From: Cercospora beticola
Lineage: Eukaryota > Ascomycota > Dothideomycetes > Mycosphaerellales > Mycosphaerellaceae
NCBI RefSeq assembly: GCF_033473495.1
Contig: NC_088938.1
Location: forward strand, 62,001-126,000
Length of the DNA stretch: 64,000 bases
Direction of reading: 5' to 3'
Shown here: positions 1 through 64,000 of the stretch, one piece after another
How positions within the stretch are numbered: the stretch's first letter is position 1
Layout of the letters: each line of letters starts with the position of its first letter
Program-made: the position numbers and the translations under genes
Notes under the pieces: model-generated
Told to the model about the DNA's origin: nothing
The model's database searches: none
Seen by the model: only the letters and a program-made list of their open reading frames with translations

Positions 1-1633
1 TTTGAATCTTGTACAGGAACCACTTGTCAATCTTGCTGAGATCGTGCACCTTGTCGACAGAGTAACCCTCGTGGAGCATAGCTTGACCAACAGCGAGCCA
101 GCGGCGATCGGTGGGGTTCTTGAGCACTTCATCCAGATCCTCGAACTTGTCACCCTGGAGACCATCGAACTTGGGATCGACTTGACGAATAGCCTTTTGG
201 AAAGATTCCTCAAAGGTACGACCGATAGCCATGACCTCACCGATAGACTTCATGGAAGAGCCAATGTTGCGGTTGACATTCTGAAACTTGACCAAATCCC
301 AGCGAGGAATCTTGGTAACGATGTAATCCAGCGAAGGTTCGAAGTTGGCAGTGGTGGTGCGAGTGACGGCATTGGGCAGTTCAGGCAGAGTGTGACCGAG
401 ACCGATCTTCGCAGCAGTGTATGCCAGAGGGTACCCAGTAGCCTTGGAAGCGAGAGCAGAGGAACGAGAGAGACGGGCGTTGACCTCGATGACCCTGTAG
501 TCGAGTCCATCGGGCTGGAGAGCGTACTGAACGTTACATTCTCCAACCACACCCAAGTGACGAATGATCTTGATAGCAGCAGTTCGCAGCATGTGGTACT
601 CCTCATCGCTCAGCGTTTGAGAAGGCGAGACGACGATGGAGTCACCAGTGTGCACCCCCAGAGGGTCGAAGTTCTCCATGTTGCAGACCGTGATACAGTT
701 GTCCGAAGCGTCTCGCACGACCTCGTACTCAGCCTCTTTCCAGCCCTTGAGAGATTTCTCAACCAAGATCTGAGGAGACAGAGTCAGAGAGCGAGCAGCC
801 ATGTTTCGAAGCTCTTCTGGGTTGTCGGCGAAACCTGAACCGAGACCACCAAGTGCGAAAGCAGCTCGCACAATGATGGGGTATCCGACTTCCTCAGCAG
901 CCTTGAGAGCATCCTCGACAGTCTCGACGGCAATACTCTCGGCAATGGGGATGTTGATTTCCTTGAGGGCCTTCGCGAACAAGTCACGATCCTCGGAAGT
1001 CTTCAGCGTCTGCACGCTTGTGCCGAGCACCTTGACGCCGTATCTCTCGAAGATTCCCATCTCATCCATCTTCACACCCAAATTGAGGGCGGTCTGACCA
1101 CCAAAGGACAGGAAAATGCCATCTGGCCTCTCTTTCTCGATCACGTAGGTGACATATTCGGGTGTGACTGGGAGGTAGTAGACCTCGTCGGCGAGCACGT
1201 GGGAGGTCTGGATGGTAGCGATGTTGGGGTTGATGAGCACGGACTTGATGCCGGCTTCTTTGAGAGCTTTGAGAGCTTGCGAGCCGGAGTAGTCGAACTC
1301 GCCGGCCTGGCCAATGGAGAGACCTCCAGAGCCGATGACGAGGACTTTGTTAACATCGACGAGGTCTTGTCCGCCGGCGATAGCGCCGCTCTCGAGGTAT
1401 GCTTTGGCATTGGGTGCCACGTCGGCCTTGCTGGCAGCGCGTTTGGCGGAGCGGGCAAAGCTGCGGACCTGAGTCTGCGCGTGCTTCGCAGCTGGCTGTT
1501 TGGCTGTGCAGCGTGCAACAGGCTTGGTGGTAAGGGTTCGTCGAGCTATGCGGGGAGCATTTTGCTTGATGGAGGAGTGGAAGAGGTCGTGGTGCAGCTG
1601 GCGGGCGAATCGCCCACTGACAGCGGCGGCCAT
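1..1633 (-). CDS. arg-3/CPA2: Arginine-specific carbamoyl-phosphate synthase, large chain, mitochondrial (N-terminal part)
   Basis: Makes carbamoyl phosphate for arginine synthesis from bicarbonate, ammonia (from the small glutaminase chain) and 2 ATP. The frame starts at the ATG at 1633 and is open for 544 codons to the window edge, with no intron. About the first 80 residues are rich in Arg, Ala and Ser and lack acidic residues, as in a matrix presequence. The first ATP-grasp half follows: [20 protein letters not shown], then [25 protein letters not shown], and the [20 protein letters not shown] block that binds metal and nucleotide. A pyrimidine-type (URA2-like) enzyme would carry a fused glutaminase domain ahead of this; none is present, so the arginine isoform is favoured. 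The second synthetase half and the C-terminal domain lie outside the window. Confidence 0.95.
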
Positions 1634-2751
1634 GGCGGACTGCAGTTTCAGCACCCGCAGGCTTTCCACAAGTGGTCACTGATGTAGTCTACCGCATTCC
1701 TGTCAGCGCGCAGTCAGGCGTGGGAGAGAGGACAGGAGAATTTCGAGAGGTGGAAGGGTGGTGCGATGGTGCTCTGATTGCGGGAGCTCGTCGGGGGAGG
1801 CAGAAAGCGGTGACCACACCAACGGCCCTGGGAATGCGCACTCACCTTGCGAAGTGAAGATGGTTGGAGCAAACACCATGGAGACGAATGCGCTCAGCGA
1901 GGGATCAGTGGGACATGCCACTTCCAGCGAAATGGCAGAGGATGGGAGAGGGAAAAAGGACGAAAAATGACTGGCGAAGCTCCGGGTGATGAAGGTTTTC
2001 TCAATGGCTCGTGCCAAGGCTGAGAGATAAGGAAGTTTTGAGTCACTGCTGACCGCTCCGGCCGATTGTCGACAAAGCACCACCCTCGTCTAACTAGTCG
2101 CCCGTGAAGATCGAGATGCATCGGAGGGAGGGTAGCCGTGGTAGTTGTCTATATACTCGTCTATTCACGCTTGTCGATTGCGATGGAGCTCTATGCAGAC
2201 GTCGAAAAATTCCTACGCAGCTGACGCGAGATGGAGCTCTCCACGCCGACCTCGGCCAAGCAATCTTCACCATTTCGACTCAATTCCGACCTCACCTTCC
2301 CACGATCAGAGTGCGATTCAGCTAACAACAAGCGTCCAGACCCTAGCAGATTCTCCGTGCGCTAAATCTCACTTGCGTGCTAGTCGACACAAGCTCGTCA
2401 CTGCAGTCGTGTTCGTTCCAACAAGTATCTTGACAATCAATTCCGCACGAAAACGTGGGAGGTATGAATTCACGCGTCAGTCAAATGGGCGTGCTGCAGT
2501 GGCTTTAATCCCGCCTTTGTCACCACACATTCCAGTACCTCCTTCGTAGAAGTGCCCGCCAAGACCAGGTTATGTCCGATGAAGCTTCTGCTTCTGCTTC
2601 AACAACTTCACAATCACTCCCGGAACCCACCTCACTCGAGGCAATGAATTGCTCATCGATGCACTGCTCAGCCTCGCCCTCATGTGCATCCTTGGTCCAG
2701 TAGATCAAGTTACCCGGTCGCTGAAGATATTCGCCAGGATGAACGTTACCG
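1634..2751. other. Intergenic: CPSase 5' flank and HET-gene 3' flank
   Basis: No supported gene. The open frames here are short and lack family features. The first few hundred bases must hold the CPSase promoter and leader. A frame at 2520-2825 (-) could belong to the decayed tail of the HET gene but cannot be joined with confidence. Confidence 0.4.
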
Positions 2752-5700
2752 TCATTGCCACCTCTTGGGTGCCTTTGTTCTGGAGCGCACCGAACCGGTG
2801 ATGTCGGTTGCCTCCTGTGATTCAACGTCTTCGATGACGATCAATGGTGGAGTGGGACTCGCGCGACCGTCAGCACTTTCAGTGACCATCGGAAGCGAAC
2901 CTTCGACCTCTCCGGCTTGAGTCAACTGTTCGTCTCCTTTTTGCTCAGGACCGTGTTCGTCCGGACACCTTCCCTTCGTCGACGACAGATCCAGTGTGGC
3001 GTCCGAACTCGAAAATAGCTCATCAGATTTGAAGCCCTTCCGAGCATCTGTCGAGCAGCCTGTGAGCTGATTCTCTCTAGGGCTGTCTCCACCTGACAAT
3101 ATTCCAGCTGCCTCCCAGTGCCTTACTTGTGAATCCGAGTCGTAGATCATGTCGTACCATTGATTCATCACCGGTGCGACCATCATCTCGTGCTCGACCA
3201 CCCAGCAAGATGCTGGCAAAGACGTTTCATCCCAAAAATTCGCTTTCTCCTCCACTGCAGCAGCTTCCGCAGCAACCGAGCCACGCATCACCTTCGCTCC
3301 CAATTCGTGGAATGGTCCCGATCCCCAGGATCCATTCGACAGGCTCAACTCCGATATGCGCCACTGTAGCCCTCAAACCATTGGTGTCCTCCGCCTCCGA
3401 TTCATCAAACGGCTCCGAATGCATGAGTGACGCGAAGGCCTTTGGTTCGATCGGCGATCCAGCAGCAGTTTCCTCAGGTCTCCGGCCATCGATGGCGTTC
3501 GCCTCCAGTTCGTAATATGGTCCCGAATGCATGAATGACATGAACGTCTTTACTTCGATCTGCGCTTCTGCTACAGCAGGCTGTTCTCCGCCGATTGTTT
3601 TGTTGTGCTCAGCCAAGACATCTACACTGCCGGAGTCCGTTGTCAGTATTATAGTCTTCAGTTCAGTGTCCTCCCTCTCTCGCATTACGTTGGTGGATGT
3701 TGACAGGGCAATCTCTCCCTCGGCTGATGTGCCTCGTGATCCACTACGGGAAGATCGTCCACTCTCCAATCGCTGCACAATATTCTCTGCGCCAGATACC
3801 GACTCTTGATACAGAGACCGCAAATTGCCACGCAGATCCGTCAGCTCTTGCAGTAGTGCCCGTACATCTGCAGCGTTGTCAATGGTCGATTGCACGGCAG
3901 ATGCCGAGCAGCAAGGACGATTATGATCCGAATGAGGACATGCTTGCTGCTCAGCGAAGAGCGCGGAAGTCGCATCTCGAATGCCACCGTCACTCTTGCA
4001 GATTGTTTCGGACTTCTTCCGTGCGAGGTTCAAACGCCAGACACCCTCCCCAGCCTCTAGAATCAAGCCTGCTTTTACCTGTAAACTTTCACCCGCATCG
4101 AGTTTGAAAGTGCGCGAACTTCCAACACGCAAAACGCGGAGCTTTTCTTGTGCGGAGACCTTTACGCTGTGACTCGTTCCACGCCAGCAGTGCACAACGA
4201 GCACAGGTGACAATGGCTCTGGGTCTGCCTCCACGTGTACACATGTGTCGAGGTACTCCTCAGGCACATTATCGCTGCTGGGCGTCTGGAAATGCAACTT
4301 GAAGTCGGCGAAAAGCCTTCCGTCGCTCCCAAGTCTCATCTTGATTCTGCCACGTTCCCACTTTGTTTCGCTTGTTGCACCAATTTGGTCCCCTGTTTGA
4401 TTCGTCCAGTACTGCTTCGAAAAGCTATCCGTGAAACCGAAACTCTCGCCAGCGTCAGCGGTGCTGTCGAGGTGAAGCTTGGCATCGGGACATTCCACCA
4501 CCAGGTGGTCTAATACACGTGGCCATGAGAAGGGTTTGCGGGCAATCGTAACCTCCATGCGACTGAATCCAACTAGATCCAACGTACTCAGTTCAAGTAA
4601 GCCAGGTAGCCGATCGTATATTAGTTCTGCTCGTGCAGTATCGACTCTTGGACGCCCCGCACGATCAATCGGAGGTCGAGGCCTCAGGCGTAGACCGAAA
4701 CGAGAATGACCGCCGGATTTGGCGCAGTCCAGCATGATTGTCACGTCGTTTAGCACTCGATCGTCCTCATCGTAAGCTTGGCCGGTAGCAGGCAATGTAG
4801 TTCCCAGCAGACTGATTTGCAGCCCTCTTTATGACAGTTCTAATGAACCATGTCCAGCGAGTTCAGTTCTGACAACTTTGTGACATTGGCGAAAGTCTCC
4901 AGGCGAGGAAGCTAATATGTCCCCATTCATACTCTTGAAAGCAAGAATTGAATCATCTTGATCTTCCCAGCTTCGAGTTTGTATGATCTCTTCTTGCAAC
5001 CTCATGAAAGCCTTCTTACCTTCGCCATACATGAGCGGAATATTGACGTCGAATAGTCCAAGCAAGCAGTATGCTTCATCCTCCATCCTCGACGTGGTGC
5101 GACCAGATGCCCCCGCCATTCTTTGCGCGATACTAGTTCGTGGTAGCTGATTACGATCGCATAGGACGAATGTAGAGATACCAGTAATTTCAGAGAGCGG
5201 AAGCACAACTTCTTCCTTAACGCCAAGAGGATTCCAGACCTGGTCGAAAAATTCGACTCGGCGAGGCGCGATTAATTCCTGTAGCGTCCAGCCTCGGGTG
5301 AACCATCGACTCGCTGCGATGTGTGCCCTCATTCGTGAAAAAGTAGACCGATCATGTGCGTTGCAACGATGTTCCATAGGTGTAAAGACGTCTTCGAGGA
5401 ACGCGTAGCATACCTGTCCATTATAGTACCAGCGATACATGGAATTGATCGCCTCGGAAAGCTCAGCACTGCTCTTCTTGTCGATGCAGCATGTATCGAC
5501 CCAGACGTAATCGATGCCGTCCTTGACAGGCGTCAGCTTTTGTCAGCGGTATCCCGACATTTCCATCGAGGTCAAAATACTTTCAAAGCCTGCAGGCAGG
5601 TATACTCGATCTTCTGATAACCGTCCATATATTTCGCATAGTCATAACGAATATCGTCAAAGCCGACTTCATTTTTAGCCCAGGTATGCGAGAGAAGTGC

Positions 5701-5772
5701 GTAGGTAGTATCCATCCGCCTGTCATCAACAAAGTTCTCCAAGCGCCGCGTCCGAGCGTTCAGCAGCCACAT
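2752..5772 (-). pseudogene. HET-domain (heterokaryon incompatibility) gene, interrupted
   Basis: HET-domain proteins act in allorecognition and cell death in filamentous ascomycetes. The start ATG at 5772 opens MWLLNARTRRLE, followed by YALLSHTWAKNEVGFDDI. An intron at 5522-5580 (59 bp, phase 0) joins LQALK to DGIDYVWVDTCCIDK. Further hallmarks are SRWFTRGWTLQELIAP and DEAYCLLGLFDVNIPLMYGE. At 4829-4831 the frame meets TAA inside the usual linker (SLELS-stop-RGLQISL), then stays open in the same frame to 3227. No intron of sensible length removes the stop in frame. Downstream are three degenerate repeats with an SGPYYEL/SEPFDES/SGPFHEL core; the third is one base longer than the first, so the reading frame shifts around 3320-3350 and continues to 2752. 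One stop plus one frameshift suggest a pseudogene; sequencing errors or a shorter functional product ending at 4829 are alternatives. Confidence 0.75.
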
Positions 5773-6471
5773 GATGATTGCAATTGCTGGACTCCGGACA
5801 TCGCAGTCCCATGGCAGATCACTCAGCCCATGGTAAAAGTGCAGAAACGCGGTCAAAACGACGCACGCGGGTCGAAAACTACATCTTGCTCAACCAGGCT
5901 GTGCAGCGCCTCTGTGCGACCGGGGGACCAATCGCAGAGTGCGTGAGCCAAGCCGTCAGCCTGTGCCATGGTGACACTTCATTCGCAGCTCAACCTCAAC
6001 ATGCCGTGATTGCGCCATCCCGCGGTGCGTGCTGGTGGAAGAAGGAGTGAGTGAATCGGGATGAACGCGTAGAGAAGAGAAAGGAAGTCGGACGGCGGGG
6101 CGTGAAAGTGCTCTAACTTAACATAGAGGCTGCGGGAGCTCCCGGGCACTTTGAACACGCTTGATGTCCACATCATCAAATTTTATTTGGCGACCTACGC
6201 ACGCGCCGCCAAGTCTACGGCTCACGGCGAAGGTGGCCAACGGTCTGCTCCCAAGCTGTCGAACAAACATCAAAACCAGCCAAAAACTTTCTTAAACGAG
6301 CCATCAAAAAGGCTGCCAGCCTAAGTAATTCTGTGCGGCACTCGGCACTGCACAGAACGAGTCTTCACTGATAAGATCACCGGGCGCTGTGATGAGGACA
6401 AGCCTCCAGCTGGGGCGATCTCACATGGCAGCACGCTCTCCCGGCGGCCTCTTCCAACCCAGGTAGTGAGC
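5773..6471. promoter_or_regulatory. Divergent intergenic between HET gene and DUF3176 gene
   Basis: The two genes point away from each other, so both promoters lie here. I see no RNA gene, repeat or recognisable operator. Confidence 0.4.
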
Positions 6472-8496
6472 ATGTCTACCTTCCAGCAAGTCGACTACCA
6501 CCCTGTACCCAGCACACAAGAGGCCGCTATTGCCAAAGGTAGCGCAACAGTCCACGCTGCGAGTATTGCGCTCAGCCAGCAAGACCGCGGGTCCAGACCA
6601 CCTTCAGACTCGCAGCGACACCGATCTGGCGCCTCGAAAACAGCCGGCTTTCTCGCCAGACTTGAGGACTGGTGGGTCGTAGAGCTGCTCGGCATAGTTG
6701 TCTCTGCTTGCGCTCTGGCCGCGATTGTTGGCATCCTGTATCACTACGATGGCAAGCCGCAACCCACATGGAGAAATGTGTCACTCAACACGACTATATC
6801 ATGGCTCAGCACGCTGGCCAAAGTCATGGTTCTGATCCCCGTCACATCTGGGCTCTCTCAGCTCAAATGGGTCTGGTTTGCACAGAAACGTCGGACAATG
6901 TCAGATCTCAGATATTTCGACTCCGCCAGTCGGGGCATCATTGGCAGTTTGGCCCTCATCTTTGAGCAGCAGGGCAGGTAAGGTCGGCCAGTATCTGTAC
7001 TCGCTCACCTGAGCTCATCATCACAGACACTTCGCTGTACTTGCGGCGCTCGCGACGATCCTTGCTGTCGGGTTCGATCCGTTCATTCAGAACCTTGTGC
7101 ACTATACACCCGGGCCAACAGAGAACATCACAGTGCCGGCTTATGTGACGTACTCGGCAGACTACAGCACCAATGGCATCCCTGCGTCGGCTTCACAATT
7201 GGGCGCTTCGTATGGTGAGCTCTCTGGACATCAAGAGGAAAATTCCAGTATCCCTAACAAACCCTAGTCTACTGGATCGACTCAGTCATGAAGGCCAACG
7301 TCTACAACTCGCTGCTCAATACGGACAAGTCTCAGGCCTGGTCTATACCCCAGTTCGATTGTGCCACTGGCAACTGCACTTGGGATCCAATCGCAACGCT
7401 AGCAGTACGCCCGAGCTGCAAAAGTTTCTCTTCTGTCCTCGAAAAGAATTGCTCATGGCAGATGGACGACGAAGAGCAATGTCAGCTCAGCCTTCCCGGG
7501 ACAGATTTCGGCCTTTCGTGGAGTGCATGGCCAGGTCAGCGAGACGTGCCAATGAACTTGACAACAGCAGTCAACGGCACAGTGCATTCCGGAGAAAGCT
7601 TGCCCGTCGCGCAGATGATGATGGCGAAAGGCAGCAACAGCAACTCCACTGCTTTGGCCTTCGGCAACAGCATTTCCAATGCTTCGACCATCTTTGCTAC
7701 GGAGTGTGCCTTTCAAATTTGTGTACAAAGCCTACGTCCTCGCGTCAACAATGGAGTGTACTACGAGGACAACATCGATTGGTGGTGCAACTTCACCCTA
7801 CAGACTATGCCTACAAACTACAGCCTCCTCCACAAGGACAACCCCGTTGGCTGGCGCCGATTGGAGCTCAGTCCGCCATGGGGAATCGACCGTGGCATGC
7901 AGGCTGGTCAATCCTTTGGGATCGCTTCAAGCTCGCTTTCTTCTCTCATGGGATTCATCCAAGGCATCTTCGCAGGAGCGGTAACCGTAGTGTCCCCATC
8001 GCTCTCGATCCTGCCTCCACAGTCCATGTATGCAGCACAGGACATCCTTGGCTCCATCTTCTACGGCAATATATCCGGCTGTGCCGATGAAGACGACCAT
8101 CTCGTATGCGCTGCAAACAATGCTGCAAAAGCAATGACGAAGACGCTAAGGGACAGCGCTTTTGTCGCCAGCAGGTCGGACAATACCACCATGGCTCGCG
8201 GCAGAACGTTGATTATGGTCAATTTTGTGCGCATACAATGGGTATGGATCGTGCTGCCTGCTTTGGTGTGGCTTCTTGCCCTTCTGACCTGGATCGGAAC
8301 TTTGTGGAAAAGCTCTCAAGCCAAAGTTCCCCGGTGGCGCGACGACATACTACCTCTACTTTTCTTGTACCGTGAAGCTGAAGAAGTGCAGCCAGAGATG
8401 GATGGTGCGGGACAGTCAAGTGCACAGATCGCGGAAACATGTACTGCCGCCAAGGTTCAGCTGCAGGCTAAGGATTTACGATATCGTTTGTTGTAG
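6472..8496 (+). CDS. DUF3176 family membrane protein
   Basis: Three exons: 6472-6977, 7027-7214 and 7268-8496, giving 640 residues. The start is the ATG of MSTFQQVDYHPV; a GTG two codons upstream in the same frame is not used. A disordered Ser/Gln-rich N-terminus precedes WWVVELLGIVVSACALAAIV (TM1), further TM stretches around residues 118-130 and 160-185, a large N-glycosylatable loop with the family motif FDCATGNCTW, and a final TM segment (WIVLPALVWLLALLTWIGTL) near residue 595. This pattern is typical of DUF3176, an ascomycete family of unknown function, probably in the plasma membrane. Both introns have good donors (GTAAGG, GTGAGC). A degraded copy of exon 3 lies about 2.7 kb downstream. 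Confidence 0.9.
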
Positions 8497-8808
8497 CGCT
8501 GACATTCTACCTCCAAGGGCCAGGAGACTGGAAAGCATTCAAAGATCCCGAATGGCCTTCGTTCCTGTTCTCTCGGCGTGACGCGATTCACCATCGTGGG
8601 ATCCATTTGCAAGGTGTATTGCCCTAGACCGTTCGGCGGTACAGCGTCATGTATGCAACTCATTCTGGATCGGATCGCTCAAACTGAGGTGCTGTATATC
8701 GACAACGACGTCGCCATACTGGAGGCCACTGCGAGTACATCTGTGTCAGCTAAATTCGAGGCAATCATACATCCATGTTGTAATTCAAGGAGACTGGACC
8801 TCGTCAGT
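8497..8808. other. Intergenic between DUF3176 gene and P450 remnant
   Basis: Convergent 3' flanks; nothing recognisable. Confidence 0.4.
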
Positions 8809-9735
8809 CTAACTTTCCCACTTCCTCGTCTCCCTGAATCTCAAAGTAACTGGCTTGGCTGGACAATTCGTCAGCCCTAGATCACTCAACACCGGCCCCT
8901 TCAGGTCCCCTTTTGCAGCCTCAACACGGTCGAACCTCTGCAACAATCTCACAATAACGTAGCCAGCCTCAGTCAGCGCTAGCTGCTGCCCAATAAATCT
9001 CTTCGCCCCACCACTGAAGGGCAGAAACTCCCAACCAGGTCTCCTCCCCACGAATCGTTCTGGTCAAAGTCATCTGCACCTTCTACCCATAGGTCCTTCC
9101 TCCTATGCAGAACATGAGTTGAGAAGTCAACTTGTGCTCCGGCCGGTACGAAAACGGGTGACTTGCCATCCGGACCTCCGCCACAAGGGAGCGTAGTGTC
9201 TTCATTCGCCGTTCGAGAATTGATTGTCACAAGCGACCACAGACGGAGAGCTTCGTTGAGGGTATATTGCAAGTATTGGCAACCTTTGAGCTTTGAAAGC
9301 TGATGTCCTTTGGACTCTCGTAGGTGCCAAAGGTGTCGAGCACAACAGAGCTAAGTTTCTCGTAGACTTGCGGTTTACGAAGCATTTCGTGAAAGACCCA
9401 AGAGAGTAGTGATGCAGTAGTATCACGACCAGCGAGAAGGATGTTGAGCATTCGAGCGCGTATTTCAACGGGATTGCTGGTCTGTTTCGCAAGGGCTTGA
9501 AGAAAGACACACTTCTCCTTCTCGTGAGTTTTCGATTCCAAGGCTGAGATCCTCGCGAGCGCCATGTCGACATGATGCTTAGCAAAGTCATTGAATTCGT
9601 CATATACATTCGGGGGCGCCGAAGGGCGAAGGGAAACCAAAGGTACACATTGCTGTTTACAGTCAACGGACATACCCTGCTCGGCGTTCCCCGAATGCAT
9701 AAGTCAGACTGTAGATGAGTGATCCTTCTTGGCAT
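8809..9735 (-). pseudogene. CYP52-like cytochrome P450 remnant
   Basis: Pieces of a CYP52-type P450 (alkane/fatty-acid hydroxylase family) occur in three frames. The first piece (to about 9300) has the I-helix LLAGRDTTASLLSW and WVFHEMLRKPQVYEKL. The second has YTLNEALRLW, INSRTANEDTTLPCGGGPDG and DFSTHVLHRRKDLW. The third (8809-9055) has [21 protein letters not shown]. Frames change within a short A-run near 9293-9299 and again near 9056-9066, each fitting loss of one base. The codon at the heme-ligand position (8995-8997) is TTT, so the obligatory Cys is Phe. The N-terminal half is missing or unrecognisable; traces may reach about 9900. With two frameshifts and no heme ligand it cannot be a working P450. 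Confidence 0.85.
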
Positions 9736-10059
9736 TGCACCAAACAGTATAACCGATTTTGCCTACCCAGTTTCTGGGATTCGCAATGGACAGCCCAACC
9801 TTGAATACGGATTGGTTCAACCTAATCGCTTCGTGGATCAGAGTCTATCTCGAAAGTCTGTTGAGTCGTTCGCTGGAGGCAAAACATCTGACAGGACCCT
9901 GAGAGATTCCAACGATTAGGGCCTGTACAGCAGAGCAGTGTCATGCTGCGGACGCATTATCTGCCGCCGGGAGGACCACTGGGAGACCAGTCATCCTCCG
10001 ATATGCTGCAATGGGCTCCACAGAGAATGAGTTCTTCAGCATTGTCGTAGCGTGGTCCC

Positions 10060-10440
10060 CGTCTGCAACGCTAACTTGCACATTGCAGGCCACGTACTTC
10101 AGCAGTGCAGCGGCCAAGACGTATAGCTAGAGATGGAACTGCTCATGGTAAGTGTAGGACGATGTGGAATGTCAGCCCACCCTCATTGGGACCGCATTCG
10201 TTCTTTCAGACGGTACGTGGTCGAGTAAGCGAAACGTGCCACCGAATGCAACAGAAGTCACTGTGGCTAGGGGTCAGCAACAGCAATTCCACAGCTCTGG
10301 CCTTCGATAATAGCATACCAAATCCTCATCTGGATCATCTTTGCTACCAGATGCGCCTTCCAGACTTGTGTCATGTACTCAATTACAACCGTACGATGAC
10401 TAATGCCCAAGCTCTGTTACAAAGGATGTAGGAGGAACAT
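10060..10440 (+). pseudogene. Decayed partial copy of the DUF3176 gene
   Basis: This stretch aligns with about 7370-7740 of the intact DUF3176 gene in the same orientation. Shared landmarks are NSNSTALAF followed by a DNSI/GNSI match, the TTTGCTAC..TGCCTTCCA segment, and the 'gaattgctcatgg'-like block around 10130. Identity is patchy with indels, and the surrounding frame is broken by stops, so it is a truncated, degenerate duplicate. It is bounded upstream by the P450 remnant, which places two dead genes next to each other. Confidence 0.7.
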
Positions 10441-11010
10441 GATGCGAAATGTCAGTGTCAAGGGCGTACCGACGAGCCTCCTTACACATGGCCATGACCA
10501 ACTGACAGTCAGCTGCGTCCGGTTTGTAGATAATGCGTCAGCCTAGATTATTTGTTCCTCCCGGTGACACGGCGACTTGAGGGTTGAGGGCTACATTGAG
10601 TGGCTTGCCATTGAGCGATATAATAAACTGCCTTCCATGAAAAGAATGACCTCCTCTTTTCCTCCATCTCTTGCTTCTATAAGTGTTGTAACGACAGAGC
10701 ACATGAAGTAAAGAACGTTCGTCGACTTCGCTCTTGCAGCCAATGTCATTCTACTAGAGCAATGAACGTTGACGTGTTATGCGCATGAAATAGACCCAAC
10801 CGCGTGAGGCACCTGAATATCCTCGAGCGCGTAGCGAGTGTCAGATTACCACAATCAATGCAAGCATGTTGCAAACTTGTGCCACGCCTTTCTCCAGGTC
10901 GTTCGTCAACCTCTATCGGTGTTAGCAACTTCTCGTCTTAGGTCCGATCCGATCTGACCATACCTTTACTCGGCTTTCACCAGTCTCAGCGACTCCTCTT
11001 GCCAAGCACG
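10441..11010. other. Intergenic, no gene seen
   Basis: Only short unsupported frames. It includes the 3' flank of the small secreted-protein gene. Confidence 0.4.
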
Positions 11011-11330
11011 CTATGGATTATCGCATAGCACCAAGTGCGGAACTCCGGTGTCGGGATCTATCTCGTTGCAAAAATAGGGCATTCCTGTCAACGGGTCCTC
11101 ATCCCGAGTAGAGTGGATAACTCCAGACTTGTGGTCGACTGTATTCTCTGCTTCTGCTCCACGGGCCACGACTGCCGGATCTTGTGATGTCAGTATCGAT
11201 GTTCGGTATCTCGACTTCCATCAGTCGCTGGATTACACTCACCACGGAGATGTCCAGGAGTCGGTGCTGCGTGCGCTACCATCATGATCGTGACGGAAGC
11301 TAAGATCCATGACTGCTTGAGGCCCAGCAT
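11011..11330 (-). CDS. Small secreted protein (85 aa), candidate effector
   Basis: Two exons, 11330-11243 and 11180-11011, with a 62-bp intron (donor GTGAGT, acceptor CACAAG, phase 1). The product has a classic signal peptide: a short polar start, the hydrophobic core ILASVTIMMVAHA, then a cleavage-like AHAAP. The mature part is about 62 residues, acidic, and ends in PYFCNEIDPDTGVPHLVLCD followed by NP, with only two cysteines that could form one disulfide. I recognise no domain. Length, secretion signal and position in a gene-poor, repeat-rich patch fit a candidate effector, but this is inference. The join is supported by frame and by good splice sites rather than by homology. Confidence 0.6.
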
Positions 11331-12130
11331 GTTGACAAGAGGGTCGGTAGAGCGCCGATTATTTGCTTCCAAAGTGTTGTATGATAGTGTATGGAAAAGC
11401 TCGGAGTATTATCAAAGAAATGGGATGAGTTGTGGCACCGAATGTCATAAATATATGTGTTTCTCTAAGCAGGGTGTGCTCGATCGTCGAACGAATCGCC
11501 ATTCCCCGTCCCTGGCAGTGCACATATTCGGGACGGTGATACGAGCACCAACTTGAGTGGACGCGGAGATTCGAAGCTCACAAACACACAAAAGAATGTC
11601 TTTTGTTCTGTTGGTACCACATTAGGCCTTGTTCGAGGCATCGTGACAACATGTATCCATGCCCATTATATTGGGGAACGCGGCCGCTTTCTTCGTACAT
11701 CAATGTCCAATACCATGGATCCAGCCTAATGGTGGATCGATGTGCCTGAGCTCCAATTGGGGGTCACTTCGTTGAAGTCCAAGTAACTGGGCTGTATATC
11801 AAATTCGGATGCAGTACTGACAACCCGGAATGCAATCATCACTCTATAGGTCACTTGTGAACAACAACACCCACAGTCGCGTAGTCGAATTAATCAATTG
11901 TAACGATCTTCACATTCTCACTAGTGGTGGCCGAATTAAACCGTGCATTGTACCTTCATGATAGTAAAGTGGCCTTTACCATGTCAGCACTATAGTCCAG
12001 TCCTGCGTATGCCAGATCGTGAACGGAATAAGCAAGTTTAGCCGCTTAGGCTCCTAGTTCCTCCTAAACCGATTCCCTTACTTTGCTACCTTATCCATAG
12101 CATCCCGTATATGCATGAGTCATGCCATTG
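11331..12130. other. Gene-poor stretch
   Basis: No supported coding region. It holds the promoter of the small secreted protein and then unannotatable sequence leading into the RIP-like zone. Confidence 0.4.
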
Positions 12131-12265
12131 AGTCTATCAATATAGCCGGTTGTGCCTACAGGCTACAGCAACGCTTGCGCCAAGATAGACTGGCATCAAG
12201 TCTATTAATATAACCGGTTAAGCCTACGAGTTTCCAACAACTCTTTCGACCAGGATCGACTATCA
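12131..12265. repeat. Diverged tandem duplication, unit about 67 bp
   Basis: Two adjacent units each run from 'agtctat(c/t)aatata(g/a)ccggtt' to '(a)gat(a/c)gact'. Several of the differences between units are C/T or G/A transitions, as expected after RIP, but the units are too short to be classical RIP targets on their own. Confidence 0.55.
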
Positions 12266-12599
12266 CACCCAAATACCACTCGTTCAAAGCAGGCTAACAG
12301 CTTTTGTGCTAGGTATACAAGCATTCATTCTAGAAGTCCTATTTTCTTTCGCATGCGATGAGGATCGGAAATACCGGATAAGCTTCCATAGACGAACGAG
12401 ACAACATCGTCTCGCACAATTCGCCCGTCGTCTTCTCGATGGAAGATCGTATGTAGGGAGCTGAAGATACCCTTCTCTGCCGCATTGCACTAGCATTCTT
12501 GATTCAGAGCAATGGCACAAGAGCGGAACGGCCCAGACTTGTTCAAAGTCTGGTCGAACGAGGATGTTATGTACAGTAGCTGTCGCTATCACGGAAGAT

Positions 12600-13140
12600 T
12601 CTCAGAATCATGAACAAATATACTAGCTCGACACTCTTCGTAGGACCTTTCCTCTTTAACTACCGTTTCTATAAGGGTGCTCGCTTCAGTCTCTCCCTAA
12701 ACATAGTCCGATAAGAACAAATAAGCTACTTCCTCGACATCTTCCGTTAACATATTATGTATACAGCCGGCACTACAATCTTCACCTATATTCTCCCCGA
12801 AAACTAAGATAGAATGTTCGGAGACTTTAGTATATAGAAAGAGCTTGATTTTGGATAAATTCTGCAGATCTAACAACGAGATACGATAATAGCATAGACA
12901 GTCCATAGAATTCCGACTGAAATTATAGAGAGATGTTCTTAATCCAACATAGGATGTTCCGCAGAGTACGAGTAGGGCTGTACTAATAGATTACGAGGGG
13001 GAGGAGATAACGATCGAAACTATTACGGGTCCGGAAGGGAGAGAGTATTATTCGCGAGGTACGGATAGGTTTATTATCTAAACTCGAATCTCCGTATAGT
13101 ATAGAAGCTAGAATGTCTGCATGAGACTCATATAATCGAT
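12600..13140. repeat. RIP-like, CpA-poor AT-rich remnant
   Basis: This stretch is rich in TA-containing words (tatag, attat, tatat) and nearly free of CA/TG, especially 12960-13090. That is the signature left when repeat-induced point mutation turns CpA into TpA. No open frame has any family feature. The most likely origin is a mutated transposon fragment, but no terminal repeats or protein traces remain to name it. Confidence 0.55.
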
Positions 13141-13372
13141 GCTATCGGTTATGGTCGGTCAAATCGAAAGCGTAAGTGTGTTGTTTGGACGTGGCTGAGA
13201 CCTAGTCTCAATCAACACTAGCTTGCTAGCGTACATCCTCGATATTCCCGTTGGATTTCCGATTTTCAAGCCACAACAAGACATAGTGATTCCCCTCTCT
13301 GCGTCTTTGCTTCCCTTTTCTTCTCGCTCTACCATAACACATATATCCATTAAAATCAACCGGACCCAAACT

Positions 13373-14161
13373 ATGTCTTACCTTGGCAGAAGCTTGCTCC
13401 TCTTGGCGCCACTGTCCTACAGTGCCCTTGGCCAGTACCTAGCACCCGCCGGCTTCACAATCCCCGCAACAAATGGTTCCTTACCCTCACCAGCAGGTGA
13501 CGGCAACGCATGTGCCGAAGGCTTCTTCCCCGGCCGTGACGAAACCATCGTCACAATTCCCTACACCTACGCCCAAGTCATTGGTGTAGTCGGCAACTTC
13601 ACCAATCTTGTCTGGGCAGGCTCTCCACCCGACAGTGTCTCTACCAATGCCTCGGCTTCAACATTATCAGACAACAACTGGCAACCAGGCGATGCTCGAT
13701 TTTACGAATTACAAGGCGCTACGGTTATTGAGAGTCTTGTGACGTATTCTCGACCTGCTGTCGATGGACCTTATGTTGAGGTTCATACACTAGCTCCATT
13801 GGGTATCACGCTTCCTGGCGGTGTGAATATATCAAGTTACGCGGATTTTGATGGTCAGGTGTGGGAAGGAGTTTGCGATGGAAGGGCGGTGCAGGCGAAT
13901 TTCACCACGGTATTTTGCGCCACTGACGCGACAGTTGCGGGAGCGGCGTTCAAAGCCATCCATGGAGAGTCGGTGTTAGAAGTTGGGAGAATGCTGGGTG
14001 GACAGAATTTCACTAGCTGTGATGCTTTGAATGCTGCTGCTGGTGGAAGCAACACGACCACCTCGCCGGAGATCTCAACAGGAGGCAGCGCAACCTTACG
14101 CACCTCGTTCCGATGTCTTGTCCCGATTGCTATAGCGGTGATGAGCTACATCTGGCTTTGA
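13373..14161 (+). CDS. Secreted, probably GPI-anchored glycoprotein, unknown family
   Basis: Single exon, 262 residues. The start is the ATG of MSYLGRSLLLLAPLSYSALG, which is a signal peptide; the frame is open further upstream but only from non-ATG codons. The mature protein has four or more cysteines and many N-glycosylation sequons (NGS, NFT, NAS, NIS, NFT, NTT). The end has a Ser/Thr/Gly-rich stretch and then a hydrophobic tail (CLVPIAIAVMSYIWL) with no polar end, as in GPI-attachment signals. I recognise no catalytic domain. A cell-wall or surface role is likely from architecture only. Confidence 0.75.
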   Translation: MSYLGRSLLLLAPLSYSALGQYLAPAGFTIPATNGSLPSPAGDGNACAEGFFPGRDETIVTIPYTYAQVIGVVGNFTNLVWAGSPPDSVSTNASASTLSDNNWQPGDARFYELQGATVIESLVTYSRPAVDGPYVEVHTLAPLGITLPGGVNISSYADFDGQVWEGVCDGRAVQANFTTVFCATDATVAGAAFKAIHGESVLEVGRMLGGQNFTSCDALNAAAGGSNTTTSPEISTGGSATLRTSFRCLVPIAIAVMSYIWL

Positions 14162-15770
14162 AGCAGGGCGACCGACATTTTATCCGCTGCGTCCTCGTCA
14201 GTACGGATGCTAGCATCCTTCACGGACTGATCTAGTAGGCATCAACCAACCCATATCATATCAAATGGAATCGCTTGATCCCATCCAATATTTCAATGCC
14301 AACACCCTACCAATGAACTTCATTTTCCCTCTCAAGATTAATCACTATGCATATCCTTCGATCATCTGCCCGCAAAGCAAGAGTTTTAAACGAGTTTGTC
14401 TTCGATGCCAGACTTTCTCAAAGCTTATGCAAACGATCGTTCGTATTGAGCATTGATATCCTTCTGCATGAACGCTCGCACCTCCTCCTCACTTCTGTAA
14501 CTTTCTCAACCACAATATATCGCGATCCTGATGACTACGTCTTCACGAATGTGTTACCATCGAGAGTCTGTCCCGCCCTAAAAGACGAAGCCAAGAATGG
14601 ATGGCGATAGAATGGGACGTCCATAAGATTAAAAGAACCGAACGGCCATTCCTGGTGCCCTCAATCACCACCACAAACACTGGACACACGCCAACGAGTA
14701 TCACCACGCACAACGCAAAGAAACGAAAACAGAACCAAACACATGTAGTCTCAACATCTCTCAATTGCCACGCATATCTGCCTTCCTATCTGCTCCATAC
14801 ATCCAATCCATCCTCAACATCGATTCCGTCCCCGAGTCATATGTCCTACACCATCCCACATCCCAACCCTCAATAAAGACATTACATCTTCCCTCCTCTC
14901 CTTCCCTCGCCCTGCTCCCCAAGGATCAGATTCACACGATCATATTATAGTGTAAGTCGCCCGTGTAAGCAATCTTCATCCTCTCCACCACTCCATCCTT
15001 GCCTCCCCACTTCTCCTCCCTCCCTTGCATCACACCCTACGCACAACAAGCATCGACAGCTCGAAAACAGAAAATGAGACGAAGAAAAGCAAGAGTAGTG
15101 TAGAAAAAATCAGATCTCCAAGATCTCCCATCTCAACAAACTACTCCAGTCAACAACAGTAAAACACACTAAACAAAAAAAGAGTTCTTTTCCCAATGCG
15201 AGGGGTGGTATCTTGCTTGCTCCATCATCTGGAAAATGTGTGCAAACCCGCAAAAACAAAAACTCAAATCCAATCCAACGAGACCCTCTCTCCACCAAAA
15301 GCGAACTGTACTATCCTGTTCACCTCCTGCGCTGCTATTCCTCCCCCAACTCTTCCTCGGAGCGAGGCGAAGGAGATCCAGCGACCGGGGTGACGATGAA
15401 GGTAGGCCGGCGATGTGCCAGGCTCCAGAAAAAATGACTCAGATTCGGTATCTTCTTTTTCCCGACTATACTCGAGGGCGACTGGGCACCTGTCCTTGTT
15501 TTGCAGAAAGAGCAAAAGATATTGTGGTCATTATCAACAACAAGAAACGATGTGTGTGGTTTCGTAACGGGCGTAATAAAGGTTGTATGTTCCATCTCAT
15601 TTCCGCTGCTGCTGCTGCTGCTGACCACATGTCGGTCGCGGCGGCGGGCGCGGAGGCGGCATCTTGCGCGGTCTCCTTCGTGTCTGTACAGGACGAGGCG
15701 CATCAGCAGCGGCGGAAAGCTGTCGTTGTTCTGCAGCAGTGCAACAACGCGTCAAGCAACAAAAGAACTT
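14162..15770. other. Convergent intergenic with a CAG/GCT microsatellite
   Basis: It holds the 3' ends of the GPI-type gene and of Rax2. Pyrimidine-rich runs and a (GCT)6-like tract at about 15605-15620 are the only structure. The open frames overlapping it have no family support. Confidence 0.45.
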
Positions 15771-18700
15771 CTAAATCTTCGGCGGAGAATGCCCTCCTCC
15801 TTCAAGCTTCGAGAAGAGCTGTTCGGGAGGAAGCCGATTCACATTCGCGCTTTTGTCGGCCGTAATGGGAACGTAACCTTCAATACGTCGTCTTCGTCGT
15901 TCGAGTAGGAGGCCAAGAAGGATGATCAGACCAGTGATTGCCAGGGCGATGGCGAGACCAATGGCAACAATGATGCCAACATCAAGGCCAGAGCTCTTGT
16001 TGTTGACAAAGTTGTTGGGGTTCTGGACGAAGATGGCTGACAAGCTGCCTTGGCTACCATCTTCCATGTTGGTCAGGATGTATGGTTCATACACGGTGCC
16101 GTTGAACAGCACAGCACTGGCGTTGCCTTGATCGGGGATGTTGATGTTGCCGAGAATCATGAGCACTTGGTCAGTGGCCACCATATCGCTCAAGTCGTGG
16201 TCTGAAGTGAGTGGCATGATTTGCAGCTTTCGGATAGAGGTAGATTCACCAAGACCGGAAGCGGCAGTCCACGTGCCATCCTTGTACTTGGTCAAGAACA
16301 CAGATTGGTTGTTGGTAGACATGCCACTGACCCAGAACTGGCTGTAGTCCCCATTGACGGCAGAGATGGCAGTGACAGGTCCTGGCAAGCTGGATGCTCC
16401 CTCGAGTTCGGTGAAAGTCTGCTCCTTGGCATCATAAGTGGCCATTGTAGTCTCGTTGCCATTGACAGTCAGGTTTCCAGCGATCATGAGTTTGGTGTTG
16501 GAGGTCCACACCATGGTGTAGATGACGCCCTCAAGTCCGGATCCAGTGCTCTGCCATTGCAGAGCTCTGGTGTCGTAAAAGCACAATGGTCCGCAAGGAA
16601 GTGAGCCTGCAGTCGCATAGTCGCCACCAACGTAGACATCCTCTCCCTCAGGTTGAGCAGCGATGGAGTGCACGACGACATTTTCTCCGCCGAGAGCTGG
16701 CGGGTGAGGAGCTGCGAATCGGTTTGCAGAGAGGTCGTAGACTACGAGACCTGTAGCAGGGTTGCCGTTGACAGTACCGTTCACGGCACCACCAGCCCAG
16801 AGCGCTGTCTGATACGTGTCCATGGCGATGAAGATCGAGTCGGAGGTGAGACCAGACACGCCGCTGACAGATTCTCGGTCACTGTCAGTGTTGTTGATGA
16901 AAGCAAGATTCTCGATCGTGCTGCCGTTGCTTGCGGTCGTGCTGAAGCTTCCTCCCAGAATGGTGATGTTGAGATTGTTCTTGTTGTAGAAGACACCATC
17001 ATACACGCCCGTGTAGTTGCTGCCAGACTGACCGTCGGTGAGATCTCTCTTCTGCGTGCCACTTGAACTAGCTGCAGTATTGGCCGAGAGTCGAATATTA
17101 AGCGACTGCAGTTCTGGTGTGCCAGAGCCCACGAGCTCAACAACGTCGTTGATGTCAAGACCTTGAGAATCGATCTTTCCTGCGTAGACGGGATCCATGC
17201 CGGGTACGGTGGTGTAAGCGGTGAGCTGGCCATTGAGTGCGCTGTTAGTGCCGGGAATGTTCTGTAGCCAGTTGTTCTCGCTAGGCACCCAGATTGCGAA
17301 GCCCGCGGCATCAAATGCAGCATTGTCGCCAAAACCGTTGACAGAAGTGAAGTTGCCGCTGATGGCCAATGTGTCCCTACGGTCGTCGGCAGTCATATTC
17401 ATGACGAGGGGGACAATGCTGAAGACACCGCCGTTCACACCGGCGCCCAAAGGTGCCCACTCGTTGCTGTCGATGGAGAAGGACCCGACGTTGTTCAATC
17501 CCTCAGTCTGGTCTTGCGCAGTGTTTGTGAAGATGCCACCAATGAAGAGGGTGCTTCCGTTGAGCATCATATTGAACACCTCGCCGTTGAGTCCGCCGCG
17601 TGGGAGCGACGCAGGACCATCGCTGCCGATGGACATGATATTGGAGATTCCATCGCCGGAGAAGTTGCCGGCAGCGTAGAGGTTGTCGTTGTAGCGGATG
17701 ACGCTGGCAAAGCTTGCGCGCCCGTCAAGAGAGGTTCCAGCTCGGTTGACGACAGAAGTCGAGAAGTTCGTGCTCGTGGTCGCTTCATTGGGGTTGTACT
17801 CAAAAAGACCATTCAGTCCTCCCGTAGTAGAGGAGGATGTACTAGTAGAGGAGTTTCCACCAGCAGCAGAGATGAGCTCGAATCGAACGCGCGATGCGAC
17901 GACGGTGAGGGGCACGCGCTGCCCGGCAGCTGGTGCAAGAGTCACTGTAGGCTGGAAGCCATCGGTGTCGATGTAGCCGTAGTAGATTTGCTCGAACTTG
18001 TCGTAGTTGTTGGTCTGGAAGCTGCTGGTCGTGGCGGGATCAGAGTCGGCGGTCATCGAGGCCGTGATCTCGACGCGACCCCTGGAGCTGCATGATTCGT
18101 CAAGGATACAGCCAGGTGTGTACAGTGTGACGGAGTAGTTTCCGGATTGCTGCAGATTTGGTTGGAACACGACATTGGTGTTGTCGCCCACGTTCGCCTC
18201 GGAGTTGATCACAGTGGAAAGGAAGTCAGATGAGATCAAGCCAGGATTTCGAACGATGCCCCAAGATTCCGCAGGGGTGGCGGTCGATACTGAGGCGGCT
18301 GCGGTATCCACACACGAAGGCGCGTTGTAGTCGTTCACCGCGAAGCTGTATACTTCGTCCGAGACCAGTTCCACACCGTTGAGGCCAGCACCCGCTCCGT
18401 AGAAGTCGGTGATCCAGATACGGAATGTGGTCATAGCAACACGGCGCACAAAGCGGAATTCCTGGACGGTGGTGTTTCCTTCTGGCAGAGGACAGAATCG
18501 GATACAGGTGGCATTTTGACCGGTCGTGGGATCGACGTACTCCAGTTCGAGAATGCCGGCGGTGTTCATTTCCTCGAAGTAGAAGCTCTTGGTGCCGCGC
18601 CCCTCGTAATCGGTGTTGTAAATTCGCAAGGCGGTGGGACTGACGCCGAATCCCAGCGCGGACTCCCAGTAGCCTCCAGTGTTGTCGTTGAGGAGCCAGG

Positions 18701-19502
18701 TGTTTCCCGAGCCTTGTTCTTCGCCGGTTTTGCAGATGATATTGTTCGGATCGCTGAAGCCCGCTCGGCTCGTAGATCCTGCGGCCGTGATGTTTCCTGA
18801 GCCGATGCTGACAGCCTGTGGGATGCTTTCAGTGCTCGTGGTGGTGTTGCCAAGAACAGCGAACTGGCCGCCAAAAACAATGTTGTTTCCACTGTCTTTG
18901 GTGATTGTGTTGACGGGTCCGTTAAACCCGGCAAAAGGCAAATTCACCCATCCTGTAGTCCAGGCCATGGCATTTGAAGAGTTGCCTGCCCTGAATTGGC
19001 CTCCGACGTACACGGTCCCGGTTTCGTCGTCGCAGTACAGCGCATTCACGGGTCCACCAGACAGACCGGGCAAGGCCGTGACTTCATTACTGTCGGGATT
19101 CCACAGCGCAATGGATTCCGCTCTTACTCCTCCTAAACTGGTGAAATTGCCTCCTACGACCACGCCTTGGAGCTTTCCATCGACGACAAACGAGCACATG
19201 GCTCGTATTGAGGTGTCCGCATCGGCGAGGGCCAGCGACTGGAATGCGCCATCGGGATACCGCGTGAGCAGCGACTGGCTGCCGTTTGTTGATGTATTTT
19301 CATTTTGTCCCTGATATGTGTAGAGCGAGATGCTGTCAAAGTCTCCCCCTACTGCGACACGGCCCAGCTGTGACAGATCGAGATTCGGTGAGGAGGCGGC
19401 GGATTGCACGAAGGCGGCGCGCGCGACGGGTACGGAGGTGGTCAGAATGTAGGCAGCAAGCTCAGGCCCGAGGGCGAGCAATTGCTGGAGGAGGTTTCGC
19501 AT
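15771..19502 (-). CDS. RAX2: Cortical polarity marker Rax2
   Basis: Single exon, 1243 residues. Rax2 is a type I membrane glycoprotein marking sites of polarised growth; in yeast it works with Rax1 in bud-site memory, and in filamentous fungi at tips and septa. The start is the ATG of MRNLLQQLLALG, followed by a hydrophobic signal peptide ending near PVARA; an upstream TTG-initiated extension is ignored. The very long extracellular part contains repeated beta-propeller-like units (VAVGGDFDS, VVVGGNFTSLGG, VYVGGQF, LYAAGNFSGDG, LFIGGIFTN, VYVGGDYATAG) and many N-glycosylation sites. One TM helix (VGIIVAIGLAIALAITGLII) lies near residue 1180, followed by an RRRRR stop-transfer and a short cytosolic tail. 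Length and layout match the family. Confidence 0.95.
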   Translation of the reverse strand: MRNLLQQLLALGPELAAYILTTSVPVARAAFVQSAASSPNLDLSQLGRVAVGGDFDSISLYTYQGQNENTSTNGSQSLLTRYPDGAFQSLALADADTSIRAMCSFVVDGKLQGVVVGGNFTSLGGVRAESIALWNPDSNEVTALPGLSGGPVNALYCDDETGTVYVGGQFRAGNSSNAMAWTTGWVNLPFAGFNGPVNTITKDSGNNIVFGGQFAVLGNTTTSTESIPQAVSIGSGNITAAGSTSRAGFSDPNNIICKTGEEQGSGNTWLLNDNTGGYWESALGFGVSPTALRIYNTDYEGRGTKSFYFEEMNTAGILELEYVDPTTGQNATCIRFCPLPEGNTTVQEFRFVRRVAMTTFRIWITDFYGAGAGLNGVELVSDEVYSFAVNDYNAPSCVDTAAASVSTATPAESWGIVRNPGLISSDFLSTVINSEANVGDNTNVVFQPNLQQSGNYSVTLYTPGCILDESCSSRGRVEITASMTADSDPATTSSFQTNNYDKFEQIYYGYIDTDGFQPTVTLAPAAGQRVPLTVVASRVRFELISAAGGNSSTSTSSSTTGGLNGLFEYNPNEATTSTNFSTSVVNRAGTSLDGRASFASVIRYNDNLYAAGNFSGDGISNIMSIGSDGPASLPRGGLNGEVFNMMLNGSTLFIGGIFTNTAQDQTEGLNNVGSFSIDSNEWAPLGAGVNGGVFSIVPLVMNMTADDRRDTLAISGNFTSVNGFGDNAAFDAAGFAIWVPSENNWLQNIPGTNSALNGQLTAYTTVPGMDPVYAGKIDSQGLDINDVVELVGSGTPELQSLNIRLSANTAASSSGTQKRDLTDGQSGSNYTGVYDGVFYNKNNLNITILGGSFSTTASNGSTIENLAFINNTDSDRESVSGVSGLTSDSIFIAMDTYQTALWAGGAVNGTVNGNPATGLVVYDLSANRFAAPHPPALGGENVVVHSIAAQPEGEDVYVGGDYATAGSLPCGPLCFYDTRALQWQSTGSGLEGVIYTMVWTSNTKLMIAGNLTVNGNETTMATYDAKEQTFTELEGASSLPGPVTAISAVNGDYSQFWVSGMSTNNQSVFLTKYKDGTWTAASGLGESTSIRKLQIMPLTSDHDLSDMVATDQVLMILGNINIPDQGNASAVLFNGTVYEPYILTNMEDGSQGSLSAIFVQNPNNFVNNKSSGLDVGIIVAIGLAIALAITGLIILLGLLLERRRRRIEGYVPITADKSANVNRLPPEQLFSKLEGGGHSPPKI

Positions 19503-20705
19503 CGCATGCGACGTGTGCAAGCGTTATCGCGCCAGAGCGGGCAGAGGAGGTGGTGTGTTGTCGGTCGGTCGGGCGGTCGGGATCGTGAAATCGGGCGTGG
19601 TTGGTAGGATGCGGTGGGAAATCGGTGCCAGCGATAGGAATGTCCGGGTCGCGCGAAAGTAAACGGTGGTCCGGAGCGAAGAAATGGCGAGTGTTAACGG
19701 GGCATTGGTATTATGGGTGAAGCAGAAGAAGAAAGGTTCCCGGTCGACTCTCGCAGAGCAAGTGACGCGGTGCTTGCAGATGCAGTGTTCCGGCAGTGGC
19801 GTCCCTGGGAGCTGCTGCGCGCTGGATCGGGAAGGAAGAATGGCGATGGGTCGAGTGAGTGACGGTAGTTGGCGTTTCGGACAGAACGAGAGACTGTGGT
19901 GAGTTGTTGGGAGGTGAGGTTGTCGGCGTGCTTCCTGCCTCCTGCTCGGTCGCGGTCGCCGGTCGGACACAGAAGGACGTCGCAGAGTCGTGTGTCGCTG
20001 AGGAATGTGCAGCGTTGGCTCAGGAGCAGCAGAACGCTAACGTAGTCGGTCATGCAATCTCGGATGTGCCGCGTGCACGACTGCGCAAACGACCTATCAG
20101 CGGCGCGCTTTGCGCAATAGTTCACCCGCTGCCGGGACGGTTCGTTCGCAATGCCCAGCCCAATCCATTCACTGACCTCACTCGTGCTGTCTTCAGTTGT
20201 ATCTGCGGAAGACGCGTGCTGTATACTGCGAAAGAGACAGATGCACGAGAAGAGGCGATGTTGCTGTCAGCACGAGACCCTGACTCTGCCCAGCCTCCAC
20301 AGCGACAGCAACCAGTATGCGGCGGCGGAAGTGACCGGGATGGGCGGGCGAACAGACGCAGGACTGCGCAGCCACGCAAACCCTCTCGTGTCGTCGTGAA
20401 ACCTCCACTGCACCGTCGCCCTACGCGTGGCCTTCCCATTGACGGAGACATCAGACCCTCTGTAGCAGACTGCTCTTCACACAGGCAGGACCTTCAGCAC
20501 ATGGGGACGCGCTTATTGAACACCCAGCCTTCGTGCTACCCGCGCACCCTGAACCGCCCAACTTCCCAGGCAATGTGGTACAATCTGCAACAAGGACCCA
20601 CTTCTCGGCTGTACCTGCAGACGTGGAGCATGTGATCGAGAGCTGGTGCCAGCCAGCCAGTCTCAATACACACAGGTGAGTGCCTTCGCGGGTACCCGGA
20701 GTCTT
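19503..20705. other. Intergenic upstream of Rax2
   Basis: Rax2 promoter and leader, GC-rich near the start codon. Long frames here (for example 19859-20635 +) begin at non-ATG codons, have no family features and overlap frames on the other strand; I treat them as chance. Confidence 0.45.
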
Positions 20706-21440
20706 GACGGCAATGAAGACCGACAATTACGAGAGCGAAGGCAAGATCAATGGGGCAGTATCTCCACACGCCATTTCTCCACGGCATCAGCCAAGTCGAC
20801 ACGCGCCCTCCATCGAAGGGCACATCTTGCTCACTTGGTAGCGACTGGACTTGATCGCAGCCGCGAAAAGCCAAGTGTCTTGTGGTGCAAGTGCTTCCTT
20901 TGCAGAATGATCGAACCTGCCTAGAACTTTGCAACTGCGAGTGTTCTTGAATCAATGGCAACAATGCCACACGCTCTGAGCTGACCACCAGAAAGAAATG
21001 TCTACGGCACCGTACTCCCGAGTAGCGGCATCGAACAAGCAGCTCATGATGTGTACAAACTCTTCGCATTCGAAAGGTAGACTCGGCTACGGGACCGTCA
21101 TCTCTGGGTCCCTCTTCACATGACAACCGCATCGAACGACATACTGAGCGGCATTGATAGGCGCGAGCAGTCAGGGACAGCCGATTACTCTGAAACCTAT
21201 TCTCTGACAATCTCTTGGATGCCAAACCCGACTCGGTGGGATACGGAGCGGCAGGGTCGGCACGAGCAGCCAGGGAGAGCTGATCAACCAGCTCTGTAAG
21301 CTGACCTCTCGTCCAGACCTCATGTCTTTAGCATAGCCATGTTTGATACGCAGTACTCCTGCGTAGCAGCATTGACAGAATTTGCAGGCGTCTTCTCGAA
21401 CAAAAGTACAGCCATCGCGTGCAAATCGTGTACTTCCGGC
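20706..21440. repeat. Diverged direct repeat, copy A
   Basis: Aligns in the same orientation with copy B about 1.2 kb downstream. Landmarks shared in order are 'ggcaatga', 'ggcaagatcaa/agcaagatcaa', 'gggcacatcttgctcacttgg', 'cgcagccgc', 'gcaagtgcttc', 'gcgagcagtcagg/cacgagcggtcagg', 'atacgcag(t/c)actcc' and 'acagccatcgcgtgca'. Both copies carry indels and no shared open frame, so the ancestor is unknown. Confidence 0.65.
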
Positions 21441-21981
21441 CATCTCAGATCTGGCCAATGTCGTCTTTGAACACATCTTGAAGTTCTTTCGCTCCAAGTG
21501 GCTTCGCACGATACAATCGATCAGAGAAAGCAAAAGACGTACGATGTTGTCTTCAAGATCAGTTCTATCGCATCGTGCGTGGCGATCCTTCTATTCACTG
21601 CATCGAAGGATCTCACAATTCTGGAGGCACGAGAAGTGAGGATTGTTCTCTTGCAGATCCTCCAATTTATCACATTCCGGCTCTTCCAATTCATCCCTAC
21701 TGCGATCCTTGACTGGAACCAATCCGCTGGCAGCTCCCAAACACCAAGAAAGGCGTCTACCAGCTGCATTCCTACCAAACCAACGACACAGTCGTTTTTT
21801 TTTTACCTCGGCCAAACGCTCCATATCTTCACCGTTCAGATAGCATGGACCCCACCACGGAGCGCGTGTCTTGTCCCCGAAGAAGAAGTAGCTGGCGATG
21901 TGGTGGACCTACCGCTGGCATTCGGTGTTCTTGTATGTATGTTTGAGGCTCCGTTCAGCTTGACAAGCGCCATCGCGTTGA
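21441..21981. other. Spacer between the two repeat copies
   Basis: A frame running from 21498 through this spacer into copy B starts with GTG, contains a T10 run and has no recognised domain; not accepted as a gene. Confidence 0.35.
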
Positions 21982-22595
21982 GCGAGAGTCTGAACGGCAA
22001 TGAGGGAAGACGATTACTGGAGTTGGAGCAAGATCAAGAGCGTGGCGTCTTGTCACCCGGCCGGTTCCTGGCGTATATGGAGCCAACAAATGGCGTCCGG
22101 CGAAAGGGACATCTTGCTCACTTGGGAGACATTACCAGCTGCTCGCAGCCGCAAAGTCCGCTGTGTGATGCAAGTGCTTCATTTGCACAATCTTTGAAGC
22201 TGTGTGGAGTTTTTCGAACGAGAAGATGCTGGGGTAGGTGGCAGCTGCTGCCAAGCAGCAGTGATAGGCACGAGCGGTCAGGAAAATCGAGCATTCTGAG
22301 ACTTTGTCTCTGACCATCTGTCCGAGGTCAGTCCTTACTTGTTTAGATTCGGAGCGGCATCGATCGGCCTGAACTGCGAGGAGGAACCGACCGTATTGCT
22401 CTGCGAACTCGTCTTTCCGACAAGACCCCATATCCTTGGCATAGTCATCTTTTCAATAGTCATCTTCCGAATGATCATCTTCACAGCAGCCATCTTCTAT
22501 ACGCAGCACTCCAGCGTAGCATCACTGACCGAATTTGCAACCATATTTTCGAACAGAAATACAGCCATCGCGTGCACATCGTGTGCTTCGAGTCT
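21982..22595. repeat. Diverged direct repeat, copy B
   Basis: Second copy of the unit at 20.7-21.4 kb. Sequence agreement is clear over several 15-25 bp blocks but lower between them. The order of blocks is kept, so this is one old segmental duplication rather than scattered short repeats. Confidence 0.65.
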
Positions 22596-22923
22596 TCACA
22601 AATTCCCCGTGATCCTATCTCTAATGACAAGTCTCGCTCGATAATGATCGTACACCAAATCGACTTCGAATCTGCAAACAAACAGCCGAAGTGGAGGCCC
22701 GTCACCATCGATACATCCTCGGCCATTTGCTAGAGTGATGCATGATACGAGACAAGAGCTAGGAAGGAAGTCTGCCAAGAGCCATGTTTTGGGCTACTCT
22801 CTTATTCTATATCTGCTGCCTCTCTCTTATTCCCCAGGGCATTTCTCCACACAGGTCTACTCCGTCTCATCTGTCTACCAGACAAATCTCTCATCGTCTC
22901 TCTCTCCCAGCTTCGATCCGACA

Positions 22924-23327
22924 ATGCGGTACACCCTTCCCGCCTTTCTCATACTCTACCTCTCTGCCACATCCGCACAAGCACCCAACAACCGCTGTCC
23001 TGGCGGTCCCGGTTCAATACGGGGTTGTCCAGCCCCTGTACCGCCAGTACAACTCTGTAAATCAGGAAGCGATGTCATATCTGACAACCATGAAGAATGT
23101 CGAATGGCCTGCAATGGAATTGTAAGATTCTCCCAAGAAGTGCAAAGAAAAAAAAAAGCTTTTCCCCACACACTGCAATGATAGTATCAACCTTCGACAC
23201 GAGGGCAAAAGAACTACGGATACTAACTGCGAAACAAAAGTGCGCTCAGAGACATTGTAACTCAAGGTGCGCGATTGTCCCAGATCTTTCGGGGCGTTGG
23301 TTGTGTCAATGTGGTAAAGGATCTTGA
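22924..23327 (+). CDS. Cysteine-rich small secreted protein (94 aa, 10 Cys)
   Basis: Two exons, 22924-23121 and 23241-23327. The 119-bp intron has donor GTAAGA, a perfect TACTAAC branch site at 23221 and acceptor AAAAG, phase 0. The signal peptide (hydrophobic core LPAFLILYLSATSA) is followed by about 75 mature residues with ten cysteines, all downstream of the cleavage site; the second exon alone supplies five (CAQRHC, SRC, WLCQC). Even cysteine number and secretion suggest a disulfide-bonded apoplastic protein. No named family is recognised; it could be an effector, an antimicrobial protein or a wall protein. The fact that splicing joins two cysteine-rich halves in frame supports the model. 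Confidence 0.65.
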
Positions 23328-24194
23328 TACTTGTGCGGCCAAGCACCAAACTCTCAAGGGTTTTGTATAAGGCGAGTGCTCGGGAAGAATCTGATTGAGA
23401 GAGATGAATTATCTCCCTGACTTGGTGTTGCTAGGTTGTACAATCTATTCACCTCTGCGATCCGCCTCACAATACGACCTCGCAAGCGCAGACAGACAAA
23501 GCGTCTTTCTGGTCTGTCTCTAGCGACTCCAACTGTTACGCCGTCTGCAACACAGGCACCTCGCAAGTTTGTTTGAGCAGACCGAAAGCTTAGCTGAGAA
23601 CTACGGACGTTCCCTGTCATCTTGATCGAAGATAAACCACATTTCACCCAGTGGCCGCAAACTGGGAACTCACAACACAGTAGCTCCTCGACTATTGTGG
23701 GCCGTTCGTTCGCACTTCACAGAAGGATGATAATATCCACTGCTACTGCTAGTACTGCTGCTGCATGCCTGCTCGCACTCCGCGCTGATCGCCACCTGCC
23801 GCCAAATCCTCCTCTCGAGAACATCCTTAATTCCGCAGACACTCAGCACGGTAACGCTGATGCTTTCTTATAGCGCGTAAGCTCGTTCGATCACTGCATG
23901 CTATTTCAGCTTCGAAGTGGTAGTATTGAACTTGCTCACGATGGGATCAGAGTCCCCGATATGGCTTGTGTCCTTTGCGGAGCTGACGAGCCGTTCATGA
24001 TGCGGAAGTGAATTAAGCGTGGAAGCTTCGCGATCTAGCTTTTATTCCCAATGTAAACAAGGTAGACACAAGAGATTTTCTATCACTCTGTTTTGGTCAT
24101 CGCTAATCTGGGCGTAGGGAGAGCACATTCAACGACTTGAGCAGGAAGACCGGCTAGACGCGGAGACCATGAAATTGTGTATCAATTGAGGCTA
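23328..24194. other. Intergenic, no gene seen
   Basis: A short frame at about 23727-23873 (+) begins with a hydrophobic stretch but has only 48 codons and no support. Otherwise nothing recognisable. Confidence 0.35.
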
Positions 24195-25191
24195 TCACTC
24201 CCTGCTTTCACCTTCAAAGAACACCATTGCTCGGAGCTCAATACTCGCTCGTCCAGGACACAAATTCTCGGGTACTTGTGGGTCCTTCACAGAGCCGTGA
24301 GCGACTCGTCTCGCTCTCCCATCAACTTTGCTGTCGAAAGTCTTGAAGATGATGACATCTTCTGTACCCATCTCAGAGCGATAAAAGAAGCGATGCCATG
24401 GGCTATAGCGAAGATAATGCGTGGAGCGTCGTGGGTTGCGCGGGTTCTGCGACACGAATGTGAGAGGAATCTCGTCGACGTCCGGTACCAGAGTGCAGGC
24501 ATCGAGAAGTGCGAGGTGTGAGTTCAATACTGGTCGGAGTGGCCGCCATACGTTGACGTGCATCTCGCGCACGTTCATATGCGAGAGACGGCGGGTCGTT
24601 TTGTAGTATTGGGCGAGCGTCTGAGCGAATGCTATCGAGCTGTCTGTCATCATTGTCACATGTCAGTCGACGAAAAGACTGTACAGCCTTGGACGACTTT
24701 TGAATTGAAGAGACAGCTCGCATACCAAGATGGAATTCAGGAACCGGACCTGGGTGGCAGCCTTCCCTGCGGACGAAGTGATTGAAGATGGTAACATGCG
24801 AGGCCTTCAACCTGTGAGAATGATCAGCTCACGTCCAACTATAGACGCACCAAGCATAACAACGAGAGACCAACACCTCACGAAGGAACTTCTCCATCTC
24901 AGGGATATAGATCGTTTCAATCTTGAGCTCGTCTTCGAAGTCTTGCTCAGCAGCCATGCTGCTGAGATGCTTGTACCATTGGAAACCGCATCTGTCAAGC
25001 GAGAAATGCGACTCATTCCCGGCGACATCATAGACCATAGCCTGGCGTGGATCGAAAGGGAATCGCTGTTTGTCGAGCTCATCGGAGAAGACGAGAAAGT
25101 CTTCGTCGGCTTCACTCAACACTCGGGTATATCCAATAGCGGTGTAAAGATCTCGTGTGGTAGGATGCTGGTCTGTATCCGGGAACGACAT
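24195..25191 (-). CDS. CmcJ/asaB-type hydroxylase/desaturase-like protein
   Basis: Family: non-heme iron/2-oxoglutarate oxygenase relatives (CmcJ, AsaB, 'GA4 desaturase-like') common in fungal secondary-metabolite loci. Proposed exons are 25191-24877, 24804-24726 and 24643-24195, giving 280 residues. Visible family blocks are YDVAGNESHFSLDRCGFQW with YKHLSS, then FEDELKIETIYIPEMEKFL, HVTIFNHFVRR, EFHLDSS across the second intron, HVNVWRPLRPV, LALLDACTLVPDVD, PWHRFFYRSEM, IIFKTFDSKVDG and SIELRAMVFFEG. The second intron (donor GTATGCG, phase 1) restores the HxD-like pair and is firm. The first join is less sure. The family's first 30-60 residues are not evident, so the true start may lie in an upstream exon, or the gene may be truncated. 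Confidence 0.7.
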
Positions 25192-26380
25192 ATCCACCTA
25201 CACAGATTGCGCCAAGTGTGCGACGGCATCGTTGCTCCAAAGCATCAGCTCAAGGTCGACCGTTCCTCCGGCTTTGCTGGATCCCCTTCGACCGGCAGGC
25301 TAAAACGGTATCGTCGGTGTCGAAATGCCGCTTTCCTGCATGCTTTGCTCATATGAGTGTCGTCCGGACAAGAAAAAAGGAGTGGGCTCCGAGGTGCAGT
25401 GTGTATGAATGGGAAGGGAACATGTACCAGCCTCCAATTATACTGTATACAAAACCCCTGCCTGCATTCGAGTGTGGTAGTCGGGACCCTCAAGCTTTGT
25501 AAGCTTCGCGATCATGCTTGCAGAAGCTTATCTTAAATCACATTCGTCACATAGGGCTTCTTTTGAGCTAGAGTTGAGAAGAGCAGAGGAGCGTTTCGTC
25601 GTATCCAGCCAAGTGACGAACATGTTGGTCGAATCCCCCTCGGGCTCCTTTACTCTTGTTGTCTACAACAATCCGGCTCGGTTTGGCGACCTAGTCCTTC
25701 ACGTGAGTCAAAGGAGGGTATTACTCTCGGCTAAAGTGGCAATTCTCTACAGTCTGTCATCTGCATACGCGGATTCAAGGAATATAAGCTCAAGGTCCTT
25801 TCGGGGCTCTCCTGCCAAAAGGCTGCCTTGAATCGGCTACTGAAAAGGTCGCAAATGCCCAAAATTCGAGATATACCCTACTACCCGTTCCCCGTATGCA
25901 GGCGACGGATTGTAGAGTGAGAAGTCCAGACAACATTGAGAAGTTTCGATACATCGGACACGAACTCCTGGCAAGCCGTGAGAGCCTGAGACCTTGTCGG
26001 CCGCTCTCCCCTTGCCTTTGAATGAAACCATAGAGTTTGTAATCCAAGCCATGATGACAACAGTACACCTCAACTTATGCACCAACATGGCACAGACAAT
26101 GCCCTGCTCATAGGAATCTAGCTGGCATTTGGAGCTGACATCGTATAAATCGTCAGGCGAATACGGGGACCCGATGTGTCTATGCTCAGGAATTAGCAGT
26201 GCATCTATCATACGGGGCCGGATTGTATCAACCTACTTGATGAGCCCTATGGAGCTTTTCAAAGGCGTTCTGCTGGTAGTCTTCGAACGATTGTACTACT
26301 GTTCTGAGAGTCTGCCATACCCTTGGTCATGCACGACGGCTTATTCTAGTCCCCGCTAGACCCTTCAAGCCTTGACTAGG
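25192..26380. other. Intergenic, low-confidence short frames only
   Basis: ATG-initiated frames at 25514-25831 (+, 105 aa) and 25837-26211 (-, 124 aa) have no recognised domain, signal peptide or splice support. I would not call either a gene without transcripts. Confidence 0.3.
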
Positions 26381-26767
26381 TTACAGGTCTTGCCTCGTCT
26401 CAAAAATGGACCACAGGTCTGCTTTCGTTGGCGACTTTTGTTGGAGTTCGACTTGGATGAGGACTGGTTTCTCGTGCAGGACCTTGATCCATGGCATTGG
26501 AGCTCTTTGCGTTTTCGCCTTGTCCATGTCGTCTTTCTTTGACTTATCGATGCGAATCTTCTCTATCGAGCGGGGTGATGGAATGATTGTCACGGGTTTT
26601 CGATATCTCCGAGCCCGAAAAAATCGATGTTTTGTGTAATGAAAGCAATAAACAAGAAGGAGTAGGAGCCATACCCTCGGGTAGACGTCCAGTTGCATAT
26701 ATATGAGCGGTGTAAGAGTCCAGAGCGAGACCAGTATGACACCAGCGGACCGTCGTTTAGGACACAT
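26381..26767 (-). CDS. Hypothetical small protein with two hydrophobic helices
   Basis: Single-exon frame of 128 residues from the ATG of MCPKRRSAGVILV; the longer upstream frame starts with TTG. Two hydrophobic stretches (VILVSLWTLTPLIYM and VWLLLLLVYCFHY, residues about 9-25 and 32-45) precede a very basic segment (KHRFFRARRYRKP) and a polar tail, so it could be a small membrane protein with a cytosolic tail. No family is recognised. It lies about 0.8 kb from the borosin-type gene and divergent from it, so any link is positional only. A chance frame is possible. Confidence 0.35.
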   Translation of the reverse strand: MCPKRRSAGVILVSLWTLTPLIYMQLDVYPRVWLLLLLVYCFHYTKHRFFRARRYRKPVTIIPSPRSIEKIRIDKSKKDDMDKAKTQRAPMPWIKVLHEKPVLIQVELQQKSPTKADLWSIFETRQDL

Positions 26768-27545
26768 GGCAGCCACTTTCAAGTTGAAGATACGGGAGCG
26801 TGTGCAGGCTGAGCTAGATTATGGTGCGTGACGAGCGAGGTAAGACTGAAAGCTTGCCTGTCTGCGATGCTGCATGCGAACATCCAGACAGCTTCATGAT
26901 TTTCGGTTGAACTTTCTCCATTTTGGTTTCCAACAGCAGAGCTCACCCAGTGCCACTGCAGGTCAAAGAAGCGAGCAAGAGAGACTCCACGCATACCGGG
27001 CTGTCGAGCGGATGTGGTACCCGGAGCAGCATTAGCTGGTCGGCGGCCGCACGTATCGACCAGACTCCATGCTGCAGTCCTCGTTGACCTCTGGCATCGA
27101 AATCGAGCGGCATCGCAGCAAGCAGTGCATTCTGCCCATGGCTCATGCATTTGTTTCATGTGGAACTATGGAGGGATCACAAGGCGTGGATCATTCTGAG
27201 CCTGGGCTCGTCGTTGGGATGCACAAGCAGTATGGCCGGAGAAGTCTACTCAACTACCTTTATGCGCTGGTTCAACACGCATAGAGTTTGAGAGTGCGCT
27301 CTGGACCGTGAAGCTGCTCTCCAGTCTCACCATGCGTTTCCCGTCGAAGTGTTGGTTGTCATGAGTTGGGAATATCCACCTTTCATTGTTTCATGGATAC
27401 CAATGAGACACCGAGTCTTCCGCTGTTCGAGAATTGAGGTATGACCGTATAAAGTAGTCAGCCGTGGTGCTTCAGCTCTTCGTTTCGTCTTCCATCTGGT
27501 CCTAATCCTCAACATATTCCACACACGAACATAACGCTTGCCACA
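26768..27545. promoter_or_regulatory. Upstream region of the borosin-type gene
   Basis: Contains the promoter and leader of the methyltransferase gene and perhaps of the small two-helix gene on the other strand. No repeat or RNA gene seen. Confidence 0.4.
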
Positions 27546-29090
27546 ATGACGACTCCCACGTTTTGGAACACGATCGAGACTCTAGTCAGTCCTGTACCAC
27601 CAGTGGTTCTGGAGGCCGAGCAACAATGTAAGAAGGGGGAACTGGTGATTGTAGGAACAGGCATCGCGAGCGTTCGTCAGATGACCATTGAGGTAATAAC
27701 CGTTCTTCCCAATCAACAAAATAGCATTAATGCTAATGCCGTGAAAAGGCCTTGGACTACATCATGCAGGCGGACATGGTCTTCTACTTGGTTCTGGATC
27801 TGGCTACCGAAGCTTTCATCCAAGCTCATGCCAAGAAGAGCGAGAATCTCCATCAATACTACGGCACGGAGAAGCCCCGCATCAGAACATACACTCAGAT
27901 GGCCGAAGTCATGCTGAACAGCGTTCGCGGCGGAAAGCTTACCGTTGGCGTAATGTACGGCCACCCCGGTGTCTTTGTCAATCCCTCGCATCGGGCAATT
28001 GACATTGCACGGCACGAAGGCTACGAGGCGAAGATGCTCCCCGGTGTGTCAGCCGAAGACTGTTTGTATGCCGATCTAGGGATAGATCCGAGCACCACTG
28101 GATGCTCCATGTTCGAAGCCACATTTCTGCTCTTTGAGAAGGACAGGTACGTGAAACACAGATGGTGGACACCTAAAGATCATTGACATCGCCTGTCACA
28201 GGATCGACACCCGCAATCACTTGATCATCTGGCAACCAGGTGCTATTGGAAAGAGTGCAATGATCTTCGACAATGAACATGTTCATAAGGTAGGTGACAA
28301 TAATTTCAGCACTGTTGCGAGTCCTACTGATGTTGTGAAGCTGGCCGACTATCTGGAGCCACTCTACGGTCCAGATTTTCCCGTGTTCTCCTACGTCGCA
28401 GCTATGCGGCCTCTCGAGAAGTTCAAGCTTGAGAAGATCACCATCAAGGACCTGCGGGACAATGCAGTCATCAAGCGTATTGGACTGAACCCATGCACGA
28501 CTTTCTATCTTCCACCGAAAACGCTCCCACCGATCAATCGTGGAAAAGGATCACCGTGGGAAGGCACTTTGCCACGCGTTACGGAGGCTAAGAACGACGA
28601 GTTGCCTACCGCCCAAGCTCTGCTGCGCACTTCGGCGTACCGCATGAGCCACCCTGAGATGTCAGTGGCGCCACTGTATACCAAAAGAGAACTGGAAGCT
28701 TGCGAGGAGCTCAAGAATTTTGTGCCGCCGGAAAGCGAGAAGCCGTTGAGTGCATCTCCAGCGCTTCGACGTGTCGCTATGAAAGTGGCTCTCCTGCATC
28801 ACCGCTTCCAGCGGCTGGATAGGGATCAGATCGCCGAGATAGCAGCATCCGACCCCGATCTCACCAAGGACGAACGTGAGAGGCTCCTTCATTACGTGGA
28901 GAACATCGAGTCCATCCTGAAAGGAACTCCCTTCTCGCGTATCCCACCCCTGCCAGTGCCATCCGTCAACACGTTCGCCCAGGCGGAAGACGTCGTTGAT
29001 GAGGTTGCTGATATATTTGAGGCGGTCATTGAGGAGAACGAACACCATGTCACCGGGAAGGGCTTGCAGCTTGTTGCATTGGTTCGTTAG
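27546..29090 (+). CDS. Borosin-type peptide alpha-N-methyltransferase with C-terminal clasp and tail
   Basis: Three exons, 27546-27692, 27749-28146 and 28202-29090, giving 477 residues. The methyltransferase half is the tetrapyrrole-methylase fold used by borosins such as OphMA, whose enzyme methylates backbone amides of its own C-terminus. Visible blocks are LVIVGTGIASVRQMTIE (33-49), the catalytic loop YYGTEKPRIRTYTQM (86-100, with Tyr86, Arg93 and Tyr97 where the family keeps its active-site Tyr/Arg), VMYGHPGVFVNPSHRA (117-132), KMLPGVSAEDCLYADLGIDP and VFSYVAAMRPLEK. A helical clasp-like region follows, with DPDLTKDERERLLHYVENI, as in borosin clasps. The protein ends EEN-EHHVTGKGLQLVALVR, a short hydrophobic tail in the core-peptide position. 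Introns are 56 and 55 bp with GTAATA and GTACGT donors. Plain SAM-dependent tetrapyrrole methylases are the main alternative, but they lack the clasp and this catalytic loop. Confidence 0.85.
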
Positions 29091-29339
29091 TTCTGATGAC
29101 GGATTTGTCGAATCGATCTTCGACTTGTACGTATTGTACGATGCCTTGGTTGCCCGCTTGTAATTATCGGAAGTCAGCGAATGGAAAAGTATTGTTTGTG
29201 AACGTTCACATCGAGCATAGATCTCTGTTGAATGGATATAACCTCACGAGTGTTACAGTTTAGTGTAGCCTCAGTTGATTCACTGCAGCCTTGACACCGA
29301 CGTACCATGAGTCCGATCGAAAGTGGACTCCGCTGCCTC

Positions 29340-31395
29340 TCACACGTGCCTTTCTTTGATGATGTCGGATGCTTTCTCGGCGATTGCATATACCTGAGAG
29401 CACAGATTGAACATCTGTCAGTGGAATGGACAAACAGCATTGGAAACCGATCAACGTACGGTATGAAGCAGTCGTGCGGCTGGCAAGAGCGGAATGATGC
29501 TCGCGTCAACCACACACAAATTCTCAACTCCGAACACTTTCAGGTCGGGCCCCACAACGCCACCCAGCTCGAGAGGCATCATCGAGCATCCGCCACTCTC
29601 GTGTGAACACGAAGGCATCAGCATCTTATGCCTGCTCAAAGCTTTAATGATATCCCTCGGACTGGTAGCGTCGGGCCCAGGACGCAACTCCTCCGGTTGA
29701 AACTCATTAAAGACCTTTGGAGATCGGAACAGTTCACGCGTCAGATTGACGATTGCGCTGACGAGAATCTCATCCGTCGGGTTTGCAAGTGTGTTGTACT
29801 GTACTAGGGGTCCAAGATCCGGATCGCTGGTGTTCAGAAGGACTGTGCCTCGAGAGAACGGCTTCTGTAATAGATTGATGAAACTCTCAGACCACCCTTT
29901 GAAAGCAAGTTCGTAAAATCCACTCTGAGATGATGCAAATTGTTTCTGAAGGACTCGCAGCTGGGCAACGTACCCATGTCGGGAAGTTGCTGTGTACACC
30001 TTTGGCAGATAACTCAGATGATACTCTGTTGGAATTGTCTGGAGCATGCTCAAGGCACTGACTGAAGCTTGAGAGAGCGAAAGCGAGGCCACCAAGTCGC
30101 CGATCGCTACAGTCAGTGGGCCCGTTCGATTCGAATCGTACAGCTGCTTAGCTTCGCTGTACAATGTGGTATTGTGTAGAAGGTCAGTCCATCGAGGACC
30201 TTTGAAGCCGGGCAGATTCCATAACCATTGTATGGTTGGTGTGTCCTGCAAGTTCATGCCCACTCCAGGTAGGTCGTGCACGACAGGGATCTGTTTAGAC
30301 TCAGTATTGTCAGAACAGTGAACGGAATTTCCAACTGACTTTAGCTTCCTTGAGAACATGATGCGGGCCCACTCCGGAGATCTGCAGCAAATTTGGGCTA
30401 AAGATTGGTCCAGCAGCGAGGACGACTTCCCGCGAGGCTTTGATATGTCTCCAAGGAGCGTCAGTTGCAGACCGGTCTCTGATCATCACACCAGTGGCAA
30501 TACGATTCTCGAAAGTGATCGATAGCACTTTCGTGCCGGGCATCAGCTTGAGATTGGTCCTATGCGCGACAGGATCGTAGTAGGCAGTTCTGGCTGAGCT
30601 TCGGGTTTGAGTACCCGGGTTTTGTGTACTAGGAGTCCATCCAATGCCGACCGAAGAGCCATCATTGATGTCCTCGACAGCTGGAATGATGTGTCCCAGG
30701 TTTGTCCAAGCGTCATGAAACACTTCTTCCTGCGGCCATCTCCACGCGGGGAAACTGCTGTGCACTGGTCCGCTTGATCCCCATACCGAAGAGTTCCATG
30801 TCCTGCCAGTTGTAGGAGCGTCCTTGGGTGGCGTGAAGTTGGAGCTCTTGATGAAGTATCTATCACACGACAAAGTCAGCAGAGTCCTCGTTCAGGAACG
30901 AGACCGATGGGCGTACGGCAAAAGATCATCCCATCCCCAGCCAGGGTTGCCCAAATCCCTCCACGCATCATAGTCGGCTCTAGAACCCCGGTTGAAGAGC
31001 ATTCCTGAAACAACGCTACCACCTCCCACTGTTGCACCAATGCCTATAGGCAACATCAGGCCATCTAGCTTGTCGATTGGCGCCGTAGGAAATGTATAAT
31101 ACAAGCGCTGCACGTTGGGATCATGCTGCATTGCATTAAGGGAGTAAAAGTTCCTCGTCTGAGGGACGTTGATGGTGATGTTATCCTCCAGAGAGCCGTA
31201 CTCGATAACGAGTACTGTATGATTTGGATTCTCCGAAAGACGATTGGCAACCACGAGACCTGCAGTCCCGCCACCGATGATGACAAAGTCGTAAGTCTCT
31301 CCATGCTTGGCGCTATATGCCGGCTTCGCAGACTGCACTACACAACTGCCGCAGCAATAGAGAGCCAGACACAATTCAATGAACACTCTGTACAT
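29340..31395 (-). CDS. Secreted GMC (glucose-methanol-choline) oxidoreductase
   Basis: FAD-dependent alcohol/aryl-alcohol/choline-type oxidase or dehydrogenase. Four exons, 31395-30917, 30859-30340, 30290-29460 and 29393-29340 (introns 57, 49 and 66 bp), give 627 residues. MYRVFIELCLALYCCGSCVV is a signal peptide. Family blocks are DFVIIGGGTAGLVVANRLSE (Rossmann FAD site), GATVGGGSVVSGMLFNRGSR with YDAW, SREVVLAAGPIFSPNLLQIS with GVG, LPGVGMNLQDTP, the catalytic-region HESGGCSMMP and NLCVVDASIIPLLPA, and the C-terminal exon YAIAEKASDIIKERH. The last 54-bp exon is confirmed by the family's usual ending. The frame is open for 138 codons upstream of the chosen ATG, to another ATG at 31809, but the signal peptide argues for 31395. 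It faces the borosin-type gene tail to tail. Confidence 0.9.
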
Positions 31396-32261
31396 CGCTG
31401 GAAATTTGGCTTGTGATCGTTTCGGTTTGCTTGATAGTATTGGGGCGAGATTTCCTCCGATCATGATGAGAGGGTGACAATAATCAGTGCCCGTGTTCAG
31501 CGCAACGAACGCATCCAGGCTGATCGATGAAGAAACCTCTACCGGGTACTCGTGCAGTTGGATCTTCTTCCAATCTACCGCAACATAATACGTCACATCC
31601 GTCGAAAAGTCAAACCACTTCAGACGAAGTGGCCTCGTGCTAGCTTCATGGGTAGTGGAAGGAACTCCGGATGGTGAGTTCAATCTTGCAGCTGCAACTT
31701 TGACCGTTCGCTTGACACGTTGAGTGACAGGGATGATCCCAGCTGCAAGACGCGCAGCCTTGCGTGCGTGGACGACTGGCAGGGCAATAATCGATTTCGA
31801 AGGAACCATGGACGTGATGAATATACAGCTGGCATCTCAGCAGAACTCTATCAACGGTAGTGCTGGGAGCGCGGCGCGCATAACGATTGGGGGCGTTAGA
31901 TGCAGCACCAAGGAACTTCGTCGAACAAGGCTGAATGTGAGAGCGCCATGTGTTCTATGCATCAGTTTCACTGTTGATCTCGACCTGTCGCGTTGTCTTG
32001 AGTGAGGCCCAGATTCTCACGCCACGATACTGTGTAGTGAAGCCATGCGCTTGTTTCTGTGGTCGTATCGTAGGCCGCACAGTCTTCTCTGGCACATATT
32101 CGTAGCTGTCATCACAGGACACCCTCAGACTCAACAACAAACGCCGATGGTCGTCTATTCCTCCGAGAACACGGAATGGTCCTTGGTCATTGCCATGGCC
32201 ACAGCTACGCCACGCCAGAAGACCTGGTTCGAGACAACCTCCTTCTACTAACATCTTTCGA
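31396..32261. other. Intergenic upstream of the GMC gene
   Basis: GMC promoter and 3' flank of the RING-type gene. The only notable frame is the unbroken 5' extension of the GMC frame (to 31809), which has no recognised domain. Confidence 0.4.
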
Positions 32262-34204
32262 TCATCTTAAGCAGAACGCGGCAGTCTCGTCCCGGCGCGA
32301 CACCGGGATGTCTGGCAGCTGGTCCAACAGCCAAATCGTGTCCTTCCTGATCACTGCATTCTCGAAGAGGATGTCGAAGCCTCCGTCGACTGCGGCGATT
32401 CCTTGGGGTCCTTCTTCTGAGCGGATACCCTCCATCTCGTGGAAGAGCTTGTCTTCCGAAGCCGTAAACCAGACCATGTATGCATGAGCACCACATTCAA
32501 TACATGTGCGGTCGCCGCGACTCAGGCGTAGCGTGAGGGCACACTCGATACAGGTGCGGTGGTTGCAAGGAGGGACGCTGTAGTGATCGTTGCGCTTGCC
32601 GCAATCTGGACAAAGCGGTGCGCGTTGACGGGCGGTATCATCTCGACCATCGTCAAGGTCCAAATCTTTATCGTCAATGTCCTGCTTTTCCTCATCCTCC
32701 TCTTCATCTCCGCTTTCAGTGCTTTGGCTTGAGCTTGTCTCCGCTTCATCTTCGACTTCATCTTCATCTCCGCTGTCCGTCGTCACGTCCGACGCCTGCT
32801 CGCTGTCGATGGCTGTGGGAATGAATTCGTTGAGGTATGCAAGGCGATCATCGAGCTGAGGGTTGTTCGAAAGGCGAGGAAGTGGTTCTCCAAATGTCAC
32901 CTCCAGATCTTGCTGTGCTTGGTCGTCATACGACTCAAATTGACAAGAACAGGAGAAGCGCATGGTAAGCATAGTGCCTTCCTCGGCTGCGATATTGGCT
33001 CGCAGCTCGTCGACCGCCTCTTCTTGTTTGATGTCAAGTGTAATCTGGGCGACTTCCTTCTCCGTATCGCTCAGCATACCCAAACGCCGTCGGATGTCGA
33101 AAGTTCTTGATGCAATACGAGCTCTGGACAAGTATAACGGAAGTTTACCAGGCAGGACTATCCATCTCGGATCGTCATTCTGCGCAACGACACTGTCGCG
33201 ATGCGCATACCGACAGTCATTGTTCAGACACAACAGCTTCCTCGTTGGGCTGTCGCGGCACCAACGGTGGATGCAAGGCTGCTCGAAAAGCTGGCATTGG
33301 TCGCAGACAGATGCTTCATTGCACGGCAGCCCATGTGCCATGCAGTGGTCGCAGACCATGAACTTGTTGTGATGTCCGCCGTGCATAACATGTGTCATGT
33401 CGGTAGTCTGTGCACTGGTTAGCTCAACTTTGATGAGTCCAAAGTGGTGTCAATACGTACTCCAGACTCTTGGGTTCTCTGCTGAGCGCCACGGAACAAT
33501 CTGATAGCATGAACGCCCTCGACGTGTTGATCGGCTTCATTGGCGGCACCATCAGAGCCTTCCCACGATGCCATATCGTTTACTGTGAGGGGCTCGGCAT
33601 CATCAGAGTCTTCCCACGCTGCGCTGTCATTCGCTGACACAGGCTCAGTGAGCACGCTTCCTTCCGTCTCAGAGGTCAACGGATAGTCAGGGTGAAGCTG
33701 AATTTGGGCCGCGACAATGAGACGAAGACCGTACAATCGCTCGCCACTGTCCACGCCATCTCCGTCGGCTTCCAGTACTTCGCGGTATCTTCGAAACAAG
33801 GTTTCGCATTTCTCGCATGCACATGGAGACAGCTCGGTCCGCTCTTGCACATTTCTTCCAGAGGCTGTGATAACTGCATCGGGTTCAGGCAAGACCACTG
33901 GCGTGTCCGTCAAGTACAACTCCGGCATGTGCCTCTGGTGCATTTGCGTCCGACCAGTCCACACACCGATCTGTGCCCAGTGTAGATCCCACCATGAGTC
34001 CGAGTATTTGTCGCACTGAATTCCTTCGATCAATTGTGCAACTTGCTCGAGGTCGAAGCAGATACTGCAGTTGCACGGCGCGTACGCGAGACGGCCACTG
34101 GAGTCGCGCGTTGAGTTGTCGCGTGGGTCTTTCGGTATGTAGGCTTCGGAGAGTTCATTCTTTCTGCGCCGCTCGCTCCATGAGTCGTCCGAGTTCGCGT
34201 CCAT
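32262..34204 (-). CDS. RING-type zinc-binding protein with acidic region
   Basis: Two exons, 34204-33461 and 33407-32262, with a 53-bp intron (donor GTACGT, phase 0), give 629 residues. The first half has Cys pairs (CNCSIC, CACEKC) but no named domain. The middle has CDHCMAHGLPCNEASVCDQC and CLNNDC clusters. A long Asp/Glu/Ser-rich stretch (about 470-530) precedes CPDCGKRNDHYSVPPCNH, CIECALTLRLSRGDRTCIEC, which fits a RING finger (C-x2-C..C-x-H-x2-C-x2-C..C-x2-C). An E3 ubiquitin-ligase role is the usual inference for RING proteins. No orthologue is recognised; the layered Cys-rich N-terminus recalls fungal C-x2-C proteins of unknown function. Confidence 0.8.
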
Positions 34205-34465
34205 CGTGTCGAACTATCACAGAATTGTTCAGTAGTCGTCGTCAGAAGCGAAAGGTGAGAAGTAATGAAGCTGGTCTGAAACGACGAGCCACCACGTCAA
34301 CGTCGGCTCGCACTGCCGAACTTGAGTTGCCTGACGGCCTGAGCTTCACTTCATTCGTTTGCAGATCCCTACTTGCAAAGGGCAGGAGCGAGGTCGCACT
34401 GCATACACTTCATCCGACTTGACTTCCGTTGACCGCATTTTATCGCTAGCACCGAGCGTCAAAAT

Positions 34466-35581
34466 TTAAGCCTGCACTTTGAACGTCCTTCCTGAAGCCG
34501 TCTTCCTCTCCTTCTCCTCCGTTTCTGGTCTCGCTCGTCGCAAAACTGTGCCACGTCAGTATGCAGAGATGTGAAGACTCGCATGGGGTGGAACTCACCT
34601 TGCAGGAAATCTGCCGTCCGTCTCCGCATGCGGCTGTGAATGTATGCCTTGCTGGCCTTGATGTGGTAGTGGAAGTAGTCACGGAAGGTCTGGATGTGTG
34701 AGATGACCTCATATCGTCGCTGTTGGGTGAGGTGGCGTGGAAACAGGACTGCCCAGATGTCAGTCTATTCCCACAGTATGACGCTTCCCTTAGAGACTCA
34801 CCGAATGTGATGTATCCAACCTTGTCTTTCCCACCCGCCAGCCCAGAGATGCCCTGCAATTCCAAAGGAGGGTCATTCCTGAACAGCACTTGCGGCGCAT
34901 TCTGGATAGCTCTCCTTCTCGCATCCACAAATTCCTGCAAGAACACCTTTCCATATATCCTGTCCGTCTCATCCGAGAACACTGTGCTGAATATGACAGT
35001 CACACGATCGTGGCTAGCCTTGATGTAGATGGCCTCTTGATCACGGTAGTGTATCGCCCTCAGCTCTCCGCCCTCCTTCACTCCTTGTGGCGCACTCTCG
35101 CTTGTGTAGTGACTGGCCTGCTCCGCCAAGCTCGCATACTCATCGAACGCCTGCTCAAAAGGTGCAGCCATAGCGTTGCGCTTCAACAAGCTTATCCGGC
35201 GGATCAGATCATCCTTCTCCTCTTGTGATTCTGACAGGTTCTCCAAATCCACTTGCACACTGAAGTCGTATCCTTGCTCGGGCTGGACAATGTAGGGGCC
35301 ATATTCGCGTTGCAGAACAGCTTCGGCGCCGTATTTGACGAGTTCGGGGAAGCACTTCACGGCGATGGAGATGAGGATCTGGGTTTTGGCGTTCGGCGTG
35401 GAGATGTGAAAGGTGACATTGTCAAAGTCTGAGACTACTTGGTCGATCGAAGCGGGTGCGTTGCTAGCCTGTTGTTAGCCAAAATGCATACCATATGCGA
35501 TTGCCTGAAGACATACTCTGGGTTGAAGCGGTCTTTGAGCAGCGACTCAATGAGCACGTTCTGATAGTCGAGGAGCAGCAT
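34466..35581 (-). CDS. ARPC2/ARC35: Arp2/3 complex subunit 2 (p34-Arc)
   Basis: Core subunit of the Arp2/3 complex, which nucleates branched actin at endocytic patches; p34 and p20 form the scaffold that grips the mother filament. Four exons, 35581-35517, 35463-34802, 34748-34599 and 34545-34466, with three 53-bp introns, give 318 residues, the normal length. Family signatures are [19 protein letters not shown] at the start, [57 protein letters not shown] across the second intron, [39 protein letters not shown] and [11 protein letters not shown] at the end. The first intron uses the second of two close acceptors (GCTAG), which is needed to keep frame. Head to head with UTP12, 311 bp apart. 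Confidence 0.95.
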
Positions 35582-35832
35582 TATGAGAGGTGTGGCAGCT
35601 CGGCGCTGCTGTGAAGTGTGTTGCTGCTCAGGAGAAAGTGCTGTGAAAGCTCAATGCTGCAACAGTCGAGTTCCTGCCTGGCGTCCGATGCAGCTGTCGT
35701 AACTGCCAAGCCCTGCGCAAGTGGGACAAGATGCGGCTCTGCGATCCCGGTCGGCGGTCGGCATGTGGGGCGCGCGACTGCCGATCTTCGAGAAATATTC
35801 TTGGGCGTGCAGGAGCTCTTTCCTCCAGACAG

Positions 35833-35888
35833 GTAAGTGAACATTGCGCCATTGCTTCATGTCGACTTTGGCTGACTAGACCGAACAG
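35833..35888 (+). other. Probable 5'-UTR intron of UTP12
   Basis: GTAAGT donor, CTGAC branch site and GAACAG acceptor flank 56 bp, ending four bases before the UTP12 start codon. If real, it fixes transcription of UTP12 to begin upstream of 35833. Confidence 0.5.
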
Positions 35889-35892
35889 GACC

Positions 35893-38841
35893 ATGGTGCG
35901 CTCTTATCGCAGGTACGAGCCTGGACAAATCTTTGGCACCATTGCCACCGCTTCCTCCAACACCGTCTGGACTGCCGACTCATCCAGTCGCAATGCTGGC
36001 AGTGGAAGAGCTTTTGTAGGCGCGAATGAAGAAGTGCTATGCTGGGATGTGAAGAAGGGCGAGCTACTGTCACGATGGAACGATAAGGACAATCGCAGTG
36101 TCGTGACCTGCATATCACAATGCGATGTGCAACCCGATCTCTTCGCTGTGGGACATCAAGACGGATCTATACGGATATGGGATGCGCTGTCCGGACAGAT
36201 TGTAGTGAGCTTCAATGCGCACAGGAGCGCCATCACACATCTACAGTTCGATCGAGAGGGTTCACGACTTGCAAGTGGGAGCAGAGACACGGACATCATT
36301 ATCTGGAACCTGCTCTCTGAAACTGCCGAGTTCAGGTTGAAGGGCCACAAAGATCAGATCACCGGCTTGTCTTTCCTTCGAACTTCGACGGCTGGAGCGC
36401 AGGCCAACGAGAATGTAGACGGCATAGCAGACGAAGATGTGGAAGAACGTTACCTCTTGTCCACATCGAAGGACGCACTGGTCAAGATATGGGATCTGTC
36501 AGCGCAGCATTGCATTGAGACACATGTTGCGCAAACAAGTGGCGAGTGCTGGGCATTGGGCATGAGTCCAGATGGAGCGGGTTGCATCACCGCGGGCAAC
36601 GATGGCGAGCTCAAAGTATGGAGTCTGGGCATCGATGCGCTGTCTCAGTTGGCGCTGTCTGTGGGCGACGGCAAAAAACAAAATGTGCTACGTAGCCAAG
36701 GAACCATACAAAGACAAGGAAGAGACAGGACGGTCAGCGTTAGCTTCCATCCAAAACAGGACTACATCGCGGTCCACGGCTCAGAGAAGGCTGTTGAGCT
36801 GTTTCGGATACGGTCTGCAGACGAGTTACACCGAGTGATGCTCAGGAAGCGAAAGAGAAGAAGGGAGAAGGCTGCTGCAGCGGGAGAGACACTGGTGCCG
36901 GAGAAGGAGGAGGCATTGGAACAACCGGAGGTGACAGACGTCTTCGTCCCGTACGTGATCGTTCGGACTGGTGTCAAAATGCCAGATGGGAAATGGGCGT
37001 CGGGAGGAAAGGTTCGCTCCGTAAATTGGATTACATCTGGAGCTAAGGCTGCGAAGAAGCTGCAGCTGCTGATATCGACCACGGACAACCGTTTGGAGGC
37101 GTACGAGGTTGTGGCACATCGCGCAAGAGAGGACAAAGGGAGTCGAGAAGCGCCCGACTACAGTCGCTCTCTTGCAGTAGAGCTGTCTGGGCATCGGACA
37201 GATATTCGCACTCTGGCGCTGTCGTCCGATGATCGCATGCTCGCAAGTGCCTCAGCAGGATCGCTCAAAGTATGGAACCTGCGTACCCAGTCATGCCTAC
37301 GGACGATGGAGTGCGGCACTGCACTATGCTCGGCCTTCTTGCCTGGCGACCGTATGGTGCTTCTCGGCACCAAGTCCGGAGAGCTCGAACTGTGGGACAT
37401 CAGCACAAGTACGCTGATCGAGAAGATCCAGGCTCATGATGAGAAGCACGCGATCTGGTCTCTCGCTGTTCATCCTGATGGAAGATCAGTAGTCACTGGA
37501 TCTGCAGACAAGAGCGCAAAGTTCTGGCGATTCGATATTGTAGACGAAGAGATTCCCGGCACAAGAAGAACAACGCAAAGGCTGAAGCTAACACAAACAC
37601 GGCAGCTGAAGGTCAACGACGACGTGCTCTCGATCTGCTTCTCGCCTGACCAAAAGTATCTCGCGCTCAGCACCCTCGATAACACAGTTAAGCTGTTCTT
37701 CGTGGACAGCCTGAAGCCGTACCACATCCTCTACGGCCACAAACTTCCCGTGCTCAACATCAGCATATCGAGTGACTCCAAGCTTATTGTGACCAGTTCG
37801 GCAGACAAGAATGTCAAGATATGGGGTCTTGACTTTGGTGACTGCCACAAGTCTTTCTTCGCACACCAAGACAGCGTTATGCAGGTCGGCTTCATACCGC
37901 ATCCTCAAGAGCAGGAAGAGAAGCATACAGTCTTCAGTGCAGGCAAGGATGGAGTGGTCAAATCATGGGATGGCGACAAATTTGAGCAGATTCAAAAAAT
38001 GGAAGGCCATCATGGTGAAGTCTGGGCAATGGCCATCAGCCAGACTGGCGAGACTATTGTCACGGCCTCACATGACAAGTCCATTCGGACCTGGAACGTC
38101 GGCGATGACCTGATCTTCCTCGAAGAAGAGCGCGAGCGCGAGCTGGAAGAACAGTACGAAGCGACTCTGGCCAAGAACATTGACCACGACTTCGAAGGCG
38201 ACGAAGACGAGAATGCAGAAGTCGCCGCCGCCTCAAAGCAAACAATCTCCACACTCACCCACGGCGAGAAGATTATGGAAGCGCTAGAACTTGGTTTCGC
38301 AGACCTGGAGCTGATGACGAAGCACAATCGACAACGACTCACAAACCCTAAGATGCCCGCCTACCCTCCTGAACGCAATCCCATCCTCACAGCCTACGGC
38401 AACATTTCCGCCGAACGCCACGTCCTCAACACTCTGCAGCGTGTGCCTCGACCGGCACTGAATGACGCTCTTCTGGTCCTTCCCTTCTCCACTCTGCCTA
38501 CCCTCTTCACTTTCCTCGCCATCTTCCTCCACAAATGCATGTCCCCCGAACTCGCATGGACGATCTCATACTTCATGCTGCAGGCGCACATGCAGCAGAT
38601 AGTGGCTTCGAAGAAGTTGAAGCCTCTGTTGCAGGAGATTTATGATGCCTACGAGAAGTGGCAGGATGGGGAGAAGAGAATCCTGGGATCGAACGTCGCG
38701 GCCCTCGAGATCATGACGAGGGAGGTGAGGGAGGAAGAGATTGTAAATGGGGGGTATTTGGATTACAACAAAGTAGGAGAGGCGAGTGAGGATGTAGTTG
38801 GGAAGGGCGGAAAGAAGAGAGCGTTTGCTAGTCTGGCGTAG
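35893..38841 (+). CDS. UTP12: U3 snoRNP / SSU processome subunit Utp12 (Dip2, WDR3)
   Basis: Part of the UTP-B complex that helps process 18S pre-rRNA in the nucleolus. Single exon, 982 residues. The start is the ATG of MVRSYRRYEPGQIFG; an open upstream extension is leader. Two tandem WD40 propellers show as repeated W/D motifs (SIRIWDAL, DIIIWNLL, LVKIWDLS, ELKVWSLG, SLKVWNLR, ELELWDIS, SAKFWRFD, NVKIWGLD, VVKSWDGD, SIRTWNVG). A charged linker (residues about 385-405) separates the propellers. The C-terminal Utp12 domain (about 790-930) has ILTAYGNISAERHVLNTLQ and LPTLFTFLAIFLH. Length equals known fungal orthologues of about 940-1000. Confidence 0.95.
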   Translation: MVRSYRRYEPGQIFGTIATASSNTVWTADSSSRNAGSGRAFVGANEEVLCWDVKKGELLSRWNDKDNRSVVTCISQCDVQPDLFAVGHQDGSIRIWDALSGQIVVSFNAHRSAITHLQFDREGSRLASGSRDTDIIIWNLLSETAEFRLKGHKDQITGLSFLRTSTAGAQANENVDGIADEDVEERYLLSTSKDALVKIWDLSAQHCIETHVAQTSGECWALGMSPDGAGCITAGNDGELKVWSLGIDALSQLALSVGDGKKQNVLRSQGTIQRQGRDRTVSVSFHPKQDYIAVHGSEKAVELFRIRSADELHRVMLRKRKRRREKAAAAGETLVPEKEEALEQPEVTDVFVPYVIVRTGVKMPDGKWASGGKVRSVNWITSGAKAAKKLQLLISTTDNRLEAYEVVAHRAREDKGSREAPDYSRSLAVELSGHRTDIRTLALSSDDRMLASASAGSLKVWNLRTQSCLRTMECGTALCSAFLPGDRMVLLGTKSGELELWDISTSTLIEKIQAHDEKHAIWSLAVHPDGRSVVTGSADKSAKFWRFDIVDEEIPGTRRTTQRLKLTQTRQLKVNDDVLSICFSPDQKYLALSTLDNTVKLFFVDSLKPYHILYGHKLPVLNISISSDSKLIVTSSADKNVKIWGLDFGDCHKSFFAHQDSVMQVGFIPHPQEQEEKHTVFSAGKDGVVKSWDGDKFEQIQKMEGHHGEVWAMAISQTGETIVTASHDKSIRTWNVGDDLIFLEEERERELEEQYEATLAKNIDHDFEGDEDENAEVAAASKQTISTLTHGEKIMEALELGFADLELMTKHNRQRLTNPKMPAYPPERNPILTAYGNISAERHVLNTLQRVPRPALNDALLVLPFSTLPTLFTFLAIFLHKCMSPELAWTISYFMLQAHMQQIVASKKLKPLLQEIYDAYEKWQDGEKRILGSNVAALEIMTREVREEEIVNGGYLDYNKVGEASEDVVGKGGKKRAFASLA

Positions 38842-39084
38842 ACGCTCGTGTGTGCTCAGGGAGAGGATGTGTGGCTGCAGCTACATCGTGTAAGATTGTG
38901 CTACAGTGAAGGTAAGTGGCAGTGTATAGATCTAGACAGCATGAAAGCAAGCTGGACAGCCAGACTACACGGACCTCACAATGCCGTACTCTAGTATCGG
39001 CAACACTCTGATCCGCTGACTCCGATGGCCTGCGACCAGTAGTTCCCTTTCACTATTGCCGTTTCACACAATGAGCTCAAGCTG

Positions 39085-39552
39085 TCAGCACTTCTTGCAA
39101 GCCTCGCCGCCACCAAACCAAATCACTACATGATCTCCGTCTGACATGCAGCAACAAAGCAAGCAAGCGAGAGACTTCTCGACTCGTTCTTTGGCCTTCG
39201 ATGGAGCTTCGACTGCAGTCTGCAGCTCCACAACAGGAGTGATCAGATGAGCATGGGTCTGTTTGGGTTTTCTGGAGAGTGGAGTACGATGCCATGGGCT
39301 CGGCGAGTCTTTCGGCGGCATTGCGACTTGTCTCGCTTCTGCTGTAGCATCGCACATCAAGCCTGAGACTGAGTTTTTGGAAGCGAATGTGCAGTTTGAT
39401 CAACACGACAGCATTACCGAATTCACCTAAGGCGAAATATACAAGTACATACAAGCCACGCCGAGCATCTTGAACGCATGATCAAGCTCGGTGGTTTGGC
39501 TGGCGTAATGCTTGGACACGACGGCGGGATTTGACGGCGCTGCGAGTTGCAT
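39085..39552 (-). CDS. Hypothetical Cys-rich protein (125 aa)
   Basis: Two exons, 39552-39453 and 39362-39085, with a 90-bp intron carrying the ideal donor GTATGT and acceptor TCTCAG, phase 1. The first exon gives a soluble segment (SNPAVVSKHYASQTTELDHA). The second ends in ERVEKSLACLLCCCMSDGDH with VVIWFGGGEACKKC, so six cysteines sit in the last 30 residues, including CCC and a terminal CKKC. That could bind metal or be lipid-modified. I recognise no family. The model rests on splice signals and continuous frame; the adjacent UTP12 gene is convergent. Confidence 0.5.
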
Positions 39553-40797
39553 CGCATTGTTGCCCTAGTTCGACTTTGGGGCTGTGATCCTGGGAGTCTG
39601 ATGTGGCCGGAGAGAGACCGAGGCGGTTTTCTGCTCGATTCGTAGCATTTCTCCGCAGAAGGTGAAAGTCCGTTGGGCGTGGATGCGGGATGCTGGTTTG
39701 TACTGTACACGAAGTGTGCTATAGTGATGGCATAATGGAAAGCGATCGGGACTGGAAGAGCGAGTGACAGGGTTTTGATGTGTCTTGAAGGAAAGAGTAT
39801 TGTCGGGAAGGAGAAGCTCATCTGGCCTGGCGCTTGGCGTGAACGGCTGGCGGTTGGCGGACTCCACAAAGCTTTTCTCCAACTTCACGATACCACTTGC
39901 ACGCCGACTTCATCTGTCGATGCCTCACGCTCGGTCATTAATGCATTACTCACTGCCGCTTCACTGATGAGAAACAATGGTCTCCGAACTTCACCACCGG
40001 CGAAGGACAGACAAGCGGCGTAAGCTTCGTCTTCACGAATAGCCTTCCGATAGGCCCGCCGGCCGCCTGGTGCTCTGGAGGCGGCTGATGTGGAGCGCAG
40101 CTCTCCCCTGCTCCGTGCAACCAGCGGCGCTCCAGAACTCAGCATGCGCCATGCAGCAGGCCACTCGTTTGCCAATGGTCAACGCCCTTCATGTCACTGG
40201 TCTACACAGCTCTCGCCGGCGGATGTGAATGGGATGGCAAACTTATGCAAACCCGTCCCAGATGAACGATCTCCAAGCTAGGCTGCCCAATGGTAGGAAA
40301 TTTCTGCTGCTATTTTGGCACGGACCGGGTCATAAACGTCTGTGTCCTGGCGAAACTGCAAGACCAGCATACCCTACGTAAAGTTTCGCACCTTCTGGAG
40401 TGCAGCAACACGAATGCACAGCTTCTGAGCCATTTGGACGCCGAGCTAGTGCGACAACCAGCGCGTATTGGTCACCACTGGCCACGCCACCGCCTTACGA
40501 CAGTCTCTCACGCGAGCCCGCATTCTATTCGGGCCGGAGAGAAGCATCCTTGGCTGGCAAGCGAAGCTCATCTTGCCTGTGCTTGGGGAATCTGGGCTAG
40601 TACAGCTGGGGCTCCATACTAGCAGGCATAACTCCCCTCCCATTGGTGAGGGAAGTGAACTTCGTGCTGGTCGCGTGGCAGCAGGGTAGACTTCTTAAGT
40701 GTCGCTGGTTGCCCTGCGCTTTTTTGTGAAGCACTGCTTTCTGCTTCTTCGTTGTGTGTTGGTGTGAGCTTCTTGTCTCTCACACGCTTCGCTGAAT
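39553..40797. promoter_or_regulatory. Divergent intergenic upstream of the hexose transporter
   Basis: GC-rich in parts, with overlapping short frames on both strands that start at non-ATG codons. No gene is supported. Presumably holds the promoter of the sugar transporter. Confidence 0.4.
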
Positions 40798-42514
40798 ATG
40801 CCTTTCACCATCAAGCCGCCTGAGGGCACGCCTGGTAAGGCATGGCCTGCTATTGCTGTCGGCCTCTTCGTCGCCTTTGGTAAGTACTTATCAGATCTCC
40901 TGTAGCTGCACAGGACTAACAACGCTTCAGGTGGCGTCCTTTACGGCTATGATACTGGCACAATCGGTGGCATCCTTGCCATGCCATACTGGCTCAAGGA
41001 GTTCTCAACTGGACACACGGACGAGAACGGAAATCCCGCAATCACATCCTCGCAGTCATCCACCATCGTCTCACTGCTCTCCGCCGGTACCTTCTTCGGA
41101 GCACTGACCGCAGCGCCTACTGGTGACTTCTTCGGACGTCGAATCGGTCTGATGGTCTCAAATCTGGTCTTCTGCTTCGGAGTCATTCTTCAAACCGCGG
41201 CCACTGAGATTCCACTCTTCGTTGCTGGTCGTTTCTTCGCTGGATATGGTGTCGGTATGATCAGTGCACTCATCCCTCTCTACCAGTCCGAGACGGCACC
41301 CAAATGGATCCGTGGTTCGATCGTCGGTGCATACCAACTGGCAATCACGATTGGACTTCTCCTCGCTGCAATAGTCGACAACGCAACCAAAGACCGCAAT
41401 GACACTGGAAGCTATCGCATTCCGATCGCCGTACAATTCGCGTGGTCTATTATCCTGGTCGGAGGTCTCATCATCCTGCCTGAAACTCCACGTATGTGGA
41501 TCAAGCGTGGTGATAATGAGCGGGCTGCAAAGTCGCTGGCTACACTCAGACGCCTCGATGTCAATGATCCAGCTATCATCGACGAGCTTTCCGAAATCAC
41601 GGCCAACCACGAGTACGAGATGAGTCTCGGCCAAGCCTCCTACCTCGACTGCTTCCGCGGAAACCTTGGAAAGCGATTGGCAACTGGGTGTGGTCTTCAA
41701 GCCCTCCAGCAGCTTACTGGTGTAAACTTCATTTTCTACTACGGAACAAGTTTCTTCAAGCACTCTGGTATCGAGAACTCTTTCGTGGTCAGCATGATTA
41801 CATCTTCCGTCAACGTGGCTTCGACTTTCCCTGGCCTGTACATGGTGGAAACCTGGGGACGCCGCAACCTCCTCCTCTTCGGTGCTATCGGAATGGCAGT
41901 CTGCCAGTTCATCGTCGGCGGTGTCGGCACCGGGGCTGGTACTGATGATATGCCAGCACAGAGAGCATTGATCGCTTTCGTGTGCATCTACATCTTCTTC
42001 TTTGCTTGCTCTTGGGGACCTTGTGCTTGGGTCGTCACGGGTGAGATCTTCCCGCTCAAGGTCCGAGCCAAGTCTCTTTCGATGACTACAGCCAGTAAGT
42101 TGCATTCACACCAATCCCAAATCTCTACTTTACCTTGCTGACCCCATTCTCCTCGCAGGCAACTGGCTTCTTAACTGGGCTATCGCATACTCCACCCCCT
42201 ACCTCGTCGACTCCGGCCCAGGAAACGCCAACTTGCAATCCAAAGTGTTCTTCATCTGGGGCACTTTCTGCTTCATCTGCATCATCTTCGTCTACACTTT
42301 GATCTACGAGACCAAGGGCCTCACTCTGGAACAAGTCGATGAGCTGTACGCGAAGGTTCCTAACGCTTGGAAGTCGCCTGGCTTCGTGCCGACTGTCAAC
42401 TTCACTGATGTGGCAGATATTGCCCATGATGGAAGGAAGTCGAGTTTGGCAGATATTGAGGATACTGTCAACAGGAAGAAATCTGTGACGCACTCTGAGA
42501 AGGCGATTGCATGA
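40798..42514 (+). CDS. MFS hexose-type sugar transporter
   Basis: Proton-coupled or facilitative monosaccharide carrier of the plasma membrane. Three exons, 40798-40879, 40931-42094 and 42159-42514 (introns 51 and 64 bp, both GTAAGT), give 533 residues, the usual length. Twelve TM helices are expected. Signatures are GGVLYGYDTGTIGG in TM1, GDFFGRRIGL after TM2, IPLYQSETAPKWIRG, LPETPRMWIKRG at the end of TM6, the sugar-contact motif QQLTGVNFIFYYG in TM7, FACSWGPCAWVVTGEIFP and YETKGLTLEQVDELY. The short soluble loop and tail resemble high-affinity glucose transporters such as fungal hxtA/Rco3 relatives; the exact substrate cannot be read from sequence. Confidence 0.93.
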
Positions 42515-42857
42515 TCATGAGTGATGGAAATGTATAGAGTGGATAGTTTTGTATTGCATCTAATGAGCTTTATGAGCACATGTCAAAGACATTCGATATC
42601 ACTTCACTGTGCCAGTGATGCTTGCTTGCTTCTTCGATCCTGCGAAAGTAGGGAGAGTAAGCTTCCGAAATGCCATGCTTGTCTATTATAATATTTTACT
42701 GTCTGATGCCGCTTGCTCAACTACAAGAAAACTCCCTCTATGCACTAAACACAAATCATCTCTATTCAGCCAGCGTTGAGCGGCTCTCTAGACCCAGTCA
42801 TAGCTTGCAACTAGCTCACTTCACTAACCCCTCCCTTGAGCACTACCCGATCTCCGT
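42515..42857. terminator. Convergent 3' flanks of transporter and phosphotransferase genes
   Basis: Only poly(A)/3'-UTR type sequence seen; no discrete signal can be assigned. Confidence 0.3.
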
Positions 42858-44194
42858 CTATGCAGCCTTCGCCTGCTTCTCCCTCTCCAACGCCCTCCAC
42901 TTCTCCTCCGGAATCGTCAAACACCTAATCCCCAAATACTCACAAATTGCCGTACAAACCACATACGCCCAACGTCCATACACGATCGTACTAAACACGA
43001 AATACCCCCAAAGATAGTACAATTGAATTTCCGCTGAAGGTGCCGGGAAACCAATATAAGGTAAATTGACCAGCACTGCTCCGCCGATTAGAGGGGCGAG
43101 AAGAGCAGTCCAGTAGGGAAAAGGTTGCCGTGTCAAATGCGCGAGGATGATCTTTGTTGTGAGGCGGCCGAAGACTGTGGAGAGGGTGAGGCAGAGGAGG
43201 ACGAGGTGGTTGTCTCTTAGAAGAGTGGAGTATGGGGAGCCGAGCCAGAGGGTTAGGGAGCCGCAGAAGAGGAGCATGGGAGTCCATTCGAGGAAGACGG
43301 GAAGGATCGTCAGGTTTGCAGCTCTTCGGGCCCGCACGACGTTGTAAATGCAACCTGGTAAATGGGCGATGAAGAACGCGAGGAGGAGGAGCGGGGCCCA
43401 TATGTCTTTCACGGAGGTTTGACCTAGGAGGTGTGCGTTTCCGAGGACTTTAGCAATGGGCTCGTGCCAGATTTGATGCCCGAAGTACCCTGAAGCCCAG
43501 GCGATGAGGCTGGCGATTAGGAGGCCTTCGGTGGGGCCGTTGAAGTAGCCTAAGTAGAGGGTGTGGGTGTGGTATGTTTCCCATGTAGAAAAGAACATTG
43601 GAAGACAAGGCACTAAAGCTGTGAGAGCTCCTAAGGGAGTAGAGCCTAAGCCCATTGCTGAGACTTCAAGGATGGAGGCGAGAGTGCAGTTCAAGCTGTC
43701 GATTCCGTGGTCGAAGAGTTCGCCTAGGCCGGAGCTGGTGCCTGTGCGGCGGGCTTGTTTGCCGTCAATGTTGTCCATTGTTGAGTAGGCCCATACGCCG
43801 AAGGCGTAGGAGTAGGAGACCCAGGAGAAGGTAGGGCCGATGAGACCAGGATCAGCGAGCTGTTGGAGTCCGACGTTGGCGATGATGAAGAAGAACCCGA
43901 TGAGGGTGACCATATTCGGAGCAAGCCATAATGGAAGGAATTCGACGCAGAAGTTCCACTATCGTCAGAAGTTAGTCACTCAGTTAAGACATCTTATTGC
44001 TCCTGCCTTCCATCTCCCCATAGAGACAGTGGTTGCGCAAAATGCTTGGCAACAGCAGTAAGCACAGGGAAGTCTCGGATACCTACATAATGCCTCAAAA
44101 TATGATTCGAAATCGGTGAAAGGTCCACAGACGAGTACTTGTACGTCTTGAAATGTCTGAGTCCGTCTTCCGATAACGTGCCACTGGCGGGCAT
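42858..44194 (-). CDS. CPT1/EPT1: sn-1,2-diacylglycerol choline/ethanolamine phosphotransferase
   Basis: Last step of the Kennedy pathway: transfers phosphocholine or phosphoethanolamine from the CDP-alcohol to diacylglycerol, in ER or Golgi membranes. Two exons, 44194-44087 and 43958-42858, with a 128-bp intron, give 402 residues. The N-terminus (HFKTYKYSSVDLSPISNHIL) is typical. The intron joins RHY to WNFCVEFLPLWLAPN. The CDP-alcohol phosphotransferase motif is complete: DGKQARRTGTSSGLGELFDH followed by GID (D-G-x2-A-R..G..D-x3-D). Seven or more TM helices follow. Which CDP-alcohol is preferred cannot be told. The ATG at 44194 is the first in frame. Confidence 0.93.
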
Positions 44195-44841
44195 TTCTGC
44201 ACAAATACGAGTTTCAGCTTCAGCACAACTTCTCCTTTTAGACTTTTTCACGACTTCTGCCACGTACTCTTGTTCGCCATGGTGATGGACTCTGTGGTTG
44301 TCGGGAGCTGGCCGGAGCTGTCAGTGGGAATTGTTTTGGGTCAAGTGGGATTTGGACAGGAGGGCCACACTGCTTCGATCATGATAGCTTGCTGTAGCTT
44401 CCGAGGTGGGCTAGAAGTATGTAGGTCAATGACGGGGAGGCAACAGCTTGGCTGGGAAAAGCTTGAAAATCGGCTTCGTTGGCGAGAGAACTCCATTGCT
44501 GCGCTCTCATTGGATGAGCACCAACATGACCATGCAAGGCCACTTCATCAGCACAGAAGAGAAGAATGTGAAAGAGACCTGGGAGGAATGGCATTTTGAT
44601 CGTTGCAGTCTCGTTTCGTAGCTACGGATAAACATTCGCAGCGTCATGACACCCTGACCTCGAATGCTGATCATACATCAATCTTGCTTTTGCCAGCCAT
44701 TCAGTCATTGCTAGTGATCTATACTATGCGCGCGATAAAGAGTTCCAAGCACATTGAGCTTTTCCTGCTCAGCATGCCTTTTCTGACTCCCTGCACGCAA
44801 AACGCCATAATACAAAGACCCAAAAAGTAGATGTGAGGCGC
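44195..44841. other. Intergenic between CPT1/EPT1 and SSB
   Basis: Promoter of the phosphotransferase gene and 3' flank of the Hsp70 gene. No further gene seen. Confidence 0.4.
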
Positions 44842-47079
<2,238 letters not shown>

Positions 47080-47700
47080 GTTGTATGTGTGGTGTGGAAG
47101 AAGTGGGTGGTGGAGAGAGGGTGCAGATGGCAGAGCAGAGAAGCGCACTTTTCTCAGTTCGCAACTCAAAAAGATCTGTTCTGCTGTGTGGGTCCAAAAA
47201 CGTCCGAGCGCCCGGCTAGCGGCAAAGGGTCTGCTTACTACGACGACACCTCACTTCACCTTTCACGGGCATTTTGCCATCATGTCGCCCTTCGAAAGTC
47301 GGCTATGTTTGAGCTCACGCATCTCACTTGTGTGATTCGCGACGTCCCCTGTCGTTAGCATCGGCTTCTGTACAGCTCACTCTACAGCGTTGCGGTCCGC
47401 GACAGAGAACTCTTGTTTGGAAGCACGTTGGCAACACTGATAGGACTGGAACAGTTGATCTGGAAAGAATTTTGATTCACACTATTGCAAGATCATGCCT
47501 AATACACATCGCTCCACATCCAGGCCGAAATCATGCTCTCTGCTCCAGTATGGCATATATTCAGATTCATCAAGCTTCGTTCGCTTCCCGATCGCGTGCA
47601 GCTCTGCTTCTGGGGCCCTCGAACGATGACTCCTGAAGGATCTTTCCAAGTCGTCCTTGAAGCTTTGGCTGCAGCATACTCCATGTCATTCACTTCCTGC
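47080..47700. other. Intergenic upstream of SSB
   Basis: SSB promoter and leader; short plus-strand frames are not supported. I did not find convincing heat-shock elements by eye. Confidence 0.35.
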
Positions 47701-48996
47701 TTACTGCAGACCAGCAACATCACTGACGACCTTCGGTGGAGGTGATGTTCTGCGCACAAGTTTCTCGCCATGACTGCGCAGAAGCGGACGAGTCACTCGG
47801 ACCGCATCATCAGCAGAGTCTCCGCTTTCGCTCTCGACAATGTGGCGCTCTTTGAATGTGGTATGCTGCTGCCTCTTCTTGTTCTTCGTCTTGGCCACTT
47901 TCTTTTGTGCTTCGCGCTTGGAGCGATCGCGTCGGCCTGACTCGGCGCCCTTGCTCCCCTTCGAAGATCTGTTTCGCGAACGTCGTGAGGGATGTTCGGC
48001 GTCTGCAGCAGGTCCCACAACGACCTCGATCTGCAACGGGTCGCGTCGAATCTGTTCGACCTCCTCTCGCGTGAGGGACCGATATGCACACATTTGGACA
48101 ACCTCCTCGGCGGAAGGAAACTTCTCCATGCGCCTCATGACCTCTGCGTAGTGTATCGACCTGATATGCGTGTGTAAGCCATGTACTCCCTTCATGAACG
48201 TCCGGCCTCTGCCTGTGTTTGCATTGCACAAGCCGCACCGCAGCTCGATGTAGTCCCTACCATGCGTCCCATAGGGGTCGTTGATGATTGTTGGAAGGTC
48301 TTTGAATGGAGGGCGAAAGGGCGTGAACATATTTTCTGGGTTTGGCGGTTGCTCACGTGGACCTGCAGCTCTGATCATCCCACTGCCCGCATTGGGTGTC
48401 GAGCTGGATTCCTTCCGTCCAATGGGCCAAACAGGGCGAGAACTGGAACGAGTGGGCACATGAACATGTGTCTGTGACGTGTGTATCTGCTGGGATAGTG
48501 GCAGCATAGGTGAGGAGGCGTTCGTACTAATGAGTGCTTGACCCTGAGCTTCTGACGTGTTGGTTTGCTGGTCGATTGCTGCGGCAGAGAAAGGTGTGAT
48601 CGCACTAGTAAGACCTGCTGGCGCGCGGACTCGCTGGCCGAATCCTTGCATAGAGCAAGGAGCCTGTGCACTGGAGAGTGCTTCTGTATGTCCGCCTAAG
48701 TTGAAGGTCAAGATTGTCTCAGGCGCACTATCAGACTCATGCACGTGCATAGCCTGTGCCTCTTCTTTGATTCTGTCGGCTTCCTCGTTCTCGTCGTCCG
48801 TATTAAGGTCAAGAACTTCACCCGACTTCGCGATCGTTTGGAGCTCCTTTAACTTCTCTGCCCGCTGATGACGATCCTTGAAGTAGTTTGAGAAATACTC
48901 GAATTCTTCGTCGGCCCACGCTTGTTTCTTCTTTTCAAGCGCGATTTCAGCTTCAGCAGCCTTGGCGGCGGCAATCCTTTCTTGCAAAGTGACCAT
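47701..48996 (-). CDS. Hypothetical nuclear-type protein with a C2H2-like finger
   Basis: Single exon, 431 residues, start ATG at 48996 (MVTLQERIAAAKAAEAE). An N-terminal charged helix, probably coiled coil (residues 1-60), is followed by an acidic stretch and a long Ser/Thr/Gln/Pro-rich low-complexity middle. A zinc-finger-like module near residues 255-285 reads RCGLCNANTGRGRTFMKGVH, LHTHIRSIH (C-x2-C..H-x4-H). The tail is strongly basic (RRSRNRSSKGSKG, KKVAKTKNKKRQQ), suggesting a nuclear signal and nucleic-acid contact. No family name is recognised; a transcription or chromatin role is inference only. Confidence 0.75.
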   Translation of the reverse strand: MVTLQERIAAAKAAEAEIALEKKKQAWADEEFEYFSNYFKDRHQRAEKLKELQTIAKSGEVLDLNTDDENEEADRIKEEAQAMHVHESDSAPETILTFNLGGHTEALSSAQAPCSMQGFGQRVRAPAGLTSAITPFSAAAIDQQTNTSEAQGQALISTNASSPMLPLSQQIHTSQTHVHVPTRSSSRPVWPIGRKESSSTPNAGSGMIRAAGPREQPPNPENMFTPFRPPFKDLPTIINDPYGTHGRDYIELRCGLCNANTGRGRTFMKGVHGLHTHIRSIHYAEVMRRMEKFPSAEEVVQMCAYRSLTREEVEQIRRDPLQIEVVVGPAADAEHPSRRSRNRSSKGSKGAESGRRDRSKREAQKKVAKTKNKKRQQHTTFKERHIVESESGDSADDAVRVTRPLLRSHGEKLVRRTSPPPKVVSDVAGLQ

Positions 48997-49744
48997 GGTG
49001 TTGGGTCTGCCTTGTGCACTTGAGGTCTGATCAGGTGTGGATGATGTCGGATTTGAATGGATGTTAGAGTGGTATGGATGGATGTTAGAGTGGTGAGAGG
49101 TATGGAAGAAGAGCAGAATAGTCAGTGGTAGTTGGGTCTAGAGGTGCACACAGCAACTGAACAGACACTCATTACGTGAAATTCGTTGAGGCATGTGATG
49201 TATAGTGATGCCAGTGGACTGGTTGATTCCTTCTGCAGTTCTAATGTGGCGGTAAACTGCTGGGGGCAGCTCAGTTCTCGGTCGCCCATCCCAACCAAGG
49301 CAGCGCATTTCTGGCGCTTAAGACGATGAGAAGGCCCTCGAATATCGCAGCCACTCCGACTAGTTGGATCTTGTCTCATCGCGCGTCGGTCGGCACCGCA
49401 ACGGCCGAGTACGTCAACCTTGTCGCGAAGGCGCAAGTGAAGCGCGCTAAACAAGGTTAGAGCTGCATCTGGCGCACTTCACTTGCGCCACCCCTATACT
49501 TTCACCACCGCTGTACCTCCCTCCGGTGATTGCTCGCGCTCATCCAACAACATAAAACACGCTCTCAACTTCATCGCTCTTGCAAGATCTCTCGGACTGT
49601 CAGCTACACCAGTTGTCCTCACGACTGTCGGACATCATTTCGCGCCCTGCACGCGCCCCTGTTTACCTGCAAGCCGTTGAGTCTATTACACAAGAGCGCG
49701 AGCACGTCAACAAACAGACTTACACGTGACGCACGCGAGTCAAA
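48997..49744. promoter_or_regulatory. Divergent intergenic with a short direct repeat
   Basis: Holds promoters for the zinc-finger gene (-) and the 2EXR-like gene (+). A 21-22 bp unit (tggatgttagagtggt..) occurs twice in tandem at about 49058-49095, just upstream of the minus-strand gene. Confidence 0.45.
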
Positions 49745-51095
49745 ATGAGCTCTTCCGCTCTCGCTTCGCAAATCCCTCTCGACTCCAAGCTTTCACTCCA
49801 CTCAGTGGCACCACTTGCCAACCCAAACTCTCTTCACTTCGACCGCAACCACCGCCGCCACCGGCACCTCAAGATCCCCATTCCAGCTGCATTCAAGAAG
49901 AAGTCGCGTCAGCTTCGCAAGCTGCGCCGCTCACAAGTTTGGAAGACCGGCACCCGCGTCCAGCAAGTCGAAGAAATGGCCCAGTGGTTTCCGAATTTGC
50001 CGCCAGGCGGTTCAGTCAAAGGTTTGTCTAATCCATTTCTCGCCCGTTATGATGAAGTTGGCTTCGGCGTGTGCGGCGTTGGCGGCAGCTTGATGGCAAA
50101 GGTGAAATCGGCAGATGGGTGTTTTGGGGCGGAATTCAAGTGTGATGGAGATGTCTTTGGCGATGGCGATGTCTTCAGCGACAAGAAGGATGCAATTGGT
50201 CCGATCAACAGCGAGTTCGGCCAGAAGCTGCTCATGGCAAAGGAGGCGTTCGAGCGCATGCAGACTGCCCACAAAGAGAGCAAGCGGGCAACCCCAAAGT
50301 CCGACATTGGAACACTCAAGAAGCTGCCAGGCGAGATCCGCAACGAGATCTACCGCTTGGCTGTTCTCGAGCCTGACGGTGAGGTGATGGTCAGCCTCGA
50401 GGACTTCACGTGCCGCGGAGGACCTTGCTTCCACCGCAAGGCGACTTACAACCTTCCCGGCATCATCAACACTTGTCGCCAGATCCGCGCCGAATGTGGC
50501 CCAATCTATTTCGCCGAGCACGATGCATTCGTCTTCGACGCAGATGTTGTGCACCAGCGCTGCGTCGGCAACTACATTCGCAGCGTCGGTCATTACATTG
50601 ACCTGGTGAAGAAGTTCAAGTTCCAGTTGCTCCGTCCCCTCTGGCGCGACGAGCACTTCATGGGGTGGAACGGCCACATGTTCACTCTCATTCCACCACA
50701 CGTAAGTCTCCCGTCCACGTTCTTGTTTCCAACTCACAATCGGGCTGACAGTTTCGAAGTTCTCCGAGAGCAAATGGTTCGAGCTGAGCCAGGAAGCTTG
50801 CTGGCCCCGAGCTCACGAAGCCCGCTGCTACGAGCTGTGCGAGTGCACAGTCCGAAAGGAAATCCGTCGTCTGAACACCAAGATGTTGAACACTTACCCA
50901 CACGACCCATTCCTTGATGATCCAATAGACCCCAAGGCCTCGTACGACATCAGCGAATACTTACTCAACTTCTTCGAGTCTGATGTATTGGACGACTGGG
51001 TCTTTCGTACGCGCAAGAACTCTTCGGAGATTACCGTCTGCAAGCTCTGCAAGAAATGCAGAGGCATTCGCTTTCCCGACTGGAACGAGGTTTGA
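49745..51095 (+). CDS. 2EXR/F-box-like domain protein
   Basis: Two exons, 49745-50701 and 50760-51095, give 430 residues. The 58-bp intron (GTAAGT donor, CTGAC branch) uses the acceptor after TTTCGAAG; the nearer CAG would lose the frame. A basic, low-complexity N-terminus (HRRHRHLK, KKKSRQLRKLRR) is followed by the typical ascomycete module KKLPGEIRNEIYRLAVLEPD (about 200), LPGIINTCRQIRAECGPIYF, and a C-terminal part with CKLCKKC. The LPxEIRxxIYxLAL module is shared by many expanded fungal proteins called F-box-like or 2EXR, of mostly unknown function. Confidence 0.8.
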
Positions 51096-52339
51096 AGACG
51101 TGACCGCTTGGTTTTGGCATACTTGCTCATAAGACACACGAAACACCAGACAGAGCGACATGAGATTTGCAGCATTGGTCCATTTGGTAAGGTCCATCCA
51201 GCATACTCTCAACCAAGACCTGACTGACGCGAGCAGCAGATGCTTTCCAATTTCCACATTGCGACACTTGTCACCGCCTTCGACACTCTTTGCGTTCTCA
51301 GCTGTTCGTCGAGCTTCACGGCTCCATATGGCGGCATTTGTCATTGCGCTTGACGCACTTCTTTTCCGTTGCGCTTCACACACTTCTTTTCTGCTTTCTG
51401 AGAGGTCATATGAGCTTCACAGCTCTCGAACGAGGAGGACTTTGTTACTGCTTTTGACAGACTTTGCTTTCGTTTTGCTGGACGCCCTCTGAGCACACTC
51501 CGCCTCGGATGGACATTGCATTAATGGCTCTTCCGAACAAGAGCAACCGCATGTACAGTAGCTTCGACTTGACAGAGGACAATTGAGACCTTCTGCCTGT
51601 ATCTTCCTTCCATCGTATGCTCATCTCTCCGCCGCATGATTATCGCTTCGTATCTGAGGAGTCAAGGCATTGTCCGAAGGTGGTCGAGACCAATGGTGGC
51701 CCGCAGCTATGCTGACTCTACTTGTCCTTCTCTTCCGTGATCGTGGCCCATTCCGCGTGGGCTAAGGATTGTTGGTGGCTTGCTGATCCATCTCTGCATA
51801 TCGTGCTTCATCAACGTCGAGTCAAGGCCGTGCTGTGCCGGTCGCTGCCAGATGTGTATTGTACGCGTCGTGCCGCGTTGCTCACTCTTCTCCTCTTCAA
51901 CAACAGTCGCAAGTACAGAGTTCGGACCTCAAGCAAGGCGCACATCAAATATTGACCTGAGCTTTGACGCGACTTCCAGCCACCAAGCCTCAGACGTCGG
52001 GACAACATCAGCAGTCGGCATAACTTTTGCCTCTCTTAAATCCGGTCTCACAATCCACCAACTCCCAAGTCCGTTCGCGTTCAAGCACAGAGTCCATCTT
52101 CCTGGCTATGCCGGCATGGAAGACGACGGCTTCGACGAGCGCCAGTCTGAGGTCTTGCGACCTCTTGGCCTGGGACGTGTTTGGGGAAAATTACTGACGT
52201 GCTAGTTCCTCTCATGGCTTCTCAGGTATCGGATGCAGCTTGCGTCCGATTGTATAAGTATCAGTACTGGTAAGAACACCTTTGAAGGTCATCGCGTTTC
52301 TCCAACAGATCGGGAAGGAGGCCACGAACTCTACCAATC
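51096..52339. other. Intergenic, no gene seen
   Basis: Several plus-strand frames (for example 51160-51492, 51780-52205) have no domain, signal peptide or splice support. Likely 3'-UTR of the upstream gene and promoter of the amidohydrolase. Confidence 0.35.
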
Positions 52340-53925
52340 ATGCCTTCTCCGCATAATTCTCTTTCGTGGCGGCAATGCATACTCAGTCTCATCTTTCCCC
52401 TGTCTGCTCTCGCACAATCCACTCTCTTTGAGCATGCAACTATAGTCTCCTATGATGAGGCGAATGGAATCCCTCTGGTCCTTCGAGACTCCTCACTTCT
52501 CATCACGAACGATCGCATCGCCGGCATCTTTCCTACTTCAAGGTCCAATACCAGTAACGTCACGACCAGCATCGACCGAATCGATGCAACCGGAGACATT
52601 ATTGTCCCAGGATTCATCGACACCCACCGACACTCATGGCAAACAGCTCAGCGCACCATTGCGGGCAACGCAACCCTTGCAGAATACATCGCGCACTGGA
52701 CGAACACCACACTACTGGCTGAAGTCTACGATGGCGATATCATATATGACTCCCAGCTCCTGGGGTTCCTCGAAGCCATAGATGCAGGAGTGACAACCAT
52801 TGTTGATCTTGCCTCCGCAACATGGAATGAGGAAGTCACTCGAGCTGCACATAGAGCTCATCTCGACAGCGGTATACGCGGCATCTTTGCTCCACAAGTT
52901 GGGGCTAAGCCTGGCAACTTTACTTTGAAAGCCCAATTTGAGCTTTGGAGAGAGCTTCAAGTACACAGCCAGGAGCAGAGCAATTTGATCAGCATGGGCT
53001 TGGCGTATGAGACTTTCGACATTGGGGCACCAGCAGAGATCGAGCAGGTTGTTGAGTTCATCAGGTATGTTCCGGCTCCTTCATCTCTGGAGCAAATTAA
53101 AGATACCGTGGAAGCTGACTCTTGAGCAGGGGATCGAACGCGACAGTACTAGAAACACACTTTGTCGGCGGCGTCGACGGTAACGAAAACAGTCCAAGCC
53201 TACTCGCTTCCCTCGGTCTACTCAACCTTTCGATGCCAGTGATCTTCATTCATAGCAATGGGATCACTCCCACAGATGCAACGCTTCTTCGCAGGTTCAA
53301 TCACTACATCTCAACAGCTGTCGGCTACGAGATGAGTCACGGAGCTGACTTGACCCGGACAATCCACATGTCCGATCAGGCCTCACTGAGTGTGGGTACA
53401 AACTACGCTCAGTCTGGGGATCTCATGTCTCAGGCGCGTCTCTGGCTTCAGCGTGGCCGTGATCAGCTCTATGGCCCGGAGCGAGCGAATTGGCGAGTAC
53501 CAGCGAACAATCCAATCTCAACGAATCAGGCTTTCTTACTCGCAACACGATCTGGAGGTCTGGCACTTCGAAGGCCAGATCTTGGTGTTTTGCAAGCAGG
53601 AGCTAAAGCTGACGTCGTAGTCTTCGATGGCACAGCCCCAGGTCTTCTTGGCTTCAACGATCCTGTGGCTGCCATCGTCATGCACTCGCACGTTGGACAG
53701 ATCAAGCACGTCCTCATTGATGGCGAGTGGAGGAAGAGAGATGGCCGCTTGGTTGATGAAGGTGTTGAGCAAGTAAGGCAGAGGTTTCTGTCGTCGAGCC
53801 GGAGAGTGCAGCGTTTCTGGACAAGCCTGCCGAGACCTGTATTGGAGGGACAATGGCTCACTGGAGCGCCATACAGTCGCATACCGCAGTGCGATGTCGT
53901 TCGAGGCACTGGCAGTGGGTACTGA
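52340..53925 (+). CDS. Secreted amidohydrolase-superfamily enzyme
   Basis: Metal-dependent hydrolase of the cytosine-deaminase/chlorohydrolase branch (TIM barrel). Two exons, 52340-53064 and 53130-53925, with a 65-bp intron (GTATGT, phase 2), give 506 residues. The N-terminus (CILSLIFPLSALAQS) is a signal peptide. Signatures are GDIIVPGFIDTHRH with the H-x-H metal pair, VTTIVDLASATWNEE, VIFIHSNGITPTDATLL, the SVGTNYAQSGDL region near the fourth/fifth metal ligands, and the urease-like end PDLGVLQAGAKADVVVFDG. It has N-glycosylation sites (NVT, NAT, NTT), fitting export. The substrate is unknown; deamination or hydrolysis of a C-N or C-Cl bond is the family norm. Confidence 0.88.
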
Positions 53926-54014
53926 GTGTCAAACCGAACAAAATGAAACTCAATAACGTCTTTATACGAGAATAGAGATCTAGGCCCTTTCATGGTGTGC
54001 TCAATCGACCTGCA

Positions 54015-55895
54015 CTATCTACTCCCACTACTCAACGCCTCCGACGCCTCCCTCGCCTCTCGCTGCAAGACTTCCCTATGCTTCTCACTCCGACACTCGA
54101 GTTGGAACGGAAACGGATGAGGTTCGGTATTCAACGCTTTGACATCTGCGATAGATCAGCAAAGTCACTAGTGTCCTCCAATCAAACGGTTTCATCACTC
54201 ACAATTATACTCAGGAGGAGTTATTGGTGCTCCAGTCTTCGGATCAGTAGCTTTCTCAATGTTACAAGCCCATGCCATACGAGCAGATAGAATGTAAATG
54301 CTTCGTTCCGCGATGTGTCCACCGGGACAAAGACGCCGGCCAAAACCGAAAACTGAGAAGTTGTTCATGTTTGGATATTTTGTTAGAGGCTCTTTATACG
54401 TGGTGGGGAAGTCTGGAGATAGCCAGCGGTCGGGATTGAAGGTGAACGGATCTGGGTAGAGTTGTGGATCATGGTGGATAGCCCTTACTGCGTTAGTGGA
54501 ACAGAGAAACGTACTCCGAATTTGGGAGACTTACCACAGATTCGGATGAATAATGCTACCTTTGGGAATGAAGTAGCCATTGTAAGTATCGTCCTGCGTG
54601 GACTTGTGCGCTATGCCTAGAACAGCTGTGAGCGAAGACCAGCATGCAAGTCTCACGAGAATGGGAGTGTCCCTACCTCCGGCAGTGACTGGCCTCATTC
54701 TTGCCACTTCCTTTGCCACTGCTCTCAACAGTGGTAGATTTGGAAGATCGTCGTACCGCGGCAGTCGATCAGGTCCTACAACTTCATCGATTTGAGCCTG
54801 TAGTTTCTGGAACCACTCCGGATGCAAAACCATCATCAGTAACCAGCTCGTTGCCAGAGAAGCAGTCGTGGAAGCGGCAGCTGAGTAAAGTCCTCCAAGA
54901 ACATAGATACCTTGCAGATCCTCAAGCGCCCACTTTTCTTTGTTCTCTAGCCACGTGCGAGTAAAGCTAGGTCCCGCCTTTCCTGCTTCTATGTCCTGCT
55001 CAACACCTTTCACAAGGCTTGAGAACAGATTCACCTCCCGCGTGCGGTGAGCCTTTGCCTCTTGCTTGAATGGTGCAAGCCAAGTTGGCAGCCACATCAG
55101 GATCGGTAACACGTCGACCAGGTACTGGCCTGGTGCTGAGACACGTTCGACATTGAGTTGGTTTTCGTAGACCAATCGGACGATGTCTTCGTTGCCTGTC
55201 TGCACTTCGATGCCGTAGGTGAGTCGCAGAATGAGGGCGGAGGCATACCGACGGAATAGTGTCTTGTACTCTCCAGGATTCGAGACCAGATCGTTCACCA
55301 TACGAGCGGATTCGTGCTGCTGGAGTGGTTGGTACGAATTTGCCGCATTGACCTGAGTTACATGATGTTGCAGCTTTCGCACTCGGCGCCACTTCTCTGC
55401 CAAACCATCCTCGTTAGTACGGACTTCTTTAAGCACGTTTCGCGTATCATTGTACCTCCATATGGAAGGAAAAGAGCCTTATATCCATCACTTAGCAGCT
55501 GAGATGCCATTGGGAGACTCTCTCTGGAGCTGTAGAACTCTCCTCGCTCCCTCAGCAAATCATTTGCCATCTTCTCTGTATTGACAACCACATTGATCTT
55601 GCCAAAGGTCTTGTATTGGTAGATGGGTCCGAATTGTTTGCTCCATTCTGTGAACTTGAACCAGAAGTAGCCGCCTTCGCCTTTATTCAGATCGAAAACA
55701 CTACCAATCCATGGCAGTCCTGTTATGGGCGTCGTCAGTATCTGGTTACCTACCGATTCGGCATTGCGATGGCTCACCCGAAGGCCCAGGAAGATCTTGT
55801 GTGCCTTTCGGTCGACGTGATCGCAGGCTGAACAATAGGCGAAATACAAGTAAGGCGCTTGCTATGAGCCATACCAAAGGCGATAGTATCAACAT
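54015..55895 (-). CDS. Cytochrome P450 monooxygenase
   Basis: Microsomal heme-thiolate oxygenase. Six exons, 55895-55778, 55719-55456, 55396-54677, 54616-54535, 54483-54203 and 54145-54015, give 531 residues. The N-terminal anchor (ILSPLVWLIASALLVFRLLF) is followed by SRRPKGTQDLPGPSG and, across intron 1, LPWIGSVFDL. Also visible: the C-helix PYGEKWRRVRKL across intron 2, the I-helix GGLYSAAASTTASLATSW, K-helix AVAKEVARMRPV, PERF-like DPFTFNPDRWL and the heme loop FGFGRRLCPGGHIAE with the Cys intact. It resembles fungal CYP64/O-methylsterigmatocystin oxidoreductase-like enzymes in layout; subfamily and substrate are not certain. Introns of 51-60 bp are all consistent in frame. Confidence 0.93.
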
Positions 55896-56630
55896 TCTGT
55901 AGCGATTTGTGACAACTCAAACCTGTAGGAAGATTTCCAGACTATTGTCTCTAAGCTATCGCCAGGCAGTTTTGAATCTTTTGGCCAATGGGACCTAGCT
56001 TGCTCTGGATGACTGCGTATCCATGCTAATGCTCTCCAGACTCCGCATTCTGGGCGCTGACCTAGATGAAGCTATGCTGGGCAGGCACTATTCCGAGACC
56101 TTTCCGTCTGGGGCTTCCGAAACTTGTTCCGGGGTCTGGCTTCCGCGCCTTTCAGGTCCAGCCCTTCTCAGCGTCTACATGCTGAAGAGCTCAGTATGAG
56201 AGACTATCGTGCTTGGTAGAATAGATAGTAGCGCAATGAATCTGCGTACGCTGGTGGAGTGCCCGGCGTGGCTGCAGATGCATCTTTGTAATTGACACAT
56301 GTCGATCACGTTCAGCGACAATACCCATACTTAAGCAGATGCTGTTATCGCTACGGTAGGGGCGAAATGAACAACAGAGTCGGCAATTGTATAAACCGGC
56401 GTGTTGATTCAGAAAGCACATGATGGGAGAGAGGAGGTGAAGGAAAAGTGGGTCACGGTTTCTCTTGGCACTGTGATTCGTCATTCGCAATTTCCCCCAT
56501 GACATCTGTGTATTTCTTGTTATGCACTCAAATCAAAACATCAACGCTTTCTACACGCAGTCTGACGGACGAGATGTTTGTTGGCTTCAGCAGCAGTTTC
56601 TGGTCATGCTTCTGTCCTCTTTGTTGACAT
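55896..56630. other. Intergenic between P450 and MFS genes
   Basis: P450 promoter and MFS 3' flank; no gene seen. Confidence 0.4.
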
Positions 56631-58538
56631 CTATTTCTTGGCAAGTGTGCCCATTGCACGCAGGCGCTTTCCCCAGATGTGCACAATGACGGCCGGAACG
56701 ATCGAAGCCACCGATATGGCAGCTTGAGTGCCGAAGCTGCCATCATATCCGACAGCATTCGCCCAATCGGTTTGGTAGTAGTCCACGCTGAAGCCACCCA
56801 TCAATCGAGCAAAATTGAGCCAGCCACCAACTTCTGCAGGCAAGGTGGGGTATGAATCAAGGCCGTAGGCGATGTTCGCTACAGACATGACCATCAGGCC
56901 GAAGGTGTGCATGCCCCAACCGAAGATGACTGCGGCCACGTTCAGATGTTTCTCCAGCGCGAATCCGAACAGAATGAGCCCGGGAGCCATGAACAGGATG
57001 GCAATATGGATAGTCCAGATTCGGACCTCAGGCTCGAAAACACCGCCATGCTTGCGGACATATCTTCTGGCCATGAAGTCGTTGAAGTAGTGGCCAAATA
57101 TCTCTCCGAGGAAGATGGCCACGATTGGTGTGAAGTACAGATATCCGACTTGTTTGGAATTATACCCGTAGCCTCCAGCTGCTTCGGGTTGAGCGAACAA
57201 GATGGCACCGCTGATGTTGATGCCGATAGCCCAAGCAAAGTTCATGAGACTTCAAGATTGTCAGCAGTGACGAGGACTCTGCAGGCAAGGCAACTCACTA
57301 ATTTAGAGCAACCAAGAAGAACGCTGGCTGATATATGATCTCGAAGAAGCCCTTGAACGTGGGCCACAGACTCGGGAAGTATTCGTTGTGATGCCGGATT
57401 TGCCATATGCCACTGCAATCAACATCAGCCTTGCAACGTTTCTCTTCGAAGGACAACTTACACTAGGCGCTCGAATCGGCCGTACAGGCTCGATGCTCGC
57501 TCTGGCTGCTCATGGGAGGGTTTGGTCCGATCGTACCACGTCTCATCGATGATCAGAACTACCAGGATGATGTTGATGGCAACGACTGCAGCGCCAACCC
57601 AAGCAACATCAGTCCAACTTCCGGTGCCGTACAGGATGAAGTTGCTGTATTGGGGTCCGAAATAAGGACTCGCAATGTACAACAATGCCTGGAAGCATGG
57701 ATCAGCGAGAGCCCACGAGAAGGAAGCTCCGAGATAATGACTTACCCACAGACCAATCTTTCGCGCTCGCTCGTGGAAGAAGAAAATGTCCTTCAAGACC
57801 GCAATCGTCATTGTCTGGCCAGCCGTGAGGAAGAGCGAGGTCAAGACTCGCATGGCGAAATAAACTCCATATGAGGGGGCTGCAGCTGCTCCGCAAGAGA
57901 CCGCAAATCCGACTATGGCCGTCCAGAACATGACCTGAGACCCAGTCAGACACTGTACTTCCGGAGATTTGATCGAGCGATACACATACCGGCGCACGTC
58001 CGAACCACGAGCTCACAGGCACCCATATCAAACCCCCGAGAGCTCTTCGAAATTCTCAGCGTTGTGTTCCCAACATCGCGACGAGTTTGACCTACCCAGC
58101 CAAGACATTGAGGTTATTTGGTCGATTCGCTGCGTGGACTGAGACGTCCCATTCCCTCATTTGTGGGAACAATACAGCAGGTCCCCAAGTGGAAGTGTAG
58201 TCTGCTGTGAAGCCAGCGAACGCAGCAACGAACAATATAGCATGCTTCTTCCTCCATGACCAATTCAAGGGATCGTTTGGATCGTCGGTCGGTTGAGGAA
58301 TGAGAACAGTCTACAGAAAGATCAGTGTCTTCCCCAAGGCGATGCTAGAGGAGTACGCAACGTGTCCGTCTTGAGCAAGCTTAAAGTTGGTCGCTTTGTC
58401 CCCATCTTTGACATCTACTAGGATGCCGCCATTGATTTGCAACTCCTGCGGTACTGGCTCTATTGTCGGCTCATGCTTCAGTTCCAGATGATCTGCATCA
58501 CTGCTTCCTGGCGAATATTCCTGGGTACTTTTCTCCAT
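56631..58538 (-). CDS. MFS transporter
   Basis: Seven exons, 58538-58362, 58310-58096, 58044-57990, 57934-57746, 57688-57462, 57412-57299 and 57249-56631, give 531 residues. Introns are 49-57 bp; intron 4 is a multiple of three without a stop but has a perfect GTAAGT donor and removing it restores RKIGLWALLYIASPYFGP. Start ATG at 58538; the upstream frame begins at TTG. The cytosolic N-terminus leads into VLIPQPTDDPNDPLNWSWRK and KHAILFVAAF, typical of the DHA-like fungal MFS group. Then FAMRVLTSLFLTAGQTMTIA, the conserved ERARKIGLW loop and FIAR-like NFARLMGGFSVDYY near the end. Substrate unknown. Its gene context (hydrolase, P450, SDR, regulator) suggests export or uptake of the pathway compound. 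Confidence 0.9.
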
Positions 58539-59054
58539 CTTTGCGATTCTGCATTCACGCAGAGACAGCGATTCAGCTATGGCCAACGACCAACTCTAAT
58601 ATAGACGCACTTATTTGCGGAACACGCGGGGAACCTTTACCGGGGGCATACAGGCGTACCCCATGGGGCTGTCGCGTGGTTGGCTTCTTGGCGACATGGT
58701 GGCGGCCCCGGAACGTGTCAACATGGTTAGAGGTAAGCATGGTTCCGACATGATTTCTCATCCTCGCGTGGAACCGTGTGCATTTCAGTAGCTCGGCACT
58801 TGCATATCGTATTCAGTAGTTCGGCACTTGAATATTGTATTCGGAACACAGCCCGATGTCAGACTCCGCCACGGTTTGCAGAACCTCTCATCTTATTCTA
58901 CGTCTTGGATTTGCGCAGCAATGCCGTGGCAGCACGCTTGGAGCGTTCGTAAGATCAGCGCGTGTGTGACTGATCACTGGCGATCAAAGAGGAGGATGTG
59001 CAAGTGCCGTCGAACGTGTTACAGAACAAGCCCTGGTACCTGGTAAACTGTAAA
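58539..59054. promoter_or_regulatory. MFS promoter region with a 28-bp tandem repeat
   Basis: A 28-bp unit occurs twice in tandem at 58785-58812 and 58813-58840, about 250 bp upstream of the MFS start, with three or four changes between units. It could be a paired operator or a chance duplication. Confidence 0.5.
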
Positions 59055-60627
59055 CTAAGACACGACTTCTATTGCCGAATCGTGCGAGGTCACGGACATA
59101 TGGTCTTCCTTGGTCCATTTTGAATCAATCCTCTCCAACGTGTCGACCTTCTGACTCTCATTTGCTCCATTTGTGATCACCGAGTCACCATGCTCAAGCT
59201 CGTTAGCCTCCGCCTTGACTGGTGCAGAGCCACCGTCTCCGATGGTCCCCAGCACTGCGCGCCGAGAGGGTAAGACACCAGCATTTGCGAACGTTCTGAA
59301 AGTTTCGTAATAGTTTTCCTCAGTATCATCATATCTGTTCCATCCGAACTTGCGCGCTTTCGTGATGGACATTGTTGTGGGCCAGGTCTTGCCTACGGCC
59401 CAGTCGAAGTAACCCCTGCGTCAAACATGAGTGTTCAAACTTCCAGATATTTGACGAATGACTTACCAAGTTCCGCTCCCAAAGGCATCTTTTGACCCTC
59501 CATACTTCTCGCATATACGATCCCAAACCAGCTTCTTGTCAGCCGCCCACTCAGACATGCGAAACTCATTCGCCATCTTGCCATCGTCGTTGATCTCAGG
59601 AAATGTAGTCTGATCTGGTATCTGCTTGACCATCAGTACAGCCACCTCAAAATATCTGGTCAAATGGCGAGTCTCTCGGGCGCTTACGTCCAAACCCCAA
59701 TACTTTCCCATATTCCTCCAGAGGTATCTCCAAACGAAAGTATCGCCATTGGCATGATTGAACGCCTCGTTCTTCGTATGCTCTCGAGTTACAGCCCATA
59801 CAGACATATCAGCGATACTTTCGGCAGTGGATTTGTCGTCGCAAGAGTTGTAGAAGAGCTTATTGCCCGGGAAGCGTGGGACTTCGCCCAGTTCTTTGCT
59901 GATTAGCATGTAGAGCGCGAGCGTGATAGACTCGGATATCCCATTCTCTGTGACGACAGGTTAGCATTCGATCGAGGAACGTTGGCACATCGCTTACTGG
60001 CAGGCGCAAAGCCGATAATACCACCAGGCCGAATGATGTTGTATGACCAACTGCGTTGCTTGTGCAGCTCAAACATGAAATCTTCTTGAGTGTAGTAAAA
60101 GTTCAAGCCGTGGTCTTCGTAGCGTGGTATTGTCTCTCGTGCAGGAGCTGGGAACGGGCCCAAATGAACACCGTAGTTCTACAAGTTGTGGGTTACTTCT
60201 CCTTGAAAGTGCACAAATTGTCATGAATGCATGGACTTACCTTGCCCCCAGTCTGTAAGCAAACTCGTTGCAAATTCCCTCCTGCCACAGTATCGATCGC
60301 TGTCAAGAAATTCTCAAACAACGGAACATTCAGCTCCGCCAGCCTTGTGAAATCATCCGTATGGACGTAAGAGGTGAAGAATGCGTGAGTGACGTCTCGA
60401 CAGTAAGAGAACATCTTTTGAATAGTCGTCTCCACGGGCTCTAGGAAATCGAGGGCGACGAATTCGACCCGTGGATCTTGCCAGTAGTTTCGAGGAGGGC
60501 TTCTGGAGGTGACAACGATACGAGACCATTCTGATTTTGGTTGTCTGATGAGATATTCGACGATGGCATTCCCGCTGATGCCACTGCAGCCTGTGACGAA
60601 GGCAACTCGGGGTTGTGTGAATGGCAT
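59055..60627 (-). CDS. PRISE-type short-chain dehydrogenase/reductase
   Basis: NAD(P)-dependent reductase of the progesterone-5beta-reductase/iridoid-synthase-like branch. Four exons, 60627-60241, 60178-59998, 59947-59467 and 59415-59055 (introns 62, 50 and 51 bp), give 469 residues. Signatures are VAFVTGCSGISGNAIVEYL (Rossmann GxxGxxG), DVTHAFFTSYVHTDDF, LQTGGKNYGVHLGP across intron 1, the NFYYTQEDFMFE active-site Tyr region, and SYNIIRPGGIIGFAPA. The C-terminal 100 residues carry an extra acidic tail (KAEANELEHGD) beyond the usual end at about residue 400. Many fungal members sit in secondary-metabolite clusters and reduce enones or related carbonyls; the substrate here is unknown. Confidence 0.88.
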
Positions 60628-61094
60628 GATGTGATGTTGTGACTGGAGTGCTGGGATCCGGGCTCAATGGGTCGACGATGGTAGTTTTGCTTCAGCTATC
60701 AGTCGAGTGTTACTTCTGGTAGACCTGGTCTCGCAATTGATGAAGGGCTGGTGGCCCCAGCGCCACAGTGCGGAACTCATAGCGGCTTCGCTCTGGTCCG
60801 TGGTGCCGAAAGCAATAATGCTTCGGAATGGAAATTCGGAAAGCGTATATCAGCACCGGTAGCTCAGCCCGCCATATTGGCTGCATCATCCCAACTCCGG
60901 AATCATTGCGCAGTACAGCATGTGGATTTGGCATTACGTTGGTGTTCCCACAAAATAATTGTTACAATGTATTAGACCGATTAATTGGTGCACAATGGCT
61001 GGCCCTGCTGAAGGTCGTACGCATTGCGCATTTTCATGTAGTCGTATCGATACTAGTCTGTCCAAGTGAGAGCGTTGGAGTACTGCTCGACAGT
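60628..61094. other. Intergenic between SDR and Zn2Cys6 gene
   Basis: SDR promoter and 3' flank of the regulator gene; nothing else recognised. Confidence 0.4.
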
Positions 61095-63718
61095 TCACAT
61101 AGTAGCCCAGCCTTCGAAGCCAAACAGGTCGCCACTAGAGTACTGCGAAGCGCCATTAGCAGCGTGCCTGTTGCCCGCATGCTCAAAGTCGAAGTCAAGT
61201 GTGGCCCAGTCGGGCAATTCCAGCGATGAGAAGTCTGACTGCGAGAGTGATAGCATCGCGTTCTCATCTGTATCATGTAGCGGGTTCCACGAGAATTCTG
61301 TGATGTGTTCCGCGTTCTTTTCAGAATAGGCGAGGTCGTTCCGTTGCGCAGCGGACGCTGTGCTCACTGGCGGTGATAAAAGTCCTCTGATGGGCGCTGG
61401 CTGGGGTCTTGCACTTTGGGCGTCCACCAAAGAGCTTGATCGTCGCTGGCTTGCTGGACCGGAGGGCATATTCTGACTTTGTTGTGCAACGAATTGGTCC
61501 TGCCCTTGTTTGTCTCTAACACCATCGCCACGTTCGGTAGTCACTCCGAGGGTCCTTTGTACCAATGCGTTCAACCTGAACGTGGTTCTGATCATTTTGC
61601 CACTGACCCATGTGCTCTGGCAGTAAGCCACAAGGGCATCGATGCCCGTGCGCAGAACGGCTTCATATGGGTCACGAAGCCCAGGGTGTAGAGAGACCAA
61701 GCTGTGCAGGATCATCGTCGCACTCGTCATGGGGTGTATGAATGCGAACGATTGCCTGGCGCGATTCTGCGGAATCTTCTCGTACACTCGAATCACAGCT
61801 GCAGCGAGCTGTGCGCACTGCATATCCACAGGTAATTGCTCTCTATTTGTGGAGCCATCTCTTGGGATCTTCGGTGTTCTACGAATAATCGCTTTCAAGA
61901 GGCAATATCGCTGTAAGAAGCTGGGTCAGATCCTATTTTGTGTACAAGAAGTCGACATGCTTACCACGTAGAGCAACATTGATTGCTTCGCCTGCCACCA
62001 CGGGACGTTGGAAAACTGTTCTTCGAAGCTGCCCGATTCCTGGTATTGCATTCTCGTAGGCATTTCTTGCCGCCAGCTGTCGAGCGCAGTGTCCAGGTAC
62101 TCGGAGACCATGCTGGAACTGCCAAAAGAGGCCTGCTTGCTATTGTAGACTGCCCTCCAGACATCAGCTGCGATTCGAGATTGGGATACATGCGCCTCGA
62201 GATACGGCAAGATCGTGACTTTCTCGAGACTCTTCTCTTTCTCGATCTCGCCTTGCAACGATGCGATACTCGTACTGGTCCGGCGATAGGCCTCTAGCCA
62301 GGCATCGCTGACATCTAAGGGAAGTCCAATCTCAATATTGGAATCCTGAATGAGGAAGGGGCGGCTGCTTTCGAGAGACATTCTACGATCTTGCAGGTAG
62401 ATGCACCACCATAGGCGGCGAAACATTTCTTCGTCGAAAGCACACATATTAACATAAAAATCTGTGCGGTATATGCCCAATATATGAGCACTCGAGATGA
62501 CGTGTGCAAGTGTGCGCTCCGCCCTTTCGCAAGCGTCGAGTCGGAATAAGTAAATGACCTGCTTCAAGGTTAGACTTGACATAGTGCGATGTGTAACACT
62601 GAGGAATTTACCATCATCGTCAGTGCCTGGAGACTGTGCAGAGACGGCGGTGAATCCGATGTGACATCAAGGTAGGGACGCATGAGCTCTACTGCGACAT
62701 TGTAGATACTCCAGCCCGCCGAATGCGCAGCTTCTGCACTCGGTGTCCGAGGCGAAGCTGTGCAGCGCCCTAAGGCGATGCACATGAACAACAGGGCAAC
62801 AGTAAGCTTGCTCTCGCCATGAGCCTCCAAATCCTCCAAAGTGACTTGCAAGGAGCGACTCCAGAGGTATTCGAAGGTTTTCCAGACACATGGGCGGTGA
62901 ATGAAAGGATATATCATCGCCACTTCGTCGAAGAAGACGTTGAGAAGACCTTTGCAGTCTAGTGAGTCCGGGCGAACGTCAAATGAGGAGAGTACATCTG
63001 TAAGCCAGGTGGTGGACCCTCTGCTGTTGCGCTCATCGTGAGAACTGATAGTCGGCGTCAGTGGCCTGCGATTAGCGATCGGGCTATGCGTAGGAGACTC
63101 CGATATCTCGTCGTCTTCATTACGGACAGATGCTTCTCCTACAAACGTCTGTCGTCCTCTTGCATTGTCATGACATGTTTCCGGTGACGCATGATCCGTA
63201 ATGGCAGCCGCAGAATACAGATCCCCGTTGCTTGAAGAGGCCCAGGCGCTCTGAGACAGTGATGCATTGAGTCGTTGCTCAACATTGAGCAGCCGTTGAT
63301 AGACTTCGGTGGTCGTGATGTGTGAACTGTTCGCATTCGTCGAGGACGAATGATGGGAGCTCCGGCGCTTGTTCCGCGCATTCCCTGGAATCTCATCTCG
63401 TCGAGGCGTGGAGGCTCTGCGAGCCGGAGCTGGCGGTTCATCAACCAGGAAGCATTCTCGGCCTTTAATCGAACAATTTCTACACGGTAGACCGCCTTCA
63501 CACTGCGCAGGTCAGCACTGCCTTGGGCTAGGTGCATATTTATCTGAACATACTTTGATCTTGCGTTGCTGACACTGGTAACTACCACTACTGGTCAGCG
63601 ACTGATGGAGACCAAAATTTGGAGAACGAAATTACCATGCTTTGGCAGCATATGGCGTTCTTTTCGAGCGCTTTTGCGGTCCAGGGCGACCTTCCCGGCC
63701 TTCCATTCCGTTTGCCAT
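61095..63718 (-). CDS. Zn(II)2Cys6 transcription factor
   Basis: Fungal binuclear-cluster activator, probably pathway-specific. Five exons, 63718-63636, 63581-63554, 63502-62612, 62558-61965 and 61910-61095, give 803 residues. The zinc cluster is split by two introns and rebuilds as ACYQCQQRKIKCEGGLPC, RNCSIKGREC (C-x2-C-x6-C-x5-C-x2-C-x6-C), with basic residues RKIK. Exon 2 is only 28 bp, and its acceptor at TGGTAG is chosen because it alone gives the exact spacing. A Ser/Thr-rich linker precedes the 'Fungal_trans' domain: EVAMIYPFIHRPCVWKTFEY, SIYNVAVELMRPYL, RRLWWCIYLQDRRMSL and ESSRPFLIQDSNIEIGLPLD. The acidic C-terminus (LELPDWATLDFDFEH) resembles an activation region. It sits beside the SDR, MFS and P450 genes, so local regulation is likely. 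Confidence 0.93.
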
Positions 63719-64000
63719 GGTCAAGTGAATGCGGTTCGCGGATGTTAGGTCAACTAAGCAGGATTATTGTCCATAATACCGCAGACCCATCATGATGGTG
63801 GTCGGCACATATCTCCGGACCGCTGGCTGCCGTCAGCATAGGAACAGTCCGGTCTTTGTAGCACTTCCGCCGGTGGCGCTGGGCCAGCCCAAGAAGAACG
63901 ACTCCAGGTGAGATTTCATGTTTTAGGAGACGTGGAGTGCATAGGGTTGGTCCCGCTGCGGAGAACCTGGGACCTTCTCGGAACTGTTTGCCAAGACTTT
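63719..64000. promoter_or_regulatory. 5' flank of the Zn2Cys6 regulator
   Basis: Promoter-side sequence of the transcription-factor gene to the window edge; no other feature seen. Confidence 0.35.

Follow-up and report, generated by a model that had tools for sequence, protein, structure and literature searches.

Does the ascomycete Cercospora beticola (Mycosphaerellaceae), a leaf-spot pathogen of plants, encode a borosin that methylates its own tail, and if so, what kind of peptide would it make? Backbone N-methylation renders peptides stable and membrane-permeable, and borosins are the ribosomal route to it. The question was raised by an earlier note on the stretch of 64,000 nucleotides analysed here (the window), which proposed a borosin-type self-methylating enzyme and stressed its occurrence in an ascomycete. 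The characterised fungal products named in the literature consulted (omphalotins, lentinulins, dendrothelins and gymnopeptides) all originate from mushrooms or basidiomycetes related to them, and borosins have been placed under Basidiomycota or Agaricomycetes (PMC12048977; PMC11353741); here and below, papers are cited from the excerpts available to us. In 2019, genome mining is reported to have yielded 50 novel putative gene clusters (PMC9233826). When four fungi were screened in another study, three of which are named as ascomycetes, no borosin turned up according to the excerpt of that report (PMC9258550). Likewise, the available parts of the borosin literature contained no characterised ascomycete borosin, and the word borosin appeared in none of the matches listed for literature on borosin together with the host genera. 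The ascomycete host is supported, but it is less surprising than claimed, as relatives from Pseudocercospora, Fulvia, Xylariaceae, Nemania, Whalleya, Dactylella, Penicillium and Viridothelium are already present in databases. Our preferred reading, to which we assign a probability of about 0.62, is that the encoded protein (P0001) is a precursor that methylates itself and has an acidic, type-III-like core; the peptide would be tailored by oxidation and released by some protease that is not a prolyl oligopeptidase.

Gene structure and genomic position

The span proposed in the earlier note proved to be a real gene, with its start codon (27546) and stop codon (29088-29090) exactly at the two ends. 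The span holds no single continuous frame. In the splice enumeration, eight combinations were open within the short stretches scanned for splice sites, and one gives an intact protein of 460 residues from four exons separated by three short GT-AG introns (27693-27748, 28147-28201, 28290-28340). This model equals the deposited C. beticola protein P0001 ('unnamed protein product') letter for letter, and a frame or splice artefact was rejected on that ground. All three quoted methyltransferase motifs and the DPDLTKDERERL block are present in the predicted protein. The gene and its parts are:

27546-27692, 27749-28146, 28202-28289, 28341-29090, + strand: exons of the borosin gene (splice enumeration; identity to P0001)
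27633..28523, introns included, + strand: alpha-N-methyltransferase domain of TP_methylase fold, residues ~30-272 (PF00590; OphMA/dbOphMA match; model pLDDT)
27851..27892, + strand: substrate/catalytic block, residues 84-97, with H84, Y87, R93 and Y97 (alignment of 67 borosins)
28524..28922, + strand: clasp domain, residues ~273-405, with the DPDLTKDERERL block (phmmer alignment; clasp-alone model)
28989..29030, + strand: proposed core DVVDEVADIFEAVI, residues 428-441 (common to P0002 and P0005; position after the clasp)
29031..29087, + strand: C-terminal follower-like stretch, residues 442-460, ending VALVR (V[AS]LVR common to P0002 and P0005)

The host genome comprises 36 Mb on ten contigs. 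The contig carrying the window (C4) opens with about 30 CCCTAA repeats, which places the borosin gene approximately 89.5 kb from the telomere.

Family assignment

TP_methylase (PF00590) was the sole Pfam family matched, with 72.7 bits over residues 33-238 (cut-off 27.8). As ordinary tetrapyrrole or diphthine methylases belong to the same fold family, P0001 might in principle be one of them; we consider the chance of this negligible. All eight NCBIfam models matched at E <= 1 stayed far below their cut-offs (YabN 35.5 of 525; CysG 24.7 of 400), and the MET1-like and diphthine-synthase-like matches are other genes of the genome: one is a 579-aa frame that matches TP_methylase strongly, the other a second, separate match, and we take the two for MET1 and diphthine synthase. 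Among solved relatives, dbOphMA matched best (phmmer, E 5.1e-84), followed by OphMA (6.6e-79) and MroMA (~4e-73), and the first of a non-borosin kind was a cobalt-precorrin enzyme at E 6e-4. Altogether, 2811 of 7996 candidate proteins scored reached E <= 0.001 to the borosin protein. The predicted model of the methyltransferase domain has pLDDT >= 88 in 20 of the 24 ten-residue blocks of residues 31-270. Superposition of the whole chain on OphMA was poor (rmsd 15.6-19.8 A; TM on query 0.43-0.46), which speaks against our preferred reading.

Phylogenetic analysis of 69 rows placed P0001 among the borosins and not with cobalamin/siroheme-type methylases. Its partner is P0002 (98/82), and the two belong to a group of seven Mycosphaerellaceae-type rows (100/100), all of which we infer to be Mycosphaerellaceae; this group lies within a clade of ten ascomycete-type rows (99/96). 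Ascomycete borosins do not form one clade in this tree, the Dactylella, Penicillium and Viridothelium rows standing elsewhere. The long-branched P0090 and P0097 as well as the L002 piece were left out of the tree, and P0143, P0161 and P0188 were added. The only outgroup row is the trimmed MET1-like gene from this genome, and its branch is at the length limit, so that the tree gives grouping and not a root.

A siroheme, cobalamin or other tetrapyrrole methylase was thus rejected: no curated NCBIfam cut-off was reached, and clasp, sequence matches, tree and predicted structure all point to a borosin. P0001 is almost certainly a fused borosin alpha-N-methyltransferase/precursor, as the earlier note had proposed. 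Two further observations concern the family. An N-terminal helix spans residues 1-29 (window 27546-27632); its motif, [ST][VIF]W..[IF][DEA].L, occurs in six of the 213 fetched proteins, all six within the seven-row group of P0001. The protein P0008 (eukprot; 768 residues) appears, by eye, to consist of two borosin methyltransferase-like halves in tandem.

Active site and clasp

Residues Y66, R72, Y76, Y98 and Q172 of OphMA correspond to Y87, R93, Y97, Y119 and Q193 of P0001, which are invariant in all aligned rows with a letter at these positions (67 rows; 64 for Y87, R93 and Y97). In OphMA, methylation was absent on purification of the variants R72A, R72K, Y76F, Y98A and Y98F, and was lowered but not abolished in Y63F, Y66F and Q172A (PMC6108569). 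OphMA Y63 itself is replaced by H84 in P0001, in a column with Tyr in 34 and His in five of 67 rows, and this exchange weighs against our preferred reading. Since the activity-critical residues are kept and Y63F only lowers activity, P0001 is expected, judging from its sequence, to be an active methyltransferase. The same exchange and the subtelomeric position of the gene would suit a relic with an intact frame that is no longer active or expressed. This is very improbable: no stop interrupts the four exons, the essential residues are retained, the tail motif is common to relatives, and an identical protein has been deposited from a contig of 4,126,018 bases, versus 4,172,263 bases here.

The clasp-like block noted earlier was likewise borne out, as a clasp/BBD domain lies in the same chain as the methyltransferase. 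The phmmer alignment of P0001 to OphMA and dbOphMA runs through residue 393, and when the clasp alone was modelled, the top 23 of the 50 matches listed were borosins, aligned mainly over the OphMA clasp. Clasp identity of P0001 amounts to 49.6% with P0002, 42.2% (54/128) with P0005 and 33% with a second borosin of the same genome (P0006, on contig C2).

Tail and candidate core

Is the tail of P0001 the 'short hydrophobic tail' that had been described? Its last residues, LQLVALVR, are hydrophobic indeed, but around 55 residues follow the clasp, and their conserved part, DVVDEVADIFEAVI, is a motif with acidic residues set among hydrophobic ones and without a plain hydrophobic core. The most hydrophobic 12-mer of the tail ranks only 46th among 56 fungal-type rows (of the 67 rows, 11 judged by the analyst to be bacterial-type were excluded). 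As this 12-mer sits at the C-terminus, and as OphMA methylates one residue of its C-terminal recognition sequence (PMC7878506), the core might be GLQLVALVR, with the acidic stretch serving merely as a linker. We judge this improbable: only V[AS]LVR is common to P0002 and P0005, the acidic motif is conserved over a longer stretch, and in Pseudocercospora relatives with a clear hydrophobic core, this core precedes a charged end. Within the same seven-row group, a classical hydrophobic stretch, VSVIVFALLII, is carried by Pseudocercospora musae and P. eumusae.

The counterparts of DVVDEVADIFEAVI are DVVEVADLFEAII in P0002 and ADEVDDIFEAVI in P0005. Tail scores of P0001 were 86 against P0005 and 65 against P0002, and none of 500 shuffles reached either value; tail identities were 54.5% (24/44) with P0005, 43.2% with P0002 and 13% (3/23) with P0006. 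A matching motif, DVVEIADVIEAII, was found in the distant borosin P0141, which belongs to another clade together with P0158 and Coprinopsis. The tail of P0002 scored 57 against that of P0141 (VTIDVVEVADLFEAII / VQIDVVEIADVIEAII; shuffle mean 20.9, maximum 39), while P0001 scored a marginal 40 (reached by two of 500 shuffles), a point against our preferred reading. Unrelated proteins, too, score 40-41 with their ends against P0002, and the comparison took in all 213 fetched proteins; P0141 is therefore tied in through P0002 only. Given its position in another clade, the motif would be either an old core that was kept or a product of convergence. The tails of P0141 (Logan) and P0158 (JGI), DVVEIADVIEAII and DVLVIEAIDLILV, possibly represent an acidic core type outside the ascomycete clade. 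Another unusual tail was seen in the borosin P0122 from Astraeus odoratus, where seven near-copies of SFDEKAVLLQ follow one another at the C-terminal end; this protein resembles a multi-core precursor.

Could the acidic stretch instead be a binding helix, with the own tail no longer a substrate and the enzyme methylating a separate peptide or the tail of P0006? Split borosins exist (PMC11395268), the genome holds this second borosin with a different tail, the tail of P0001 is among the less hydrophobic ones, and the full model predicts an amphipathic helix at 424-444, although at modest confidence (pLDDT ~55-72). In the clasp-alone model this helix is missing, the tail (pLDDT < 50) forming one five-residue helix and two short strands; the uncertain conformation also counts against our preferred reading. 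Even a genuine helix would not exclude a core, since one mutant structure shows the unmethylated SonA core bound in helical form (PMC8429565). The motif is common to three proteins and starts 39 residues after the clasp landmark E389, close to the +41 of the OphMA core (range 28-60 in eight rows measured), and for OphMA no activity in trans was on record according to the excerpt of one report (PMC8251615). We therefore regard a tail that is no longer a substrate as unlikely, and methylation of the tail of P0001 by the protein itself, within the acidic motif, as probable. Acidic residues are known from other borosin substrates: KchMA methylates mainly A, V and L and some D (PMC11395268), while OphMA acts on Glu with low efficiency and Asp is methylated by its homologues (PMC8251615). 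AboMA, a type III borosin, modifies uncharged residues only (PMC11395268), which is at odds with our preferred reading.

Neighbouring enzymes and a second borosin locus

Two genes for oxidising enzymes flank the borosin gene, and the same two enzyme families occur near P0006:

29340..31395, - strand: GMC oxidoreductase gene (PF00732/PF05199; exon model)
24195..25197, - strand: CmcJ/NvfI-family oxidoreductase gene, exons approximate (NCBIfam NF041278)
C2:2423836-2425426 (L019), own genome: second borosin, P0006, CB0940_05746
C2:2414964-2417048 (L018): GMC oxidoreductase near P0006
L019:187-4171: ABC transporter adjoining P0006
C2:2425936-2426801: CmcJ/NvfI-family gene near P0006

The GMC gene converges on the borosin gene from downstream at a distance of 250 bp; of its 16 open models, the six shortest encode 621-628 aa. 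The CmcJ/NvfI-family gene lies 2.3 kb upstream of the borosin start; NF041278 (cut-off 80) scored 103 bits for 24195-24659 and 38 bits for 24829-25197. Searched in one direction, with the window gene as query against the genome, the C-terminal GMC exon had 15 own-genome matches including itself, the closest other being the C2 GMC gene (58%) and the next reaching 41%; all three exon blocks of these two genes align, at 55-57%. For the NvfI-like genes, the main piece of the C2 gene stayed below the cut-off (69 bits), and it was absent among the 16 genome matches to the 154-aa exon of the window gene. Judged from these comparisons, the two appear related as family members only, and this weakens our preferred reading. 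The tail of P0006 differs from that of P0001 and carries IVPPIVTQLNII. No match to the C2-like ABC transporter was found in the window (frames >= 40 aa, E <= 1e-3). Elsewhere in the window, a short frame of 157 aa at 9227-9700 (- strand) matches part of the cytochrome P450 family.

After merging of matches, the genome holds 32 GMC and 21 NvfI-like genes. The probability of finding both families within the distances used at one random place is ~7e-5, a post hoc and descriptive value and not a test, since families and distances were chosen after sighting and the GMC pair may stem from co-duplication. A third GMC/NvfI-family pair, at C8:301412-306638, has no TP_methylase match nearer than ~48 kb, which again argues against our preferred reading. 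On balance, the GMC enzyme likely belongs to the borosin pathway; for the NvfI-like enzyme the chances are slightly below even.

The omphalotin group combines a hydrophobic core with a prolyl oligopeptidase. A search of the own genome, exon by exon, for Peptidase_S9_N (PF02897, prolyl oligopeptidase) gave no match at E <= 0.001, and an omphalotin-type cluster with this enzyme was rejected accordingly. The same search, which covered Peptidase_S9_N only, was positive in five of 14 control genomes. In the omphalotin pathway, a not-yet-identified host protease is proposed to cut OphMA in the clasp, while OphP closes the ring (PMC12235650). Hence, the missing prolyl oligopeptidase speaks against an omphalotin-type ring closure and not against release.

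Proposed working and implications

By analogy to OphMA, two chains of P0001 would interlock via their clasps, and each methyltransferase would methylate backbone amides in the tail of the partner chain. Methylation of DVVDEVADIFEAVI would fall mainly on V, A, I and F between the acidic residues. The peptide would then be freed by a protease other than a prolyl oligopeptidase, and the GMC oxidoreductase and the CmcJ/NvfI-family oxygenase would oxidise it.

With its unusual acidic tail and two oxidising neighbours, the locus may thus make an undescribed kind of modified peptide. A more far-reaching proposal, which we consider doubtful, is a separate ascomycete branch of borosin/GMC/CmcJ-NvfI clusters without prolyl oligopeptidase, duplicated in one genome with swapped cores. 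The product of this branch would be an acidic, amphiphilic N-methylated peptide; its DVVxEVADxFEAVI-like core would recur in a distant clade and therefore be kept for a common target. A plant-pathogenic ascomycete that has two borosins of different tails, both near the same two oxidising classes, and in which no such peptidase was found would, if true, introduce a second pathway logic and offer a testable source of acidic N-methylated peptides. The C. beticola borosins also suggest a mining rule, since one survey notes that antiSMASH requires a peptidase next to the methylase gene and may therefore overlook clusters that lack it (PMC12048977).

Comparison with known systems

OphMA and dbOphMA, the precursors of omphalotin and dendrothelin, resemble P0001 in combining methyltransferase, clasp and C-terminal substrate in one chain, in their active-site residues and in the roughly 40 residues from clasp landmark to core. 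P0001 differs from them in its acidic candidate core, an extra N-terminal helix and the lack of a prolyl oligopeptidase match in its genome. Its neighbours belong to the GMC and CmcJ/NvfI families, whereas mushroom clusters contain prolyl oligopeptidase, monooxygenases and O-acyltransferases (PMC7878506). The split borosin SonM/SonA shares the methyltransferase domain (SonM matches P0001 at E 5e-41), but in that system enzyme and precursor are separate proteins (PMC8429565). In the type III borosins AboMA and KchMA, the core is fused to the enzyme and is described as alternating between acidic and other residues (PMC11395268). P0001, in contrast, has one short acidic motif, with acidic residues one to four apart in 428-442, and groups with ascomycete-type rows, some of them hydrophobic-tailed; it is likened to type III cores by description only. 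P0006 and P0007 of Fulvia fulva are of the same family, with 65-66% in the methyltransferase domain and the same N-terminal motif as P0001. P0006 moreover has the same two neighbouring enzyme families, and is set apart by its tail (3/23 identical) and by the ABC transporter alongside.
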